From Oceanibaculum nanhaiense (GTDB lineage Bacteria; Pseudomonadota; Alphaproteobacteria; Oceanibaculales; Oceanibaculaceae), in assembly GCF_002148795.1 (NCBI RefSeq), contig NZ_MPOB01000005.1, forward strand, positions 124,001 to 188,000: a stretch of DNA of 64,000 bases, read 5' to 3'. Positions 1 through 64,000 of this stretch are shown one piece after another (the stretch's first letter is position 1; the number at the start of each line of letters is the position of its first letter). Below the pieces are notes generated by a model, which saw only the letters and a list, made by a program, of their open reading frames with translations, was not told the origin of the DNA and searched no databases. The position numbers and the translations under genes are program-made.

Positions 1-4
1 TCGC

Positions 5-2344
<2,340 letters not shown>

Positions 2345-2502
2345 CTGGACTGCTCCCTTGCTTGAAGGCGATGAAAGACTGGAGGTGCGGGCGGTGCCGC
2401 CGGTCCGCGAAGGCGAACCCTACCGGATAATAGGCACGCACAGCGGAGCGTCAAACCCCGCTATCACAGGGACCACTGAACAGCCCCGGAAACAGTCACG
2501 AA

Positions 2503-2525
2503 AAAGGCCGCGCGGAGCGGCCTTT
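2503..2525 (-). terminator. Rho-independent terminator downstream of greA
   Basis: A perfect inverted repeat, AAAGGCCGC/GCGGCCTTT with a 5-base loop, is followed on the minus strand by a run of T. It lies about 25 bases past the greA stop codon and should end that transcript. Confidence 0.85.
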
Positions 2526-2549
2526 CCCTGGTAGTGCGGACGATGCGGC

Positions 2550-3023
2550 TCAGCGCACCTCTATTTTCACGACCTCGTAGGATTTCGAGCCGCGCGGGGT
2601 GGTGACCTCGATGGTGTCGCCCACCGCCTTGCCGATGATGGCGCGCGCCAGCGGCGCCTGGATCGACAGGCGACCGGCCGCGACGTCGCTTTCCTCGGCA
2701 CCGACCAGCGTGTAGGTGGTCTCCTCGTCGGTATCCTCGTCAGCCAGCGTCACCGTGGTGCCGAAGGTCACCTTGTCGTTGGAGAGCTTCGAGAGGTCGA
2801 TGATCTCGGCGCGCGAAATCTTGTCCTCCAGCTCCAGCACACGGCCTTCGATGAAGCTCTGGCGTTCGCGCGCGGCGGCGTATTCGGCGTTCTCGGACAG
2901 GTCGCCATGCTCGCGCGCCTCCGCGATCGCACGGATCACCGCAGGCCGCTCCACCGACTTCAGCGTCTTGAGTTCCGCCACAAGACGTTCATAGCCTTCC
3001 GCGGTCGTCGGGATCTTTTCCAT
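2550..3023 (-). CDS. greA: Transcription elongation factor GreA
   Basis: 157 residues, the normal GreA length. GreA enters the RNA polymerase secondary channel and stimulates cleavage of backtracked RNA, rescuing arrested complexes. The N-terminal coiled coil carries the tip sequence [10 protein letters not shown] with the conserved acidic residues D41 and E44, in the same positions as in E. coli. The C-terminal half (from about residue 80) is the FKBP-like polymerase-binding domain. The ATG has a GGGG-type ribosome binding site 5 bases upstream. It lies 94 bases downstream of carB on the same strand, a carAB-greA order seen in many Alphaproteobacteria, so it may be partly co-transcribed with carAB. 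Confidence 0.97.
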
Positions 3024-3117
3024 GTCCCCTCATCCCGTAAGCAAAAGAAAGCGCGGAGCAAAAACATGTTGCCCGCGCGGTCAATATTCACCGCCCGGTT
3101 CCGGAGCCTTCCAGAAC

Positions 3118-6372
<3,255 letters not shown>

Positions 6373-6377
6373 TATTC

Positions 6378-7565
6378 TTACTTCCGATCCATCATATCAA
6401 CGAAGCGCGTGAACAGATAATGGCTGTCGTGGGGGCCGGGGCTGGCCTCCGGATGGTGCTGGACGGAGAAGACCGGCTTGTCCTTCACCTTCAGCCCCTC
6501 GACCGTGCCATCGAACAGCGAGATATGGGTGACCTCGACATTGTCGGGCAGCGAATCGGGCAGCACCACGAAACCGTGATTCTGGCTGGTGATCTCCACC
6601 TTGCCGGTCTCATTGTCCTTCACCGGATGGTTGGCGCCGCGATGGCCGCGCTCCATCTTGCCGGTCTTGCCGCCCATCGCCAGCGCCAGCATCTGGTGGC
6701 CGAGGCAGATGCCGAAGATCGGCATGTCGCGCCGGATCAGTTCCTGGATCACCGGCACGGCGTAGGTGCCGGTCGCCGCCGGGTCGCCCGGCCCGTTGGC
6801 CAGGAACACGCCGTCCGGCGCGTGCTGCAGGATGTCCTCGACGGAGGCTGTCGCCGGCACCACCGTGACGTCGCAGCCGGCACTGGCCAGGCAGCGCAGG
6901 ATATTGCGCTTGGCGCCGTAATCGATGGCGACCACCTTCTTCTTCGCGTCGGTCAGCGCGCCATAGCCTTCCGGCCGGTCGCCTTCCGCGAAGGCCCAGC
7001 GGGTCTCCTCCCACTTATAGGTCTGGCGGCAGGACACTTCCTTGGCGAGGTCCATCCCTTCCAGCCCCGGCCATTCGGCGGCCAGCCGGTGCAGTTCGGC
7101 GATATCCAGATTGCCGTCGGGGGCGTGGCACAGCGCCCCGTTGGGGGCGCCCTCATCGCGGATGCGGCGGGTCAGCTTGCGGGTGTCGATGCCGCTGATG
7201 CCCGGCAGGTCGTGGCTTTTCAGCCAGTCGTCCAGATGCCGCGTGGCGCGGTAGTTCGACGGATCGGTGATGGCGGCGCGCAGCACCAGGCCGCGTGCCG
7301 GCGGGGTGATCGTCTCGATGTCGGCGTCATTGGCGCCGACATTGCCAATATGCGGGAAGGTGAAGGTGATGATCTGGCCGGCATAAGACGGGTCCGTCAG
7401 AATCTCCTGATAGCCCGTCAGGGAGGTGTTGAAGCAGACCTCGCCCACCTTGGTGGTGGCGGCACCCAGTCCGTACCCCCAGAAAACCGTCCCGTCGGCG
7501 AGCACCAGCGCCGCCGTCGCCCCCTCTGGCCGGGGCGGGACGTTGGAACCATATTGATTTGGCAT
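6378..7565 (-). CDS. carA: Carbamoyl-phosphate synthase small subunit CarA
   Basis: 395 residues from the chosen ATG. The reading frame stays open another 36 codons upstream, but that extension is not CarA-like and would run through the predicted promoter, so the start MPNQYGS is preferred (AGGAT lies upstream). The N-terminal CarA-specific domain is followed by a class I glutamine amidotransferase domain with nucleophile C287 in GICLGHQ and the His/Glu pair in QHHPEAS. It hydrolyses glutamine and channels ammonia to CarB. It is first in the carA-carB operon. Confidence 0.97.
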
Positions 7566-7644
7566 CGGGCCTATCCTATATCGAGCGCCCGCGCACCGCG
7601 GATGTTGCGGGCGCACGAATGGCAGCGGCGGGCAAATTGCCGGA

Positions 7645-7673
7645 GTGATAAGCAAATCGCGTGCCGCCGTCAA
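7645..7673 (-). promoter_or_regulatory. Predicted sigma-70 promoter of carAB
   Basis: On the minus strand TTGACG (7673-7668) and TATCAC (7650-7645) are separated by exactly 17 bp. This predicts transcription from about 7638 and a leader of roughly 73 bases before carA. Confidence 0.65.
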
Positions 7674-7675
7674 GT

Positions 7676-7699
7676 GTTGAGAAATAAAATTTTCTCAAC
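7676..7699. promoter_or_regulatory. AT-rich 9-bp inverted repeat between carA and yqeY
   Basis: GTTGAGAAA and TTTCTCAAC flank a 6-base AT loop, directly upstream of the predicted carA -35 box and inside the divergent carA/yqeY region. The position fits an operator for a dimeric regulator. A cruciform or RNA role is possible, but no regulator can be named. Confidence 0.4.
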
Positions 7700-7791
7700 A
7701 AAACCAAAGAGTTGGTAATTTTTATCAATTTGCACGGTAGGCAGTTTTGCATTACCGTCGCATGACTTCGCCAATGAATGCGAGGAACTTA

Positions 7792-8250
7792 ATGCTTCGC
7801 CAACGACTTAACGAATCGCTTAAAGAAGCGATGAAGGCGCGTGATGCACGCGCCGTGTCCACCCTACGGCTCATTCTGGCAGCTCTGAAGGACCGCGACA
7901 TTTGCGCGCGGGGCCGCGGCAATGTCGATGGTATCGACGAGGTCGAGATCCAGCAGATGCTGCAGAGCATGGTGAAACAGCGCCATGACTCCATCGAGAT
8001 GTATGAGCGTGGCGGCCGCTGCGAGCTTGCCGAGCAGGAACGCGGCGAGATCACGATCATCCAGAAATTCCTGCCGCGCCAGCTTGACGAGTCGGAGTTG
8101 ACCGAAGTGGTGGAGAAGGCGATCAGCGATGTCCAGCCTGCCGGTGTGAAGGATATGGGCAAGGTCATGGCCTTCCTGAAGCAGAATTATCCGGGCCAGA
8201 TGGATTTCGGCAAGGCGTCCGGCATGGTGCGCGGCCATCTGACGGCCTGA
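7792..8250 (+). CDS. yqeY: GatB/YqeY domain-containing protein
   Basis: 152 residues from the ATG at MLRQRLNESLKEAM, which has GAGGAA 7 bases upstream and matches the usual YqeY start. A longer TTG reading is possible but not supported. YqeY is a helical protein related to the tail domain of the GatB amidotransferase subunit and may act in tRNA-dependent amidation; its exact role is unproven. The VSTLRLILAALKDRD and GKVMAFLKQNYPGQMDFGKAS segments are typical. It lies upstream of dnaG-rpoD on the same strand, the alphaproteobacterial equivalent of the macromolecular synthesis operon, with a terminator between it and dnaG. Confidence 0.93.
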   Translation: MLRQRLNESLKEAMKARDARAVSTLRLILAALKDRDICARGRGNVDGIDEVEIQQMLQSMVKQRHDSIEMYERGGRCELAEQERGEITIIQKFLPRQLDESELTEVVEKAISDVQPAGVKDMGKVMAFLKQNYPGQMDFGKASGMVRGHLTA

Positions 8251-8273
8251 TCGCGTCCGACTGCTTTTCGCTT

Positions 8274-8300
8274 GAAGCCCCCGGCCTGTCCGGGGGCTTC
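8274..8300 (+). terminator. Hairpin terminator after yqeY
   Basis: A perfect 11-bp stem GAAGCCCCCGG/CCGGGGGCTTC with a 5-base loop lies 24 bases after yqeY. The following T run is weak (GACGTTT), so termination may be partial, with some read-through into dnaG. Confidence 0.6.
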
Positions 8301-8429
8301 GACGTTTCCGCGCCCTGTTGGCGAGCATACTGACTCGCACGCGGGCCGAATCGGCGTATGATAGCGCCCGCATCTTGGCACGGTGTCGATCAACGACCGC
8401 AAAACGCTGTGACGAACCGCTGGGATTAG

Positions 8430-10529
8430 ATGTCTTTTCCACCCGAATTCCTGAACGAATTGCGCGACCGGCTGGCGGTGTCCGAGATCGTCGGGCAGCG
8501 TGTCCGGCTGCAGCGCAAAGGCCGGGAATTCCAGGGGCTGTGCCCGTTTCACAACGAGAAGACGCCCTCCTTCACCGTCAATGACGACAAGGGCTTCTAC
8601 CATTGCTTCGGCTGCGGGGCGCATGGCGACGTCATCACCTTTGCCATGAACACCGAGGCGCTGAGCTTCCCGGAAGCGGTCGAGAAGCTGGCCCAGATCG
8701 CGGGTCTGCAGGTGCCGGCCCAGCATCCGGACGATCGGGCGCGCGACCAGAAGCGCCGCACGCTGGAAGAGGTGATGGAGGCGGCCTGCCGCTGGTACGA
8801 GCGCAATCTGCGCCTGCCGGTCGGCAAGCAGGCGATGGAATATCTGAAGGGCCGTGGTCTCGACGAGGCGACGCTGAAGCGCTTCCGCCTTGGTTACGCA
8901 CCGAACGAGCGCAGCGCACTGAAGGCGCATCTGGTCGCCGAAGGCTTCGAGGAATCGCTGATTATTGAGGGCGGGCTGCACAAGCCGGCCGAGGAGGCCG
9001 GCGACCGGCCGGGTGAGCGCGCCCGCGGTGCCATCGATTATTTCCGGGATCGCGTCATCTTCCCGATCACCGACCGGCGCGGCCGGGTCATCGGCTTCGG
9101 CGGCCGCGTCATGGGGGACGGCCAGCCCAAGTATCTGAATTCGCCGGAAACCCCGCTGTTCCACAAGGGCCGGGTGCTCTATGGCCTGGCCCAGGCGCGC
9201 GAGGCGGCGGGCAAGGCCGGCAGCGTGCTGGTGACCGAGGGCTATATGGATGTGATCGGCCTCGCCATGGGCGGGTTCGATTATGCGGTGGCGCCGCTGG
9301 GCACGGCGCTGACCGAGGAGCAGATCCTGCAGCTGTGGAAGCTGGCGCCGGAGCCGGTACTGTGCTTCGACGGCGATTCCGCCGGACAGCGTGCCGCCGC
9401 CCGCGCGGCGGAGCGCGCCCTGCCGCTGCTGAAACCGGGCTTTTCCCTGCGCTTCGTCACCTTGCCGGCGAAGGAAGACCCGGACAGCCTGATCCGCACG
9501 CAAGGCCCAGCCGCCATGCGCCGGCTGATCGACGAGGCGGCCCCGCTGGTCACGGCGCTGTGGCGCAGCGAGCGTTCGAAGCTGCACAGCGAGACGCCGG
9601 AACAGCTCGCCCTGCTACGCCAGACCCTGGAAGAGCATGCGGCGAAGATCGCCGACCGCACGGTGCAGGGCTTCTATCGCACCGCCCTGCTGCGGCAGAT
9701 GGAGGAGGCCTATCCGGCCCTGGCAGGCATCGGGGCGGCGCAGCCGGTACCGGCTCAAAGAGGGCCGGCGTCCCACGGTGAAGCGGCCCAAGGCGGTTCA
9801 GACGCTGATCTTGGCGGCTATCGCCAGGGCTATGGCGACGGGTATGAGGACGGCCATCTGCTGGGCTACCGGCGTGGCTGGCGCGACCGGCCGGGCGGCA
9901 AGTACAATCCGCGTGCCCGCCGGAAAGAGCCGGAAACCCAGGCTGATCTGGCGGCAAAACATATCGAGCGCACCGGCAGCCGGCGCTTCGCCTTTGCCCT
10001 GCGCTCGCGCCGGGCCGAGCAGATTGTTCTGGCCGCGCTGATCAATCACCCGCAGCTGATCGACGAGTTTTCGGAGGTCATCTCGATGCTTCCTTTCGAG
10101 GATGCCGAGCTTGACAGGCTGCGGGGGGAGATTCTACACGTGCCCGCTAGCGTTTCCGACCTTGACGTTCCGCATGTCGAGAGCCACCTAATTGCGCAGG
10201 GTTATGCCACGACCCTGGAGCGGCTGCGGTCGCCCGAGGTCGAGGAGACGGCCCGTTTTACAGGCGCCTCGGTTTCGGCCGACAGGGCGCGAAGTGTGCT
10301 TCAGGAATTGCTGTCGCGGGCATCCGCGCTAGCCGGACTTGAGGCGCAGTTGGTGGAGGCCCAGGCGGCCCTTGCCGACGAGATGACCGAGGAAAACTGG
10401 ACGCGTATGGAGTCGCTGAGGCAAGCCTTGCAGGAGCTCGTCACTGGTCCAACCTTTGACGATCAGGCTTTTGCCATTGAAAGCGCGAGACAGCGCAACG
10501 GCGATCGCGGGTCCGGTCAGCAGTCTTAG
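8430..10529 (+). CDS. dnaG: DNA primase DnaG
   Basis: 699 residues, somewhat longer than E. coli DnaG (581). It synthesises RNA primers at the replication fork. The N-terminal CHC2 zinc finger uses C38, H41, C59 and C62. The catalytic core follows, with the TOPRIM motif VTEGYMDV near residue 270 and FDGDSAGQRAA about 40 residues later. The C-terminal ~200 residues should bind the DnaB helicase. Residues about 463-487 form an unusual Gly/Tyr-rich stretch in which GY or GW recurs every four residues, in the linker between core and helicase-binding domain. The ATG fits the family N-terminus MSFPPEFL. Confidence 0.96.
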   Translation: MSFPPEFLNELRDRLAVSEIVGQRVRLQRKGREFQGLCPFHNEKTPSFTVNDDKGFYHCFGCGAHGDVITFAMNTEALSFPEAVEKLAQIAGLQVPAQHPDDRARDQKRRTLEEVMEAACRWYERNLRLPVGKQAMEYLKGRGLDEATLKRFRLGYAPNERSALKAHLVAEGFEESLIIEGGLHKPAEEAGDRPGERARGAIDYFRDRVIFPITDRRGRVIGFGGRVMGDGQPKYLNSPETPLFHKGRVLYGLAQAREAAGKAGSVLVTEGYMDVIGLAMGGFDYAVAPLGTALTEEQILQLWKLAPEPVLCFDGDSAGQRAAARAAERALPLLKPGFSLRFVTLPAKEDPDSLIRTQGPAAMRRLIDEAAPLVTALWRSERSKLHSETPEQLALLRQTLEEHAAKIADRTVQGFYRTALLRQMEEAYPALAGIGAAQPVPAQRGPASHGEAAQGGSDADLGGYRQGYGDGYEDGHLLGYRRGWRDRPGGKYNPRARRKEPETQADLAAKHIERTGSRRFAFALRSRRAEQIVLAALINHPQLIDEFSEVISMLPFEDAELDRLRGEILHVPASVSDLDVPHVESHLIAQGYATTLERLRSPEVEETARFTGASVSADRARSVLQELLSRASALAGLEAQLVEAQAALADEMTEENWTRMESLRQALQELVTGPTFDDQAFAIESARQRNGDRGSGQQS

Positions 10530-10600
10530 TTGTGGGAATGGTGCGGCGGATGCTGGGGGGTGTCCGTTCCGCATATGTTTTATCGAGAGGGCAGTAGCGA

Positions 10601-12556
10601 ATGGCAACCAAACCGGCGACGACCGACGATAAGGACGATTCCCGCGACGATCAGAATGATGCGCCGCTGATCGACAATATCGGTGCCGCTGTGAAGCGTC
10701 TTATCCAGAAGGGTAAGGAGCGCGGCTATATCACCTATGATGAGCTGAACGCGGCGCTTCCGTCCGACCAGATGTCGTCGGAGCAGATCGAAGACATCAT
10801 GACCCAGCTCTCCGAGATGGGCGTGAACGTCATTGACGACGAGGACAAGGAAGAGCGCGAAGAGCGCAGCCCCGCCGGCGATGACGATGAAGAGGTCGTG
10901 AAGGGCGGCAATATCGACGACGACGATATCGGCCGCACCGACGATCCGGTGCGCATGTATCTGCGCGAGATGGGCTCGGTCGAGCTGCTGTCGCGCGAGG
11001 GCGAGATCGCCATCGCCAAGCGCATCGAGGCCGGCCGCGAGGCGATGATCGGCGGCATCTGCGAAAGCCCGCTGACCTTCGATGCCATCCTGGCCTGGCG
11101 CGATGCGCTGCTCGATGGCCGCATCCTGCTGCGCGATATCATCGATCTGGACGCGACCTACGGCGCCGGCCCGGAGGCTGAAGAGGCCACCGAAGGCGAC
11201 GCTGCCGAAGAGGGCGAGCCCGCTGCCGCCAAGGAAAATCAGCCGGAAGGCGAGACGGAAGAGAGCGAAGAAGGCGACGAGGACGACAACACCATGTCGC
11301 TCTCGGCCATGGAAGCCGAGCTGAAGCCGATCGTGCTGGAGCAGCTCGACCAGATCGCCGAATCCTATGGCAAGCTGCAGAAGCTGCAGGAGCGACGCCT
11401 GCTGAAGATCCAGAAGGGCGAGGCGCTGACCAAGCAGTCCGAGGCCAAGTACGAGCAGCAGCGCTCCGAACTGGTCGAGATGATGAACAAGATCCGGCTG
11501 AACAACGGCCGGATCGAAGCGCTGATGGAGCAGATCTACGAGCTCAATCGCCGCCTGACCGGGCTGGAAGGCCGCATCCTGCGCCTGGCCGAGACCGCCG
11601 GCGTGAAGCGCCCGGACTTCCTGAAGGCCTATTTCGGTAACGAGCTCGACCCCAACTGGCTCGACTCGCTGGCCGGCCGGTCCAAGGCCTGGGACAAGTT
11701 CCTGGCCGCCCAGCGCGAGGATGCGCAGCATCTGCGCCAGCTGGTCGCCGATATCTCCTCGGAGGCGGCACTGCCGATCGGCGAGTTCCGCCGCATCGTG
11801 CAGACCGTGCAGAAGGGCGAGCGCGAGGCCAGCCGGGCGAAGAAGGAAATGGTCGAGGCCAACCTGCGTCTCGTCATCTCCATCGCCAAGAAATACACCA
11901 ACCGCGGCCTGCAGTTCCTGGACCTGATCCAGGAAGGCAATATCGGCCTGATGAAGGCGGTGGATAAGTTCGAATACCGCCGCGGCTACAAGTTCTCGAC
12001 CTATGCCACTTGGTGGATCCGGCAGGCGATAACCCGCTCCATCGCCGACCAGGCCCGCACAATCCGCATCCCGGTGCATATGATCGAGACGATCAACAAG
12101 CTGGTGCGCACCAGCCGCCAGATGCTGCACGAGATCGGCCGCGAGCCGACGCCGGAGGAGCTGGCAGAGAAGCTGGCCATGCCGCTGGAGAAGGTGCGCA
12201 AGGTGCTGAAGATCGCCAAGGAGCCGATCTCCCTCGAAACCCCGATTGGCGACGAGGAAGACAGCCATCTGGGTGACTTCATCGAGGACAAGAACGCGAT
12301 CCTGCCGGTCGATGCGGCGATCCAGGCGAATTTGCGCGAGACCACGACGCGCGTGCTGTCCAGCCTGACGCCGCGCGAGGAGCGCGTGCTGCGCATGCGC
12401 TTCGGCATCGGCATGAACACCGACCACACGCTGGAAGAGGTCGGCCAGCAATTCTCGGTCACCCGCGAGCGTATCCGCCAGATCGAGGCGAAGGCGCTGC
12501 GCAAGCTGAAGCACCCGAGCCGCAGCCGCAAGCTGCGCAGCTTCCTGGATACCTGA
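10601..12556 (+). CDS. rpoD: RNA polymerase primary sigma factor RpoD
   Basis: 651 residues; the housekeeping sigma-70. Region 1.1 occupies the N-terminus. A long, very acidic non-conserved region lies at about residues 190-230, rich in Glu and Asp. The core carries region 2 ([20 protein letters not shown]), region 3 and region 4, ending in the helix-turn-helix [17 protein letters not shown]. The ATG follows an AGAGGG ribosome binding site and lies 71 bases after dnaG, so the genes may share a transcript, although the gap could hold a separate promoter. A strong terminator follows. Confidence 0.98.
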
Positions 12557-12579
12557 GAATCCTGATCCGGCTGCAATCG

Positions 12580-12613
12580 AAGAACCCGCCGCGCTTCCCG
12601 CCGGCGGGTTCTT
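12580..12613 (+). terminator. Rho-independent terminator after rpoD
   Basis: An 11-bp perfect stem AAGAACCCGCC/GGCGGGTTCTT with a 12-base loop, 23 bases after the rpoD stop, ending in T-rich sequence. Confidence 0.8.
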
Positions 12614-12712
12614 TGTTGGCGCGTGGCCGTCTGGCGGGTGTCCGGTACGCGCCTCGGTTGACGGCGCCCGTCCCATGCGGGATAAAGCCGGACAAGGCGC
12701 TTGCCACCTTAC

Positions 12713-12788
12713 GGGCCTGTAGTTCAGCGGTTAGAACCCGCCGCTCATAACGGCGTTGTCGCAGGTTCGAATCCTGCCGGGCCCACCA
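12713..12788 (+). tRNA. tRNA with CAT anticodon (probably tRNA-Ile2; elongator tRNA-Met possible)
   Basis: 76 bases including an encoded CCA end. All stems pair: acceptor GGGCCTG/CGGGCCC (one G-T), D stem GTTC/GAAC, anticodon stem CGCCG/CGGCG and T stem GCAGG/CCTGC with TTCGAAT. The anticodon CAT is at 12746-12748. The strong G/C acceptor and the D-loop resemble bacterial tRNA-Ile2, whose CAT is modified to lysidine by TilS to read AUA. Elongator tRNA-Met shares this anticodon and cannot be excluded by eye; it is unlikely to be the initiator, since the first acceptor pair is intact. It lies about 100 bases after the rpoD terminator. Confidence 0.95.
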
Positions 12789-12812
12789 TTCTCTTCCGTG
12801 AACATCGCAAAG

Positions 12813-12848
12813 AAAAACCGGCCGCCGCGGGATGCGGCGACCGGCTTT
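12813..12848 (-). terminator. Hairpin terminator after katG
   Basis: A GC-rich stem (CCGGCCGCCGC against GCGGCGACCGG, one mismatch and one bulge) is followed on the minus strand by TTTTT, 15 bases past the katG stop. It also separates the convergent tRNA and katG transcripts. Confidence 0.65.
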
Positions 12849-12862
12849 CAGGGCTGGTCCGC

Positions 12863-15193
<2,331 letters not shown>

Positions 15194-16096
15194 ATGATTG
15201 ATATTTCCATGAAACATCTGCGCTATTTCGAGGCGCTGGCGCAGCACCGGCATTTCGGCCGCGCCGCCGAGGCCTGCTCCATCTCGCAACCGGCCCTGTC
15301 GCTGCAGGTGAAGGAGCTGGAGGAGATCGTCGGCGCGCCGCTGGTGGAGCGGGGCACGCGGCAGATTCGCCTGACCGGTCTGGGGGAAAGCTTCGCGGCC
15401 CGCGCGCGCATCATCCTGCGCGCGGTGGAGGAGCTGGGCGATCTCGCCCGCGCCTCGCACAGGCCGTTCACCGGGCAACTGCGCCTCGGGGTCATCCCGA
15501 CGGTGGCGCCCTATCTACTGCCCTCCGTCATCAACAGCCTGACGCAGCGTTATCCGGCGCTGGATCTTCTGCCGCGCGAATCGACGACGCAAAGGCTGAT
15601 CGGCGAGTTGATGAACGGAAGGCTGGACGCGGCGATCCTGGCCTTGCCGGTGTCGGAACCGGCCCTGACGGCGGTTTCGTTGTTCGAGGAGGAATTCTTC
15701 CTGGTGCGCCCGCAGGCCGATGCGGGCAAGCCGGTGCCCAGCGCCGAGATGCTGCAGGATATGCGGCTGCTGCTGCTGGAGGAGGGGCACTGCTTCCGCG
15801 ATCAGGCGATTTCCTTCTGCAAGATATCGGTCTCGCCGTCGCACGATCTGATCGAGGGAAACTCGCTCTCGACGCTGGTACAGATGGTCGGTGCCGGGAT
15901 TGGCGTCACCCTCATCCCCGAGATGGCGGTTCCGGTCGAGACGCGCTCGGCGCCGGTTTCTGTTGTCCGCCTGGCACCGCCCCGGCCCAGCCGGACGATC
16001 GGCATGGTCTGGCGCAAGACCAACCCGCTTGCGGATGAACTCGTCCAGATTGCCGGGGTTATCCGCGCGGCCGGGACAGGCAGGCTCGCGGCCTGA
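15194..16096 (+). CDS. oxyR: LysR-family hydrogen peroxide regulator OxyR
   Basis: 300 residues. The N-terminal winged helix-turn-helix (HFGRAAEACSISQPALSLQVKELEE) is followed by the LysR effector domain. The OxyR-specific peroxide-sensing pair is present: C200 and C209 in GHCFRDQAISFCK, nine residues apart as in E. coli C199/C208. Oxidation should form a disulfide that switches promoter binding. Two in-frame starts are close together (ATG at 15194 and at 15209, MKHLRYF); neither has a good ribosome binding site. Its 3' end overlaps the convergent GntR gene by 38 bp. Confidence 0.95.
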   Translation: MIDISMKHLRYFEALAQHRHFGRAAEACSISQPALSLQVKELEEIVGAPLVERGTRQIRLTGLGESFAARARIILRAVEELGDLARASHRPFTGQLRLGVIPTVAPYLLPSVINSLTQRYPALDLLPRESTTQRLIGELMNGRLDAAILALPVSEPALTAVSLFEEEFFLVRPQADAGKPVPSAEMLQDMRLLLLEEGHCFRDQAISFCKISVSPSHDLIEGNSLSTLVQMVGAGIGVTLIPEMAVPVETRSAPVSVVRLAPPRPSRTIGMVWRKTNPLADELVQIAGVIRAAGTGRLAA

Positions 16097-16835
16097 TCGG
16101 TTCCCCCTTCAGGCCGATTTCCGCATCGGAGGAATCCAGAGGCTGGGAGAGGTGCCTGTCGCTCAGGAAACTGGCGCTGACGAAGCTGGCGCTGGCGGCG
16201 CTGACCACGATGACATGCGCGCGGGCGGCCTGGGCGGCGGTTTCCGCGTCGCCGCGCAGGATGGCGGTGACGATGGCATCATGTTCGTCCCAGCTTTTGT
16301 GCAGGCGGCCCAGCACATGGAACTGGGCGCGGCGGAACGGCGCCAGCCGGCTGCGCGTGGAACTCACCAGATCGGCCAGATAGCCGGAATGGCAGCCCTC
16401 ATAGATCAGCCCGTGGAACTGCATGTTGAAGGCGGCATATTCTTCCTGTGCGCTGGCGCGCACCAACTCCGCCGAGTGCTGGTGCAGATCGGAAAGCGCC
16501 CGGCGCTCGCCGGCACTCATGCGCTGCGCGGCCAGCCGGGCGCAGGCCGATTCCAGCTCGGCCATCGCCTCGAACATCTCGGTCAGCTGCTGGTCGGTGA
16601 TGGTGGCGACGACGCAGCCGCGATTGGGCCGGCGCTTTGCCAGCCCCATGGCGCAGAGCTGGCCCAGCGCCTCGCGTACCGGTGTGCGCGACACGCCGAA
16701 ACGGTCGGCCAGCCCCGGCTCGTCCAGCTTTTCGCCGGGCGGCAGCAGCCCCTTCACGATATCGTCGGCCAGCGCGCGCACCATCTCGTCCACCGTGGTG
16801 CCGGCGCGCAGCAGGGCGCGCTTTTGCTGCATCAT
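16059..16835 (-). CDS. GntR-family (FadR/FCD subfamily) transcriptional regulator
   Basis: 258 residues. The N-terminal winged helix-turn-helix (LDEPGLADRFGVSRTPVREALGQL) is followed by an all-helical FCD ligand-binding domain with the conserved Asp/His positions of that fold. The last ~40 residues look unstructured. The ATG overlaps the TGA of the upstream double ATPase gene (ATGA), so it is the fifth gene of the transporter operon and translationally coupled to it. It most likely represses this operon in response to the imported substrate; a palindrome upstream of the first gene is the candidate site. Its 3' end overlaps oxyR on the other strand. Confidence 0.92.
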   Translation of the reverse strand: MMQQKRALLRAGTTVDEMVRALADDIVKGLLPPGEKLDEPGLADRFGVSRTPVREALGQLCAMGLAKRRPNRGCVVATITDQQLTEMFEAMAELESACARLAAQRMSAGERRALSDLHQHSAELVRASAQEEYAAFNMQFHGLIYEGCHSGYLADLVSSTRSRLAPFRRAQFHVLGRLHKSWDEHDAIVTAILRGDAETAAQAARAHVIVVSAASASFVSASFLSDRHLSQPLDSSDAEIGLKGEPIRPRACLSRPRG

Positions 16836-18505
16836 GCGGGCAATTCCTCCCCCTGCCTGGTCCCCCGGTGAATTTCCGGCGGGTGGGGGATGGCGTCAAG
16901 CAGCATACGGGTATAGGCGTCGGCCGGCGCGCGCAGCACGCTTTCGGTGTCGCCCTCCTCGACGATGCGGCCCTGGCGCATGACCATGACGCGGTCGCAG
17001 ATCAGCCGCACCACGTTCAGATCGTGGCTGATGAACAGATAGCTGATGCCCAGCTCGACCTTCAGATCGGCCAGCAAATTCAGCACCACCGCCTGCACCG
17101 AGACATCGAGCGCCGCCGTCGGCTCGTCCAGGATGACCAGCTTTGGGTTCAGGGCAATGGCCCGCGCGATGCCGACGCGCGCCTTCTGCCCGCCGGACAG
17201 CTGATGCGGAAAGCGGTCCAGCAACTCGCCCGGGAGGCCGACCAGCCGGGCCAGCTCCTCGACGCGCTGGCGGGCGGCGTCGGCGCCCTTCATGCCGCCC
17301 AGCAGGAACAGCGGGTCGGCGATGGAGCGGAAGGCGCTCCAGCGCGGATTCAGGCTGTCGGTCGGGTCCTGGAAGACCATCTGCAGCTTGCCGCGCAACG
17401 GCGTGCGGGCAAAGCGGGCCGCGGGAATTGCAGCGATATCCGCGCCATCGAAGCGAATGGCGCCGCTGGTCGGGTCGAGCAGCCGCATCACCATGGCCGA
17501 GGTGGTGGATTTTCCGCAGCCGCTTTCGCCGACCAGCCCCAGGCTCTCGCCCTCATGCACGGTGAAGGAGATGCCGTCCACCGCCCGGAAGGCCGGGCTG
17601 TCGCCGCGCGCCGGGAACTGCTTCACCAGGTCGCGCACCTCCAGCAGCGGTTTGCCGCGCGGCACGGCGACGGGGGCCGGTCGGGATTCCGGCAGCAGGT
17701 CGCGGATCTTCGAATCGAGCCGCGGCGTGGCGCGCAGCAGGCGCTGTGTATAGGCGTGGGCGGGCCGGTCGAACAGGCTTGCGGTGCGCGCCGCCTCGAC
17801 GATCCGGCCTTTCTCCATGACCACGATGCGGTCGCAATAGGCGGCGGCCAGTCCCAGGTCGTGGGTGATCAGGATGGTGGACATGCCGCGCGCGCGCGTC
17901 AGCTCGCGCATCAGATCCATCACCGTTTTCTGCGTGGTCACGTCCAGGCCGGTGGTCGGCTCGTCGGCGATCAGCAGCTGCGGCCGGCAGGCGAGTGCTA
18001 TGGCGATGACGATACGCTGGCACATGCCGCCAGACAGCTCGAACGGGTAGGCGCTGTAGCGCTCCTCCGGATTGGCGATCTTCACCGCGCGCAGCATCTC
18101 GATGGCGGCCTTTTTCGCGGTCGCGCGCACCGCCAGCGCATGCTCGATCAGCACATCCTCGATCTGCCGGCCAACAGTGCGGATCGGGTTCAGCGCGGCG
18201 CGCGGGTTCTGGAACACCATCGACATTTCGCGGCCGCGCAGCTCGGCCATCACCTTCTCCGGGGCATCATGCACCGCCACGCCGCCGAAAGTGATACTGC
18301 CCTCGGCGATGCGGCCGGCGCGGTCGAGGATGCGCATGACGGCGTAGGAGGTGACCGACTTGCCGGAGCCGGATTCGCCGACGATGCCCAGCGTCTCGCC
18401 CTTACCGACAGAGATGCTGATGCGCTCGATGGCGCGCACCGCGCCGTTTCGCGTGGCGAACTCCACCGTCAGGTCGCGGACATCAAGCAGCGGGATGGCG
18501 TTCAT
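16832..18505 (-). CDS. Peptide/nickel-type ABC importer, fused double ATPase (DppD-DppF-like)
   Basis: 557 residues from the ATG at MNAIPLLDVRD, which has a GAGGAAGGG ribosome binding site; an in-frame upstream extension is not supported. Two complete nucleotide-binding domains in one chain: the first with Walker A GESGSGKS and signature LSGGMCQR, the second with GESGCGKS and signature LSGGQKARVGIA, each followed by DEPT-type Walker B. Each half ends in the oligopeptide-transporter C-terminal segment. It energises the two permeases encoded just upstream. Fusion of the two ATPases is common in this family. Confidence 0.95.
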   Translation of the reverse strand: MNAIPLLDVRDLTVEFATRNGAVRAIERISISVGKGETLGIVGESGSGKSVTSYAVMRILDRAGRIAEGSITFGGVAVHDAPEKVMAELRGREMSMVFQNPRAALNPIRTVGRQIEDVLIEHALAVRATAKKAAIEMLRAVKIANPEERYSAYPFELSGGMCQRIVIAIALACRPQLLIADEPTTGLDVTTQKTVMDLMRELTRARGMSTILITHDLGLAAAYCDRIVVMEKGRIVEAARTASLFDRPAHAYTQRLLRATPRLDSKIRDLLPESRPAPVAVPRGKPLLEVRDLVKQFPARGDSPAFRAVDGISFTVHEGESLGLVGESGCGKSTTSAMVMRLLDPTSGAIRFDGADIAAIPAARFARTPLRGKLQMVFQDPTDSLNPRWSAFRSIADPLFLLGGMKGADAARQRVEELARLVGLPGELLDRFPHQLSGGQKARVGIARAIALNPKLVILDEPTAALDVSVQAVVLNLLADLKVELGISYLFISHDLNVVRLICDRVMVMRQGRIVEEGDTESVLRAPADAYTRMLLDAIPHPPEIHRGTRQGEELPA

Positions 18506-18519
18506 GGCGTGACCCTTCC

Positions 18520-19407
18520 TCAGGTGCGGCGCTGCGGATCGACGAGGTCGCGCAGCCCGTCGCCCATCAGGTTGAAGGTAAAGACCGCCAGCATCAGGGC
18601 GGCACCGGGGAACAGCGCCAGCCACCATTCGCCGGACACAATGAAATTGGCGCCCTCGGCAACCATGATGCCCCATTCCGGTGTTGGCGGGCGCACGCCA
18701 AGGCCAATGAAGGACAGGCCGGCGGCGTTCAGGATCGCCCAGCCCATGTTCAGCGAGATCTGCACCATCATCGGCGGCAGCGAGTTCGGGAAGATATGCA
18801 CCGCCAGCACGCGCAGGTCGCTGTTGCCCGACAGCTTGGCGGCCTGCACGAAGCCGGCCTCGCGGCGGATGTTCACCTCGGCGCGGGCCATCCGGGCATA
18901 GAAGGGCAAATTGATGATGGCGGTGGCGTAGATCACGTTCTCGATGGTGTTGCCCGCCGCCGCCACGATGCCCATCGCCAGCACGAAAAGCGGGAAAGCC
19001 ATGATGGTATCCAGGCAGCGCCCGACGATGCGGTCGGTCCAGCCGCCATAATAGCCGGCCAGCGAGCCCAGCGCGGAGCCCGCCACGAAGGACAGTGCCA
19101 CGGCGGCGACGGAGATCGACAGATCCAGCCTGGTCGCAACAACGACGCGGGAGAACACGTCGCGGCCCAGATGGTCGGTGCCGAACCAGTGGTTCCAGGA
19201 AGGTGGCTGCAGCGCGCTCGCCCCGTCGGTCGCCAGCGGGTCATAGGGCACCAGTGCCGGCCCGAACAAGGCCGCCAGTACGAACAGCGCGGCCAGCGCG
19301 AAGGCGAAGGCTGTCACCGGGTTGCTGGCCAGCACATAGCGGAAATGCCGCCAGAAACTGTTGCGCCGCACGGCGGGAGCAGGGGCCGGTTCGGTCAGCG
19401 TGGTCAT
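18520..19407 (-). CDS. ABC transporter permease, DppC/OppC-like
   Basis: 295 residues. Inner-membrane permease of the peptide/nickel (PepT) class with an N-terminal helix (about residues 33-53), the OppC N-terminal segment and a binding-protein-dependent transport domain with five further helices. The EAA-like loop (AAKLSGNSDLRVLAVHIFPN) contacts the ATPase. GGAGG lies 8 bases before the ATG. It starts 4 bases after the preceding permease stop and lies 14 bases ahead of the ATPase start. Confidence 0.94.
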   Translation of the reverse strand: MTTLTEPAPAPAVRRNSFWRHFRYVLASNPVTAFAFALAALFVLAALFGPALVPYDPLATDGASALQPPSWNHWFGTDHLGRDVFSRVVVATRLDLSISVAAVALSFVAGSALGSLAGYYGGWTDRIVGRCLDTIMAFPLFVLAMGIVAAAGNTIENVIYATAIINLPFYARMARAEVNIRREAGFVQAAKLSGNSDLRVLAVHIFPNSLPPMMVQISLNMGWAILNAAGLSFIGLGVRPPTPEWGIMVAEGANFIVSGEWWLALFPGAALMLAVFTFNLMGDGLRDLVDPQRRT

Positions 19408-19410
19408 GGC

Positions 19411-20457
19411 TCAGTCCTCCAGCCGCAGGCGCGGATCGACCAGCGTGTAGATGATATCGATGGCGAGGTTCAGGGTGACGAACAGCAGCGCCATCGCCAG
19501 CACGAAGCCCTGCACGGCGGCATAGTCGGAGACCACCAGCGCCTCGATGGCGTAAGAGCCGATGCCAGGCCAGGCGAACACTTTCTCGACCAGCACATTG
19601 GCGCCCAGCGCGAAGGAGAACACCATGCCCAGCGTGGTGATGATCGGCAGCATCGCATTGCGGAAGCCATAGCCGAACAGCACCTTGCGGCGCGACAGGC
19701 CGGCGGCGCGCGCGGTGCGGATGAAGTCGCTGCCCAGCACCTGCAGCATCGCCGCGCGGGTCATCCGGGCGATGGGCGCCAGCGTGAACAGCGCCAGCGT
19801 CAGCGCTGGCAGGGCGATATGGGCGAGCGCGCTGGCGAAGGCGCCGGGATCGCCAGCAAGGATGGAATCGATGGTGTAGAAGCCGGTCACATGATCGGGC
19901 GGCAGATAGAGGATATCGAGCCGCCCCATCGGCGGCGGCGCCCAGCCCAGCAGGTAATAGAACAGATAGACCAGCGCGAGGCCGGTGAAGAAGGTCGGCA
20001 GCGACACGCCGGCGGTGACCACGAAGCGGCACAGATGATCGACCCAGCTGTCCGGCCGGGTCGAGGCCAGCACGCCCAGCGGCACGGCGACGGCGATGGA
20101 GACCAGCAGGGCGATCAGCGTCAGCTCCACCGAGGCGGGCAGGCGGGTCGTGATCTCGTACAGCACCGGCTGGCCGGTCGAGATCGACATGCCAAGGTCG
20201 CCGGTCGCGAGGTCGCCGAGATAGGCCAGGAACTGCACCGGCAAGGGCCGGTCGAGGCCCAGCTGCTTGCGGATTTCCGCGATCGAGGCCTCATCGGCGG
20301 CGGGGCCGGCGAAATAGACCGCCGGATCGCCGGGCAGCGCGCGGGTCAGCAGGAAGGTGACGATCACGATGCCCGCGAGGGCGGGCACCGCCTGTAACAG
20401 GCGGCGCCCGACCAGCCGGACCTTGGGTGGCATGGCCACGGGGATGGAAATGGCCAT
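19411..20457 (-). CDS. ABC transporter permease, DppB/OppB-like
   Basis: 348 residues. Has the OppB-type N-terminus (first helix about residues 20-37, then a periplasmic loop containing LGLDRPLPVQFLAYL) and a six-helix permease core with the EAA loop TARAAGLSRRKVLFGYGFRNA. The ATG has GGAGGG 8 bases upstream. It is the second gene of the operon, 15 bases after the binding-protein gene. Confidence 0.94.
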   Translation of the reverse strand: MAISIPVAMPPKVRLVGRRLLQAVPALAGIVIVTFLLTRALPGDPAVYFAGPAADEASIAEIRKQLGLDRPLPVQFLAYLGDLATGDLGMSISTGQPVLYEITTRLPASVELTLIALLVSIAVAVPLGVLASTRPDSWVDHLCRFVVTAGVSLPTFFTGLALVYLFYYLLGWAPPPMGRLDILYLPPDHVTGFYTIDSILAGDPGAFASALAHIALPALTLALFTLAPIARMTRAAMLQVLGSDFIRTARAAGLSRRKVLFGYGFRNAMLPIITTLGMVFSFALGANVLVEKVFAWPGIGSYAIEALVVSDYAAVQGFVLAMALLFVTLNLAIDIIYTLVDPRLRLED

Positions 20458-20472
20458 GGGTCCGGCCCTCCG

Positions 20473-22107
20473 TTACGCGGTCTTGAAGGTGAGGCTGCGC
20501 ACGTCCGGCATGCGGTGGAACCAGAACTCATAGCCCTCCACGCCCGGCCGCATGGCGCTGTCGAGATAGGGCTGGTACAGCGGGATGCGCGGCACGTCGT
20601 CGATTGCCTTGGCGATCATGCGCCGGATCTTCGGCGCATAGTCCGGGTTATCCATCGGCATGTGCAGCGTCTCGTTGATCAGCTGCATCATCTCCGCATC
20701 GTCATAGTTCGAGGCGTTGAACAGATTGCCCTTCACATAGGCCCAGAAGAAATAATAGTCGGGCGTGTTCAGCCAGCCGCCGAAATTGTCCAGCAGCAGC
20801 GGCAGCTTCTTCTCGACCAGCGCCACGGTGCGCCAGTTGGCGCCCGGAATCTTGTCGATCGTCGCCTTGATGCCGATCTTCGCCAGCCCTTCCTGGATCA
20901 GCAGGGCCGTCGGCTCGCCCCAGGAAGCGGTGCCAAGGTCGAACGACAGCGGCACCTCGAAGCCGTCCTTGTAGGGCGTCTGGGCCAGCAGTTCCTTCGC
21001 CTTGTCGTAATCGGTGGTGTAGGGGAAGGGCTGCGGCCAGGCGATGTCGGTCGGCTCCGCGCTGGCACCGCCCCACATCTTGGCGCCGCGTTCATAGGCG
21101 GCGTTCTTGTGGATTTCCTCATAGGGCACGGCATAGGCAATGGCCTGGCGCACCAGCTTGTTCTTGAACGGCTCGAAGATCAGGTTCGGGCACAGCACAT
21201 GCAGGCAGTTCTCGATCGGCGTGCCGACCACCTTCACGGTTTTCAGAGCCGCCAGTTCCTTCGCGTCCTTCGGCGGGATGTCGTGCGACAGATGCACGTC
21301 GCCGCGCTCGATCAGCGCGCGCCGGGTCGATTGCGAGGGGATTTCGCGGATGATGATGCGCTTGGCCGCCGGCAGCGGGCCACCCTTCCAGGAATCGTTG
21401 CGGGTATAGACCAGCTGCTGGCCGGAATCCCAGCGCTCCACCTTGTAGGCGCCGGAGCCGGCCGGGGTGCGATGCAGATACTCCATCGCCCAGGGGTCCT
21501 TCTCCGTCGCGTTCGCCTTGGCGACCTTCGAATTGATGATGAAGGGCACCGGCACGGCGAGGTCGGGCAGGGTCAGCTTCGACTGCCGCAGGAAGTTGAT
21601 CTTGAAGGTCTTGGCGTCGATCACCTCGAACTGTGCCGGCTTTTCCAGCGAGCCGGCCCGCATCTGCACGGTCGGGAAACCACCGACGGAGACGGCGCGG
21701 TCGAGCGACCATTTCACATCCTCGGCTGTGACCGGGCTGCCGTCCCAGAAGGTGGCGTCCTTCAGCTTGAAGGTGACGGAATTGCCGTCCGGCGCGATCT
21801 CCCAGCTTTCCGCCAGCTCGCCTTGCAGGGTCGAATAATCGTAGCTGAGCGACCCGTCCGGCATGGTCTTGGTGCCGAAGGTCAGCAGCCGGTCATAGCA
21901 ATTGACGGCGACCTGATAGCTCGGCCGGTTGGTGCCGGTGCGGTGCAGATCCAGGCTGTTGATGGTGGTGCCGGTGACCACCACCAGCGTATCGGCCGTT
22001 GCGGCGGCGGCAGGCAGGACTTTGAGGAAAGGCAGCATGCCTGCGCTCAACGCACCGGTGCTCAGCGCCAGGGTGGAACTGGCCTTGAGAAAGGCTCTCC
22101 TGTTCAT
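20473..22107 (-). CDS. ABC transporter substrate-binding protein, family 5, Tat-exported
   Basis: 544 residues of the SBP_bac_5 family (peptides, nickel chelates, opines or other small amphipathic ligands). The N-terminus carries a twin-arginine signal, NRRAFLK, followed by a hydrophobic stretch and an Ala-rich cleavage region around residue 37, so the protein should reach the periplasm folded through Tat. The lobe motif TFKLKDATFWDGSPVTAEDVKWSLDR is typical. It is first in the operon and is preceded by a candidate promoter and a perfect palindrome. The ligand cannot be deduced. Confidence 0.94.
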   Translation of the reverse strand: MNRRAFLKASSTLALSTGALSAGMLPFLKVLPAAAATADTLVVVTGTTINSLDLHRTGTNRPSYQVAVNCYDRLLTFGTKTMPDGSLSYDYSTLQGELAESWEIAPDGNSVTFKLKDATFWDGSPVTAEDVKWSLDRAVSVGGFPTVQMRAGSLEKPAQFEVIDAKTFKINFLRQSKLTLPDLAVPVPFIINSKVAKANATEKDPWAMEYLHRTPAGSGAYKVERWDSGQQLVYTRNDSWKGGPLPAAKRIIIREIPSQSTRRALIERGDVHLSHDIPPKDAKELAALKTVKVVGTPIENCLHVLCPNLIFEPFKNKLVRQAIAYAVPYEEIHKNAAYERGAKMWGGASAEPTDIAWPQPFPYTTDYDKAKELLAQTPYKDGFEVPLSFDLGTASWGEPTALLIQEGLAKIGIKATIDKIPGANWRTVALVEKKLPLLLDNFGGWLNTPDYYFFWAYVKGNLFNASNYDDAEMMQLINETLHMPMDNPDYAPKIRRMIAKAIDDVPRIPLYQPYLDSAMRPGVEGYEFWFHRMPDVRSLTFKTA

Positions 22108-22138
22108 GATCGATTATCCTTCGACAGTGGGACTGCCG

Positions 22139-22152
22139 AAGTGCATGCACTT
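22139..22152. promoter_or_regulatory. Perfect 14-bp palindrome, candidate GntR operator
   Basis: AAGTGCATGCACTT lies 31 bases upstream of the binding-protein start codon and downstream of a candidate promoter. FCD-type GntR regulators typically bind short palindromes of the type TG-N4-CA in such positions, and a GntR/FCD gene ends this operon. Confidence 0.6.
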
Positions 22153-22184
22153 TCTGGGCCATTCTGATTTGGCAAGTTTTATTT

Positions 22185-22212
22185 TTTATAAACAAAAGGA
22201 TAAGTCGGATAA
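22185..22212 (-). promoter_or_regulatory. Candidate promoter of the peptide-type ABC operon
   Basis: On the minus strand TTATCC (22212-22207) and TATAAA (22190-22185) are spaced by 16 bp. The -10 is good and the -35 weak. Transcription would start near 22178, placing the 14-bp palindrome at about +27 to +40. Confidence 0.4.
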
Positions 22213-22250
22213 GCAGGGCGAAGAAGAGTCGCCGCAGAAAGGTAGTGCAA

Positions 22251-22286
22251 AAAAAATAGCCCCATTTCCCAATGAGGCTATTTTTT
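22251..22286 (-). terminator. Strong terminator after the PAS gene
   Basis: An 11-bp stem AAAAAATAGCC/GGCTATTTTTT continues after one mismatch into CATT/AATG around a 4-base loop. On the minus strand it ends in eight T. It isolates the PAS gene from the ABC operon; the A/T arms would also let it act on the plus strand. Confidence 0.85.
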
Positions 22287-22333
22287 GGGCATTCGTGACG
22301 CCCTGACAGCACGCCGCTCACAGCCGCGGCCGG

Positions 22334-22837
22334 TCAATCCATCTCCATCAGGTCCGACACGAAGAGCTCGTAGGAGCCGCCCTTGTCAGCCAGCATGGCG
22401 TTCAGCAGGGCGCCGGTATCCTTGGTGGCGTCGCGTTCCGCACGGTCCAGATCGTTATAGAGCGGCAGGATGGTGCCTTTGATCGTGGCCGGATTGCAGG
22501 CCCGCCCAATCGTGTGATAGCCGACGATTTTGCCTTGCTGGATGTTGGGCATGACGTGGGCGATGATCCAGACATGATCGCCGGTCTTGGTCGTGGCATT
22601 GAGGTAGGCACAGGCATCCCTGCCTTCACCAACAGTTTTCCAGAGCAATTCGAAGACCGTCTGCGGCATGCCATTCTTGTCGAGTATGCCGCGCCGCTGG
22701 CCAAGGCATTCCGCCTCGCTGTAGCCGGTGATCTTCGTGAAGGCGTGATTCACATAGGTGAGATGGCCGTCCAGGTCGGTCTTGTCGACGAGCAGTTCGT
22801 CGCGGTCGAGGCGGACTTCCTTGCCAGAGAGTTTCAC
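22334..22837 (-). CDS. Single-domain PAS protein, Aer-like
   Basis: 167 residues, almost entirely one PAS domain (about residues 12-115) of the kind at the N-terminus of the Aer aerotaxis receptor: TDLDGHLTYVNHAFTKITGYSEAE, a following pocket helix, and NATTKTGDHVWIIAHVMPNIQQGKIVGYHTIG. Aer-type PAS domains bind FAD, so a redox or oxygen sensor is plausible. There is no transmembrane, HAMP, methyl-accepting, kinase or cyclase output; the last ~45 residues are a helical tail. GGAG lies upstream of the ATG. It is monocistronic, between an AT-rich upstream region and a strong terminator. Confidence 0.85.
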   Translation of the reverse strand: MKLSGKEVRLDRDELLVDKTDLDGHLTYVNHAFTKITGYSEAECLGQRRGILDKNGMPQTVFELLWKTVGEGRDACAYLNATTKTGDHVWIIAHVMPNIQQGKIVGYHTIGRACNPATIKGTILPLYNDLDRAERDATKDTGALLNAMLADKGGSYELFVSDLMEMD

Positions 22838-23081
22838 TTCATTTCTCCAATAGTTCCGTCATGAATATGGCGGGTCAGCGCGTTGCCATATCCATGCGTG
22901 TATTTGGAGAGATAAAGATTAAATTTTATTTAAATGTATTTGGTTAATTTTTATTAATAATAATCAGTTGAGTGGCGTGTCCTGATGCCAGGATATACTG
23001 GGTCCGTAATCGCATTTGAAGAATGCGCAAGAAGGCCGTTCCAGTTGTGAATCCGGGGAGGTCCAGCAGGTGGCGACCTCT

Positions 23082-23468
23082 CTAGGTCCGCTCGGAGCCT
23101 TCCGCCTTCAGCGCCCACATCAGGGACAGCACGGCGCCCTTGCAACGCGGCAACAACAGCAGGGTCAGCGCCAGCGTCGCCACGGACCAGCCGATGCCCT
23201 GCAGCCAGATATCGGGCTGGTAATTGCGTTCCAGCATCAGCATCGGCGGGATGACGATATGGGCGACGATGAAGACGGTCAGCCAGGGCGGCATGTCGTC
23301 AGCGCGGAAATGGCCATAGGCCTCGCCGCAATGGCTGCAGGACGGCGTCACCTTCAGATAGGAATGCAGCAGCCCGCGCGTACCGCATTTCGGGCAGCGC
23401 CCTTGCAGGCCGCGCCACAGCACGGTCGGCAGGGAAGGGGGGAGGCGCAGGGATGGCACGGCTGTCAT
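23082..23468 (-). CDS. DUF983 family membrane protein
   Basis: 128 residues from the ATG at MTAVPSLRLPP (GGACAG upstream); a 16-codon extension is possible but less likely. DUF983 signature: a zinc-ribbon-like pair CPKCGTRG and CSHCGEAYG, then two transmembrane helices (about residues 62-80 and 90-107). Function unknown; members are often near cytochrome oxidase or NUDIX genes in Alphaproteobacteria. Here it lies 103 bases downstream of a fused ABC exporter on the same strand. Confidence 0.88.
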   Translation of the reverse strand: MTAVPSLRLPPSLPTVLWRGLQGRCPKCGTRGLLHSYLKVTPSCSHCGEAYGHFRADDMPPWLTVFIVAHIVIPPMLMLERNYQPDIWLQGIGWSVATLALTLLLLPRCKGAVLSLMWALKAEGSERT

Positions 23469-23571
23469 GTCACTTCTGTCCGGAGATAGGGCAAAATCCA
23501 ACCCGCAATATGGCATCGGATTTCGGCTTTGCCATCCGCGAAACCCCTGCTGCGGCGCTATGCCTCAAGAC

Positions 23572-27207
<3,636 letters not shown>

Positions 27208-27341
27208 GTCGATCCCCGCTGTCGATGCCATTGCGTCGCATCAGCTTATCGCAAGCGCGATGGCAGGACAGCCCGCATGACGGGAAGGGGGCGATACGCC
27301 GCCGTAACGCGCGGTAACGCCTGTAGTCGCGCCGGAGAGGA

Positions 27342-27707
27342 TTAGCGGATCAGCGGGATCACCAGGCTGGCCAGCCACAGCGAGAAGGCACCGCCGGCAC
27401 TGTATCGGGCATAGCGTTGATAGATGTCGCGCAGCGTGCCGCCGATCACCTTCTGGCGGCGGCTTTCCGGCAGCGGATGGGCCTTGCCGAGCAGCAGCCA
27501 GGTCTCGGTTCTGCGGTAGTCGGTGCTGGCCGCCATCATGGCGCGATAGGCCAGGATAGCCGCCATGATGATCATCGTCGCCGCCCCCATTTTCAGGGAC
27601 AGCGCGACATCGAAGCTGAAGGCGACCATGAGGGTGCCGACCGCGAGCAGGGCAAAGGCCGTGCCGCGCCGCACCGAAATTTCCGCACAGGTCTTGATAC
27701 GGTCCAT
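27342..27707 (-). CDS. Hypothetical membrane protein
   Basis: 121 residues from the ATG at MDRIKTCAEIS, with GAGGTGG 7 bases upstream. Three hydrophobic segments are visible (about residues 16-37, 40-58 and 104-120), with a basic cytoplasmic stretch between the second and third. I recognise no family. It lies between the fused exporter and a YggT-like gene on the same strand, 74 bases from the latter. Confidence 0.7.
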   Translation of the reverse strand: MDRIKTCAEISVRRGTAFALLAVGTLMVAFSFDVALSLKMGAATMIIMAAILAYRAMMAASTDYRRTETWLLLGKAHPLPESRRQKVIGGTLRDIYQRYARYSAGGAFSLWLASLVIPLIR

Positions 27708-27781
27708 GAACAGCCACCTCTCATACTGGTGACGATCAATGACCATACTGTGCGCGCGGCCTTTGACCGGCGCAAGATGGA

Positions 27782-28105
27782 TTATGTGGCCGGCTGCAGC
27801 CCCAGCGAGGGGGCGAGGCCGTAATAGCCGAGAACCGCCCAATAGGCGAAGCGCAGCACCAGCAGCCAGAAGATTGCCACCAGCGGCAACAGCCCGCGGG
27901 TCACGAAATTCGGCGTAATGGCGCTGACCGCATTCAGGATCGGGTCGGTCAGGCGGGTGAAGGTGCGCCAGATGTAATTGTGCCAGTCCGGCGAGACGAA
28001 CAGCCCCAGAATCATGCGCCCCAGCAGCGTATAGATCAGCGCCGCGACGATGTAGTTGGGGATGTGGAAGTACCAATAGTCCCAGAACGGATTGCCGGAG
28101 AACAT
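27782..28105 (-). CDS. YggT-like small membrane protein
   Basis: 107 residues from the ATG at MFSGNPFWDYWYF. Two transmembrane helices flank a conserved stretch with YTLLGRMILGLFVSPDWHNYIWRTFTRLTDPILNAV, which resembles YggT-family proteins (integral membrane proteins often linked to osmotic tolerance or cell division/FtsZ membrane functions). A second, more typical yggT lies at 61652-61930. The downstream neighbour is another small membrane protein. Confidence 0.72.
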   Translation of the reverse strand: MFSGNPFWDYWYFHIPNYIVAALIYTLLGRMILGLFVSPDWHNYIWRTFTRLTDPILNAVSAITPNFVTRGLLPLVAIFWLLVLRFAYWAVLGYYGLAPSLGLQPAT

Positions 28106-28188
28106 GTGCGTTTCTTCTGCCCCGAAAACGATTTTTGCGTGTGACGTGTCCCTGCCAGGCGGGAAGCCTAGCAAAGCGGAAAAGAAAA

Positions 28189-28213
28189 GGGCAGGGCCGT
28201 GATGGCCCTGCCC
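28189..28213 (-). terminator. Rho-independent terminator after the solute symporter gene
   Basis: A perfect 10-bp stem GGGCAGGGCC/GGCCCTGCCC with a 5-base loop is followed on the minus strand by TTTTCTTTTCC, 24 bases after the stop codon. Confidence 0.85.
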
Positions 28214-28236
28214 AGTTGCTTTCGTAAAAAGACCGG

Positions 28237-29994
28237 TCAGTCGGCCTTTTCTTCCATCAGTGTCTGGCCCCTGGGGATGCGGATCGAGTCGATGAAATCC
28301 TGCATCTCCTTGGACGGAGCCGGTGTCATCCAGCTGACGATGATGGTCGCCAGGAAGCCCGTCGGAATACCGAACAGGCCGGCCGAGATGTTGGACACCC
28401 CGAACCACAGCGGCATGCCGAAATACTTCGTTCCCACCAGATAGAACAAGGTGAAGCCGAAGCCGATGATCATGCCGGCAATGGCGCCCTGGTTTGTGCA
28501 GCGTTTCCACCACACACCCAGCACCAGGACGGGGAACAACCCGGCTGCCGCGAGGGAGAAGGCCCAGGCGACCAGTGCCAGAATGCCGCCTGGTCTTGAC
28601 GAAGCCACCACGGCGGCAAGGAGTGCCACCGCCACCAGCAGGACACGCGCGATCATCAGGCGCTTCGCGGTGGAAGCGGTCGGATCGATCATGCGGTAGT
28701 ACACGTCATGACTGAGCGCGTTGGCGATGGCCAGCAGCAGACCGTCCGCAGTGGACAGCGCGGCTGCCAGACCGCCGGCCGCGACCAGGCCTGCGATCAC
28801 GTAGGGCAGGCCGGCAATTTCCGGCGTCGCGATAACGATGACGTCCGGGTTTATCTTCAGTTCGGCGATCTGAAGGATGCCGTCGGTGTTCAGGTCGGTG
28901 ATGGTGACGAGGCCGATGCTGGAATAGATCTGCACCCAGTCCGGCAGGGCCGCGATATTGGCACCGATGACGTTGGCGTAGATTTCGTACTTCGCGAAGG
29001 CGGCATAGGACGGCGCCGTGAAGTACAGCAGGAAGATGAACAGCATGCTCCAGCCGACCGACTTGCGGGCATCACGCACGCTGGGCGTGGTGAAGAACCG
29101 CATCAGCACGTGCGGAAGCGAGGCGGTGCCGACCATCAGACACAGGATCAGCGCGAAGAAGTTCAGCGGATCGAATGACGAGAATGGAACGATGTGCGGC
29201 GTTACGCCGGCCAGTGCAGGCTTGGTCTGCTCCAGCTCGGTGATGCGCTGCAGGATATCGCCATACATCAGCTGCGGGACCGGGACGCCGGTCGTCTGCG
29301 CCGACAGGATGACCACCGGCACCATGTAGGCGATGATCAGCACGATATACTGCGCCACCTGGGTCCAGGTAACCGCCCGCATACCGCCCATCATCGAGCA
29401 GACCAGAATGCCGATCAGACCCACGAACACGGCGATCTCGAAGGAGATGCCGAGGAAGCGCGAGGCAATCGTGCCGACACCGACGACCTGACCGACGATG
29501 TAGGTGAAGGAACAGCAGAACAGCACGATGATGCCGATGGTACGGGCGAAGTTGCCGCCGAAACGCGCCCCCAGGAAGTCGGGGACGGTATAGGCGCCGA
29601 ACTTGCGCAAGTAAGGTGCGATCAGCACCGCCACCAGCACATAGCCGCCGGTCCAGCCCAGCACGAAGGCGAGGCCGTCATAGCCCTGGGCATAAAGACC
29701 ACCCGCCATGGCGATGAAGGAGGCGGCACTCATCCAGTCGGCGGCTGTCGCCATACCGTTGTAGAGCGGCGGCACGCGCCGTCCGGCGACATAATATTCC
29801 GACACCTGCATGGTACGCGACAGGATGCCGATGCCGGCATAGACGGCCAGGGTGAAGAACACGAACAGGTAGCCGATGATCTTGTTCGGCACGCCAAGCT
29901 GTTCGAGGATCGCCAACAAGATGACAAATCCAAGGAAGCCGCCGGTATAGAAGCCGTAGATGCGGCCGAGGTTAGATAGGAAATCGCCTTTCAT
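28237..29994 (-). CDS. Sodium:solute symporter (SSS family, VC_2705-type large subunit; acetate-like)
   Basis: 585 residues from the ATG at MKGDFLSNLG, which has an excellent GGAGGGAAAG ribosome binding site. A cytoplasmic-membrane sodium-coupled symporter with about 13 helices. SSS-family segments are clear: SEYYVAGRRVPPLYNGMATAADWMS near the N-terminus, FLGARFGG, and the core ALSTADGLLLAIANALSHD. Members of this subtype resemble acetate permease ActP and work with a DUF4212 small subunit encoded immediately upstream. Substrates are thought to be small carboxylates, but this is not proven. It lies 14 bases after the DUF4212 gene and is followed by a strong terminator. Confidence 0.92.
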   Translation of the reverse strand: MKGDFLSNLGRIYGFYTGGFLGFVILLAILEQLGVPNKIIGYLFVFFTLAVYAGIGILSRTMQVSEYYVAGRRVPPLYNGMATAADWMSAASFIAMAGGLYAQGYDGLAFVLGWTGGYVLVAVLIAPYLRKFGAYTVPDFLGARFGGNFARTIGIIVLFCCSFTYIVGQVVGVGTIASRFLGISFEIAVFVGLIGILVCSMMGGMRAVTWTQVAQYIVLIIAYMVPVVILSAQTTGVPVPQLMYGDILQRITELEQTKPALAGVTPHIVPFSSFDPLNFFALILCLMVGTASLPHVLMRFFTTPSVRDARKSVGWSMLFIFLLYFTAPSYAAFAKYEIYANVIGANIAALPDWVQIYSSIGLVTITDLNTDGILQIAELKINPDVIVIATPEIAGLPYVIAGLVAAGGLAAALSTADGLLLAIANALSHDVYYRMIDPTASTAKRLMIARVLLVAVALLAAVVASSRPGGILALVAWAFSLAAAGLFPVLVLGVWWKRCTNQGAIAGMIIGFGFTLFYLVGTKYFGMPLWFGVSNISAGLFGIPTGFLATIIVSWMTPAPSKEMQDFIDSIRIPRGQTLMEEKAD

Positions 29995-30008
29995 GACTTT
30001 CCCTCCGC

Positions 30009-30281
30009 TCAGTCTTCGGCCACGCCGCAATCCTCATCGATCTGGTTTTGCTTTGCAGCATACCAGAAAATGAGGACGACGAAGACGATCAGCGAGCCCT
30101 GGGCGGCCATATAGAAGCCCAGCGGGAAGCCGATGAAGTTGATTTCATTCAGCGCACTGACGAAAAAGTGCACAACGAAGCCGAAAACAAACCAGATGGC
30201 CAATGTGATCCACATCAGCGATTTGGTTCGTTGCCAGTGCTCCACCGCCCTGTCGGGTGAAGTCGAGGAATCACTAGACAT
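30009..30281 (-). CDS. DUF4212 small subunit of sodium:solute symporter
   Basis: 90 residues with two transmembrane helices (about residues 21-41 and 54-74). The segment between them, including NEINFIGFPLGFYMAAQGS, is the DUF4212 signature. It is the usual partner of VC_2705-type symporters and is first in this two-gene operon. A candidate promoter with a perfect -35 lies upstream, in a 213-bp divergent region shared with an unknown gene. Confidence 0.92.
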   Translation of the reverse strand: MSSDSSTSPDRAVEHWQRTKSLMWITLAIWFVFGFVVHFFVSALNEINFIGFPLGFYMAAQGSLIVFVVLIFWYAAKQNQIDEDCGVAED

Positions 30282-30441
30282 CTTGAATACGTCTCCCTCC
30301 TGTTTGCCGGGCGGCTTTTTTTTGCTTATCTCCGCCCCGAATGACCCTTCCAGGCACAGCTTTCACTACCCGAGTTTTTCAGGCAAATGCTGTGCGCGCA
30401 ATCGATGCGATGTAACCAAAACGTTCTCTTGCGCTTAACCG

Positions 30442-30468
30442 AAAATAGCATAGCCTATTACTTGTCAA
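30442..30468 (-). promoter_or_regulatory. Candidate promoter of the DUF4212-symporter operon
   Basis: On the minus strand a consensus TTGACA (30468-30463) is followed after 15 bp by TATTTT (30447-30442). The spacing is short, so strength is uncertain. The site abuts the 5' end of the divergent operon, so the two may compete. Confidence 0.4.
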
Positions 30469-30494
30469 AACAATAATTGTGGGCGGGGGAGGAT

Positions 30495-31139
30495 TTGTTA
30501 GCGTCGATTACACGTCTTTGGCGGCCCGAATCTTCAGTGAAGGATGCCGCAACCTTTCGCCGCTTCATGGCCGAGCAATCGGCGTTCGTGGCGCAGAAAT
30601 GCACATTCGAATATGCGCGCGCCCGCGCCGGGCTGAACTGGGACAAGCTGTTCCGTGAAATGGCCTTCCGGCAGGCGGTGGAAAAATCGCGCTGGGAGGC
30701 GTTCTGCTACGTGCTTTCCGACGTCGGCATTATCCTGGAAGGCGCCTTGCGGCCGCATGCCAGGACGCGCGAGATCGAGCTGGCCGAGCGTATGGGCCGG
30801 CTGTTCGAGCTGTGCCTGCTGGAGCATCCGATCCCGGACCATCGCCCTGAGGGCTGGGGCGACGAGATTGAGGCGTTCAAGCTGCGCCTCGCCCAGGCGC
30901 AGATGACGGCCCCCAAGGCGCCTTACGATATCGGCGAAATCTCCGGCGGGCGGATTTACAAGGTGCTGCCGATTCACAGCAACCTCACGCGCTTCGACCG
31001 CGAGCTTGTGACCAACAATATTCGGTTCTCGCTGTGCCGCTTCCACGAGGACATGTTGCGCCGGCTGGCGCCTGAGGCCGTCGTGGCGGACATGCTGTCC
31101 GGCGTTCCGGTCGTCGAGGCTGCCGACCGGCAGAGCTGA
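30495..31139 (+). CDS. Protein of unknown function, first gene of the exonuclease/nucleotidyltransferase operon
   Basis: About 214 residues. The start is uncertain: a GGGGGAGGA stretch (30485-30493) lies just ahead of the TTG at 30495, uncomfortably close, and another TTG lies at 30477. The protein is soluble and mostly helical, with FRRFMAEQSAFVAQKC, RARAGLNWDKLFRE and a Trp/Arg-rich segment that I cannot assign to a family. It is 12 bases ahead of the exonuclease gene, which overlaps the nucleotidyltransferase gene, so the three form an operon divergent from the symporter. Confidence 0.75.
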   Translation: MLASITRLWRPESSVKDAATFRRFMAEQSAFVAQKCTFEYARARAGLNWDKLFREMAFRQAVEKSRWEAFCYVLSDVGIILEGALRPHARTREIELAERMGRLFELCLLEHPIPDHRPEGWGDEIEAFKLRLAQAQMTAPKAPYDIGEISGGRIYKVLPIHSNLTRFDRELVTNNIRFSLCRFHEDMLRRLAPEAVVADMLSGVPVVEAADRQS

Positions 31140-31151
31140 GCGGGGCGCGCC

Positions 31152-32558
31152 TTGCGCGGCGGCTTGCGGAAGGCCTTGTTCGTCACCCTGCTGGTGGTGG
31201 CTGGCGGATTCCTGGTGGCGCTGTTTCCGGCATTGTTCGGTCTGGTCGACCTTGAGCAGGGGATCGATGGCTGGGCGCTGGCCAGCCTCGCTGGCCTCGC
31301 TGCCGGTATTGCCGGGCTCTGGGTCATGCTGACTCTTCTGGACGGGCATTTCGATCAGCTGGTGCGGCTGCATGGCGCGGTGCTGGGGGCCGGGGTGCGT
31401 GGCGGCACGCTGCCGGACAGCTGGAACCAGGGCGGCGGCAAGCCCGACGAGTTGCACCGCCTGGCCGGTGCCATCGCCGCCGTGCTGGCCCGCGACCGCG
31501 CCGACGACCGCCGTGTCGATGCGCGGCTCAGCGCGATTCTGGGCGCTATCGGCGAGCCGATCCTGGTGGTCACGCAAACCGGCCTGGTCAGCCTGACCAA
31601 CGCCCGTGCCACCGCGCTGCTTGGGCAGGACCGGCTGCGGCTGGGCGGCAGTCTCTTCGCCATTCTGGACCGTGAAGCGCTCATAGAGGCCTCGGCGGCG
31701 GCGCATGCGGCGGGGGCGCCGGTTGAACGCATCCTGCCGGGCGTCAGCGGCGATACCTACGCCACCCGCATCGCGCCGCTGGCCGAACCGGACGGGCTGC
31801 TGCTGGTCTTCCTGTCCGACGCGCCGGGCCCGATGCCAAGCCCTGTCTCAGGGCCGGTCGAGCATGATATGGGGCTGCACGACATGCCGCCCACCATCCC
31901 GATCGCGCCCGATCTGCCATTGACCGGCTTGCCGGCGGTGTCGCTGGATTGCGAGACCACGGGGCTGGACGTCGCCATTGACCGTGTCGTCTCGGCCGCC
32001 GGAATCGTCATGCACGGGCCACGGCTCTATCGCCATCTCGCCTATGACCGGCTGGTCAATCCGGGCGCGCCGATACCGCCGTCATCAACGGCGATTCACG
32101 GCATTACCGATGCGATGGTGGCCGATGCGCCGCCGGTATCGCAGGTACTGGCGGAACTGGCGGAACTGGTGCGCGGGCGTGTCATCATCGGCCACAACAT
32201 CGCCTTCGACCTGGCGGTGCTGCGCAATGAGGCGGCCCGGCACGGCGTCGCCTGGACCGACCCGCCGGCGCTGTGCACGGCGCTGCTGTTCAGCTTCCTG
32301 TATCCGCGCCATCGCGACCTCAATATGGAGGCGGTGGCCGCGATGTGCGGGGCGGAGATCGAGGGCCGCCACACCGCTTTCGGCGATTGTCTGGTGACCG
32401 CCGAAATCTTCGCCGGCATGCTGCCGATGCTGGCTGAGCGCGGCGTCACCACGCTGGCCGACGCCGAGCGCATCATGGCGCAGCCCTCAATCATGCGGGC
32501 GCGCCAGCATGAGGCCGGCTGGCATGCGGGAACGGATGGAAAGGCCGGCGAGAGATGA
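31152..32558 (+). CDS. Membrane-anchored PAS-DnaQ-like 3'-5' exonuclease
   Basis: 468 residues from a TTG. Two transmembrane helices (about residues 8-31 and 41-62) are followed by a HAMP-like linker and a PAS-like domain (about residues 128-215), then a DEDDh exonuclease domain. Catalytic motifs are visible: LDCETTGLD (ExoI), HGITDAM and GHNIAFDLAVLRNEA (ExoII), and HTAFGDCLVTAEIF with the His and Asp of ExoIII. The layout is that of a sensor histidine kinase with the kinase replaced by an exonuclease. Such genes commonly sit beside VC_2705-type symporters. The substrate is unknown. Its stop overlaps the next start as ATGA. Confidence 0.87.
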   Translation: MRGGLRKALFVTLLVVAGGFLVALFPALFGLVDLEQGIDGWALASLAGLAAGIAGLWVMLTLLDGHFDQLVRLHGAVLGAGVRGGTLPDSWNQGGGKPDELHRLAGAIAAVLARDRADDRRVDARLSAILGAIGEPILVVTQTGLVSLTNARATALLGQDRLRLGGSLFAILDREALIEASAAAHAAGAPVERILPGVSGDTYATRIAPLAEPDGLLLVFLSDAPGPMPSPVSGPVEHDMGLHDMPPTIPIAPDLPLTGLPAVSLDCETTGLDVAIDRVVSAAGIVMHGPRLYRHLAYDRLVNPGAPIPPSSTAIHGITDAMVADAPPVSQVLAELAELVRGRVIIGHNIAFDLAVLRNEAARHGVAWTDPPALCTALLFSFLYPRHRDLNMEAVAAMCGAEIEGRHTAFGDCLVTAEIFAGMLPMLAERGVTTLADAERIMAQPSIMRARQHEAGWHAGTDGKAGER

Positions 32559-34027
32559 ATGCCGACGCGCTGCAACGGCTGGACAGCTTCCCCTATCGCC
32601 ATCGCGTTGCCGAGGTGATGGCCAGTCCAGTCGTCACCATGCCCGAGGCCGCGACGGTGAAGCAGGCCTGCGACCTGATGATCGAGAAGGGCATCAGCTC
32701 CGTCATGGTTACGGGGGATGCCGGGCTGGCTTCCCCTCTGGCCCCCCCTCTGGCGCCGCCGCTGGGCATCGTCACCGAACGCGACGCGCTGCGGCTGATC
32801 GCCGAGCAGGGAGCGGCAGCGCTCGATGCGCCGCTGTCGCGGCTGATGAGCAGCCCGGTCGAAGGCGTGCCGCAGGATGCCTTCGTCTATCTGGCACTGG
32901 GCCGGATGGACCGGCTGGGCGTGCGCCATCTGGCGGTGTTCGACACGGACGGGGCCGTGGTCGGCATCCTGTCGGCACGGCAGCTGCTGCGCCAGCGCGC
33001 CGGCTCCGCGCTGGCCATCGGCGACCGTATCGGCGTCGCGCAGAATGCCGAAGAGATGGCGGAAATCGTGCGCGGCCTGCCGGATCTCGCCAGTTCGCTG
33101 CTGGCCGAACAGGTGGCGCCGCTGGACGTGGCCGCCGTCATTTCCGGTGTCATGCGCGATGTGACCGGCCGGGCCGCGCGCCTGTCCGCCGAGGCGATGC
33201 TGGAGTCCGGCTGGGGTGCGGTGCCGGCGCCGTGGTGCGCGCTTATTCTCGGTTCCGGCGGGCGTGGCGAAAGCCTGCTGGCCCCTGACCAGGACAATGG
33301 CATCCTCCATGCCGGCACAACGAAGGATGATGCCTGGTACGCCGAACTGGGCCGCCGCATGGCCGACATGCTGAACGAGTCGGGGATTCCCTACTGCAAG
33401 GGCGGGGTGATGGCGAAGAATCCGGAATGGCGCCATGACGAGACCGGCTGGCGCCGCGCCATCGATATCTGGGCGGAACGGCCAATCGGGGAAAACCTGC
33501 TGAATGTCGATATCTTCTTCGATTTCCAGTCGGTCGAGGGGCAGGCGGATCTGGCGGAGCTGCTGCGCGCCTACGCGCTGGACCGGGCGCGCAAGACCAT
33601 CGGCTTTCTGCGTAACCTGTCGCTGAACCAGCGCGAGATGCGCCCGCCGCTGGGCTTCTTCGGCGGCATCCAGACCATCGAGGGGCGCGTCGATCTGAAG
33701 ATCGGCGGCCTGCTGCCGGTGGTCAGCGCGGCGCGCATCCTGGCGCTGAAGGGCGGGGTGGCGGCGACGGCGACGGCGGACCGGCTGCGCGAGGCCGCCA
33801 GCCTAGGGTTGATCGCGGAGGCCGATGCCGCGGACCTGGCCGGCGCGCACCGCATTCTGGTGCGGCTGGTGCTGGAACAGCAGATCGAGGATATCGCCGA
33901 CGGCCGGAAGCCTGGCACCAGGGTGGAACTTGCGCGTCTCACCAAGCCGCAGCGCCACCTGCTGCGCGAGGTGCTGCGCCGCATCGGCCAGGTGCCCGAC
34001 ATGGTGCAGGACGCGCTGTCGGCCTGA
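32555..34027 (+). CDS. CBS-pair and DUF294 nucleotidyltransferase-like protein
   Basis: 490 residues. Two CBS domains (about residues 18-80 and 95-150) that should sense an adenine nucleotide are followed by a DUF294 nucleotidyltransferase domain with GSGGRGESLLAPDQDNGI, the GS and D-x-D metal-binding motif of GlnD-like enzymes, and then the helical DUF294 C-terminal domain. A Pro/Ala-rich insert with APPLAPP lies in the first CBS domain near residue 65. It is translationally coupled (ATGA) to the exonuclease. By analogy with GlnD it may nucleotidylate a partner protein, perhaps regulating the adjacent symporter; this is inference. Confidence 0.88.
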   Translation: MNADALQRLDSFPYRHRVAEVMASPVVTMPEAATVKQACDLMIEKGISSVMVTGDAGLASPLAPPLAPPLGIVTERDALRLIAEQGAAALDAPLSRLMSSPVEGVPQDAFVYLALGRMDRLGVRHLAVFDTDGAVVGILSARQLLRQRAGSALAIGDRIGVAQNAEEMAEIVRGLPDLASSLLAEQVAPLDVAAVISGVMRDVTGRAARLSAEAMLESGWGAVPAPWCALILGSGGRGESLLAPDQDNGILHAGTTKDDAWYAELGRRMADMLNESGIPYCKGGVMAKNPEWRHDETGWRRAIDIWAERPIGENLLNVDIFFDFQSVEGQADLAELLRAYALDRARKTIGFLRNLSLNQREMRPPLGFFGGIQTIEGRVDLKIGGLLPVVSAARILALKGGVAATATADRLREAASLGLIAEADAADLAGAHRILVRLVLEQQIEDIADGRKPGTRVELARLTKPQRHLLREVLRRIGQVPDMVQDALSA

Positions 34028-34105
34028 AACCTGTCGGGGGCTGTTTGTCTGGCTAGGATGGTGCACCGCCTATAGGCTGCAGAAAAATCCGCGGATGAGG
34101 ACTTC

Positions 34106-34936
34106 ATGACCATACGAAAAATGACACCGGCCGAATTGGCGCTGGTGCTCGACTGGGCGGCAGGGGAAGGGTGGAATCCGGGGCTGGAGGATGGGCCGGC
34201 CTTCTGGGCGGCCGATCCCGACGGATTCTTCGTCACGCTGCGCGATGGCGCACCCATCGCCGCGATTTCCGTGGTCAATCTCGATCCCGGCTTCGCTTTT
34301 CTGGGGCTGTATATCTGCCGTCCCGAATGGCGCGGACAGGGCATCGGCATGGCACTGTGGCAACACGCCCTGCGCCATGCGGGGAACCGGACCATCGGGC
34401 TGGACGGCGTCGCCGCGCAGCAGGCCAACTACGCCAAGTCGGGTTTTGCGCGCACCGGCGCGACGCGGCGGCTGGAAGGAACGCTCGACGCACAGGACAG
34501 CGCCGATATCCGAATGATGACGCCGGCCGACCTGCCGGCGCTGCTGGCGCTCGATGAGAGGGCGAATGGCTATGCCCGCCCGGCTTTCCTGTCCGCCTGG
34601 GTGCAGCCGCTGGAGACGCGCCGCACGCTCGTTCTGCACGCGCCAGATGGCCCGGCGGGGTTCGCCACCATCCGGCGCTGCCGCAGCGGGTCGAAGATCG
34701 GCCCGATCGTGGCGCCCGATGCCGCTGCCGCCCTGCGGCTGATCCGCGCCGCCGCCGGCCTGTTTCCCGATACCGGGCCGGTCATCGTCGATGTGCCCGA
34801 CAGCAACACGGCGCTGGGACACTTGCTGGCCGAGGCCGGAATGGTGGAGACCTTCGCCACCGCGCGCATGTACAAGGGCGCGCCGCCGCCGGCAACCGCG
34901 CTGCTGCACGCGCCGGCGACTCTGGAACTGGGCTGA
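34106..34936 (+). CDS. GNAT family N-acetyltransferase (YitH/HolE-like, two domains)
   Basis: 276 residues. The N-terminal half is a GNAT domain: strand/helix pattern FAFLGLYICRPEWRGQGIGMALWQHAL holds the acetyl-CoA-binding R-x-x-G-x-G/A motif (RGQGIG). The C-terminal half resembles the YitH/HolE acetyltransferase C-terminal domain. The acceptor substrate is unknown. GAGGAC lies before the ATG. It is 78 bases after the CBS-DUF294 gene and could be co-transcribed. Confidence 0.88.
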   Translation: MTIRKMTPAELALVLDWAAGEGWNPGLEDGPAFWAADPDGFFVTLRDGAPIAAISVVNLDPGFAFLGLYICRPEWRGQGIGMALWQHALRHAGNRTIGLDGVAAQQANYAKSGFARTGATRRLEGTLDAQDSADIRMMTPADLPALLALDERANGYARPAFLSAWVQPLETRRTLVLHAPDGPAGFATIRRCRSGSKIGPIVAPDAAAALRLIRAAAGLFPDTGPVIVDVPDSNTALGHLLAEAGMVETFATARMYKGAPPPATALLHAPATLELG

Positions 34937-35077
34937 ACCCGCATTTTGTTTGCGATCCGGCGTGGCATAATCGCGAAACTTGATAAATTTTAAACAATTT
35001 GATCTGTACAATGCGGCTTAGCCAGCCTTCTGGCGGTTTTCCTGCCGGGCTGAACCTTGATCCAGGCGAGTCGTCCG

Positions 35078-37000
35078 TTGAACAGAAAAGCATTATTGTT
35101 CCTTCTTGCACTGGTCTCCTTGTTGGGCGCCTTTTCCCTGGGCGCCGCGCTGCCCTACTTCGATGAGTCACGCGATGCAATTTGGGCGGAGGCATGGAGG
35201 GAACGCCCGTTCATCATTGCGATGGCTGGCGGCGGTGCGCTGGCCGTTGTGGCCGCGCTATTTGCTTTCCTGTTTCTGGTTAATCGCCGGCTGTACCAGT
35301 CGCGGGACTCGCTGCGTCTTATGGGTGAAAGGCTGCGCGAGGATCATCGCCGGCTGGACAGTATCATCCGGGGAACCCGCGCCGGCACCTGGGAATGGAA
35401 CGTGCAGACCGGCGAGGCCCGCTTCAACGAGCGTTGGGCGGAAATTATCGGCTACACGCTGGACGAATTGCGGCCGATCTCGATCGAAACCTGGACGCAG
35501 CTTGCCCATCCCGACGATATGGCCGCTTCCGAAGCCGCCCTGGAACAGCATTTTTCCGGTGAGATGCCGTATTATGATTTCGAGGCGCGGATGCGGCACA
35601 AGGATGGTCATTGGGTCTGGGTTCATGACCGGGGCGCCGTCGTCGAATGGACGGAAGACGGCAAGCCCTTATGGATGTACGGCACGCACACCGACATTAC
35701 CCGGCGTCGCGAGGCGCTGATGGCGGTGACGGAACTGCTGGAGCGTATGGAGCAGTTCTCTCACCATGTTCCGGGCATGATTTATCAGTATCGGCTGCGC
35801 GCGGACGGAACCTCCCACATTCCCTATGCCAGCGACGGCATCATCGATATTTATGGCTGTACGCCGGACGCTGTCGCCGAGGATGTCTCCGCTGTCTTCG
35901 CGGTGTTGCATCCGGACGATATCGAGCGTGTTTCCAAATCGATACGGACGTCGGCTGAAACCCTGACGCGATTGCACGATACCTACAGGGTCAATCACCC
36001 TGTAAAGGGGCTGCGCTGGGTGGAAGGAATCGCCACGCCGAGCCGCGCGGAGGATGGCAGCATCACCTGGCATGGCTATGCCTCGGACGTCACCGACCTG
36101 CACCATGCCCGCGAACGCCTGCAACTTGCCGCCACGGTGTTCGAGGCCAGCCAGGAAGCCATCATTATCCTGGATGCCGAATTCCGCATCGTGGAGGTTA
36201 ATCTGGCCTTCACGCTGGCAGCCCAATACGACCGAACGACGGTTATGGGCCAGATGGCCGACTCCACCGGCATCTTCGCATCCACCAAAAAACAGTTTGC
36301 AGACATCAAGGCGATTCTGCGACGTGACGGGCACTGGCAGGGAGAGCGCTGGACCACGCGCAAGAGTGGCGATGTGTTTGCCGAGCGTCTTTCGATTTCC
36401 GCCAGCCGGAACGAAAAGGGGGACGTCACCCACTATGTCGCGGTCCTGTCCGACATCAGCCGGATCATGGAGCGCCAGCAGGAGCTTGACCGCATCGCCA
36501 ATTATGACCCGCTGACCGGCATCGCCAACCGCCGTCTGCTCAGCAGCCGTCTGGCGCAGGCGATTGCCCACGCCCGGCGGTCGGGAACCCGGATGGCCGT
36601 TTGTGTCATAGACCTGGACGGCTTCAAGGATGTGAACGATCGGCATGGCCACGAGACAGGGGATAAGCTGTTGATCGCTCTGGCAGCGCGCTTGTCGAGC
36701 GTGATGCGCGCCGAGGAGACGGTGGCACGGCTGGGGGGCGACGAGTTCGCGCTGGTGTTCAGCGATCTTGACTCGACTGTGCCCTTCGACCGCGTGCTGG
36801 AGGTGGCCCGCCAGCCTGTCGATCTCGACGGGATAAGGGTCCAGCTGACGGCAAGCATGGGGGTAAGCTGGTATCGCAGCGATATCGCGGACGGCGACCA
36901 GCTGTTGCGGGAGGCCGATACCGCGCTGTACGACTCCAAGCGCAATGGCCGGGATCGCTTTACCGTCTTTCAGCAGCCGAATTCGCTAATCGCATGCTGA
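35078..37000 (+). CDS. Membrane-bound PAS-GGDEF diguanylate cyclase
   Basis: About 640 residues from the TTG at NRKALLF (GGCGAG 8 bases upstream); a TTG seven codons earlier is the alternative. Two transmembrane helices (about residues 3-23 and 47-68) precede three PAS domains: the first contains GTRAGTWEWNVQTGEARFNERW, the second lies near residues 225-345, the third starts near ASQEAIIILDAEF. The C-terminal GGDEF domain begins at ANYDPLTGIANRRL and carries the intact RLGGDEFAL active site. The product inhibition site is RAEE rather than RxxD, so feedback by c-di-GMP may be lost. No EAL domain. It lies just before the EPS locus, a typical c-di-GMP target. Confidence 0.9.
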   Translation: MNRKALLFLLALVSLLGAFSLGAALPYFDESRDAIWAEAWRERPFIIAMAGGGALAVVAALFAFLFLVNRRLYQSRDSLRLMGERLREDHRRLDSIIRGTRAGTWEWNVQTGEARFNERWAEIIGYTLDELRPISIETWTQLAHPDDMAASEAALEQHFSGEMPYYDFEARMRHKDGHWVWVHDRGAVVEWTEDGKPLWMYGTHTDITRRREALMAVTELLERMEQFSHHVPGMIYQYRLRADGTSHIPYASDGIIDIYGCTPDAVAEDVSAVFAVLHPDDIERVSKSIRTSAETLTRLHDTYRVNHPVKGLRWVEGIATPSRAEDGSITWHGYASDVTDLHHARERLQLAATVFEASQEAIIILDAEFRIVEVNLAFTLAAQYDRTTVMGQMADSTGIFASTKKQFADIKAILRRDGHWQGERWTTRKSGDVFAERLSISASRNEKGDVTHYVAVLSDISRIMERQQELDRIANYDPLTGIANRRLLSSRLAQAIAHARRSGTRMAVCVIDLDGFKDVNDRHGHETGDKLLIALAARLSSVMRAEETVARLGGDEFALVFSDLDSTVPFDRVLEVARQPVDLDGIRVQLTASMGVSWYRSDIADGDQLLREADTALYDSKRNGRDRFTVFQQPNSLIAC

Positions 37001-37064
37001 CAGGCAAGCCGGGGTGCCGGATGCTGACCTTAGACGCTGTAGCCTTTGTTTCGCATGCGCCTTG

Positions 37065-37859
37065 TCACGCTGTCATCAACGTCCCGGGCGATACCGTGAA
37101 CACGAAATTATTGATGTAGGTAGCACCCTTGAGGCGCTTGGTGCCGGCCTCGTTCAGGGCCGCGCGATTCTGCAGCCGGGCCGCATCGAAGGTATCGACG
37201 GGGTGCCATTTCCCGTCCATGCGGAAGAGCCCGGTATAGCCGAGCGGTTCCAGCAGGCCGCGCAGCGCAGCGACGGCGCCGGGGCGGTGCCGTTCCTCGG
37301 CCTCCACCAGGATGGCCGGCCGGTCGCGCCGGATCAGCTCGAGCCCGCCTTCGACGACGTCGCTCTCGAAGCCTTCGACATCGATCTTCATGAATCCAAT
37401 GTGAAGCGTCTTGATCGATTCCAGCGAGTCCAGCCGGTGCACCGGTACCGTGACTTTGGCGACGTTCGCGACCCCGTCGAGCGGATGCAGCGCCGAGAGG
37501 GCCTGCATGCCTTCGGGAACATAGAGCGTGGCCTCGCCATCCGTGCTGCCCAGCGCACAGTTCTCTACGATCAGGCGGCCGCCGCGTATTGCCGCCGCGA
37601 ACCGCCGGGTCAACAGCCGGCCAAGACCGGGGATCGGCTCGACGGCGATGACCAGCCGGGCGCGGCGCAGCAGCCAATGCGTGTACAGGCCGGTATTGGC
37701 GCCGATGTCCAGCGCCACGGTTCCGGCCGGGCACAGGGCCGGCAGAAACGCCAGCTCCGGGTCGGCGTAGAAGGGGGCGAGACGGTCGCGCAGATTGAGG
37801 AGCATCCGGTAGAGGGCCGGACTGCGCGCGGACAGGAAGGCTTGCAAGGGGATATCCAA
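37065..37859 (-). CDS. FkbM family methyltransferase (copy 1)
   Basis: 264 residues from a TTG; no good ribosome binding site is seen, so the start could lie at an internal Met (MLLNLRDRL). SAM-binding motif I is VALDIGANTGLYTHWL, followed by VIAVEPIPG, and the FkbM hallmark FMKIDVEGFESDVVEGG. FkbM enzymes O-methylate sugars or polyketides; here the glycan role is suggested by the adjoining EPS genes. It is on the opposite strand from the EPS operon and converges on the diguanylate cyclase gene. Confidence 0.9.
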   Translation of the reverse strand: MDIPLQAFLSARSPALYRMLLNLRDRLAPFYADPELAFLPALCPAGTVALDIGANTGLYTHWLLRRARLVIAVEPIPGLGRLLTRRFAAAIRGGRLIVENCALGSTDGEATLYVPEGMQALSALHPLDGVANVAKVTVPVHRLDSLESIKTLHIGFMKIDVEGFESDVVEGGLELIRRDRPAILVEAEERHRPGAVAALRGLLEPLGYTGLFRMDGKWHPVDTFDAARLQNRAALNEAGTKRLKGATYINNFVFTVSPGTLMTA

Positions 37860-37952
37860 AAAGACAGCGGAGGGTAAGTTTGTAAATTAGCTCAAATTTG
37901 GCATATTGTCGCCGGCAATCGCCCGGCTTGCGCGTTCCGGGCAGGTCAGCCT

Positions 37953-37993
37953 TACATCAGGCCATCGCTACATCAGGCCCTTCCTACATCAGG
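37953..37993. repeat. Three tandem 16-bp repeats starting TACATCAGG
   Basis: The 9-mer TACATCAGG occurs at 37953, 37969 and 37985, exactly 16 bp apart, with partly conserved spacers (GCCATCGC, GCCCTTCC). The array lies between the FkbM gene and a small secreted-protein gene. Confidence 0.6.
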
Positions 37994-38384
37994 GAAGGCA
38001 CTGATGGGCAGCCCAGGAAAGGTTTCGGTAATGCGGGGAAAGAGTGATGCGGTCCGTCGCCTGCCAGATCGGGCTGTTCCGGGCCGGACAGGTGGGCATC
38101 ATGGCGGCGGTCGGGTTGCCGTTCCAGGAATCCGGAATATTCACCCGGACGACGACTTCATCGCCCCATCGTTGCGGCGGCCCGATCCACCAGCCTGCCG
38201 GCAGCACGCCGATAAAATGCTCGTGGATCGCCAGCTGCAGGTCGAACGGGCCCGGCGAGACCCCCGCCGATGACCGCGATGAGCCGGCACCCTGTGCTGT
38301 TGCGGGCTTTGCCGTCGGCAGCATGCCGAGCGCGACAGCCAGGCCGAGCGCCAGAAACATCATACGGTCGGCAGTGCGCGTCAT
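37989..38384 (-). CDS. Small secreted protein of unknown function
   Basis: 131 residues. A clear Sec signal peptide (basic MTRTADR, hydrophobic core about residues 9-22, Ala-rich cleavage region ending near A30) is followed by a Ser/Gly/Pro linker and a compact domain with several Trp and two Cys (TCPAR and the C-terminal QCLP), which could form a periplasmic disulfide. I recognise no family. No clear ribosome binding site is visible. It is divergent from the Wzx gene at the left end of the EPS locus. Confidence 0.62.
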   Translation of the reverse strand: MTRTADRMMFLALGLAVALGMLPTAKPATAQGAGSSRSSAGVSPGPFDLQLAIHEHFIGVLPAGWWIGPPQRWGDEVVVRVNIPDSWNGNPTAAMMPTCPARNSPIWQATDRITLSPHYRNLSWAAHQCLP

Positions 38385-38466
38385 CTGTCGCGCGTAATGG
38401 TGCGGGAAAAGTTCATGCCGGTAGCTATCACGGTTTCCGCGCGATGCTCAACGCTCCGTCTTCGTG

Positions 38467-39810
38467 ATGCCGGGTGTTTTCTCCTTGCTCCGGGCTGTGC
38501 CGGGTGGCGGCGCGCTGTTGCGCTATGCTGCCGGCCTCGGCGTGCGGGGCGTCGAGACAATTGGCAAGCTGGGGCTCTATGTCGCCGTCGGGGTGCGGCT
38601 CGGCGCGCATGATGCCGGCCTGTTCTTCCTGTGCCTAACCTGGATCGGTGTTGTCTCGACGGCGGCCCGCCTCGGCCTCGACCGTGCGATGACAAGGCAC
38701 ATCGCGGCGGAACTTGCCGTCGGCGATGGCCGGGCGGCGCGCGCCGCGTTGCTGCAGGGGCTGGGGCTGACCAGCCTGGCCGCGCTGGCGGCGGCACTGC
38801 TGACGGTCCTGGTGGCGGAAGTTGCCGCTGTGCGGCTGTTCGGATTCCCCGACCTTGCCTGGCCGCTGTACCTGTCGGCGCTGGTGCTGGTGCCGCAGAC
38901 CCTTGCCTTCTCACTGGGGGCGGCGCTGGCGGGATTCGGGCGCGGCGTCGCGGCGCAGATCGTGCAGAACGCGTTATGGCCGGTGCTGACGCTGGCCGCG
39001 CTGCTCGCAATGCCTGTTGCCCAGGAAGGGGGGAGCCTCGACGGGCTGATCGTCGCGCTGGGCGTGGCGCTTGCGGCCAGCTGCGTGCTGGGCGGTTTCA
39101 TCCTGCTGCTGGAGCGGGGGCGGCTGCGCACCGCGCCGGAGCAGTCAGCGGATGGCGCGCCTGCCAGCCCTGCGGAGACCGAGGCGCTGCCAAGCCTGTG
39201 GACCACGGCGCGGCCCTTGCTGGTCGTGGAGCTGACGCAGGTCGGCCTGTCCGGCTTGCCGGTGTTCCTGCTCGGCATGGCGGCGGATGCGGCGACCGTC
39301 GGCGCCTTCAGCATCGCCAGCCGGATTTCGATGCTGATCTGGGTCATCATCATTTCCATCGGCACGCTCGCCGCACCGCGCTATGCGGCACTATACCGCC
39401 TTGGCGAAATGGATCAGCTGCGTGCCTATAACCGCATGGTCCAGCGCGGCGCCGCGCTCGTGGCGGTGCCGGCGGCGCTTGTCATGCTGGCTTTCCCGGA
39501 CTTTCTGCTCGGCCTGATCTCGGCGGATTTCCGCGTGGCGGCAGTGGCGCTGCAGATTCTGGCCCTGGGGCAGATGGCGAATGGCCTGTTCTCCTGCCAG
39601 GACATTCTGCTGGCGATGACCGGCAGGGGCGATGTCCTGCGGCGGCTGAATCTGCTTCAGCTTGCCGTCGGGCTGCTGTTGTGCGGCGTGCTGATCCCGG
39701 CCTTCGGGTTGCCGGGCGCCGCGCTGGCGGCCTCCCTGACCGTCCTGCAGGGCGCGCTCGGGACGCATTGGGCTGCACGGCGATATGTCCTGAATACGGA
39801 AAAAAATTAA
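38467..39810 (+). CDS. Polysaccharide flippase, Wzx-like (MATE/MOP superfamily)
   Basis: 447 residues from the ATG; a GTG one codon earlier is equally possible. About 12-14 hydrophobic helices through the whole length, with the N-terminal sequence RYAAGLGVRGVETIGKLGLYVAVG typical of Wzx/RfbX proteins. It should flip lipid-linked repeat units across the inner membrane for Wzy-dependent polymerisation. It is on the same strand as the EPS operon, 129 bp ahead of it, and has its own upstream region. Confidence 0.88.
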   Translation: MPGVFSLLRAVPGGGALLRYAAGLGVRGVETIGKLGLYVAVGVRLGAHDAGLFFLCLTWIGVVSTAARLGLDRAMTRHIAAELAVGDGRAARAALLQGLGLTSLAALAAALLTVLVAEVAAVRLFGFPDLAWPLYLSALVLVPQTLAFSLGAALAGFGRGVAAQIVQNALWPVLTLAALLAMPVAQEGGSLDGLIVALGVALAASCVLGGFILLLERGRLRTAPEQSADGAPASPAETEALPSLWTTARPLLVVELTQVGLSGLPVFLLGMAADAATVGAFSIASRISMLIWVIIISIGTLAAPRYAALYRLGEMDQLRAYNRMVQRGAALVAVPAALVMLAFPDFLLGLISADFRVAAVALQILALGQMANGLFSCQDILLAMTGRGDVLRRLNLLQLAVGLLLCGVLIPAFGLPGAALAASLTVLQGALGTHWAARRYVLNTEKN

Positions 39811-39821
39811 CGCTATATTAA

Positions 39822-39850
39822 TTTATATTTAGTAAATATCGCTTGATAAT
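39822..39850 (+). promoter_or_regulatory. Candidate promoter of the EPS operon
   Basis: TTTATA (39822-39827) and GATAAT (39845-39850) are separated by 17 bp in an AT-rich island upstream of the glycosylphosphotransferase gene. The -10 is good, the -35 weak. The AT-rich stretch contrasts with its GC-rich surroundings. Confidence 0.35.
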
Positions 39851-39939
39851 CCGATTTTGAGTATAGTTTTAATCAGCGGGCGCTTCCTGCGTCCCGCCAG
39901 GGCACCTTTCCGGAAAAATACAGGGGTAACGGACGCCAC

Positions 39940-41358
39940 ATGCGTTGGACATTCGGGCTGTTCAATCGGCTGGTGCTTTTGTCGGACCTTGTTGTCTGCG
40001 GCACGGTCCTGCTCGTGGCCTCGCATCTGGACAGGGCATTGCCGGCGGGCGGACAGACTGCCCCGGAGATCGCGCTGCTGCTGCTGGACAGCATCGTCTT
40101 CGTCAGCTGCATGATCTTCGCGGGCGCCTATCGTTTCGAGAATTACCGCAAGCTGCTGAACGAGGCGGTTCGCTTCGCGGTCTGCCTTGCCGCCGGGTTC
40201 GCGGTGGTTGCGGGGCTAGAGACTGTTTTCGGCGGTTCGGAAGCGCACCCGCCCAGGGCTCTGGCGGCCTGGCATGTCGCGGCGTGGGCCGTGCTGTCCC
40301 TGGGGCGGCTGGTCGTCGGGCGGGCGGCGGGTCACCTGATCGCGACGAACCGTTTGCGCCGGGACATTGTGATCGTCGGTTCGACCGAGATCGCCGGGCA
40401 GATCATCCGCAACACGCAGACGCCGGAATGGCGCCATTACTATCGGGTGGTGGCGGTCTTCGACGACCGGGTGAACCGCCTGCACAAGGAACATCGGGAC
40501 GAAATCGAGGGGACAGGCATCACCGGGTCGATCGATGCCCTGCACACCTACATCCAGGATCACCCCGTCGATATCGTCATCATCGCGCTGCCCTGGGAGG
40601 CGACGGAGCGGATCTTTGGCCTTCTGGAGAGGCTGCAGATGATCGCCGCCGATATCGTCCTGCCGTTGAAGCAGAATGTGCTGAACCTGCGGTTGCCGCA
40701 TGGCGGCAATGTCGCCGGCATCCCCGTGCTGGAACTGATGCGCGAGCCGCTGAAGGGCACGAAGGCGCTGCTGAAGCTGGTGGAGGATTATGCGGTTGCC
40801 GCGGTCGGCATCGTTCTGGTGGCGCCGATTCTGGCGGTCGCGGCCCTTGCCATCAGGCTGGAGAGTCCGGGGCCGGCCCTGTTCCGGCAGCCGCGCCTCG
40901 GCCTGAACAACAAGCCTTTCATGATCTATAAATTGCGCACCATGACGGTCGATCCGGCCGATGACGGCAGCCGGGGCACACAGCGGGAAGACCCTCGCAT
41001 CACCCGGGTCGGTGCTTTTCTGCGGCGCACCAGCATCGATGAGCTGCCGCAGCTGATCAATGTGCTGCGCGGCGAAATGTCGGTCGTGGGGCCGCGCGCC
41101 CATGTGCCGAAAATGCTGGTCAGCGACCAGCTTTATGCCGAAGCCGTGCGCCGCTACGCCACGCGCAGCCGGCTGAAGCCGGGCATCACCGGCTGGGCGC
41201 AGATCAATGGCATGCGGGGCGGTATCCATTCGGTGGAGAAAGCCGCGAAAGGCGTTGAGCTTGATACCTATTACATCGAGAACTGGTCCCTATGGTTCGA
41301 TCTGAAGATCATGGCGCGGACCTTGCTGGTCGGCATGGTCGGCCGCAATATTTTCTGA
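39940..41358 (+). CDS. Exopolysaccharide polyprenyl glycosylphosphotransferase (WcaJ/PssY-type)
   Basis: 472 residues. Four N-terminal transmembrane helices, a CoA-binding-like cytoplasmic domain ([17 protein letters not shown]), a further membrane helix near residue 290 and the C-terminal bacterial sugar transferase domain. Conserved catalytic features are visible: [32 protein letters not shown] and [20 protein letters not shown]. It transfers a sugar-1-phosphate (often glucose or galactose) to undecaprenyl phosphate, the first step of EPS repeat-unit synthesis. First gene of the main operon. Confidence 0.95.
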
Positions 41359-42332
41359 CCCTCCTGCCGCTGTGCCTCTTGCTTTGGCTGATGGCGCCGG
41401 GCCTGACAGCGCGGGCGGCCGCCGAAACGCGGCCCTTTCTCGCCTACCATGAAAGCTGGCTCGAGGTTCCGGCGGTGACGGCCGCGGAGACCCGTCTGGC
41501 GCGGCTGCCGTCTTATGTCGGCATTGTCGCGCTCGCCTTCGTCCGGCCCGATGCGGTCTATGAAGGCAGGCTGCGGCTGGATCGCACCGGCCTGCAATAT
41601 CCGTTCGATGGGGTGATGTTGCGGGAGGCGGCTGCCCTGCTGCGGCAGCGTAACCCTGATACCAGGATTGTGCTGTCGGTGGGCGGGGCGACCTATGGGG
41701 GCTGGGCCGATCTCAACGAAGGCGCGATTGCCCGTCTTGTCTCCGACCTTGGCCTTGATGGCGTGGATATCGATTTCGAACCGGCGCACCCCGGCTGCCG
41801 GCGGCAGGCTGGTGACGGCATTTCCTGCCGGACCGACGGGCAACTGCAGGCCATCGTCGAGCGATTGCGCGCCCGGCTGCCGCGTCCGTTGTTGCTGACC
41901 GTCGCCGGCTGGAGTGTCGGCGCCTATGGCGAGGGGGCGTTCGAACAGGCGATGCCGAAGAGTGCCTATACCGGGATGATGCTGCCCTTGCTGCGGTCGC
42001 GCGCCGCGCGGCATATCGATCTGGTCTCGATCATGGCCTATGAGGCCGGGCCGCTGTTCGACCCGCTGGAGGCCTACCGTGCCTACCGTGCCGAATGGGC
42101 GGGGCAACTGGCGCTGGGCGTTCTCGCCGGCACCGGCCAGCCTGCGGCCATTGCCGATGCCGTGGGGGGTATGGCCCGCCATATCAGGCCGGACCCGCTT
42201 GCCGGCATGATGCTCTATGCGCTTTCAACCGACGCGGATGAAAGCCGTTCCCTTGAGCCGGCAGCGCGGCCGCTTGCCGGGGCGATGTGCGAAGCGCTGT
42301 CGCTGAGGGGCTGTGATATGCCGGTCCCCTAA
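41292..42332 (+). CDS. Secreted GH18-like glycoside hydrolase
   Basis: 346 residues from the ATG at 41292, which overlaps the previous gene by 67 bases; no good ribosome binding site, and a later start near the signal peptide is possible. A hydrophobic signal segment (about residues 21-36, [17 protein letters not shown]) precedes a TIM-barrel domain with SVGGATYGGW and DGVDIDFE (residues 156-163), the DxxDxDxE catalytic motif of family 18; Glu163 would be the acid. GH18 enzymes cleave beta-1,4 N-acetylhexosamine linkages. Within this locus it may trim or release the polymer, hinting at an N-acetylhexosamine-containing EPS. Confidence 0.85.
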   Translation: MVRSEDHGADLAGRHGRPQYFLTLLPLCLLLWLMAPGLTARAAAETRPFLAYHESWLEVPAVTAAETRLARLPSYVGIVALAFVRPDAVYEGRLRLDRTGLQYPFDGVMLREAAALLRQRNPDTRIVLSVGGATYGGWADLNEGAIARLVSDLGLDGVDIDFEPAHPGCRRQAGDGISCRTDGQLQAIVERLRARLPRPLLLTVAGWSVGAYGEGAFEQAMPKSAYTGMMLPLLRSRAARHIDLVSIMAYEAGPLFDPLEAYRAYRAEWAGQLALGVLAGTGQPAAIADAVGGMARHIRPDPLAGMMLYALSTDADESRSLEPAARPLAGAMCEALSLRGCDMPVP

Positions 42333-42353
42333 CAATATCTGGTATATTTCCCC

Positions 42354-43298
42354 TTGCTTCCTATACAAAAGCAAGGAATCGCGCTAGATTCGCATTTGCC
42401 TATAATTGAATCGATCAAGGCCACCTCCTTGTTGAATCGCCTTAAAACTCTGGTCAGCCATGAAGGCTTCCAGGCACACCCCTTCAGCATGTGCCTGCGC
42501 TGTCTGGTCTGGGCGTTCTACGTCACCATCGGGCGCGCACCGGCCTTCCGGCTGAGCAGCCACGGGGCACGGATTCATGTGCCCGCGACATTGCGCTATA
42601 CGTCGGTGGCCGGATATGTGCTGCGCGACTGGTGCGAACCGGAACTGCGCCATCTGGAAATGTTCGTGCGGCCGGGGCACACATTCATCGATATCGGCGC
42701 CAATATCGGGCTGTACACCCTGAAGGCCGCCAGCCTGACCGGCGCCACAGGGCGGGTGATCGCGGTGGAGCCGGGGCAAGAGGCCTCGCGGCAGCTGCGC
42801 GACAATCTGGCGCTCAACGATTTTCCGCATGTCGCCGTGGCCCAGCTTGCGCTTTCCGATCATGCCGGCGAGGCGACGCTCCACCACATCCCGCTTGGCG
42901 ACGACCCGCAGGCCTATTCGCTGCTGCCGGACGGCAGTACGGAAACCGGCGAGACCGTCACCATCGATACGCTCGACGCCCTAGTCGCCCGGTTGGGGAT
43001 CGACACGCTCCATGTCATCAAGATGGATGTCGAGGGCGCCGAGCCGCTGGTGATCGCCGGCGGGCGCGCAACCCTACAGCGCTTTCATCCCATCGTGATT
43101 TTCGAGGTGAACACCCGTCTGCTCGCCGAGGCGGCGGGGCAGCGTAACGCCGCCTGGCAGGCCTTGAACGATCTTGGCTACCAATTCTTCCGTCTGGCTG
43201 GTGGGCGGCTTGAGCCCGCCGATGGTGTCGGCGAGGCGTTCGGCAATCTGGTCGCCATTCACCCAGACGGGCCTGAACCAGCGCGCGAAGGCCGATGA
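42354..43298 (+). CDS. FkbM family methyltransferase (copy 2)
   Basis: Up to 314 residues. The start is uncertain: the frame opens at a TTG (42354), but TTG codons at 42429/42432 (LLNRLKTL) with a weak AAGG upstream look more natural. SAM motif I is FIDIGANIGLYTLKAAS, then VIAVEPGQEA, and the FkbM motif VIKMDVEGAEPLVIAGG. Likely O-methylates an EPS sugar. Its stop overlaps the start of the next gene as ATGA, so it is translationally coupled within the EPS operon. Confidence 0.9.
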   Translation: MLPIQKQGIALDSHLPIIESIKATSLLNRLKTLVSHEGFQAHPFSMCLRCLVWAFYVTIGRAPAFRLSSHGARIHVPATLRYTSVAGYVLRDWCEPELRHLEMFVRPGHTFIDIGANIGLYTLKAASLTGATGRVIAVEPGQEASRQLRDNLALNDFPHVAVAQLALSDHAGEATLHHIPLGDDPQAYSLLPDGSTETGETVTIDTLDALVARLGIDTLHVIKMDVEGAEPLVIAGGRATLQRFHPIVIFEVNTRLLAEAAGQRNAAWQALNDLGYQFFRLAGGRLEPADGVGEAFGNLVAIHPDGPEPAREGR

Positions 43299-45445
43299 TG
43301 GACGAGGCGCTGCCCGCCCTGCGACGACCGCGTGCCCTACACCCGCATATCCGTGAATCGTCCACCGCGTTCACGCTGCGCGATATTCTCGTGCAGGCTT
43401 TCTATGCCTGGCGGCCGATCCTTGCGGCCTTCCTGCTGATTTTCGCCATTGGTCTTGCCGCCGCGATCCTGACCAAGACGCGCTATACAGCCGAGGGCAG
43501 GTTGCTGGTCGTGGCCTCCCAGGATTCGTCGGAGCGCAGTCTGGGGGCCGGCGCCCTGGCATCCTCCTTTGTTGCGGTGGACAGCCAGAAGATCGTTGAG
43601 ACCGAGATCAACCTGCTGGTCAGCGAAGGGACGGTACGATCGCTTGTCAGCACGCTGGAACCGGACTGGATTTATCCGGATCTGGTCGAGGAAAGGCTGT
43701 TCGGGCTGCTGCCGCCGCACCCGCGCGCGGAACTGGTCGGCCGGGCGACCCGGCGCATCCTCGAGAGCCTGAGCGCGGATGCCAGCACCAACTCCAATAT
43801 CGTACGGGTGACCTTCGCGCATCCGGACAAGGAGGTGGCCGCTCTCGTCGTGAACGATCTGCTGGACACCTATCTGGCCAAACGCCGCACGATCTACAAG
43901 AACACGCAGTTCGACCTGCTGACCGCGGAAATGCAGCGCAACAAGCAGGAATTGCAGCGCGCGCGCGACGAGATCGATGCCCTGAAGCGCAATTTCGAGA
44001 TCGTCAATATCCAGCAGGAAATCCTGCTGATCGCCAATACCGTGGATACCATCCGGGCGCGGCAGCGCCAGACGCGGGAGCGGCGGGTATCGCTCTTTGC
44101 CCAGATCGCCGAAACCAAGCAGAAGGTGGCCTCGCTGCCGGAACGGGTCTTCGACTTCGTGGAGACCAGCGATCAGTCGCCGAACATCGATGACAAGAAT
44201 GTCCTGCTGAGGCTGGAGTTGCAGCGCGATCAGCTGCGCGCGCATTTCAAGCCGGACTATCCGCCCCTGCAGGAGCTGGAGCAGCAGATCGAGACGGTGC
44301 GCAAGGCCATCGCCAGCGGCGAGCGGCCGAATTTCACCACGCTGCGCCGGGTGCGCAACCCGACCCATGCCTTTCTCTCGGACCATCTGGCGCAGCTTGA
44401 GATCGAGATGAGCGCGACGGAGCAGCAGCTGGCCGAGCTTGCCCGGCAGTATGACGAGAGCCGGGAACGCATGGACCTGGTGCGGACCGCGGACATGCAG
44501 CTTCAGGAGCTGGAGCAGCGGCGTGACGTGCTGGAGACGATCCAGCGCGATTATGTGCTGCAGATCGAATCCGCCTGGCTGGACCGGATCGCGGCGGAGC
44601 AGCGCGACAAGAATGTCAGTGTGGTGCAATGGGCATCGCCGCCGGTGTTCGGCCGCTCGCGCGCACCGGGGCTGGCCGCGGCTGGCCTGGTGGGTGGTTT
44701 GCTGTTCGCGGCTGCCGTCGGTTTCGCCGTCACCCGGCTGCGGCCGGTCTTCATCCTGCCGACCGAGGCGGAAAGGCGGTTGGGCATTCCGGCGCTCGCC
44801 AGCCTGTCGGAGACCGGCCCGGACGACGGCTTGCCGCAGGCCCAGGACGCCATTGCTTTCCTGGCCACCCGGCTGGCGGAATTCGCTGTCGATGGTGAGC
44901 GTCTGAAGCGGATACAGATTGTCGCCGACACCGACAGTCCGGACCTCCCGCGTATCGCCGTCGCCCTGTCCAGCGAATTTGCCCTGAACCATGACCGCAA
45001 CGTCCTCATCGTCGATCTGAGCGAAACCGGCAATTCGGTGCTCCGACTGATGCCGCCGGGCGACAGCGGGGCGCGTGAAACAGTGCGCGATCTTGAGATC
45101 GTCGAGACCAGCATGAGCGGCCTGTTCGCCACACGCGGGGCGCAGAATTCGGCCCTTGCGCATCTCCGCACCCCGTTGCCGGAATTGCGGGCGATGTTCA
45201 CCGAGCTTGGCCAGCGGTTCGATATGACGGTGATCCTGGCGCCGCCGCTGAACCGCGATCCGCTGGCGCAGCGGCTGGCGGCCCGGGTCGATGCCAGCCT
45301 GATGGTGCTGGTCGCGGAGCGGACGCGGGTGATGTCCGCCGTGCGGCTGCGCGACGCCCTGCTGGAGGCCGGCGGAAACCTGCTGGGCTTTGTGCTGAGC
45401 GGCCGGCGCTATTATGTTCCCAGAGCCATCTACCGGCGGCTATGA
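43295..45445 (+). CDS. Polysaccharide co-polymerase, Wzz/Wzc-like with degenerate kinase domain
   Basis: 716 residues. N-terminal transmembrane helix (about residues 38-60), Wzz domain, long periplasmic coiled coil (about residues 205-440 with repeated heptads), a second membrane helix (about residues 452-472) and a cytoplasmic domain with the fold of a BY-kinase. The Walker A position (about residues 540-556) reads ADTDSPDLPRIAVALS with no GKS/T; Walker A' is recognisable as NVLIVDLSE; the Walker B Asp is absent (TVILAPP). No C-terminal Tyr cluster, only three Tyr near the end. It probably sets chain length and links to Wza without kinase activity. Confidence 0.88.
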   Translation: MMDEALPALRRPRALHPHIRESSTAFTLRDILVQAFYAWRPILAAFLLIFAIGLAAAILTKTRYTAEGRLLVVASQDSSERSLGAGALASSFVAVDSQKIVETEINLLVSEGTVRSLVSTLEPDWIYPDLVEERLFGLLPPHPRAELVGRATRRILESLSADASTNSNIVRVTFAHPDKEVAALVVNDLLDTYLAKRRTIYKNTQFDLLTAEMQRNKQELQRARDEIDALKRNFEIVNIQQEILLIANTVDTIRARQRQTRERRVSLFAQIAETKQKVASLPERVFDFVETSDQSPNIDDKNVLLRLELQRDQLRAHFKPDYPPLQELEQQIETVRKAIASGERPNFTTLRRVRNPTHAFLSDHLAQLEIEMSATEQQLAELARQYDESRERMDLVRTADMQLQELEQRRDVLETIQRDYVLQIESAWLDRIAAEQRDKNVSVVQWASPPVFGRSRAPGLAAAGLVGGLLFAAAVGFAVTRLRPVFILPTEAERRLGIPALASLSETGPDDGLPQAQDAIAFLATRLAEFAVDGERLKRIQIVADTDSPDLPRIAVALSSEFALNHDRNVLIVDLSETGNSVLRLMPPGDSGARETVRDLEIVETSMSGLFATRGAQNSALAHLRTPLPELRAMFTELGQRFDMTVILAPPLNRDPLAQRLAARVDASLMVLVAERTRVMSAVRLRDALLEAGGNLLGFVLSGRRYYVPRAIYRRL

Positions 45446-46230
45446 GGCGGCACATGGCATTCACTCTGCAAAAAATCCGGTTACAGGCCGCGCGTTTCGC
45501 CCCGGTGCTGGCGGCGCTGGCGGTGCTGACATTTGTGGCGGCGTGCGGGACGGATCAGACAGTCAAACCCCGCGAAACCGCGTCCAGCCGGTTCGCCGCG
45601 TGGAGCGATGCCGTACCGGACTATCGGCTGGGCAGCGGCGACATGGTCCAGGTCAGCTATATCTTCACGCCCAATCTTGACGAGGAGGCGCTGGTCGCCC
45701 CGGATGGCACGATCACGCTGCGCCTCGCCGGCCGGCTGCAGGCCGAAGGGCTGACCGTCGAGGAACTGAACGGCGCGGTGACCGAGGCGTCGGCGAAATG
45801 GATGCGGCAGCCGGTGACGCGGGTCGCAGTGCGCGATGCGCGGGCAGCCCGCATCTATGTCGGCGGCGAGGTCGGGCGGGCCGGGACCATTCCGCTGGAC
45901 CGCCGGATCGGCGCGCTGGAGGCCGTGCTGCTGGCGGGCGGCTTCACCGATGACGCCCGCATCAGCGAGGTGGTGCTGATCCGGCGCAGCCCGGACGACA
46001 GCCCGATGCTGCGCACGCTGAATTTGCAGGATTTCATCCAGACGGGGGGCGCGGACGGCACGATCCCGCTGGCCGCCGGCGATATTCTCTATGTCCCGCG
46101 CAGCGGCATTGCCGAGGTCAATCTCTGGATCGACCAGTTCATCAACAAGGTGCTGCCGTTCCAGCGCAGCGCGAACTTCACCTACACCGTCACGCGCAAC
46201 GGGACGGGCGCCGGGACCGTGTTCCCGTGA
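45442..46230 (+). CDS. Polysaccharide export lipoprotein, Wza-like
   Basis: 262 residues. A lipoprotein signal ends at the lipobox TFVAACG (acylated Cys at about residue 35). The Poly_export domain begins at YRLGSGDMVQVSYIF, followed by one or two SLBB-type domains (GRLQAEGLTVEELNGAV and IYVGGEVGRAGTIPL). Wza homologues form an outer-membrane pore for EPS secretion; this one is shorter than Wza (379 residues), in the GumB/ExoF range. The ATG overlaps the co-polymerase stop (ATGA), fitting a stoichiometric trans-envelope complex. Confidence 0.93.
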   Translation: MRRHMAFTLQKIRLQAARFAPVLAALAVLTFVAACGTDQTVKPRETASSRFAAWSDAVPDYRLGSGDMVQVSYIFTPNLDEEALVAPDGTITLRLAGRLQAEGLTVEELNGAVTEASAKWMRQPVTRVAVRDARAARIYVGGEVGRAGTIPLDRRIGALEAVLLAGGFTDDARISEVVLIRRSPDDSPMLRTLNLQDFIQTGGADGTIPLAAGDILYVPRSGIAEVNLWIDQFINKVLPFQRSANFTYTVTRNGTGAGTVFP

Positions 46231-47024
46231 CCCTTTCCGAGGCGGAGACGGCGGTCCGTGAAGAGCATATCTTCGGAACGAAGATCGCGCTGCTGGACGT
46301 GACGGCGGCGGCGGCGGCGGTCATGGCGCGGCCGGCAGACGCGCCCTTCGCCTATATCGTTACCCCGAATGCCCAGCATCTGGTGCAGCTGGACCGCGGC
46401 GATGCCGATTTTCGCGCGGCCTATGACGGTGCCTGGCTGCGGCTGTGTGACAGCCAGATCGTGCGGCTGGTCGCCCGGCTGTTTTTTGCCCGCAACCTGC
46501 CATTGTGCGCCGGCAGCGATCTGACCGCCGCGCTGTTCGCCGATCACATCCGGCCGGATGACAGGATCTGCGTTATCGGCGGCGATGCGGAACTGGAGCG
46601 CCGGCTGCGCGAGAAATACGGTCTGCGGAACCTGGCCCGGCACGCGCCGCCGATGGGCTTCATGGCCGACCCGGAAGCCGTACGGGCCTGCATCGATTTC
46701 ATCGAGACGCATCCCAGCCGCTTTGTCTTTCTGGCGGTCGGCTCGCCCCGGTCGGAGTTGCTGGCGTGCCGCGTGCAGGCGCGCGGCCGGGCCACGGGCA
46801 CCGGCCTGTGCATCGGCAGCTCCCTGCATTTCATCACCGGGCTGGTGCCGCGCGCGCCGCTGTGGATGCGGCGGCTGGCGCTGGAATGGCTGTTCCGGCT
46901 GCTGCGGGCGCCGCGCAGCCACGCGCGCCGGGTGTTCGTCGATTCGCTTCCTTTCCTGTATATTGCGCTGAGGCAGAGGCTGATGCCGGGACGGCGCAGC
47001 GGCCTGCCGCCAGAGGAGCGTTGA
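46227..47024 (+). CDS. WecG/TagA/CpsF family glycosyltransferase
   Basis: 265 residues from a GTG that overlaps the Wza stop (GTGA). Family GT26 features: TPNAQHLVQLDRGDADFRAAYDGAWLRLCDSQIVRLVAR, GGDAELERRLREKYG and FVFLAVGSPRSELLACR. Members transfer N-acetylmannosamine(uronic acid), GlcNAc or glucose to polyprenyl-linked acceptors. It is the only recognisable elongating glycosyltransferase in the locus. The C-terminus has an amphipathic, Arg-rich helix likely to sit at the membrane, as in other members. Confidence 0.92.
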   Translation: MTLSEAETAVREEHIFGTKIALLDVTAAAAAVMARPADAPFAYIVTPNAQHLVQLDRGDADFRAAYDGAWLRLCDSQIVRLVARLFFARNLPLCAGSDLTAALFADHIRPDDRICVIGGDAELERRLREKYGLRNLARHAPPMGFMADPEAVRACIDFIETHPSRFVFLAVGSPRSELLACRVQARGRATGTGLCIGSSLHFITGLVPRAPLWMRRLALEWLFRLLRAPRSHARRVFVDSLPFLYIALRQRLMPGRRSGLPPEER

Positions 47025-47030
47025 ACGGCC

Positions 47031-48341
47031 ATGGCACAGGGGCGGCTACAGGGGGGGCAGATTATCGAACCGCCCACCGGTCGCGTGCTGTCGCTGGATG
47101 GCGATGCCGGCCCGGCACAGCCAAGGGCGGAAAGTAACCAGACAATTCTGCTGCTGGCGCTGCTGGTCGCCCTGCCGATGTTCGGGCAGAGCTTCCACTA
47201 CATGATCGACCTGCCGCCGCTGTATTTGCTGTCCAAGGGCTGGCCGGTCCTGACCGCGCCGCTGGCGCTCTTCGCCCTGGTCCGTCTGTCGCTTCCCCTG
47301 CAGGTGCTCTACGGGGTTCTCCTGGCCTATGTGCTGGGGCTGACGCCGCTGATGTCGATGATCTATTTCGGCACCGGCCTTGTCGATGCCCTGGCCACCA
47401 CGGCCAAGAGCTTGCCTTTTCTGTATTATTTCGCGGCGCTCGGGTTGCTTCTGCTGCTCCGCCCGCGGCCGGAGACGGTGGTCCGGGCGGTGTTGTGGCT
47501 GGGGGCTGCGACCTTCATCCTGATGGCATTGCTGTGGGTGGTAATTCCGGCCGATTTCTACAAAACCGATCCGGCGGAATCGAAGCTGTTCCTGTTCGAG
47601 GCCGAACGCGGCTACCGGATTTTCATGCCGATGTTCTTCGGCACCATCTTTCTGTTCTACCTGACGCGCCGTGCCTTCGCCCGGCAGGAGATCGCAACCA
47701 TCCTGCTGCTGCTTGTCTGCTTCGCGCTGATGGTGCTGATCTACAAGCAGCGCACGGTCATCCTGGCGGTGCTGCTGACCGTCGGCCTGATTGCCCTTGC
47801 CGCCAGTTCCGGCTGGCGTCGCGGGCTGCTGCTGCTGTTCGGTACGGCGGGCGGGCTGGTGGCGGCAGGGCTGATCTACGCGCATTTCCTGGAGCGCATC
47901 GAAGCGGCGCTGGGGGCGTCGCTGACCATCCGGCAGCTGTCGATCACCATCGCCACCGATTATGTGCTCAGCAATCCGCTGGTCATGTGGTTCGGCGCCG
48001 GTTCGGTGACCCGGATCAGCGACAACAATCTGCAGACGATCCTCGGCAACGCCCATTTCTATCTGGCGGATATCGGCTGGCTCGGCATCATCTTCGAATA
48101 TGGCCTGGTCGGCGCCAGCCTGATCCTTGCCGTCTATGTCGCCTCATTGCGCTGTATCCGGCGGATCGGGGCGGGCACGCATTATTCCATGATGACGGCG
48201 GCGCTGGGCGACCATATCGTCCTGATGCTGATCACATCGCTGGTCTATTCCCTGGTGTTCACACCGGGCGAGATGGCGACGGCGCTGGCACTGGCCACCT
48301 ATCTGGGGCTGCACAGCGATACATCGGTTCCCCGGCCTTAG
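47031..48341 (+). CDS. Wzy-like polysaccharide polymerase/O-antigen ligase family membrane protein
   Basis: 436 residues with about ten hydrophobic helices and a larger periplasmic loop (about residues 280-340) before the last helices, as in the O-antigen ligase/polymerase superfamily. The segment [46 protein letters not shown] matches the Wzy_C-type pattern (short G-G and H-x-x-Y/D-x-G motifs). It should polymerise repeat units in the periplasm. Starts 6 bases after the glycosyltransferase stop and is the last EPS gene. An N-terminal ~35-residue polar extension precedes the first helix. Confidence 0.83.
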
Positions 48342-48367
48342 CCGGCTTGGGTTCCCCGCCCTTAGCC
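48326..48367. repeat. 18-bp direct repeat across the end of the Wzy-like gene
   Basis: GGTTCCCCGGCCTTAGCC (48326-48343) recurs with one mismatch at 48350-48367, so the stop codon region is duplicated. The remaining gap to ettA is C-rich and otherwise featureless. Confidence 0.55.
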
Positions 48368-48505
48368 CCGCTTCCCGCCCGCGTCACCAGCCTTCGCCCA
48401 CCCCCGCATTGCGTCCACCCCCCGCTATCGGCTACAAAGCACCGCATCCGGTGGCCGGTTGGGCTGCCCCACGATCTTTCCCAATTAGCGCGAATGAGGA
48501 GCGGC

Positions 48506-50188
<1,683 letters not shown>

Positions 50189-50212
50189 AGGCGGTAGGTT
50201 TCAGGCAAGAAG

Positions 50213-50242
50213 AAAGGGCGGATGGATGACCATCCGCCCTTT
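50213..50242. terminator. Bidirectional terminator between ettA and ecfG
   Basis: A perfect 13-bp stem AAAGGGCGGATGG/CCATCCGCCCTTT with a 4-base loop, followed by further T on the plus strand and preceded by A-rich sequence, so it can act for both convergent genes. Confidence 0.88.
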
Positions 50243-50280
50243 TTGCTGTGTGAGGCAGCAGGGGTAGTTTTTGTGGCCGG

Positions 50281-50793
50281 TCAGGCCGCCTGATAGCGTG
50301 CTGCAGCCGGGCGCTCGCGGGCTGCCATGACCTGGCTCAGTTCGGCGCGGGCGCGCGACACGCGGCTCTTGATCGTGCCAACGGCGCAGTCGCAGATTTC
50401 GGCCGCGTCCTCGTAGCTGAAGCCGCTGGCGCCAACCAGGATCAGCACCTCGCGCTGGTCGGCCGACAGCGTCTGGAAGGCGCGGTCGAAATCGCGCACA
50501 TGCAGTTTCACCTCCTGGGTCGCCGGGGTGGACTGGTTGAGCGCGCGGTCGTCGATGGGTTCCATCTCGAAGCGGCGCTGGCGCAGCTGATCGTAGAAGA
50601 TGTTGCGCAGGATGGTGAACATCCAGGCTTTGAAGTTGGTGCCCATCTGGAACTTGTCCTGCGCCTTCAGCGCACGCACCACAGCGTCCTGCGTCAGATC
50701 CTTGGCGCGATCCTCATTGCGGCACAGCATGCGGGCGAAAGCCTGCAGGTGGGGAATGACGTCAACCAACTCATCCTGAAACGGGCGTGGCAT
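50281..50793 (-). CDS. ecfG: General stress response ECF sigma factor EcfG
   Basis: 170 residues from the ATG at MPRPFQDELVDVIPHLQ, with GGAGG 7 bases upstream; an ATG 17 codons earlier lacks a binding site. Sigma region 2 (ARMLCRNEDRAKDLTQDAVVRAL, GTNFKAWMFTILRNIFYDQLR) and region 4 (LILVGASGFSYEDAAEICDCAVGTIKSRVSRARAEL) match the ECF15/EcfG class, which directs the alphaproteobacterial general stress regulon from GGAAC/CGTT promoters. The adjoining nepR and PhyR-like genes and the EcfG-type promoters support the call. No membrane anti-sigma factor is present, as expected for this class. Confidence 0.93.
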   Translation of the reverse strand: MPRPFQDELVDVIPHLQAFARMLCRNEDRAKDLTQDAVVRALKAQDKFQMGTNFKAWMFTILRNIFYDQLRQRRFEMEPIDDRALNQSTPATQEVKLHVRDFDRAFQTLSADQREVLILVGASGFSYEDAAEICDCAVGTIKSRVSRARAELSQVMAARERPAAARYQAA

Positions 50794-50949
50794 TTTTCTG
50801 CCTCCGTTATTTATTAGACCGAATAGACGATCGGATTCGGCCATCCGCTATTGGCTACAATAAGGAACAATAAAGGCTGTTTCATGGCGCGGTGCCCAGA
50901 TACGGTCACAAACATAAATAAATATAATTTTAATGTTTTTGTCTTGGTT

Positions 50950-51192
50950 TCAGGGTTTCTTGGTCTTGTTGTTTATTATGTCAATTATATCCTGCGGAAT
51001 TGGCTCGCTCAGAATATCCGCATACATTTCCTGCAAATAGTCTTCGATCCAGTGCCCGAAATACGGGTTATCGCCGGGCTCGTCGTGCCTCCCGCCCGCC
51101 ATGGCCTTGGCGGCAGTGCTTTTGCGCCGTGTTGCGCCGGGTTCTGGCCGGCTGTACACGAGTTTCAGAAAGGGGGCTTGATGTGTCGTCAT
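50950..51192 (-). CDS. nepR: NepR family anti-sigma factor
   Basis: 80 residues. The C-terminal half holds the NepR signature: IEDYLQEMYADILSEPIPQDIIDIINN with EPIP at residues 63-66, two short helices that clamp the EcfG sigma. The N-terminal 40 residues are basic, low complexity and probably disordered, as in other NepR proteins. NepR sequesters EcfG until phosphorylated PhyR displaces it. An internal Met at residue 31 is a possible alternative start. It lies 156 bases ahead of ecfG on the same strand and behind an EcfG-type promoter. Confidence 0.88.
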   Translation of the reverse strand: MTTHQAPFLKLVYSRPEPGATRRKSTAAKAMAGGRHDEPGDNPYFGHWIEDYLQEMYADILSEPIPQDIIDIINNKTKKP

Positions 51193-51262
51193 CCGATTGC
51201 GTCATGGCAAAGGTCTCGGGGCGAATCTGGGAGCCGTACTTTGGCTGAACCTTCATTCGATG

Positions 51263-51287
51263 AACGGAAGAAGCGCGCTCATGTTCC
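51263..51287 (-). promoter_or_regulatory. EcfG-type promoter of nepR-ecfG
   Basis: On the minus strand GGAAC (51287-51283) and CGTT (51266-51263) are separated by 16 bp, an exact match to the EcfG consensus. Transcription would start near 51256, leaving a leader of about 65 bases before nepR: positive autoregulation of the stress sigma factor. Confidence 0.8.
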
Positions 51288-51469
51288 CCGGTAATCATTG
51301 TATTGCCTTGAAAAAGCCCGGGTCTGCCACAGCAGTACCTAAATCGGGGGTTACCCAAAGATAGCCAGCCCGATCAGCGACAGGCCGCCGGGCCGGCGAT
51401 GTGGAGAGAAATAAGCGACCGGCCCTATGGCAGAGGCGCGCAAGACGGCCCGATTGAGGAGCAACTGAG

Positions 51470-52024
51470 ATGCATGCCCCCAAGACAGATTTGTCCGAGG
51501 TTCTGCCCTATCTGCGCCGCTATGCCCATGCACTGGCCGGTGGCCGTTCCAAGGGCGACGCCTATCTGAAGCTATGTCTGGAAACCTATCTTCACGAGCC
51601 GCACCGGCTGCGTGCCGGGCGCAGCATCAAGCCTCAGCTTTTCGCCCTGTTCCACGATGTCTGGTCGGTGGTGGCGCTGACCATGCCGCAACTCGACGAA
51701 GCGGGGGACGATGATGATCTGGACGATCCCTTGGCCGGCGGTCTGCAATGCCTGCCCGTGCTGAAGCGGCAGGTGTTTCTGCTGGGGCGTCTGGAAGGCT
51801 TCACGGCGGCGGAGATCGCCGCGATCCTGGGGATCGACGAGGCCGATGCCCGCCGCCGCCTCGACGAGGCGACCACGCTGCTGCGCCGGCGCATGATCGA
51901 TCGCCACCTGCTGCAGGGCGGTTCCGTTCGGTCAGAGGAAGATGATGATGCGTTTGACGTGCCGTTGCAGGCACCATCCTTTGTCGGCCGCCGGGTCGAG
52001 CGCACGCCGAGCCACCAAAGGTAA
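51470..52024 (+). CDS. PhyR-type sigma-like domain protein without receiver domain
   Basis: 184 residues, ATG preceded by GAGGAG. Residues about 10-145 match the sigma-like output half of PhyR: LPYLRRYAHALAGGRSKGDAYLK (sigma-2-like, with the GDAY motif), FALFHDVWSV, an acidic loop, and LPVLKRQVFLLGRLEGFTAAEIAAILGIDEADARRRLDEA (sigma-4-like). Canonical PhyR is about 265 residues with a C-terminal REC domain whose phosphorylation exposes this NepR-binding surface. Here a 40-residue acidic-then-basic tail follows and the gene stops; no receiver remnant is found downstream in any frame. Divergent from nepR-ecfG, as phyR usually is. It would bind NepR without needing phosphorylation, or it may be degenerate. 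Confidence 0.83.
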   Translation: MHAPKTDLSEVLPYLRRYAHALAGGRSKGDAYLKLCLETYLHEPHRLRAGRSIKPQLFALFHDVWSVVALTMPQLDEAGDDDDLDDPLAGGLQCLPVLKRQVFLLGRLEGFTAAEIAAILGIDEADARRRLDEATTLLRRRMIDRHLLQGGSVRSEEDDDAFDVPLQAPSFVGRRVERTPSHQR

Positions 52025-52050
52025 CGGATCAAAAGTAACAGGCCAGAAAG

Positions 52051-52073
52051 CACCGGAAAGCCCCGTTCCGGTG
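52051..52073 (+). terminator. Hairpin after the PhyR-like gene
   Basis: An 8-bp stem CACCGGAA/TTCCGGTG with a 7-base loop, 26 bases after the stop codon. It lacks a T tract, so termination would be weak or Rho-aided. Confidence 0.4.
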
Positions 52074-52127
52074 GTTACTCACGCGCCTTTCGCGGTATCC
52101 TGAGAGTGATTTTTTGAAGACGATTCG

Positions 52128-52153
52128 GGAACGCGGGGATTGTACCCGCCGTT
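52128..52153 (+). promoter_or_regulatory. EcfG-type promoter of the small PLDc_N membrane protein
   Basis: GGAAC (52128-52132) and CGTT (52150-52153) with a 17-bp spacer, matching the EcfG consensus. A start near 52160 gives a leader of about 59 bases before the 62-residue gene. Confidence 0.78.
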
Positions 52154-52218
52154 AGGACAACAGGATACCGTGTCCGGAACCTGCAATGGGGCCGGCAACA
52201 ATCGAAAGGACTAAGTTG

Positions 52219-52407
52219 ATGGGTATTGAGGTCGGCGGCCTTCTGGGCCTGCTTTTGCTGATCGCCAACATCTGGGCAATCGTGAATGTCGTTGGCAGCG
52301 GCGCGTCCACCGGCGGCAAGGTGCTGTGGATTCTGTTCATCCTGCTGATGCCGCTGCTGGGCTTCATTGTCTGGCTCATCCTGGGGCCGCGCAGCGTGCG
52401 GGCTTAA
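52219..52407 (+). CDS. Small PLDc_N-domain membrane protein
   Basis: 62 residues from the ATG at MGIEVGGLLG, with AAAGGA about 9 bases upstream. Two transmembrane helices (about residues 5-25 and 35-55) and the pattern WILFILLMPLLGFIVWLILGPR identify the phospholipase D-nuclease N-terminal (PLDc_N) family, a membrane hairpin also found in cardiolipin synthases but here standing alone. An EcfG-type promoter lies just upstream, so it should be a member of the general stress regulon, probably at the envelope. Its end meets tamB convergently with only 3 bases between. Confidence 0.85.
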   Translation: MGIEVGGLLGLLLLIANIWAIVNVVGSGASTGGKVLWILFILLMPLLGFIVWLILGPRSVRA

Positions 52408-52410
52408 GCC

Positions 52411-55400
52411 TCAGTAGCGCTTCTCGTAGATCAACCCGATATCGCCGGCTGAGGCAGCGCCCAGCCGGCTTTCTATTTTCAGGTTCGGCAGCACCCGATA
52501 TTCCAGCAGCAGGGCGGTGCTCTCGGCGCCGAATCCCTGGCTGACCCCGACGAACAGATCCTCCGAAAGGTAGCGCCCGGCGCGAACAGAAGCTCCGCCG
52601 TCATCTCCGCCACCGACTTCCAGCGTGTCCAGCCCCAGCGACTGGCGCAGATCATCGACCATGCCGACGCTGCTGACGGTGCCCGTCAGCTCCAGCGCGG
52701 TCTGGGCCAGCCGCGCCGCCTGCACCGCGTTCAGTCTGGCAACGTCGCTGCCGAACAGGATACGCGACAGGATTTCGTCGCGCGGCAGCGGCGGGGAGGA
52801 GGACAGGGTTATGTCCGGCCGGCGCACCGGGCCGCTCAGCGCGATCTGGGCCTGGATGTCGCCGACATCGGCGACCGCCAGGATATCGAGGCCAATTTCC
52901 AGATCGCCATATGGATCCGGCAGCAAGTCGATGGTGCCGCGGTCCAGCACGAAGCGCCGGCCGGCGAAGTCGAACTGGCCGCGCACCACGGAGATATCGC
53001 CGGAAATTTCCGGCGTCGCCGCCGTGCCGGCGATGTCCAGCCTGCCGCTGAATTCCGATTCCAGCCCGCGGCCGCGCACGAAGACCTGCCCCGGTATCTG
53101 AATGGTGATATCGAGGCGCACGAGATCAGGGCCGAATCCGTCCTCCGCTTCATCCTCCTTCTGCCGGGCACGTGCCTGTCTTGCTTCCTCCCGCCGCCTT
53201 TCGGCATCGACATTGGTGCGGGCATCGCGGTTGACCTCGCGAACCTCCAGCATGGTGACGGAGGGCGGCAGGCGATTGGGGATGCGGATGTCGGCCTCAT
53301 CCACCGTGATGCGGCCGGTCAGCAGCAATGCCTGCGCCTGGTTTTCCAGCACCAGCGTGCCGCTGGCATAGGCGGTGCCTTCCTCGCGGTTCAGGATGCG
53401 CAGCCGGTTCTGCCGCAGCCGGATATCGATTTGCGGCAGGCCCTTGCCATCGAAACGGACGCGGCCCTCGCCGGTCAGCGTGCCGCCGGCACCGTCCTGC
53501 GCGCTGAGGTCGTGCAGGGTGAGGCTGTCGCCCTCGCCATCGATACGGAAGGCGATGTTCTGCAGCGTGGCGCCGGTCATGTCGTTCATATAGCGGCCTT
53601 CGGCCAGTTCCGCCGTGCCGCTGAGTTGCGGGTTGCGCACCGTGCCACCAATATCGAGCCCGGCGGTGAGCCTGCCGTCCAGCCGGTCCTCGCCCAGCGC
53701 AAGGGCCAGCAGGGTGATCTTGCTGAGATTGGCCTGCGCCGTTAGCTTGCCGCTGAGCGGGCCATCGGGGGGCAGAACGGCTTCTCCGGTCAGCAGGTCG
53801 AGGCGTACCGGCAGGCTGGCCTGCGCCTCGACCCGCGCGCCTTCCATCCTGTCCAGCGTCAGGCTGGCGTTGAGCTGTCCCCGCTCCAGCCGCCCTTCCA
53901 GCGTGGCGGAGGCGGGCGGCAGGTCGGGCGCTGTGGGATCGTCCAACTCGATGCCGGAAAGACGCAGGCGGAAATCCCCGGTGGGATTGTCGGGGCGTCC
54001 CTGCAGGGTCACTTCCAGCGCGGCATCGCCTTTCAGCGCCGGCCCCAGCTCCAGCCTCTCCGCCAGAGACAGCGGCAGGCCGGTCAGCGACATTCTGGCC
54101 TCCACCGCGCTGTCCGTCAGCCGCGCCGCGCCGGCCAGCCGTGCCCCCTGATCGATGGCGAGGTCGAGCCCCTCGATTTCTTTCAGCTGCGGTCCGTAGC
54201 GCAGCGTCACAGGCTGCCGCAATGCCAGCGCCAGCTTGTGGACATCGCCGTCGAGCCTGTCGAGCCGCAGGGTGATCGTCTCCGCCACCGCGATGGCGCC
54301 GGTGCTTTCCAGCGACAGATCAGGGCCGCTCGCCGCGAGGGAGAAATCGCCACCTTTAGGGTCAAGATCGGCGTCAATGGCCAGATTATCCAGCCGCTGC
54401 CCCCCCGCTTCGATGCCCTCGGCGCGCAGCACCACAGGCCCGTTCGGCGTGCCCTTTACGTCGGCCAGCTGGGCTTCCAGCCGCAGCGCGTCGATGCTGC
54501 CGATATTGTCGGCGGCAAGACCGCTGCCTTCCAGCACCAGCCCGGCATGCTGCCGGCCCGACCGGTCTGCCAGCTCCACTGCCAGCGCGATGCTGCCGGA
54601 GGGATTCAGCTGCTTCTGCCCCGCCAGTGCGGCCAGGGTCGCGAGATCGTCGCTGCTTGCCTTCAGCCGGCCGGCGGCAAGCTGCCGTTCCATGTCGATG
54701 GCGAGATCGCCTTGCAGCGCCAGTGCCTTGCTGTCGAGCGCCAGCCCGTCCAGCCGCAACCGGTTCGCCGCGAACGAGAAAGCCGTCGTTCCGGTCGCCG
54801 CCACCCCGCGCGGGCTGGCCGTAAGGCGCAGCCGGCCTTCGGCAACAGGCGCGCCGGTATCGGCATCCTGCGCCAGCCGGTCGAGGGAGAGGGCTGCGGT
54901 GACAGTCCCCAGTGTCTCGTCTTCCAGCCGGGCATTGCGCCAGTCCAGATTGGCTTCCCCCGTCATTCCGGCGGGCCAGCTGCCGGACAGGGTGACGAAG
55001 GCGCTGGCCGCGCCGGCCATGCGGATGCCGGCCAGTGTGCCCGCCTCCGTCATATCAGGCAGATCAAGGGCGAGGCTGGCCGCAATGGTCTGGAAACCCT
55101 CCGACAGGGTGGCGTTGCCATCCACTGTCAGGCCTTCCCCGGCAAGCCCGATATGGTCGAGTTGCAGCCGCCCTTCCTGCTGGCGGATGCGGCCGGCGGC
55201 GGTCAGTTCGCTGGTACCGCCCAGCAGCGGCAAGGGGGTGCCGTCCAGTGCCGCACCGGCGATGCTGGCCATGATGTCGAAGCCGGCATCGTCGGGATGG
55301 CCGCTGACAGCAGCGTCGAGCCGCAGCATCCCGGCGAGATCGATCCCGGCGAGCGGGGCATAGCGTTCCAGCGGGCCCGTCGCTGTGGCTGTCAGGTCGA

Positions 55401-56448
55401 ATTCCAGGCTGACCGTATCGGCGGTGCCGGCGAGTGCGATCTCGACCGGCCCGTCGCGGATGGTCAGGTTACCGATCCGGACCGGACCGGCGGCGGGCAC
55501 CGTCGCGTCGAGCAGGATGTGCAGTTCCTCGGCCAGGATCGGGCGCAGCTCCGGTGGCAGCAGCGGCCCGGCGCGGACTTTGCTGTCCAGCGTGACATGG
55601 CGGTCTGTGCTGCCGCTAACGGCGATATCGGCGGCAATGCCGATCTCCGGCCCGGCGCTGGCGGTCAGGCGGGCGGTCAGGCCGTCCAACGGGCCTTCGG
55701 CGTTCAGCGTCGCTTCCACGGCGGGGCGGCCCGGCAGGTCGAGCAGCCCGGCGATCACGCCATTCTCCGGCTCCGAGGCGGTGAGCCGCGCTTCCACGCG
55801 GTCGCTGGTGGCATCGTAGCGCAGCACGGCGCTGGCCTCAGCGGGCGCATCCAGCCGCCGGAGGTCGAGCGCGATGTCGATGGCCCTGCCGTGGCGCGGC
55901 AGCACAGCCTTGCCGTTGGCGGTCAGCGTGGCGGTCCTGCCGGCGACCGGCTCGGCCAGCTCGATACGGTCGATCTGCAGCCGGTCGAGACGGATATCGA
56001 CCGGCAGCGGAAAGGGCGAGGCGGCAGGCTGGCTCTCTTCTTCCGCACCACCGGCAGGCTGCCGCAGTACCGAGACCGTCTCCGCCGTCAGCGCGTCGAG
56101 GGTCAGGCGCCGGCCCAGCAGGTCAAACGGCGACCAGTCCAGCACGGCGCGATCGATGGTCAGCCAGGGGCCCTCGGCGTCGCTGATCGTGATCCTGCCG
56201 ACGCTGATGCCCTCGAAGGGCGCCAGCCTTTCGATCCCGACGATCTCCACCTGGCCGGCAAGCAGGTCATTGGCGAGGCGTTCCGCCAGGTCGCGGCCGG
56301 GCCCAGTGTTCAGCGCCAGCACCGCGCCGGCCAGCAGCCCGGCGAGCAGGAAGGGGAGCAGCAAAACGGCCAGCAGGATGCGCCTTGCTGTCCTTCGCCG
56401 CTTCTTCGGCAGGGCGGGCACAGGCTTGCCGGTATCCTTCTCCGCCAT
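52411..56448 (-). CDS. tamB: Translocation and assembly module protein TamB
   Basis: 1345 residues. An N-terminal signal anchor after a basic stretch (KKRRRTARR, helix about residues 24-46) is followed by a very long beta-repeat periplasmic region and the conserved C-terminal DUF490/TamB domain ending in VLPNLKIESRLGAASAGDIGLIYEKRY. TamB forms a beta-taco groove across the periplasm, works with TamA in outer-membrane protein insertion, and is implicated in phospholipid transport. Its ATG overlaps the tamA stop by one base (TGATG), so the two are translationally coupled. Confidence 0.95.
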   Translation of the reverse strand: MAEKDTGKPVPALPKKRRRTARRILLAVLLLPFLLAGLLAGAVLALNTGPGRDLAERLANDLLAGQVEIVGIERLAPFEGISVGRITISDAEGPWLTIDRAVLDWSPFDLLGRRLTLDALTAETVSVLRQPAGGAEEESQPAASPFPLPVDIRLDRLQIDRIELAEPVAGRTATLTANGKAVLPRHGRAIDIALDLRRLDAPAEASAVLRYDATSDRVEARLTASEPENGVIAGLLDLPGRPAVEATLNAEGPLDGLTARLTASAGPEIGIAADIAVSGSTDRHVTLDSKVRAGPLLPPELRPILAEELHILLDATVPAAGPVRIGNLTIRDGPVEIALAGTADTVSLEFDLTATATGPLERYAPLAGIDLAGMLRLDAAVSGHPDDAGFDIMASIAGAALDGTPLPLLGGTSELTAAGRIRQQEGRLQLDHIGLAGEGLTVDGNATLSEGFQTIAASLALDLPDMTEAGTLAGIRMAGAASAFVTLSGSWPAGMTGEANLDWRNARLEDETLGTVTAALSLDRLAQDADTGAPVAEGRLRLTASPRGVAATGTTAFSFAANRLRLDGLALDSKALALQGDLAIDMERQLAAGRLKASSDDLATLAALAGQKQLNPSGSIALAVELADRSGRQHAGLVLEGSGLAADNIGSIDALRLEAQLADVKGTPNGPVVLRAEGIEAGGQRLDNLAIDADLDPKGGDFSLAASGPDLSLESTGAIAVAETITLRLDRLDGDVHKLALALRQPVTLRYGPQLKEIEGLDLAIDQGARLAGAARLTDSAVEARMSLTGLPLSLAERLELGPALKGDAALEVTLQGRPDNPTGDFRLRLSGIELDDPTAPDLPPASATLEGRLERGQLNASLTLDRMEGARVEAQASLPVRLDLLTGEAVLPPDGPLSGKLTAQANLSKITLLALALGEDRLDGRLTAGLDIGGTVRNPQLSGTAELAEGRYMNDMTGATLQNIAFRIDGEGDSLTLHDLSAQDGAGGTLTGEGRVRFDGKGLPQIDIRLRQNRLRILNREEGTAYASGTLVLENQAQALLLTGRITVDEADIRIPNRLPPSVTMLEVREVNRDARTNVDAERRREEARQARARQKEDEAEDGFGPDLVRLDITIQIPGQVFVRGRGLESEFSGRLDIAGTAATPEISGDISVVRGQFDFAGRRFVLDRGTIDLLPDPYGDLEIGLDILAVADVGDIQAQIALSGPVRRPDITLSSSPPLPRDEILSRILFGSDVARLNAVQAARLAQTALELTGTVSSVGMVDDLRQSLGLDTLEVGGGDDGGASVRAGRYLSEDLFVGVSQGFGAESTALLLEYRVLPNLKIESRLGAASAGDIGLIYEKRY

Positions 56449-58256
56449 CAGAAGGCCTGCCCGAGGCTGATATAAATCTGGAAGGCATCGTCACTGGGCC
56501 GTTTGTCGAGCGGGAAGGCGAGGTCGAAGCGCAGCGGGCCGATGGGGGTGTAGTAGCGCAGGCCTAATCCGGCTCCAAACAGCGGGCTCTCGCCGAAATC
56601 GGGCAGTTCGCTGCGGAACACATTGCCGCCGTCCAGGAAGGCGACGACGCCGATATCCTCCATCACCCGGGCGCGCATCTCGATGGAGCCGGCGATCAGC
56701 GAGGAGCCGCCAACCGGATCGTTGCTGGCATCGAGCGGTCCCACGCTCTGATGGGCATAGCCGCGCACCGTGTCACCGCCGCCGGCATAGAAGCGCTTGT
56801 CGGCGGGAATGTCGGTGCGGGTCGCGCCCAGGATGGCGCCGATGGCAATGCGCCCGGCCAGCACATATTTCCCCGCCGCGTCGAACGGCAGGTGCATGGT
56901 GTCGTCCAGCCTGAGTATCAGGAAATTACTGTCGGACCCGATGGCGCCGGTATAGGGCGTGGCGCTGAGGGTCAGCTTGCCGCCCTTGGTCGGGTTCAGC
57001 AGGTCGTTGGTGGTGTTGCGTTCCAACGTCGTCGGCAGGCCGATCAGGGTGAAACGGTTGGTCCCGGTTGCATCCTCGATGCGCGACTGTTCCAGGGACA
57101 CGCCGATGGAGCCGCTGTAGGGGCCGCCGAACTGGCGGGTCAGCGTCGTCACGCCGCCGACGCGGGTGGCGTCGTAGGCATCGACATCCTCCTGTTGGGC
57201 ATAGAGCGAGAAGTCGAGGCGCTGTTGCGGGTTCAGGAAGGCCGGCCGGCCGAGGCTGGCCTTGAGCCCGACGAGCTGTTCCGCCACATCGCCGTCCAGC
57301 CGGAAATCTTCGCCATAGCCGAACAGGTTACGATGCCGCCAGAAGGCGCGCACACCGGCCCCCTGGCTGGTGGAATAGCGCACGCCGCCGCCGACCGACC
57401 GTGATTTCGATTCGGCAAGTGTGATCGTCATCGGCACCTTGTCCCCGGCCATCTCCTCACGCTTCGGGGCGATGGCGATCGACAGGAAGAGGTCGGTCCC
57501 GGCCAGCGCCTGCCGCATTTCCGCGATCTTGCGGGTGTCGTAGAGGTCGCCTTCCTTCCAGCGCAGTTCACGGCGCACGACGCTGGCATCGACATCCGCC
57601 AGCCCGTCGATCCGGGTCTGGCCGAAATGGGTCAGCGGCCCGGCATCGACCTGCAAATCCACCGCGACGCTGCGCTCGGCGTGATCGACCACCACGTCGC
57701 GTTCCGAGATCCGGGCGAACGGATAGCCGCGCCAGCCGAGCCGCCGGCCGACGGCCCTTTCGCTGGCGACGATCATCTCCGAGCGCGCCCGTGCGCCAAG
57801 CTTCACGCCGAGTGCCTCGTAGGTCAGCCCTTCGGCGGCCTGTTCCTGCGCCTGCGTCTTGAACACCAGGGTGAAACGCGTGAGCCGGTAGATCGGGCCG
57901 GGATCGAGGGCCAGCGTGACGGTTGCGTCCTGTTCTGACGGCGCTTCAGCTGGCTCGACTGTCAGGGTCACGCGCGGATCGTAATAGCCCTCGGCGCGCA
58001 GTACATCGCGGATACGGTCCTCATCGCCTTCCGCGCGGCGGCGCAGCAGGTCCAGGCTTTCGACCGGCTGGTCCTTGCGGATTTCGACCTCGGCCACCTG
58101 CCTGATGGTGCTGCCGATGTCCTTCAGTGCCTCATTTTCAAGGGCTTTGAAATCCGTGGCGTAGCGGATTTCGGCCCGCGCCGGCGCGGCATGGAGACCA
58201 AGACAGGTGAGGAAGATCAGCAGAAAAAGGCGCATCGCATCTTTGGGTCGGATCAT
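56448..58256 (-). CDS. tamA: Outer membrane assembly protein TamA (BamA/TamA family)
   Basis: 602 residues from the first ATG; a second ATG 7 codons later (MRLFLLIFL) begins directly at the signal peptide and may be the true start. The signal peptide ends near ARAE. POTRA domains occupy about residues 35-275, followed by the 16-strand Omp85 barrel with the GGGDTVRGYAHQSVGP motif (the VRGF/Y lid-loop element) and a final strand ending in Phe (ISLGQAF), the barrel signal. It partners TamB, encoded immediately downstream. Confidence 0.94.
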   Translation of the reverse strand: MIRPKDAMRLFLLIFLTCLGLHAAPARAEIRYATDFKALENEALKDIGSTIRQVAEVEIRKDQPVESLDLLRRRAEGDEDRIRDVLRAEGYYDPRVTLTVEPAEAPSEQDATVTLALDPGPIYRLTRFTLVFKTQAQEQAAEGLTYEALGVKLGARARSEMIVASERAVGRRLGWRGYPFARISERDVVVDHAERSVAVDLQVDAGPLTHFGQTRIDGLADVDASVVRRELRWKEGDLYDTRKIAEMRQALAGTDLFLSIAIAPKREEMAGDKVPMTITLAESKSRSVGGGVRYSTSQGAGVRAFWRHRNLFGYGEDFRLDGDVAEQLVGLKASLGRPAFLNPQQRLDFSLYAQQEDVDAYDATRVGGVTTLTRQFGGPYSGSIGVSLEQSRIEDATGTNRFTLIGLPTTLERNTTNDLLNPTKGGKLTLSATPYTGAIGSDSNFLILRLDDTMHLPFDAAGKYVLAGRIAIGAILGATRTDIPADKRFYAGGGDTVRGYAHQSVGPLDASNDPVGGSSLIAGSIEMRARVMEDIGVVAFLDGGNVFRSELPDFGESPLFGAGLGLRYYTPIGPLRFDLAFPLDKRPSDDAFQIYISLGQAF

Positions 58257-58320
58257 CCCAGGCTAAGGTGTGGTTGACAGGCGATAGTAGAGGGGAATGC
58301 GGCAAGCGAAAGGCGGGGCT

Positions 58321-58989
58321 TCACCAGATACAGTCCAGCAACGGTCCAAGCTGCCCGATCCGCCGGGTTATGGTCGCGGCGCGGCCGGTGAGATAGCCAT
58401 CGGGTTTGCCGGCGGCCCATTCGCGCGGATTGGGCAGGGAGACGGCCAGCAGGGCCGCCTCGCGCGGCGTCAGCGCCTTGGCGCTCTTGCCGAAATGATG
58501 CCGCGCTGCTGCTTCCGCACCATAGAGTCCCGGCCCCCATTCGGCAATGTTCAGGTAAAGCTCCATGATGCGCCGCTTGGAGAGCAGGAATTCGACATGC
58601 AGCGTCAGATAGGCCTCCAGCCCTTTGCGGATGTAGCTGCGGCCGGGCCACAGGAACAGGTTCTTGGCGAGCTGCATGCTGATGGTGCTGGCGCCGCGCG
58701 TGCGCTCGCCGGCGCGGGCGTCGGCCAGCACCTCGCCCAGCGCATTCAGGTCGAAGCCGTAATGGCTGCAGAACAGATTATCTTCGGCGGCGATCACGGC
58801 GCGCGGCAGATGGGGGGATATCTCATCCAGCGGCTGCCAGTCCTTGCGCAGGCTTTCGCCCTCGCCAAGCCGGATCAGCATCAGCGGCGTTCCCGGCGGC
58901 GGCAGCACGCCATAGGCCAGTACCAGCGCCGCCGGCAGCAACAGGATGACAGCCAGCGCAACAAGCAGGATACGGCGCAGACGCCGCAC
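58321..58989 (-). CDS. mtgA: Monofunctional peptidoglycan glycosyltransferase MtgA
   Basis: 222 residues. One N-terminal transmembrane helix (about residues 5-27) and a GT51 domain with [17 protein letters not shown] (catalytic Glu in EDNLFCSH), [49 protein letters not shown], all the classic lysozyme-like transglycosylase motifs. It polymerises lipid II glycan strands without a transpeptidase domain. It starts one base after the upstream hydrolase stop, so the two are co-translated. Confidence 0.96.
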
Positions 58990-58990
58990 C

Positions 58991-60055
58991 TCAGCCGGCT
59001 TCCGCTGTCAGCGGGAAGCCGAAGAGCCGGGCGAGGAAGCGGCCCAGTACGGCATTGGAAAGCCGTCTTATATCCGGGTCGCCGCCGATCATATAGCCAT
59101 CGTCGGTGACGCAGGCGGCAAGGATCAACCGCCTGGTGATCGGGCCCAGCATCGGCATCAGGGTGCGCTGGTCGCGCACCAGCCCGCTCTCCGACACCTC
59201 GAAACGGCAGTCGGCAAGGTTGCGGGAAATCCGGCGCGGGCCGCGCCAGCTGCCATCCCACAGATGATAGGCCTCGTCATAGACGGCGAGATCGGCCCTG
59301 GAGCCGCCGGCGCGGATATCTTCCAGCACTTCCTGGCAGCGCGCCGGGTCGATCAGCGCATCCTGGCCGCCATAGAGCATCAGATAGGGTGCGCCGGTGG
59401 TGCGCTTGTCGGCGAAGCGCGCGACGCAGGGGCCGTAGAAGGCGACATGGCCGGCGAAGCGCAGACCCTCTGGAGCCAATGATTTGGCGATCTGCTCATG
59501 CAGTGCGTAGGTCGAGGCCATGCCGCCATAGGAAAAGCCGATCAGGGCAATGCGATCCTTATCGATATCGCCGCGTCCGGCGAGGTAGTGCAGGCCGGCA
59601 TAGACATCCGAGACCAGCATGGTCTCGGTGATGTTCAGCAGCCGTTCGGTAAAGCCGCCGGCAAGATCGCGCCGGGCCGCGAAGGCATCCACCACCAGGG
59701 CGGCGATGCCCATGGCGGCGAACTGCCTGCCATAGGTCAGCTCGCGCCCGTAGCGCACGCCGCCGGCGCCATGGATCAGCACCACCGCCGGCACCCTGTC
59801 GCGGGAAGAGGCGCGTTCCGGCAGGAAAAGCTGGCCGGACGCCAGCGTCACCGGATTGCGCGCCGCCCCCTGGCCGATGTCGCGCGGGGTGAACGGGCTG
59901 CGGCTTTCGAACTGCACCGGCTGGCCGTCGATGGCGGAGATCGCCGCACCTTCCGGCCAGTCACCGGTGGCGAGCCGGGCGGTCGCAGGGTGCGGTAGCA
60001 GGAGGGCAGCCGGCAGCAGGAAGGCGGCCAGCAGAATCCAAAGGAAGTGTCGCAT
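58991..60055 (-). CDS. Periplasmic dienelactone-hydrolase-like alpha/beta hydrolase
   Basis: 354 residues. Signal peptide (residues 1 to about 26, ending ATARL). Alpha/beta hydrolase core with oxyanion segment [15 protein letters not shown], nucleophile Ser in GFSYGG, Asp in [11 protein letters not shown] and catalytic His in DEAYHLWDG, characteristic of the dienelactone hydrolase family. The substrate is unknown; some relatives act on cell-envelope esters. Ribosome binding site AGGAAAGG before the ATG. It shares a tightly packed operon with mtgA, suggesting an envelope role. Confidence 0.88.
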
Positions 60056-60127
60056 GGCGGCATCCTTTCCTGTCGGAACGTCAGAAGAGAAGATAAGTCG
60101 AAGCTAGCCTACCGGCAAATCGTGGCA

Positions 60128-60400
60128 TCAGTTCGGCGTGGCACCGGGGCCGAAGAAGCGCCGCCAGAGCAGATTCAGCCGGGCGGACAGGCGCTTTTCC
60201 TGCGCTTCCTGGAGCAGCCGGCGGTTGACACTGTCTTTCTCTTCGTCGCTGTAGGTGATCCAACGGCCGATCTCTTCCGCCGTACGGCCGCAGCCGGCGC
60301 AGCGCCCGTCATTGTCCAGCCGGCATACCGCCTGGCACGGGCTGAGCGTCAGCAGGCGGTCAGCGGCGAGTTCCGCAGCGAGATCGGCGGGGTCGTGCAT
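60128..60400 (-). CDS. DUF1289 family Cys-rich protein
   Basis: 90 residues. The DUF1289 signature SPCQAVCRLDNDGRCAGCGRTAEEIGRWITYSDEE contains four Cys in a C-x3-C-x7-C-x2-C pattern, probably a metal-binding site; function unknown. It begins one base after folD, so the two are coupled. The C-terminal basic helix (RLSARLNLLWRRFFG) is an extension. Confidence 0.9.
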   Translation of the reverse strand: MHDPADLAAELAADRLLTLSPCQAVCRLDNDGRCAGCGRTAEEIGRWITYSDEEKDSVNRRLLQEAQEKRLSARLNLLWRRFFGPGATPN

Positions 60401-60401
60401 C

Positions 60402-61304
60402 TTATTCCGGGAGGGCGAGGCCGCGCCGGAGACAGGCCGCCTCCAGCGTGTTGTTCAGCAGGCAGGCGATGGTCATCGGACCGACGCCGCCCGGCACCGG
60501 CGTGATGGCACCGGCCACGCGGGAGACATCGTCGAAATCGACATCGCCGACGAGGCGGGTCTTGCCGTCTTCCTTCGGGATACGGTTGATGCCGACATCG
60601 ATAACAGTCGCGCCCGGCTTCACCCAGTCCGCTTTCACCATCTGCGGCCGGCCGACGGCGGCTACCAGAATATCGGCGTTGCGGCACACGGCGGGCAGGT
60701 CGCGGGTGCGCGAATGGGCGATGGTGACGGTGCAGCTCTCGCGCAGCAGCAATTGCGCCATCGGTTTGCCGACGATGTTGGAGCGGCCGACCACGACGGC
60801 GTTCAGCCCGGACAGGTCGCCGACATAATGCTTCAGCAGCATCAGACAGCCCAGCGGCGTGCAGGGGACCATGCCGGGCAGGCCGGTCGCCAGCCGCCCG
60901 GCATTCACGACATGGAAGCCGTCCACATCCTTGTCCGGGTCGATGGCGGCCAGTACCGCATCGGTGTCGATCTGGTCCGGCAGCGGCAGCTGCACCAGGA
61001 TGCCGTCCACCGCCGGGTCTTCGTTCAGCCGCTGCACCAGCGCCAGCAATTCCTCCTGCCCGGTGGTGTCGGGCAACCGGTGCTCGAAGGAATGCATGCC
61101 GGCCTCAAGGGTCAGCTTGCCCTTGTTACGGACATAGACCTCGCTGGCCGGATCGTGGCCGACCAGCACCACGGCCAGGCCGGGCACCAGATTGTCGCGC
61201 TGTTTCAGGATGGCGGCCTTGCGGGCGACCTCGGCGCGCAGGGTGGCGGCGAAGGCCTTGCCGTCGATCAGGGTGGCCCCCGGGGTGTTGGTGCTGTCGG
61301 TCAT
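60402..61304 (-). CDS. folD: Bifunctional methylenetetrahydrofolate dehydrogenase/cyclohydrolase FolD
   Basis: 300 residues. Interconverts 5,10-methylene-, methenyl- and 10-formyl-tetrahydrofolate with NADP. The catalytic Tyr/Lys segment is [16 protein letters not shown], followed by [14 protein letters not shown], the Rossmann motif [18 protein letters not shown] and the C-terminal [20 protein letters not shown]. It overlaps the upstream DUF167 gene as ATGA and is immediately followed by DUF1289. Together with the nearby metH gene this places one-carbon metabolism at the right end. Confidence 0.97.
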
Positions 61305-61627
61305 GCTGTCATCTCCAGCCAGTCGGTCAGGCGCCGCATCAATAGACCGGAATCGCCTGCGATTTCGACCGTTTTCCGACGGTCGGTCATGCCCAGCACG
61401 ATGGTCAGGTCGGATTTCGGCAGCTTCCAGCTTTTCGCCAGCAGCCGGATCAGCGCGGCATTGGCCTTGCCATCCTCCGGCGGGGCGGTGACGCCGATCT
61501 TCAGGCTGACGCCGCCGGCATCGTCCGCGATCAGTCCCTGGATGCGGTCAGCGGCCGCCTTTGGCGTCAGCCGAATACGGACACGCAGGCCGTCCGGTAC
61601 GGTGGTGAAGGGCGACGGCAGGCTCAG
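61301..61627 (-). CDS. yggU: DUF167 (YggU) family protein, apparent CTG start
   Basis: About 108 residues. The translation contains the DUF167 core [14 protein letters not shown] and [22 protein letters not shown], and ends in an ATGA overlap with folD. No ATG, GTG or TTG exists in frame between the preceding in-frame stop (the yggT TAG at 61652) and the conserved domain. The best start is CTG at 61625-61627, 8 bases after a strong GGGGGAG ribosome binding site; a CTG two codons later is also possible. The yggT-yggU order is a common pairing. YggU proteins are small a/b folds of unknown function. Confidence 0.82.
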
Positions 61628-61651
61628 GCCAGGTACTCCCCCAAGGGCTCC

Positions 61652-61930
61652 CTAGGCCAGATACTCGAACATCAGGTTCTTCAGGAACACCAGCAGCAGG
61701 ATCAGGATGATCGGCGAGATATCGAGGCCGCCCAGATTGGGCAGCACCTGCCGGATCGGCCGCAGTGCCGGCTCGGTGATGCGATACAGGAATTCGCCGA
61801 TCGTATAGACGACGCGGTTGGTGGTGTTCACCACGTTGAAGGCGACCAGCCAACTGAGAATTGCGGAGATGATCAGCGCCCAGATATAGAGCGAGATAAC
61901 CGTATCGACCAAAGCCAGAAAGGAATACAT
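61652..61930 (-). CDS. yggT: YggT family membrane protein
   Basis: 92 residues from the ATG at MYSFLALVDTVISLYIWAL; upstream in-frame codons are not YggT-like. Two transmembrane helices flank the conserved YRITEPALRPIRQVLPNLGGLDISPIILILLLVFLKNL. The family is linked to osmotic tolerance and membrane/cell-division functions but has no proven activity. It is upstream of the DUF167 gene, forming the operon yggT-yggU-folD-DUF1289. Confidence 0.92.
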   Translation of the reverse strand: MYSFLALVDTVISLYIWALIISAILSWLVAFNVVNTTNRVVYTIGEFLYRITEPALRPIRQVLPNLGGLDISPIILILLLVFLKNLMFEYLA

Positions 61931-61978
61931 CGGATCACGCCATGCGTCGGGGGAAGCCCTTGGAAAGGTAGGGGGTTG

Positions 61979-62007
61979 GCGGCCGCTGCGCAAGGGCAAG
62001 CGGCCGC
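61979..62007 (-). other. GC hairpin between metH and yggT
   Basis: A perfect 8-bp stem GCGGCCGC/GCGGCCGC with a 13-base loop lies 14 bases after the metH stop. It could end the metH transcript but has no T tract on the minus strand. Confidence 0.45.
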
Positions 62008-62020
62008 ATCTCTTCTTGGA

Positions 62021-64000
62021 TCACACGTTGAAGTATTTTGCCTTCGGGTGATGCAGGACGATGGCGGAGGTCGATTGCTCCGGATCGAGCTGGTCCTGGT
62101 CGGTCAGCGAGACGCCGATGCGCTCCGCCCCCAGCAGGTCCAGCAGCGGGCGCTGGTCGGCCAGGTTCGGGCAGGCCGGGTAGCCGAAGGAATAGCGGCT
62201 GCCGCGATATTCCTGCTTCAGCAGCCCCTGCATGTCCGCCGCCTCCTCGGACGCGAATCCGAGTTCGGCGCGGATGCGCTTATGGACATATTCCGCCATC
62301 GCCTCGGCCATCTCCACCGATAGGCCGTGCAGGTAGAGATAATCCTGGTAACGGTTGCTCTCGAACCAGTCGCGGGCGATGTCGGAGGCCTTGGAGCCCA
62401 TGGTGACGACCTGCAGGCCGATCACGTCGCGTTCGGCATCGTCGATGTCGCGGAAATAGTCGCTGAGGCACTTGCCGTCCGGCCCGGCCTGGCGCGGCAG
62501 CTTGAAGCGGCACACCTCGGTGCCGCCATTCTCGCCGAACAGCACCACGTCATTGCCCTCGGCTGCCGCCTGCCAGTAGCCATAGACCGCCTGCGGCACC
62601 AGGATATCCTCCTGCTCGCAGGTCTCCAGCACGCGTTTCAGGATCGGCTTCAGCTCCTGCTCGGCATATTTGCGGTATTGCGCCCGGGTGCGGCCGCTTT
62701 TGCGGAAGCCCCACTGAAACTGGTACAGCGTCATCTCGTTCAGATAGGACAGCACCGTGCGTACCGGCACGCGGGCGATGACACGGGAGCCCCAGAACGG
62801 CGGTTCCGGCACCTTCACGCCCTCCGCCAGCTTACGGCGGCGGGCCTGCGCCGCCACCGGGTCCAGCGCATCGTCATTGGCCGCCTTCGATGTCTTGCCC
62901 GGCGCCCGCGAACTGGTGGCGCGGCTGTTGCGCTTCTCGCGCTCCTCCAGCAGGAAGGCGTCGAAACCGCCATCGATGACCTTGTTCATCAGATTCAGCC
63001 CGTCGAACGCATCGCGGGCATAGGCGACCTGGCCGCTGCCATAGGATTGCGCGCAGTCGGTCTCGACGTAATTGCGGGTCAGTGCGGCGCCGCCCAGCAT
63101 CACCGGCGTCTTCATGCCCTGGCGGGTCATCTCCTCCAGGTTTTCGCGCATGATGACGGTGGATTTCACCAGCAGGCCGGACATGCCGATGGCGTCGGCT
63201 TTATGCTCCTCGGCGGCCTGGATGATCGTCGCGATGGGCTGCTTGATGCCCAGATTGACGACCTTGTAGCCATTGTTGGTCAGGATGATATCGACCAGAT
63301 TCTTGCCGATATCGTGCACGTCGCCCTTCACCGTCGCCAGCACGATGGTGCCCTTCTCCTGGCCCTCGATGCGCTCCATATGCGGTTCCAGATAGGCCAC
63401 GGCGCTCTTCATCGTCTCGGCCGATTGCAGCACGAAGGGCAGCTGCATCTTGCCGGCGCCGAACAGCTCGCCCACCACCTTCATGCCGTCCAGCAGATAG
63501 GTGTTGATGATGTCGAGCGGCGGATGCGTCTTCATCGCCTCGGCGAGGTCGTCATCTAGCCCCTTGCGGTCGCCATCGACGATGCGTTCCTTCAGCCGTT
63601 CCTCGACCGTCTCGGCGCGCTTCTTCTCCACCTTGGCGGCCGATTGCCTGCCCTCGAACAGCGCCATGAAGGCGTGCAGCGGGTCGTAGCCCTCGGCGCG
63701 GCGGTCGAAGATCAGATCCTCGGCGATCTTCACCTCATTCTCGGGGATCTGGTGCAGCGGCATGATCTTCGAGAAATGCACGATGGCGCCGGTCATGCCG
63801 CGCTTCACCGCATGGTCGAGGAACACCGAATTCAGCACATGACGCGCCGGCGGGTTCAGCCCGAAGGAGATGTTGGAGAGGCCCAGGACGATCTGGCATT
63901 CCGGCAACTCCTGGGCGATCCGCTCGATGGCTTCCAGCGTCCACAGCCCCAGCTTGCGGTCGTCCTCATTGCCGGTGCAGATGGTGAAGGTCAGCGGATC
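62021..64000 (-). CDS. metH: Methionine synthase MetH, cobalamin-dependent (3' part, truncated by window edge)
   Basis: 660 C-terminal residues; the frame runs open to the right edge. Visible are the end of the pterin-binding domain (ECQIVLGLSNISFGLNPPARHVLNS), the cobalamin cap and B12-binding domains with DVHDIGKNLVDIILTNNGYKVVNLG (the axial-ligand DxHxxG), GMSGLLVKST, and the C-terminal SAM-binding reactivation domain with RGSRYSFGYPACPNL. It transfers the methyl group of methyl-THF to homocysteine. A 40-residue Ala/Arg-rich linker (around RATSSRAPGKTSKAANDD) separates the last two domains. The N-terminal homocysteine-binding domain is not in the window. Confidence 0.96.
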   Translation of the reverse strand, partial: DPLTFTICTGNEDDRKLGLWTLEAIERIAQELPECQIVLGLSNISFGLNPPARHVLNSVFLDHAVKRGMTGAIVHFSKIMPLHQIPENEVKIAEDLIFDRRAEGYDPLHAFMALFEGRQSAAKVEKKRAETVEERLKERIVDGDRKGLDDDLAEAMKTHPPLDIINTYLLDGMKVVGELFGAGKMQLPFVLQSAETMKSAVAYLEPHMERIEGQEKGTIVLATVKGDVHDIGKNLVDIILTNNGYKVVNLGIKQPIATIIQAAEEHKADAIGMSGLLVKSTVIMRENLEEMTRQGMKTPVMLGGAALTRNYVETDCAQSYGSGQVAYARDAFDGLNLMNKVIDGGFDAFLLEEREKRNSRATSSRAPGKTSKAANDDALDPVAAQARRRKLAEGVKVPEPPFWGSRVIARVPVRTVLSYLNEMTLYQFQWGFRKSGRTRAQYRKYAEQELKPILKRVLETCEQEDILVPQAVYGYWQAAAEGNDVVLFGENGGTEVCRFKLPRQAGPDGKCLSDYFRDIDDAERDVIGLQVVTMGSKASDIARDWFESNRYQDYLYLHGLSVEMAEAMAEYVHKRIRAELGFASEEAADMQGLLKQEYRGSRYSFGYPACPNLADQRPLLDLLGAERIGVSLTDQDQLDPEQSTSAIVLHHPKAKYFNV

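What the first reader, a model, noticed from the sequence alone, without database searches (positions are those of the whole stretch)
51470..52024. PhyR sigma-like domain without its receiver domain in the ecfG-nepR locus
Seen: the gene divergent from nepR-ecfG encodes 184 residues that match only the sigma-like NepR-binding half of PhyR (GDAY motif, sigma-4-like helix-turn-helix), then a 40-residue tail and stop. No REC sequence follows in any frame. Known: in canonical PhyR the REC domain masks this surface until phosphorylated. Inference: this protein could bind NepR constitutively, making stress activation depend on its abundance rather than on a histidine kinase, or it may tune a full PhyR encoded elsewhere.
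Basis: partly seen in the sequence, partly recalled or inferred. Interest (0 to 1): 0.78.

Follow-up and report, generated by a model that had tools for sequence, protein, structure and literature searches.

The report
Stress switch without its phosphorylation domain
A bacterium's general stress-response switch, which elsewhere is flipped by a phosphate from a sensor kinase, has here lost both the phosphate-receiving half of the switch protein and every kinase of the type known to flip it, so its stress response must be turned on in some other way.

Summary
The gene at 51470-52024 encodes only the sigma-like (SL) half of PhyR plus a tail of about 39 residues. No REC sequence follows in any frame. 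It is not an assembly error: all four held genomes of this GTDB order (one genus) have the same REC-less gene at the same ecfG-nepR locus, as one clade, with dN/dS about 0.25 between two species. Of 385 class genomes, only these four clearly show it.

The main new result: this genome (98.8% complete) and its sister G003 have no full-length PhyR, no PhyR-type REC, and no HWE or HisKA_2 histidine kinase, the families known to phosphorylate PhyR. The other two species keep a divergent full-length PhyR and such kinases. Across the class, 64 of 65 genomes with full-length PhyR have such kinases.

nepR-ecfG and the gene downstream keep perfect EcfG promoters in all four species. The REC-less gene has none in three of four. 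Conserved SL residues are kept, while the linker, last helix and tail have changed together.

Best reading: a partner switch decoupled from two-component signalling, in which a NepR-competent anti-anti-sigma factor acts by abundance. NepR binding, expression and the tail's role remain untested. New variant of a known kind.

The parts
51470..52024 (+). REC-less phyR homologue (phyR-SL), 184 aa
   Evidence: orthologues in G001, G002, G003
51497..51655 (+). sigma2-like part (residues 10-62), PhyR_sigma2, includes GDAY at 29-32
   Evidence: conserved canonical residues kept
51665..51745 (+). sigma2-sigma4 linker (residues 66-92): motif SVVALT[LM]P conserved in all four REC-less proteins, net charge -6 to -8 against a canonical mean of -1.9
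51749..51874 (+). sigma4-like part (residues 94-135), PhyR_sigma-like; R107 present in this genus only
51905..52021 (+). C-terminal tail (residues 146-184) in place of REC: acidic run, then DAFDVPLQAPSF; identical 12-residue core in G003
   Evidence: dN 0.28, dS 1.33
50950..51192 (-). nepR, anti-sigma factor, 80 aa, core EMYADILSEPIP
   Evidence: Pfam NepR 8.2e-5, just under cut-off; best NepR hit in the genome
50281..50844 (-). ecfG, ECF sigma factor (start may be internal, as in G003)
   Evidence: Sigma70_r2 and r4; NCBIfam ECF families; 93% identical to G003
51263..51287 (-). EcfG-type promoter of nepR-ecfG, GGAAC-N16-CGTT, perfect
   Evidence: present in all four species
52128..52153 (+). 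EcfG-type promoter of the downstream gene, GGAAC-N17-CGTT, perfect
   Evidence: present in all four species
52219..52407 (+). small PLDc_N membrane protein, probable EcfG target, syntenic in all four species
   Evidence: PLDc_N 3.8e-11

Best explanation
phyR-SL is a functional PhyR descendant reduced to its NepR-binding module. With no REC domain to hold the sigma-like surface closed, it should bind NepR whenever it is present, freeing EcfG. Output is then set by the ratio of SL protein to NepR, that is by synthesis and turnover of the SL protein, and not by phosphorylation. In this genome and in G003 no two-component input of the known kind is left. The wiring also differs: EcfG drives its own inhibitor NepR and itself, but by promoter consensus not the SL antagonist, so activation should be self-limiting unless SL rises. 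Shown: gene structure, conservation, absence of full-length PhyR, PhyR-type REC and HWE/HisKA_2 kinases, promoter pattern, purifying selection. Inferred: constitutive NepR binding, control by abundance, and a role of the tail in stability or partner choice.
For: All four species of the order keep the REC-less gene at the locus, as one clade among canonical PhyRs (support 100/99), with dN/dS about 0.25 in SL and 0.21 in the tail. No full-length PhyR in G000 or G003. No HWE_HK or HisKA_2 in either, whereas 64 of 65 class genomes with full-length PhyR have such kinases. The best standalone REC in G000 is DivK-like, 46 bits. Invariant canonical SL residues are kept. EcfG promoters at nepR and the PLDc_N gene in 4/4 species, at phyR-SL in 1/4, against about 22 of 33 canonical phyR genes. 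Solved structures of isolated SL domains exist (3t0y_A, 2lfw_A); that these are complexes with NepR is from my own knowledge. In Rubellimicrobium one PhyR binds NepR decoupled from phosphorylation (PMC12148442).
Against: NepR binding was not tested, and no co-fold was possible. The single-sequence model is poor (pLDDT 53). The tail is under selection and could itself inhibit or depend on a ligand. NepR of this genus is divergent (below the Pfam cut-off; one of four over it). What varies SL abundance is unknown: no sigma-70 consensus promoter was found upstream.
Confidence: 0.62

Rival explanations
1. The tail replaces REC as the control element: the acidic tail folds back on the SL domain (basic last helix or NepR groove) and is released or degraded under stress, so the protein is regulated but by proteolysis or a ligand.
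For: The tail is conserved (identical DAFDVPLQAPSF core in G000 and G003; acidic run in all four). Last-helix charge is +1 in all four REC-less proteins against a canonical mean of -3.9 (range -8 to -1), so helix and tail changed together.
Against: Tails of the two subclades share composition more than sequence. The tail is predicted as coil with low confidence. No structure shows docking.
Confidence: 0.2
2. A plain NepR sink: the protein only sets a basal, nearly constitutive level of EcfG activity, and no stress signal passes through it.
For: No kinase and no REC; no EcfG promoter and no sigma-70 consensus upstream.
Against: EcfG promoters and the whole partner switch are maintained in four species, which suggests a still regulated response.
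Confidence: 0.12
3. A separate REC protein or a non-HWE kinase acts on it in trans.
For: Other REC proteins exist in this genome.
Against: The best REC in G000 scores 46 bits and is DivK-like, next to a PleD-like gene and shared by all four species. PhyR-like lone RECs in other class genomes score up to about 104 bits. Positions near the former REC junction are changed in the SL protein.
Confidence: 0.04
4. Decaying relic or assembly artefact.
For: A domain that is universal elsewhere is missing.
Against: Four independent genomes, synteny, a single clade, and dN/dS about 0.25.
Confidence: 0.02

Closest known systems
PhyR, the response regulator and anti-anti-sigma factor of the alphaproteobacterial general stress response (Caulobacter, Sphingomonas, Bartonella, Methylobacterium)
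   Same: SL domain with its conserved residues, GD motif, divergent from nepR-ecfG, nested among canonical PhyRs in the tree
   Different: No REC, no phosphoacceptor Asp, own conserved tail, no HWE/HisKA_2 kinase in the genome, mostly no EcfG promoter
RT-PhyR' of Rubellimicrobium thermophilum (PMC12148442)
   Same: NepR interaction decoupled from phosphorylation, suggesting a phosphorylation-independent function
   Different: It keeps a REC domain and coexists with a kinase-responsive PhyR; here the REC and all such kinases are gone
Laboratory SL-only PhyR constructs used for structures (3t0y_A, 142 residues; 2lfw_A, 157 residues)
   Same: Nearly the same architecture, SL without REC
   Different: Those are engineered; this is a natural, conserved gene with a tail

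Membership tests
PhyR response regulator | Sigma-like domain (PhyR_sigma2 and PhyR_sigma-like) | tested here: met
   Both over cut-off
PhyR response regulator | C-terminal REC domain with phosphoacceptor Asp | tested here: not met
PhyR response regulator | Divergent from or adjacent to nepR-ecfG | tested here: met
PhyR response regulator | HWE/HisKA_2 kinase input | tested here: not met
   None in G000 or G003
PhyR response regulator | EcfG-type promoter upstream of phyR | tested here: not met
   found in one of four REC-less genes
PhyR response regulator | Binds NepR through the SL surface | not testable with these tools
   Conserved SL residues kept, but no coordinates or co-fold available
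ECF sigma factor | Intact region 2 for core RNA polymerase and -10 binding | tested here: not met
   Sigma70_r2 absent for P0001, present for EcfG at 1.7e-14; tree places it with PhyRs, away from ECF outgroups
NepR (50950-51192) | Pfam NepR over gathering score | tested here: inconclusive
   22.6 bits against 25.7; G003 orthologue 26.3 bits, over cut-off, in the genome search

The most novel reading that the evidence does not exclude
An order-level lineage of Alphaproteobacteria has uncoupled its general stress response from two-component signalling altogether. A REC-less PhyR, controlled through its synthesis or through turnover by its conserved tail, is the sole antagonist of NepR in two species and works beside a kinase-driven PhyR in two others.
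Probability: 0.5. Interest if true: 0.8.

Novelty: new variant of a known kind. Interest (0 to 1): 0.66.

Why it matters
PhyR phosphorylation is regarded as the defining input of the alphaproteobacterial general stress response. A natural lineage that keeps the partner switch but has dropped both REC and the kinases is a ready test of whether REC is only a lid on the sigma-like surface, and of how a partner switch works on abundance alone. The four species form an evolutionary series (both PhyR forms, or the REC-less form only).

Tried and rejected
Assembly error: rejected (four genomes). REC remnant or frameshift downstream: none. REC in trans: the best candidate is DivK-like next to a PleD-like gene. 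Sigma factor function: region 2 not matched. RNA element at the locus: no Rfam match. REC-less copies elsewhere: none clear among 385 class genomes; plasmid hits are mostly annotated as response regulators and were not opened one by one. AlphaFold on the single sequence: low confidence, so no fold search was run. NepR-SL contact papers (PNAS 2012) are not held. I considered a charge swap between NepR (canonical R replaced by Q or H) and SL R107; it is suggestive only.

Full report
The gene. ORF 51470-52024 (+) encodes 184 residues. Residues 10-62 match PhyR_sigma2 (1e-16) and 94-135 match PhyR_sigma-like (2.9e-9), both over cut-off; Sigma70_r2 is not matched, although the neighbouring EcfG matches it at 1.7e-14. 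The full-length PhyR model is covered only at 4-137 of 258. PDB relatives are PhyR structures, including SL-only constructs. A tblastn of 39 REC domains against the region downstream gives only chance matches, against 5e-87 in a control locus.

Neighbours. The gene is divergent from nepR (80 aa, Pfam NepR 8.2e-5, slightly below cut-off) and ecfG. Downstream lies a small PLDc_N membrane protein, then TamB-like and TamA-like genes on the other strand (these two names rest on sequence appearance and were not searched). The same order is found in G003, G001 and G002.

Not an artefact. The held genomes of the order are four species of one genus, and each has the REC-less gene at this place. They form one clade with 100/99 support, among full-length canonical PhyRs. 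Between G000 and G003, dN/dS is about 0.25 in the SL part (dN 0.168, dS 0.686) and about 0.21 in the tail (0.280, 1.33). Among 385 genomes of the class no other genome showed a REC-less match over 80 bits (one short match, G048, is cut by a contig end, and short matches near 69 bits were checked only in part, G070 being an ECF sigma factor).

No phosphorylation input. The PhyR model finds full-length PhyRs (268-aa frames) in G001 and G002 but none in G000 (98.8% complete) or G003 (98%). HWE_HK and HisKA_2 kinases are present in G001 and G002 and absent from G000 and G003. In the class sample, 64 of 65 genomes with full-length PhyR have at least one such kinase, against 23 of the 320 without (phylogeny not corrected for; the one exception, G343, is a fragmented assembly). 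HWE/HisKA2 kinases are the family that coordinates this response (PMC12148442). The best lone REC match in G000 is DivK-like next to a PleD-like gene. So the two-component input appears to be gone from this genome, and the protein cannot be tuning a full PhyR here. In G001 and G002 it might; there the full-length copy is only 32-36% identical to the REC-less one and lies near HisKA_2 kinases, away from nepR-ecfG.

Promoters. A perfect EcfG consensus (GGAAC-N16/17-CGTT) precedes nepR-ecfG and the PLDc_N gene in all four species. In the window these are the only two perfect matches in 64 kb (0.46 expected). phyR-SL has no such promoter in G000, G002 or G003; G001 has GGAAC-N16-GGTT. Of about 33 distinct canonical phyR genes, 22 have one (GGAAC-N16/17-NGTT) within 400 bases; by shuffling, chance is about 0.0065 per intergenic region. 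A review states that both units are normally EcfG-driven (PMC8103513). So the antagonist seems to have left the feedback loop while sigma and anti-sigma stayed in it.

Protein changes. Residues nearly invariant in canonical SL domains are kept (P13, L15, R16, R17, Y18, G24, G29, D30, L37, E38, F61, W65, R100, L104, L105, E109, F111, A134). Specific to the REC-less group: the linker is much more acidic (-6 to -8 against a mean of -1.9), carries SVVALT[LM]P, and lies where canonical PhyR has the helix described as a doorstop for NepR (PMC12148442). The last helix is basic (+1 against a mean of -3.9), L130 is R or G, and an acidic tail follows. R107 is found in all six PhyR-type proteins of the genus, REC-less and full-length, and in none of the canonical ones displayed, while NepR of the genus has Q or H where canonical NepRs have R. 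This may be a compensating pair at the interface, but no coordinates were available to test it.

Mechanism. A protein without REC should therefore be NepR-competent at all times, and its amount relative to NepR should set EcfG activity. That step is inference. Where the stress signal enters (synthesis, turnover, or the tail) is unknown.

Novelty. A full-text search of open papers for a natural PhyR without its receiver found none; subscription papers were not searchable. I call it a new variant of a known kind: PhyR-derived, but not a PhyR response regulator, since REC was tested and is absent.

Noticed in passing
L100:6340-8658 (G001): One 772-aa ORF fuses DinB_2, FGE-sulfatase and histidine-specific methyltransferase domains, an EgtB-EgtD-like fusion, between the full-length phyR and a second EcfG-like sigma factor.
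   Followed up: no
L114 (G002:C6:4838-4903): A second, weak NepR-like match (17.9 bits) lies near another ECF sigma factor at C6:3528-3968, so G002 may have a second sigma/anti-sigma pair.
   Followed up: no
L068: A contig labelled Solirubrobacterales (Actinomycetota) carries a canonical full-length PhyR with an EcfG-type promoter, probably a mis-binned alphaproteobacterial contig.
   Followed up: partly
window 47495-50188: The listed 897-aa ORF looks like an EttA-like ABC-F protein with a spurious upstream extension: the G003 orthologue is 564 aa and starts at [10 protein letters not shown].
   Followed up: no
L102:7977-8780 (G002), L100:9016-9816 (G001): The full-length PhyRs of the two congeners are very divergent (long branches) and lack the LLTGE stretch seen in the REC of nearly all other PhyRs.
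   Followed up: partly
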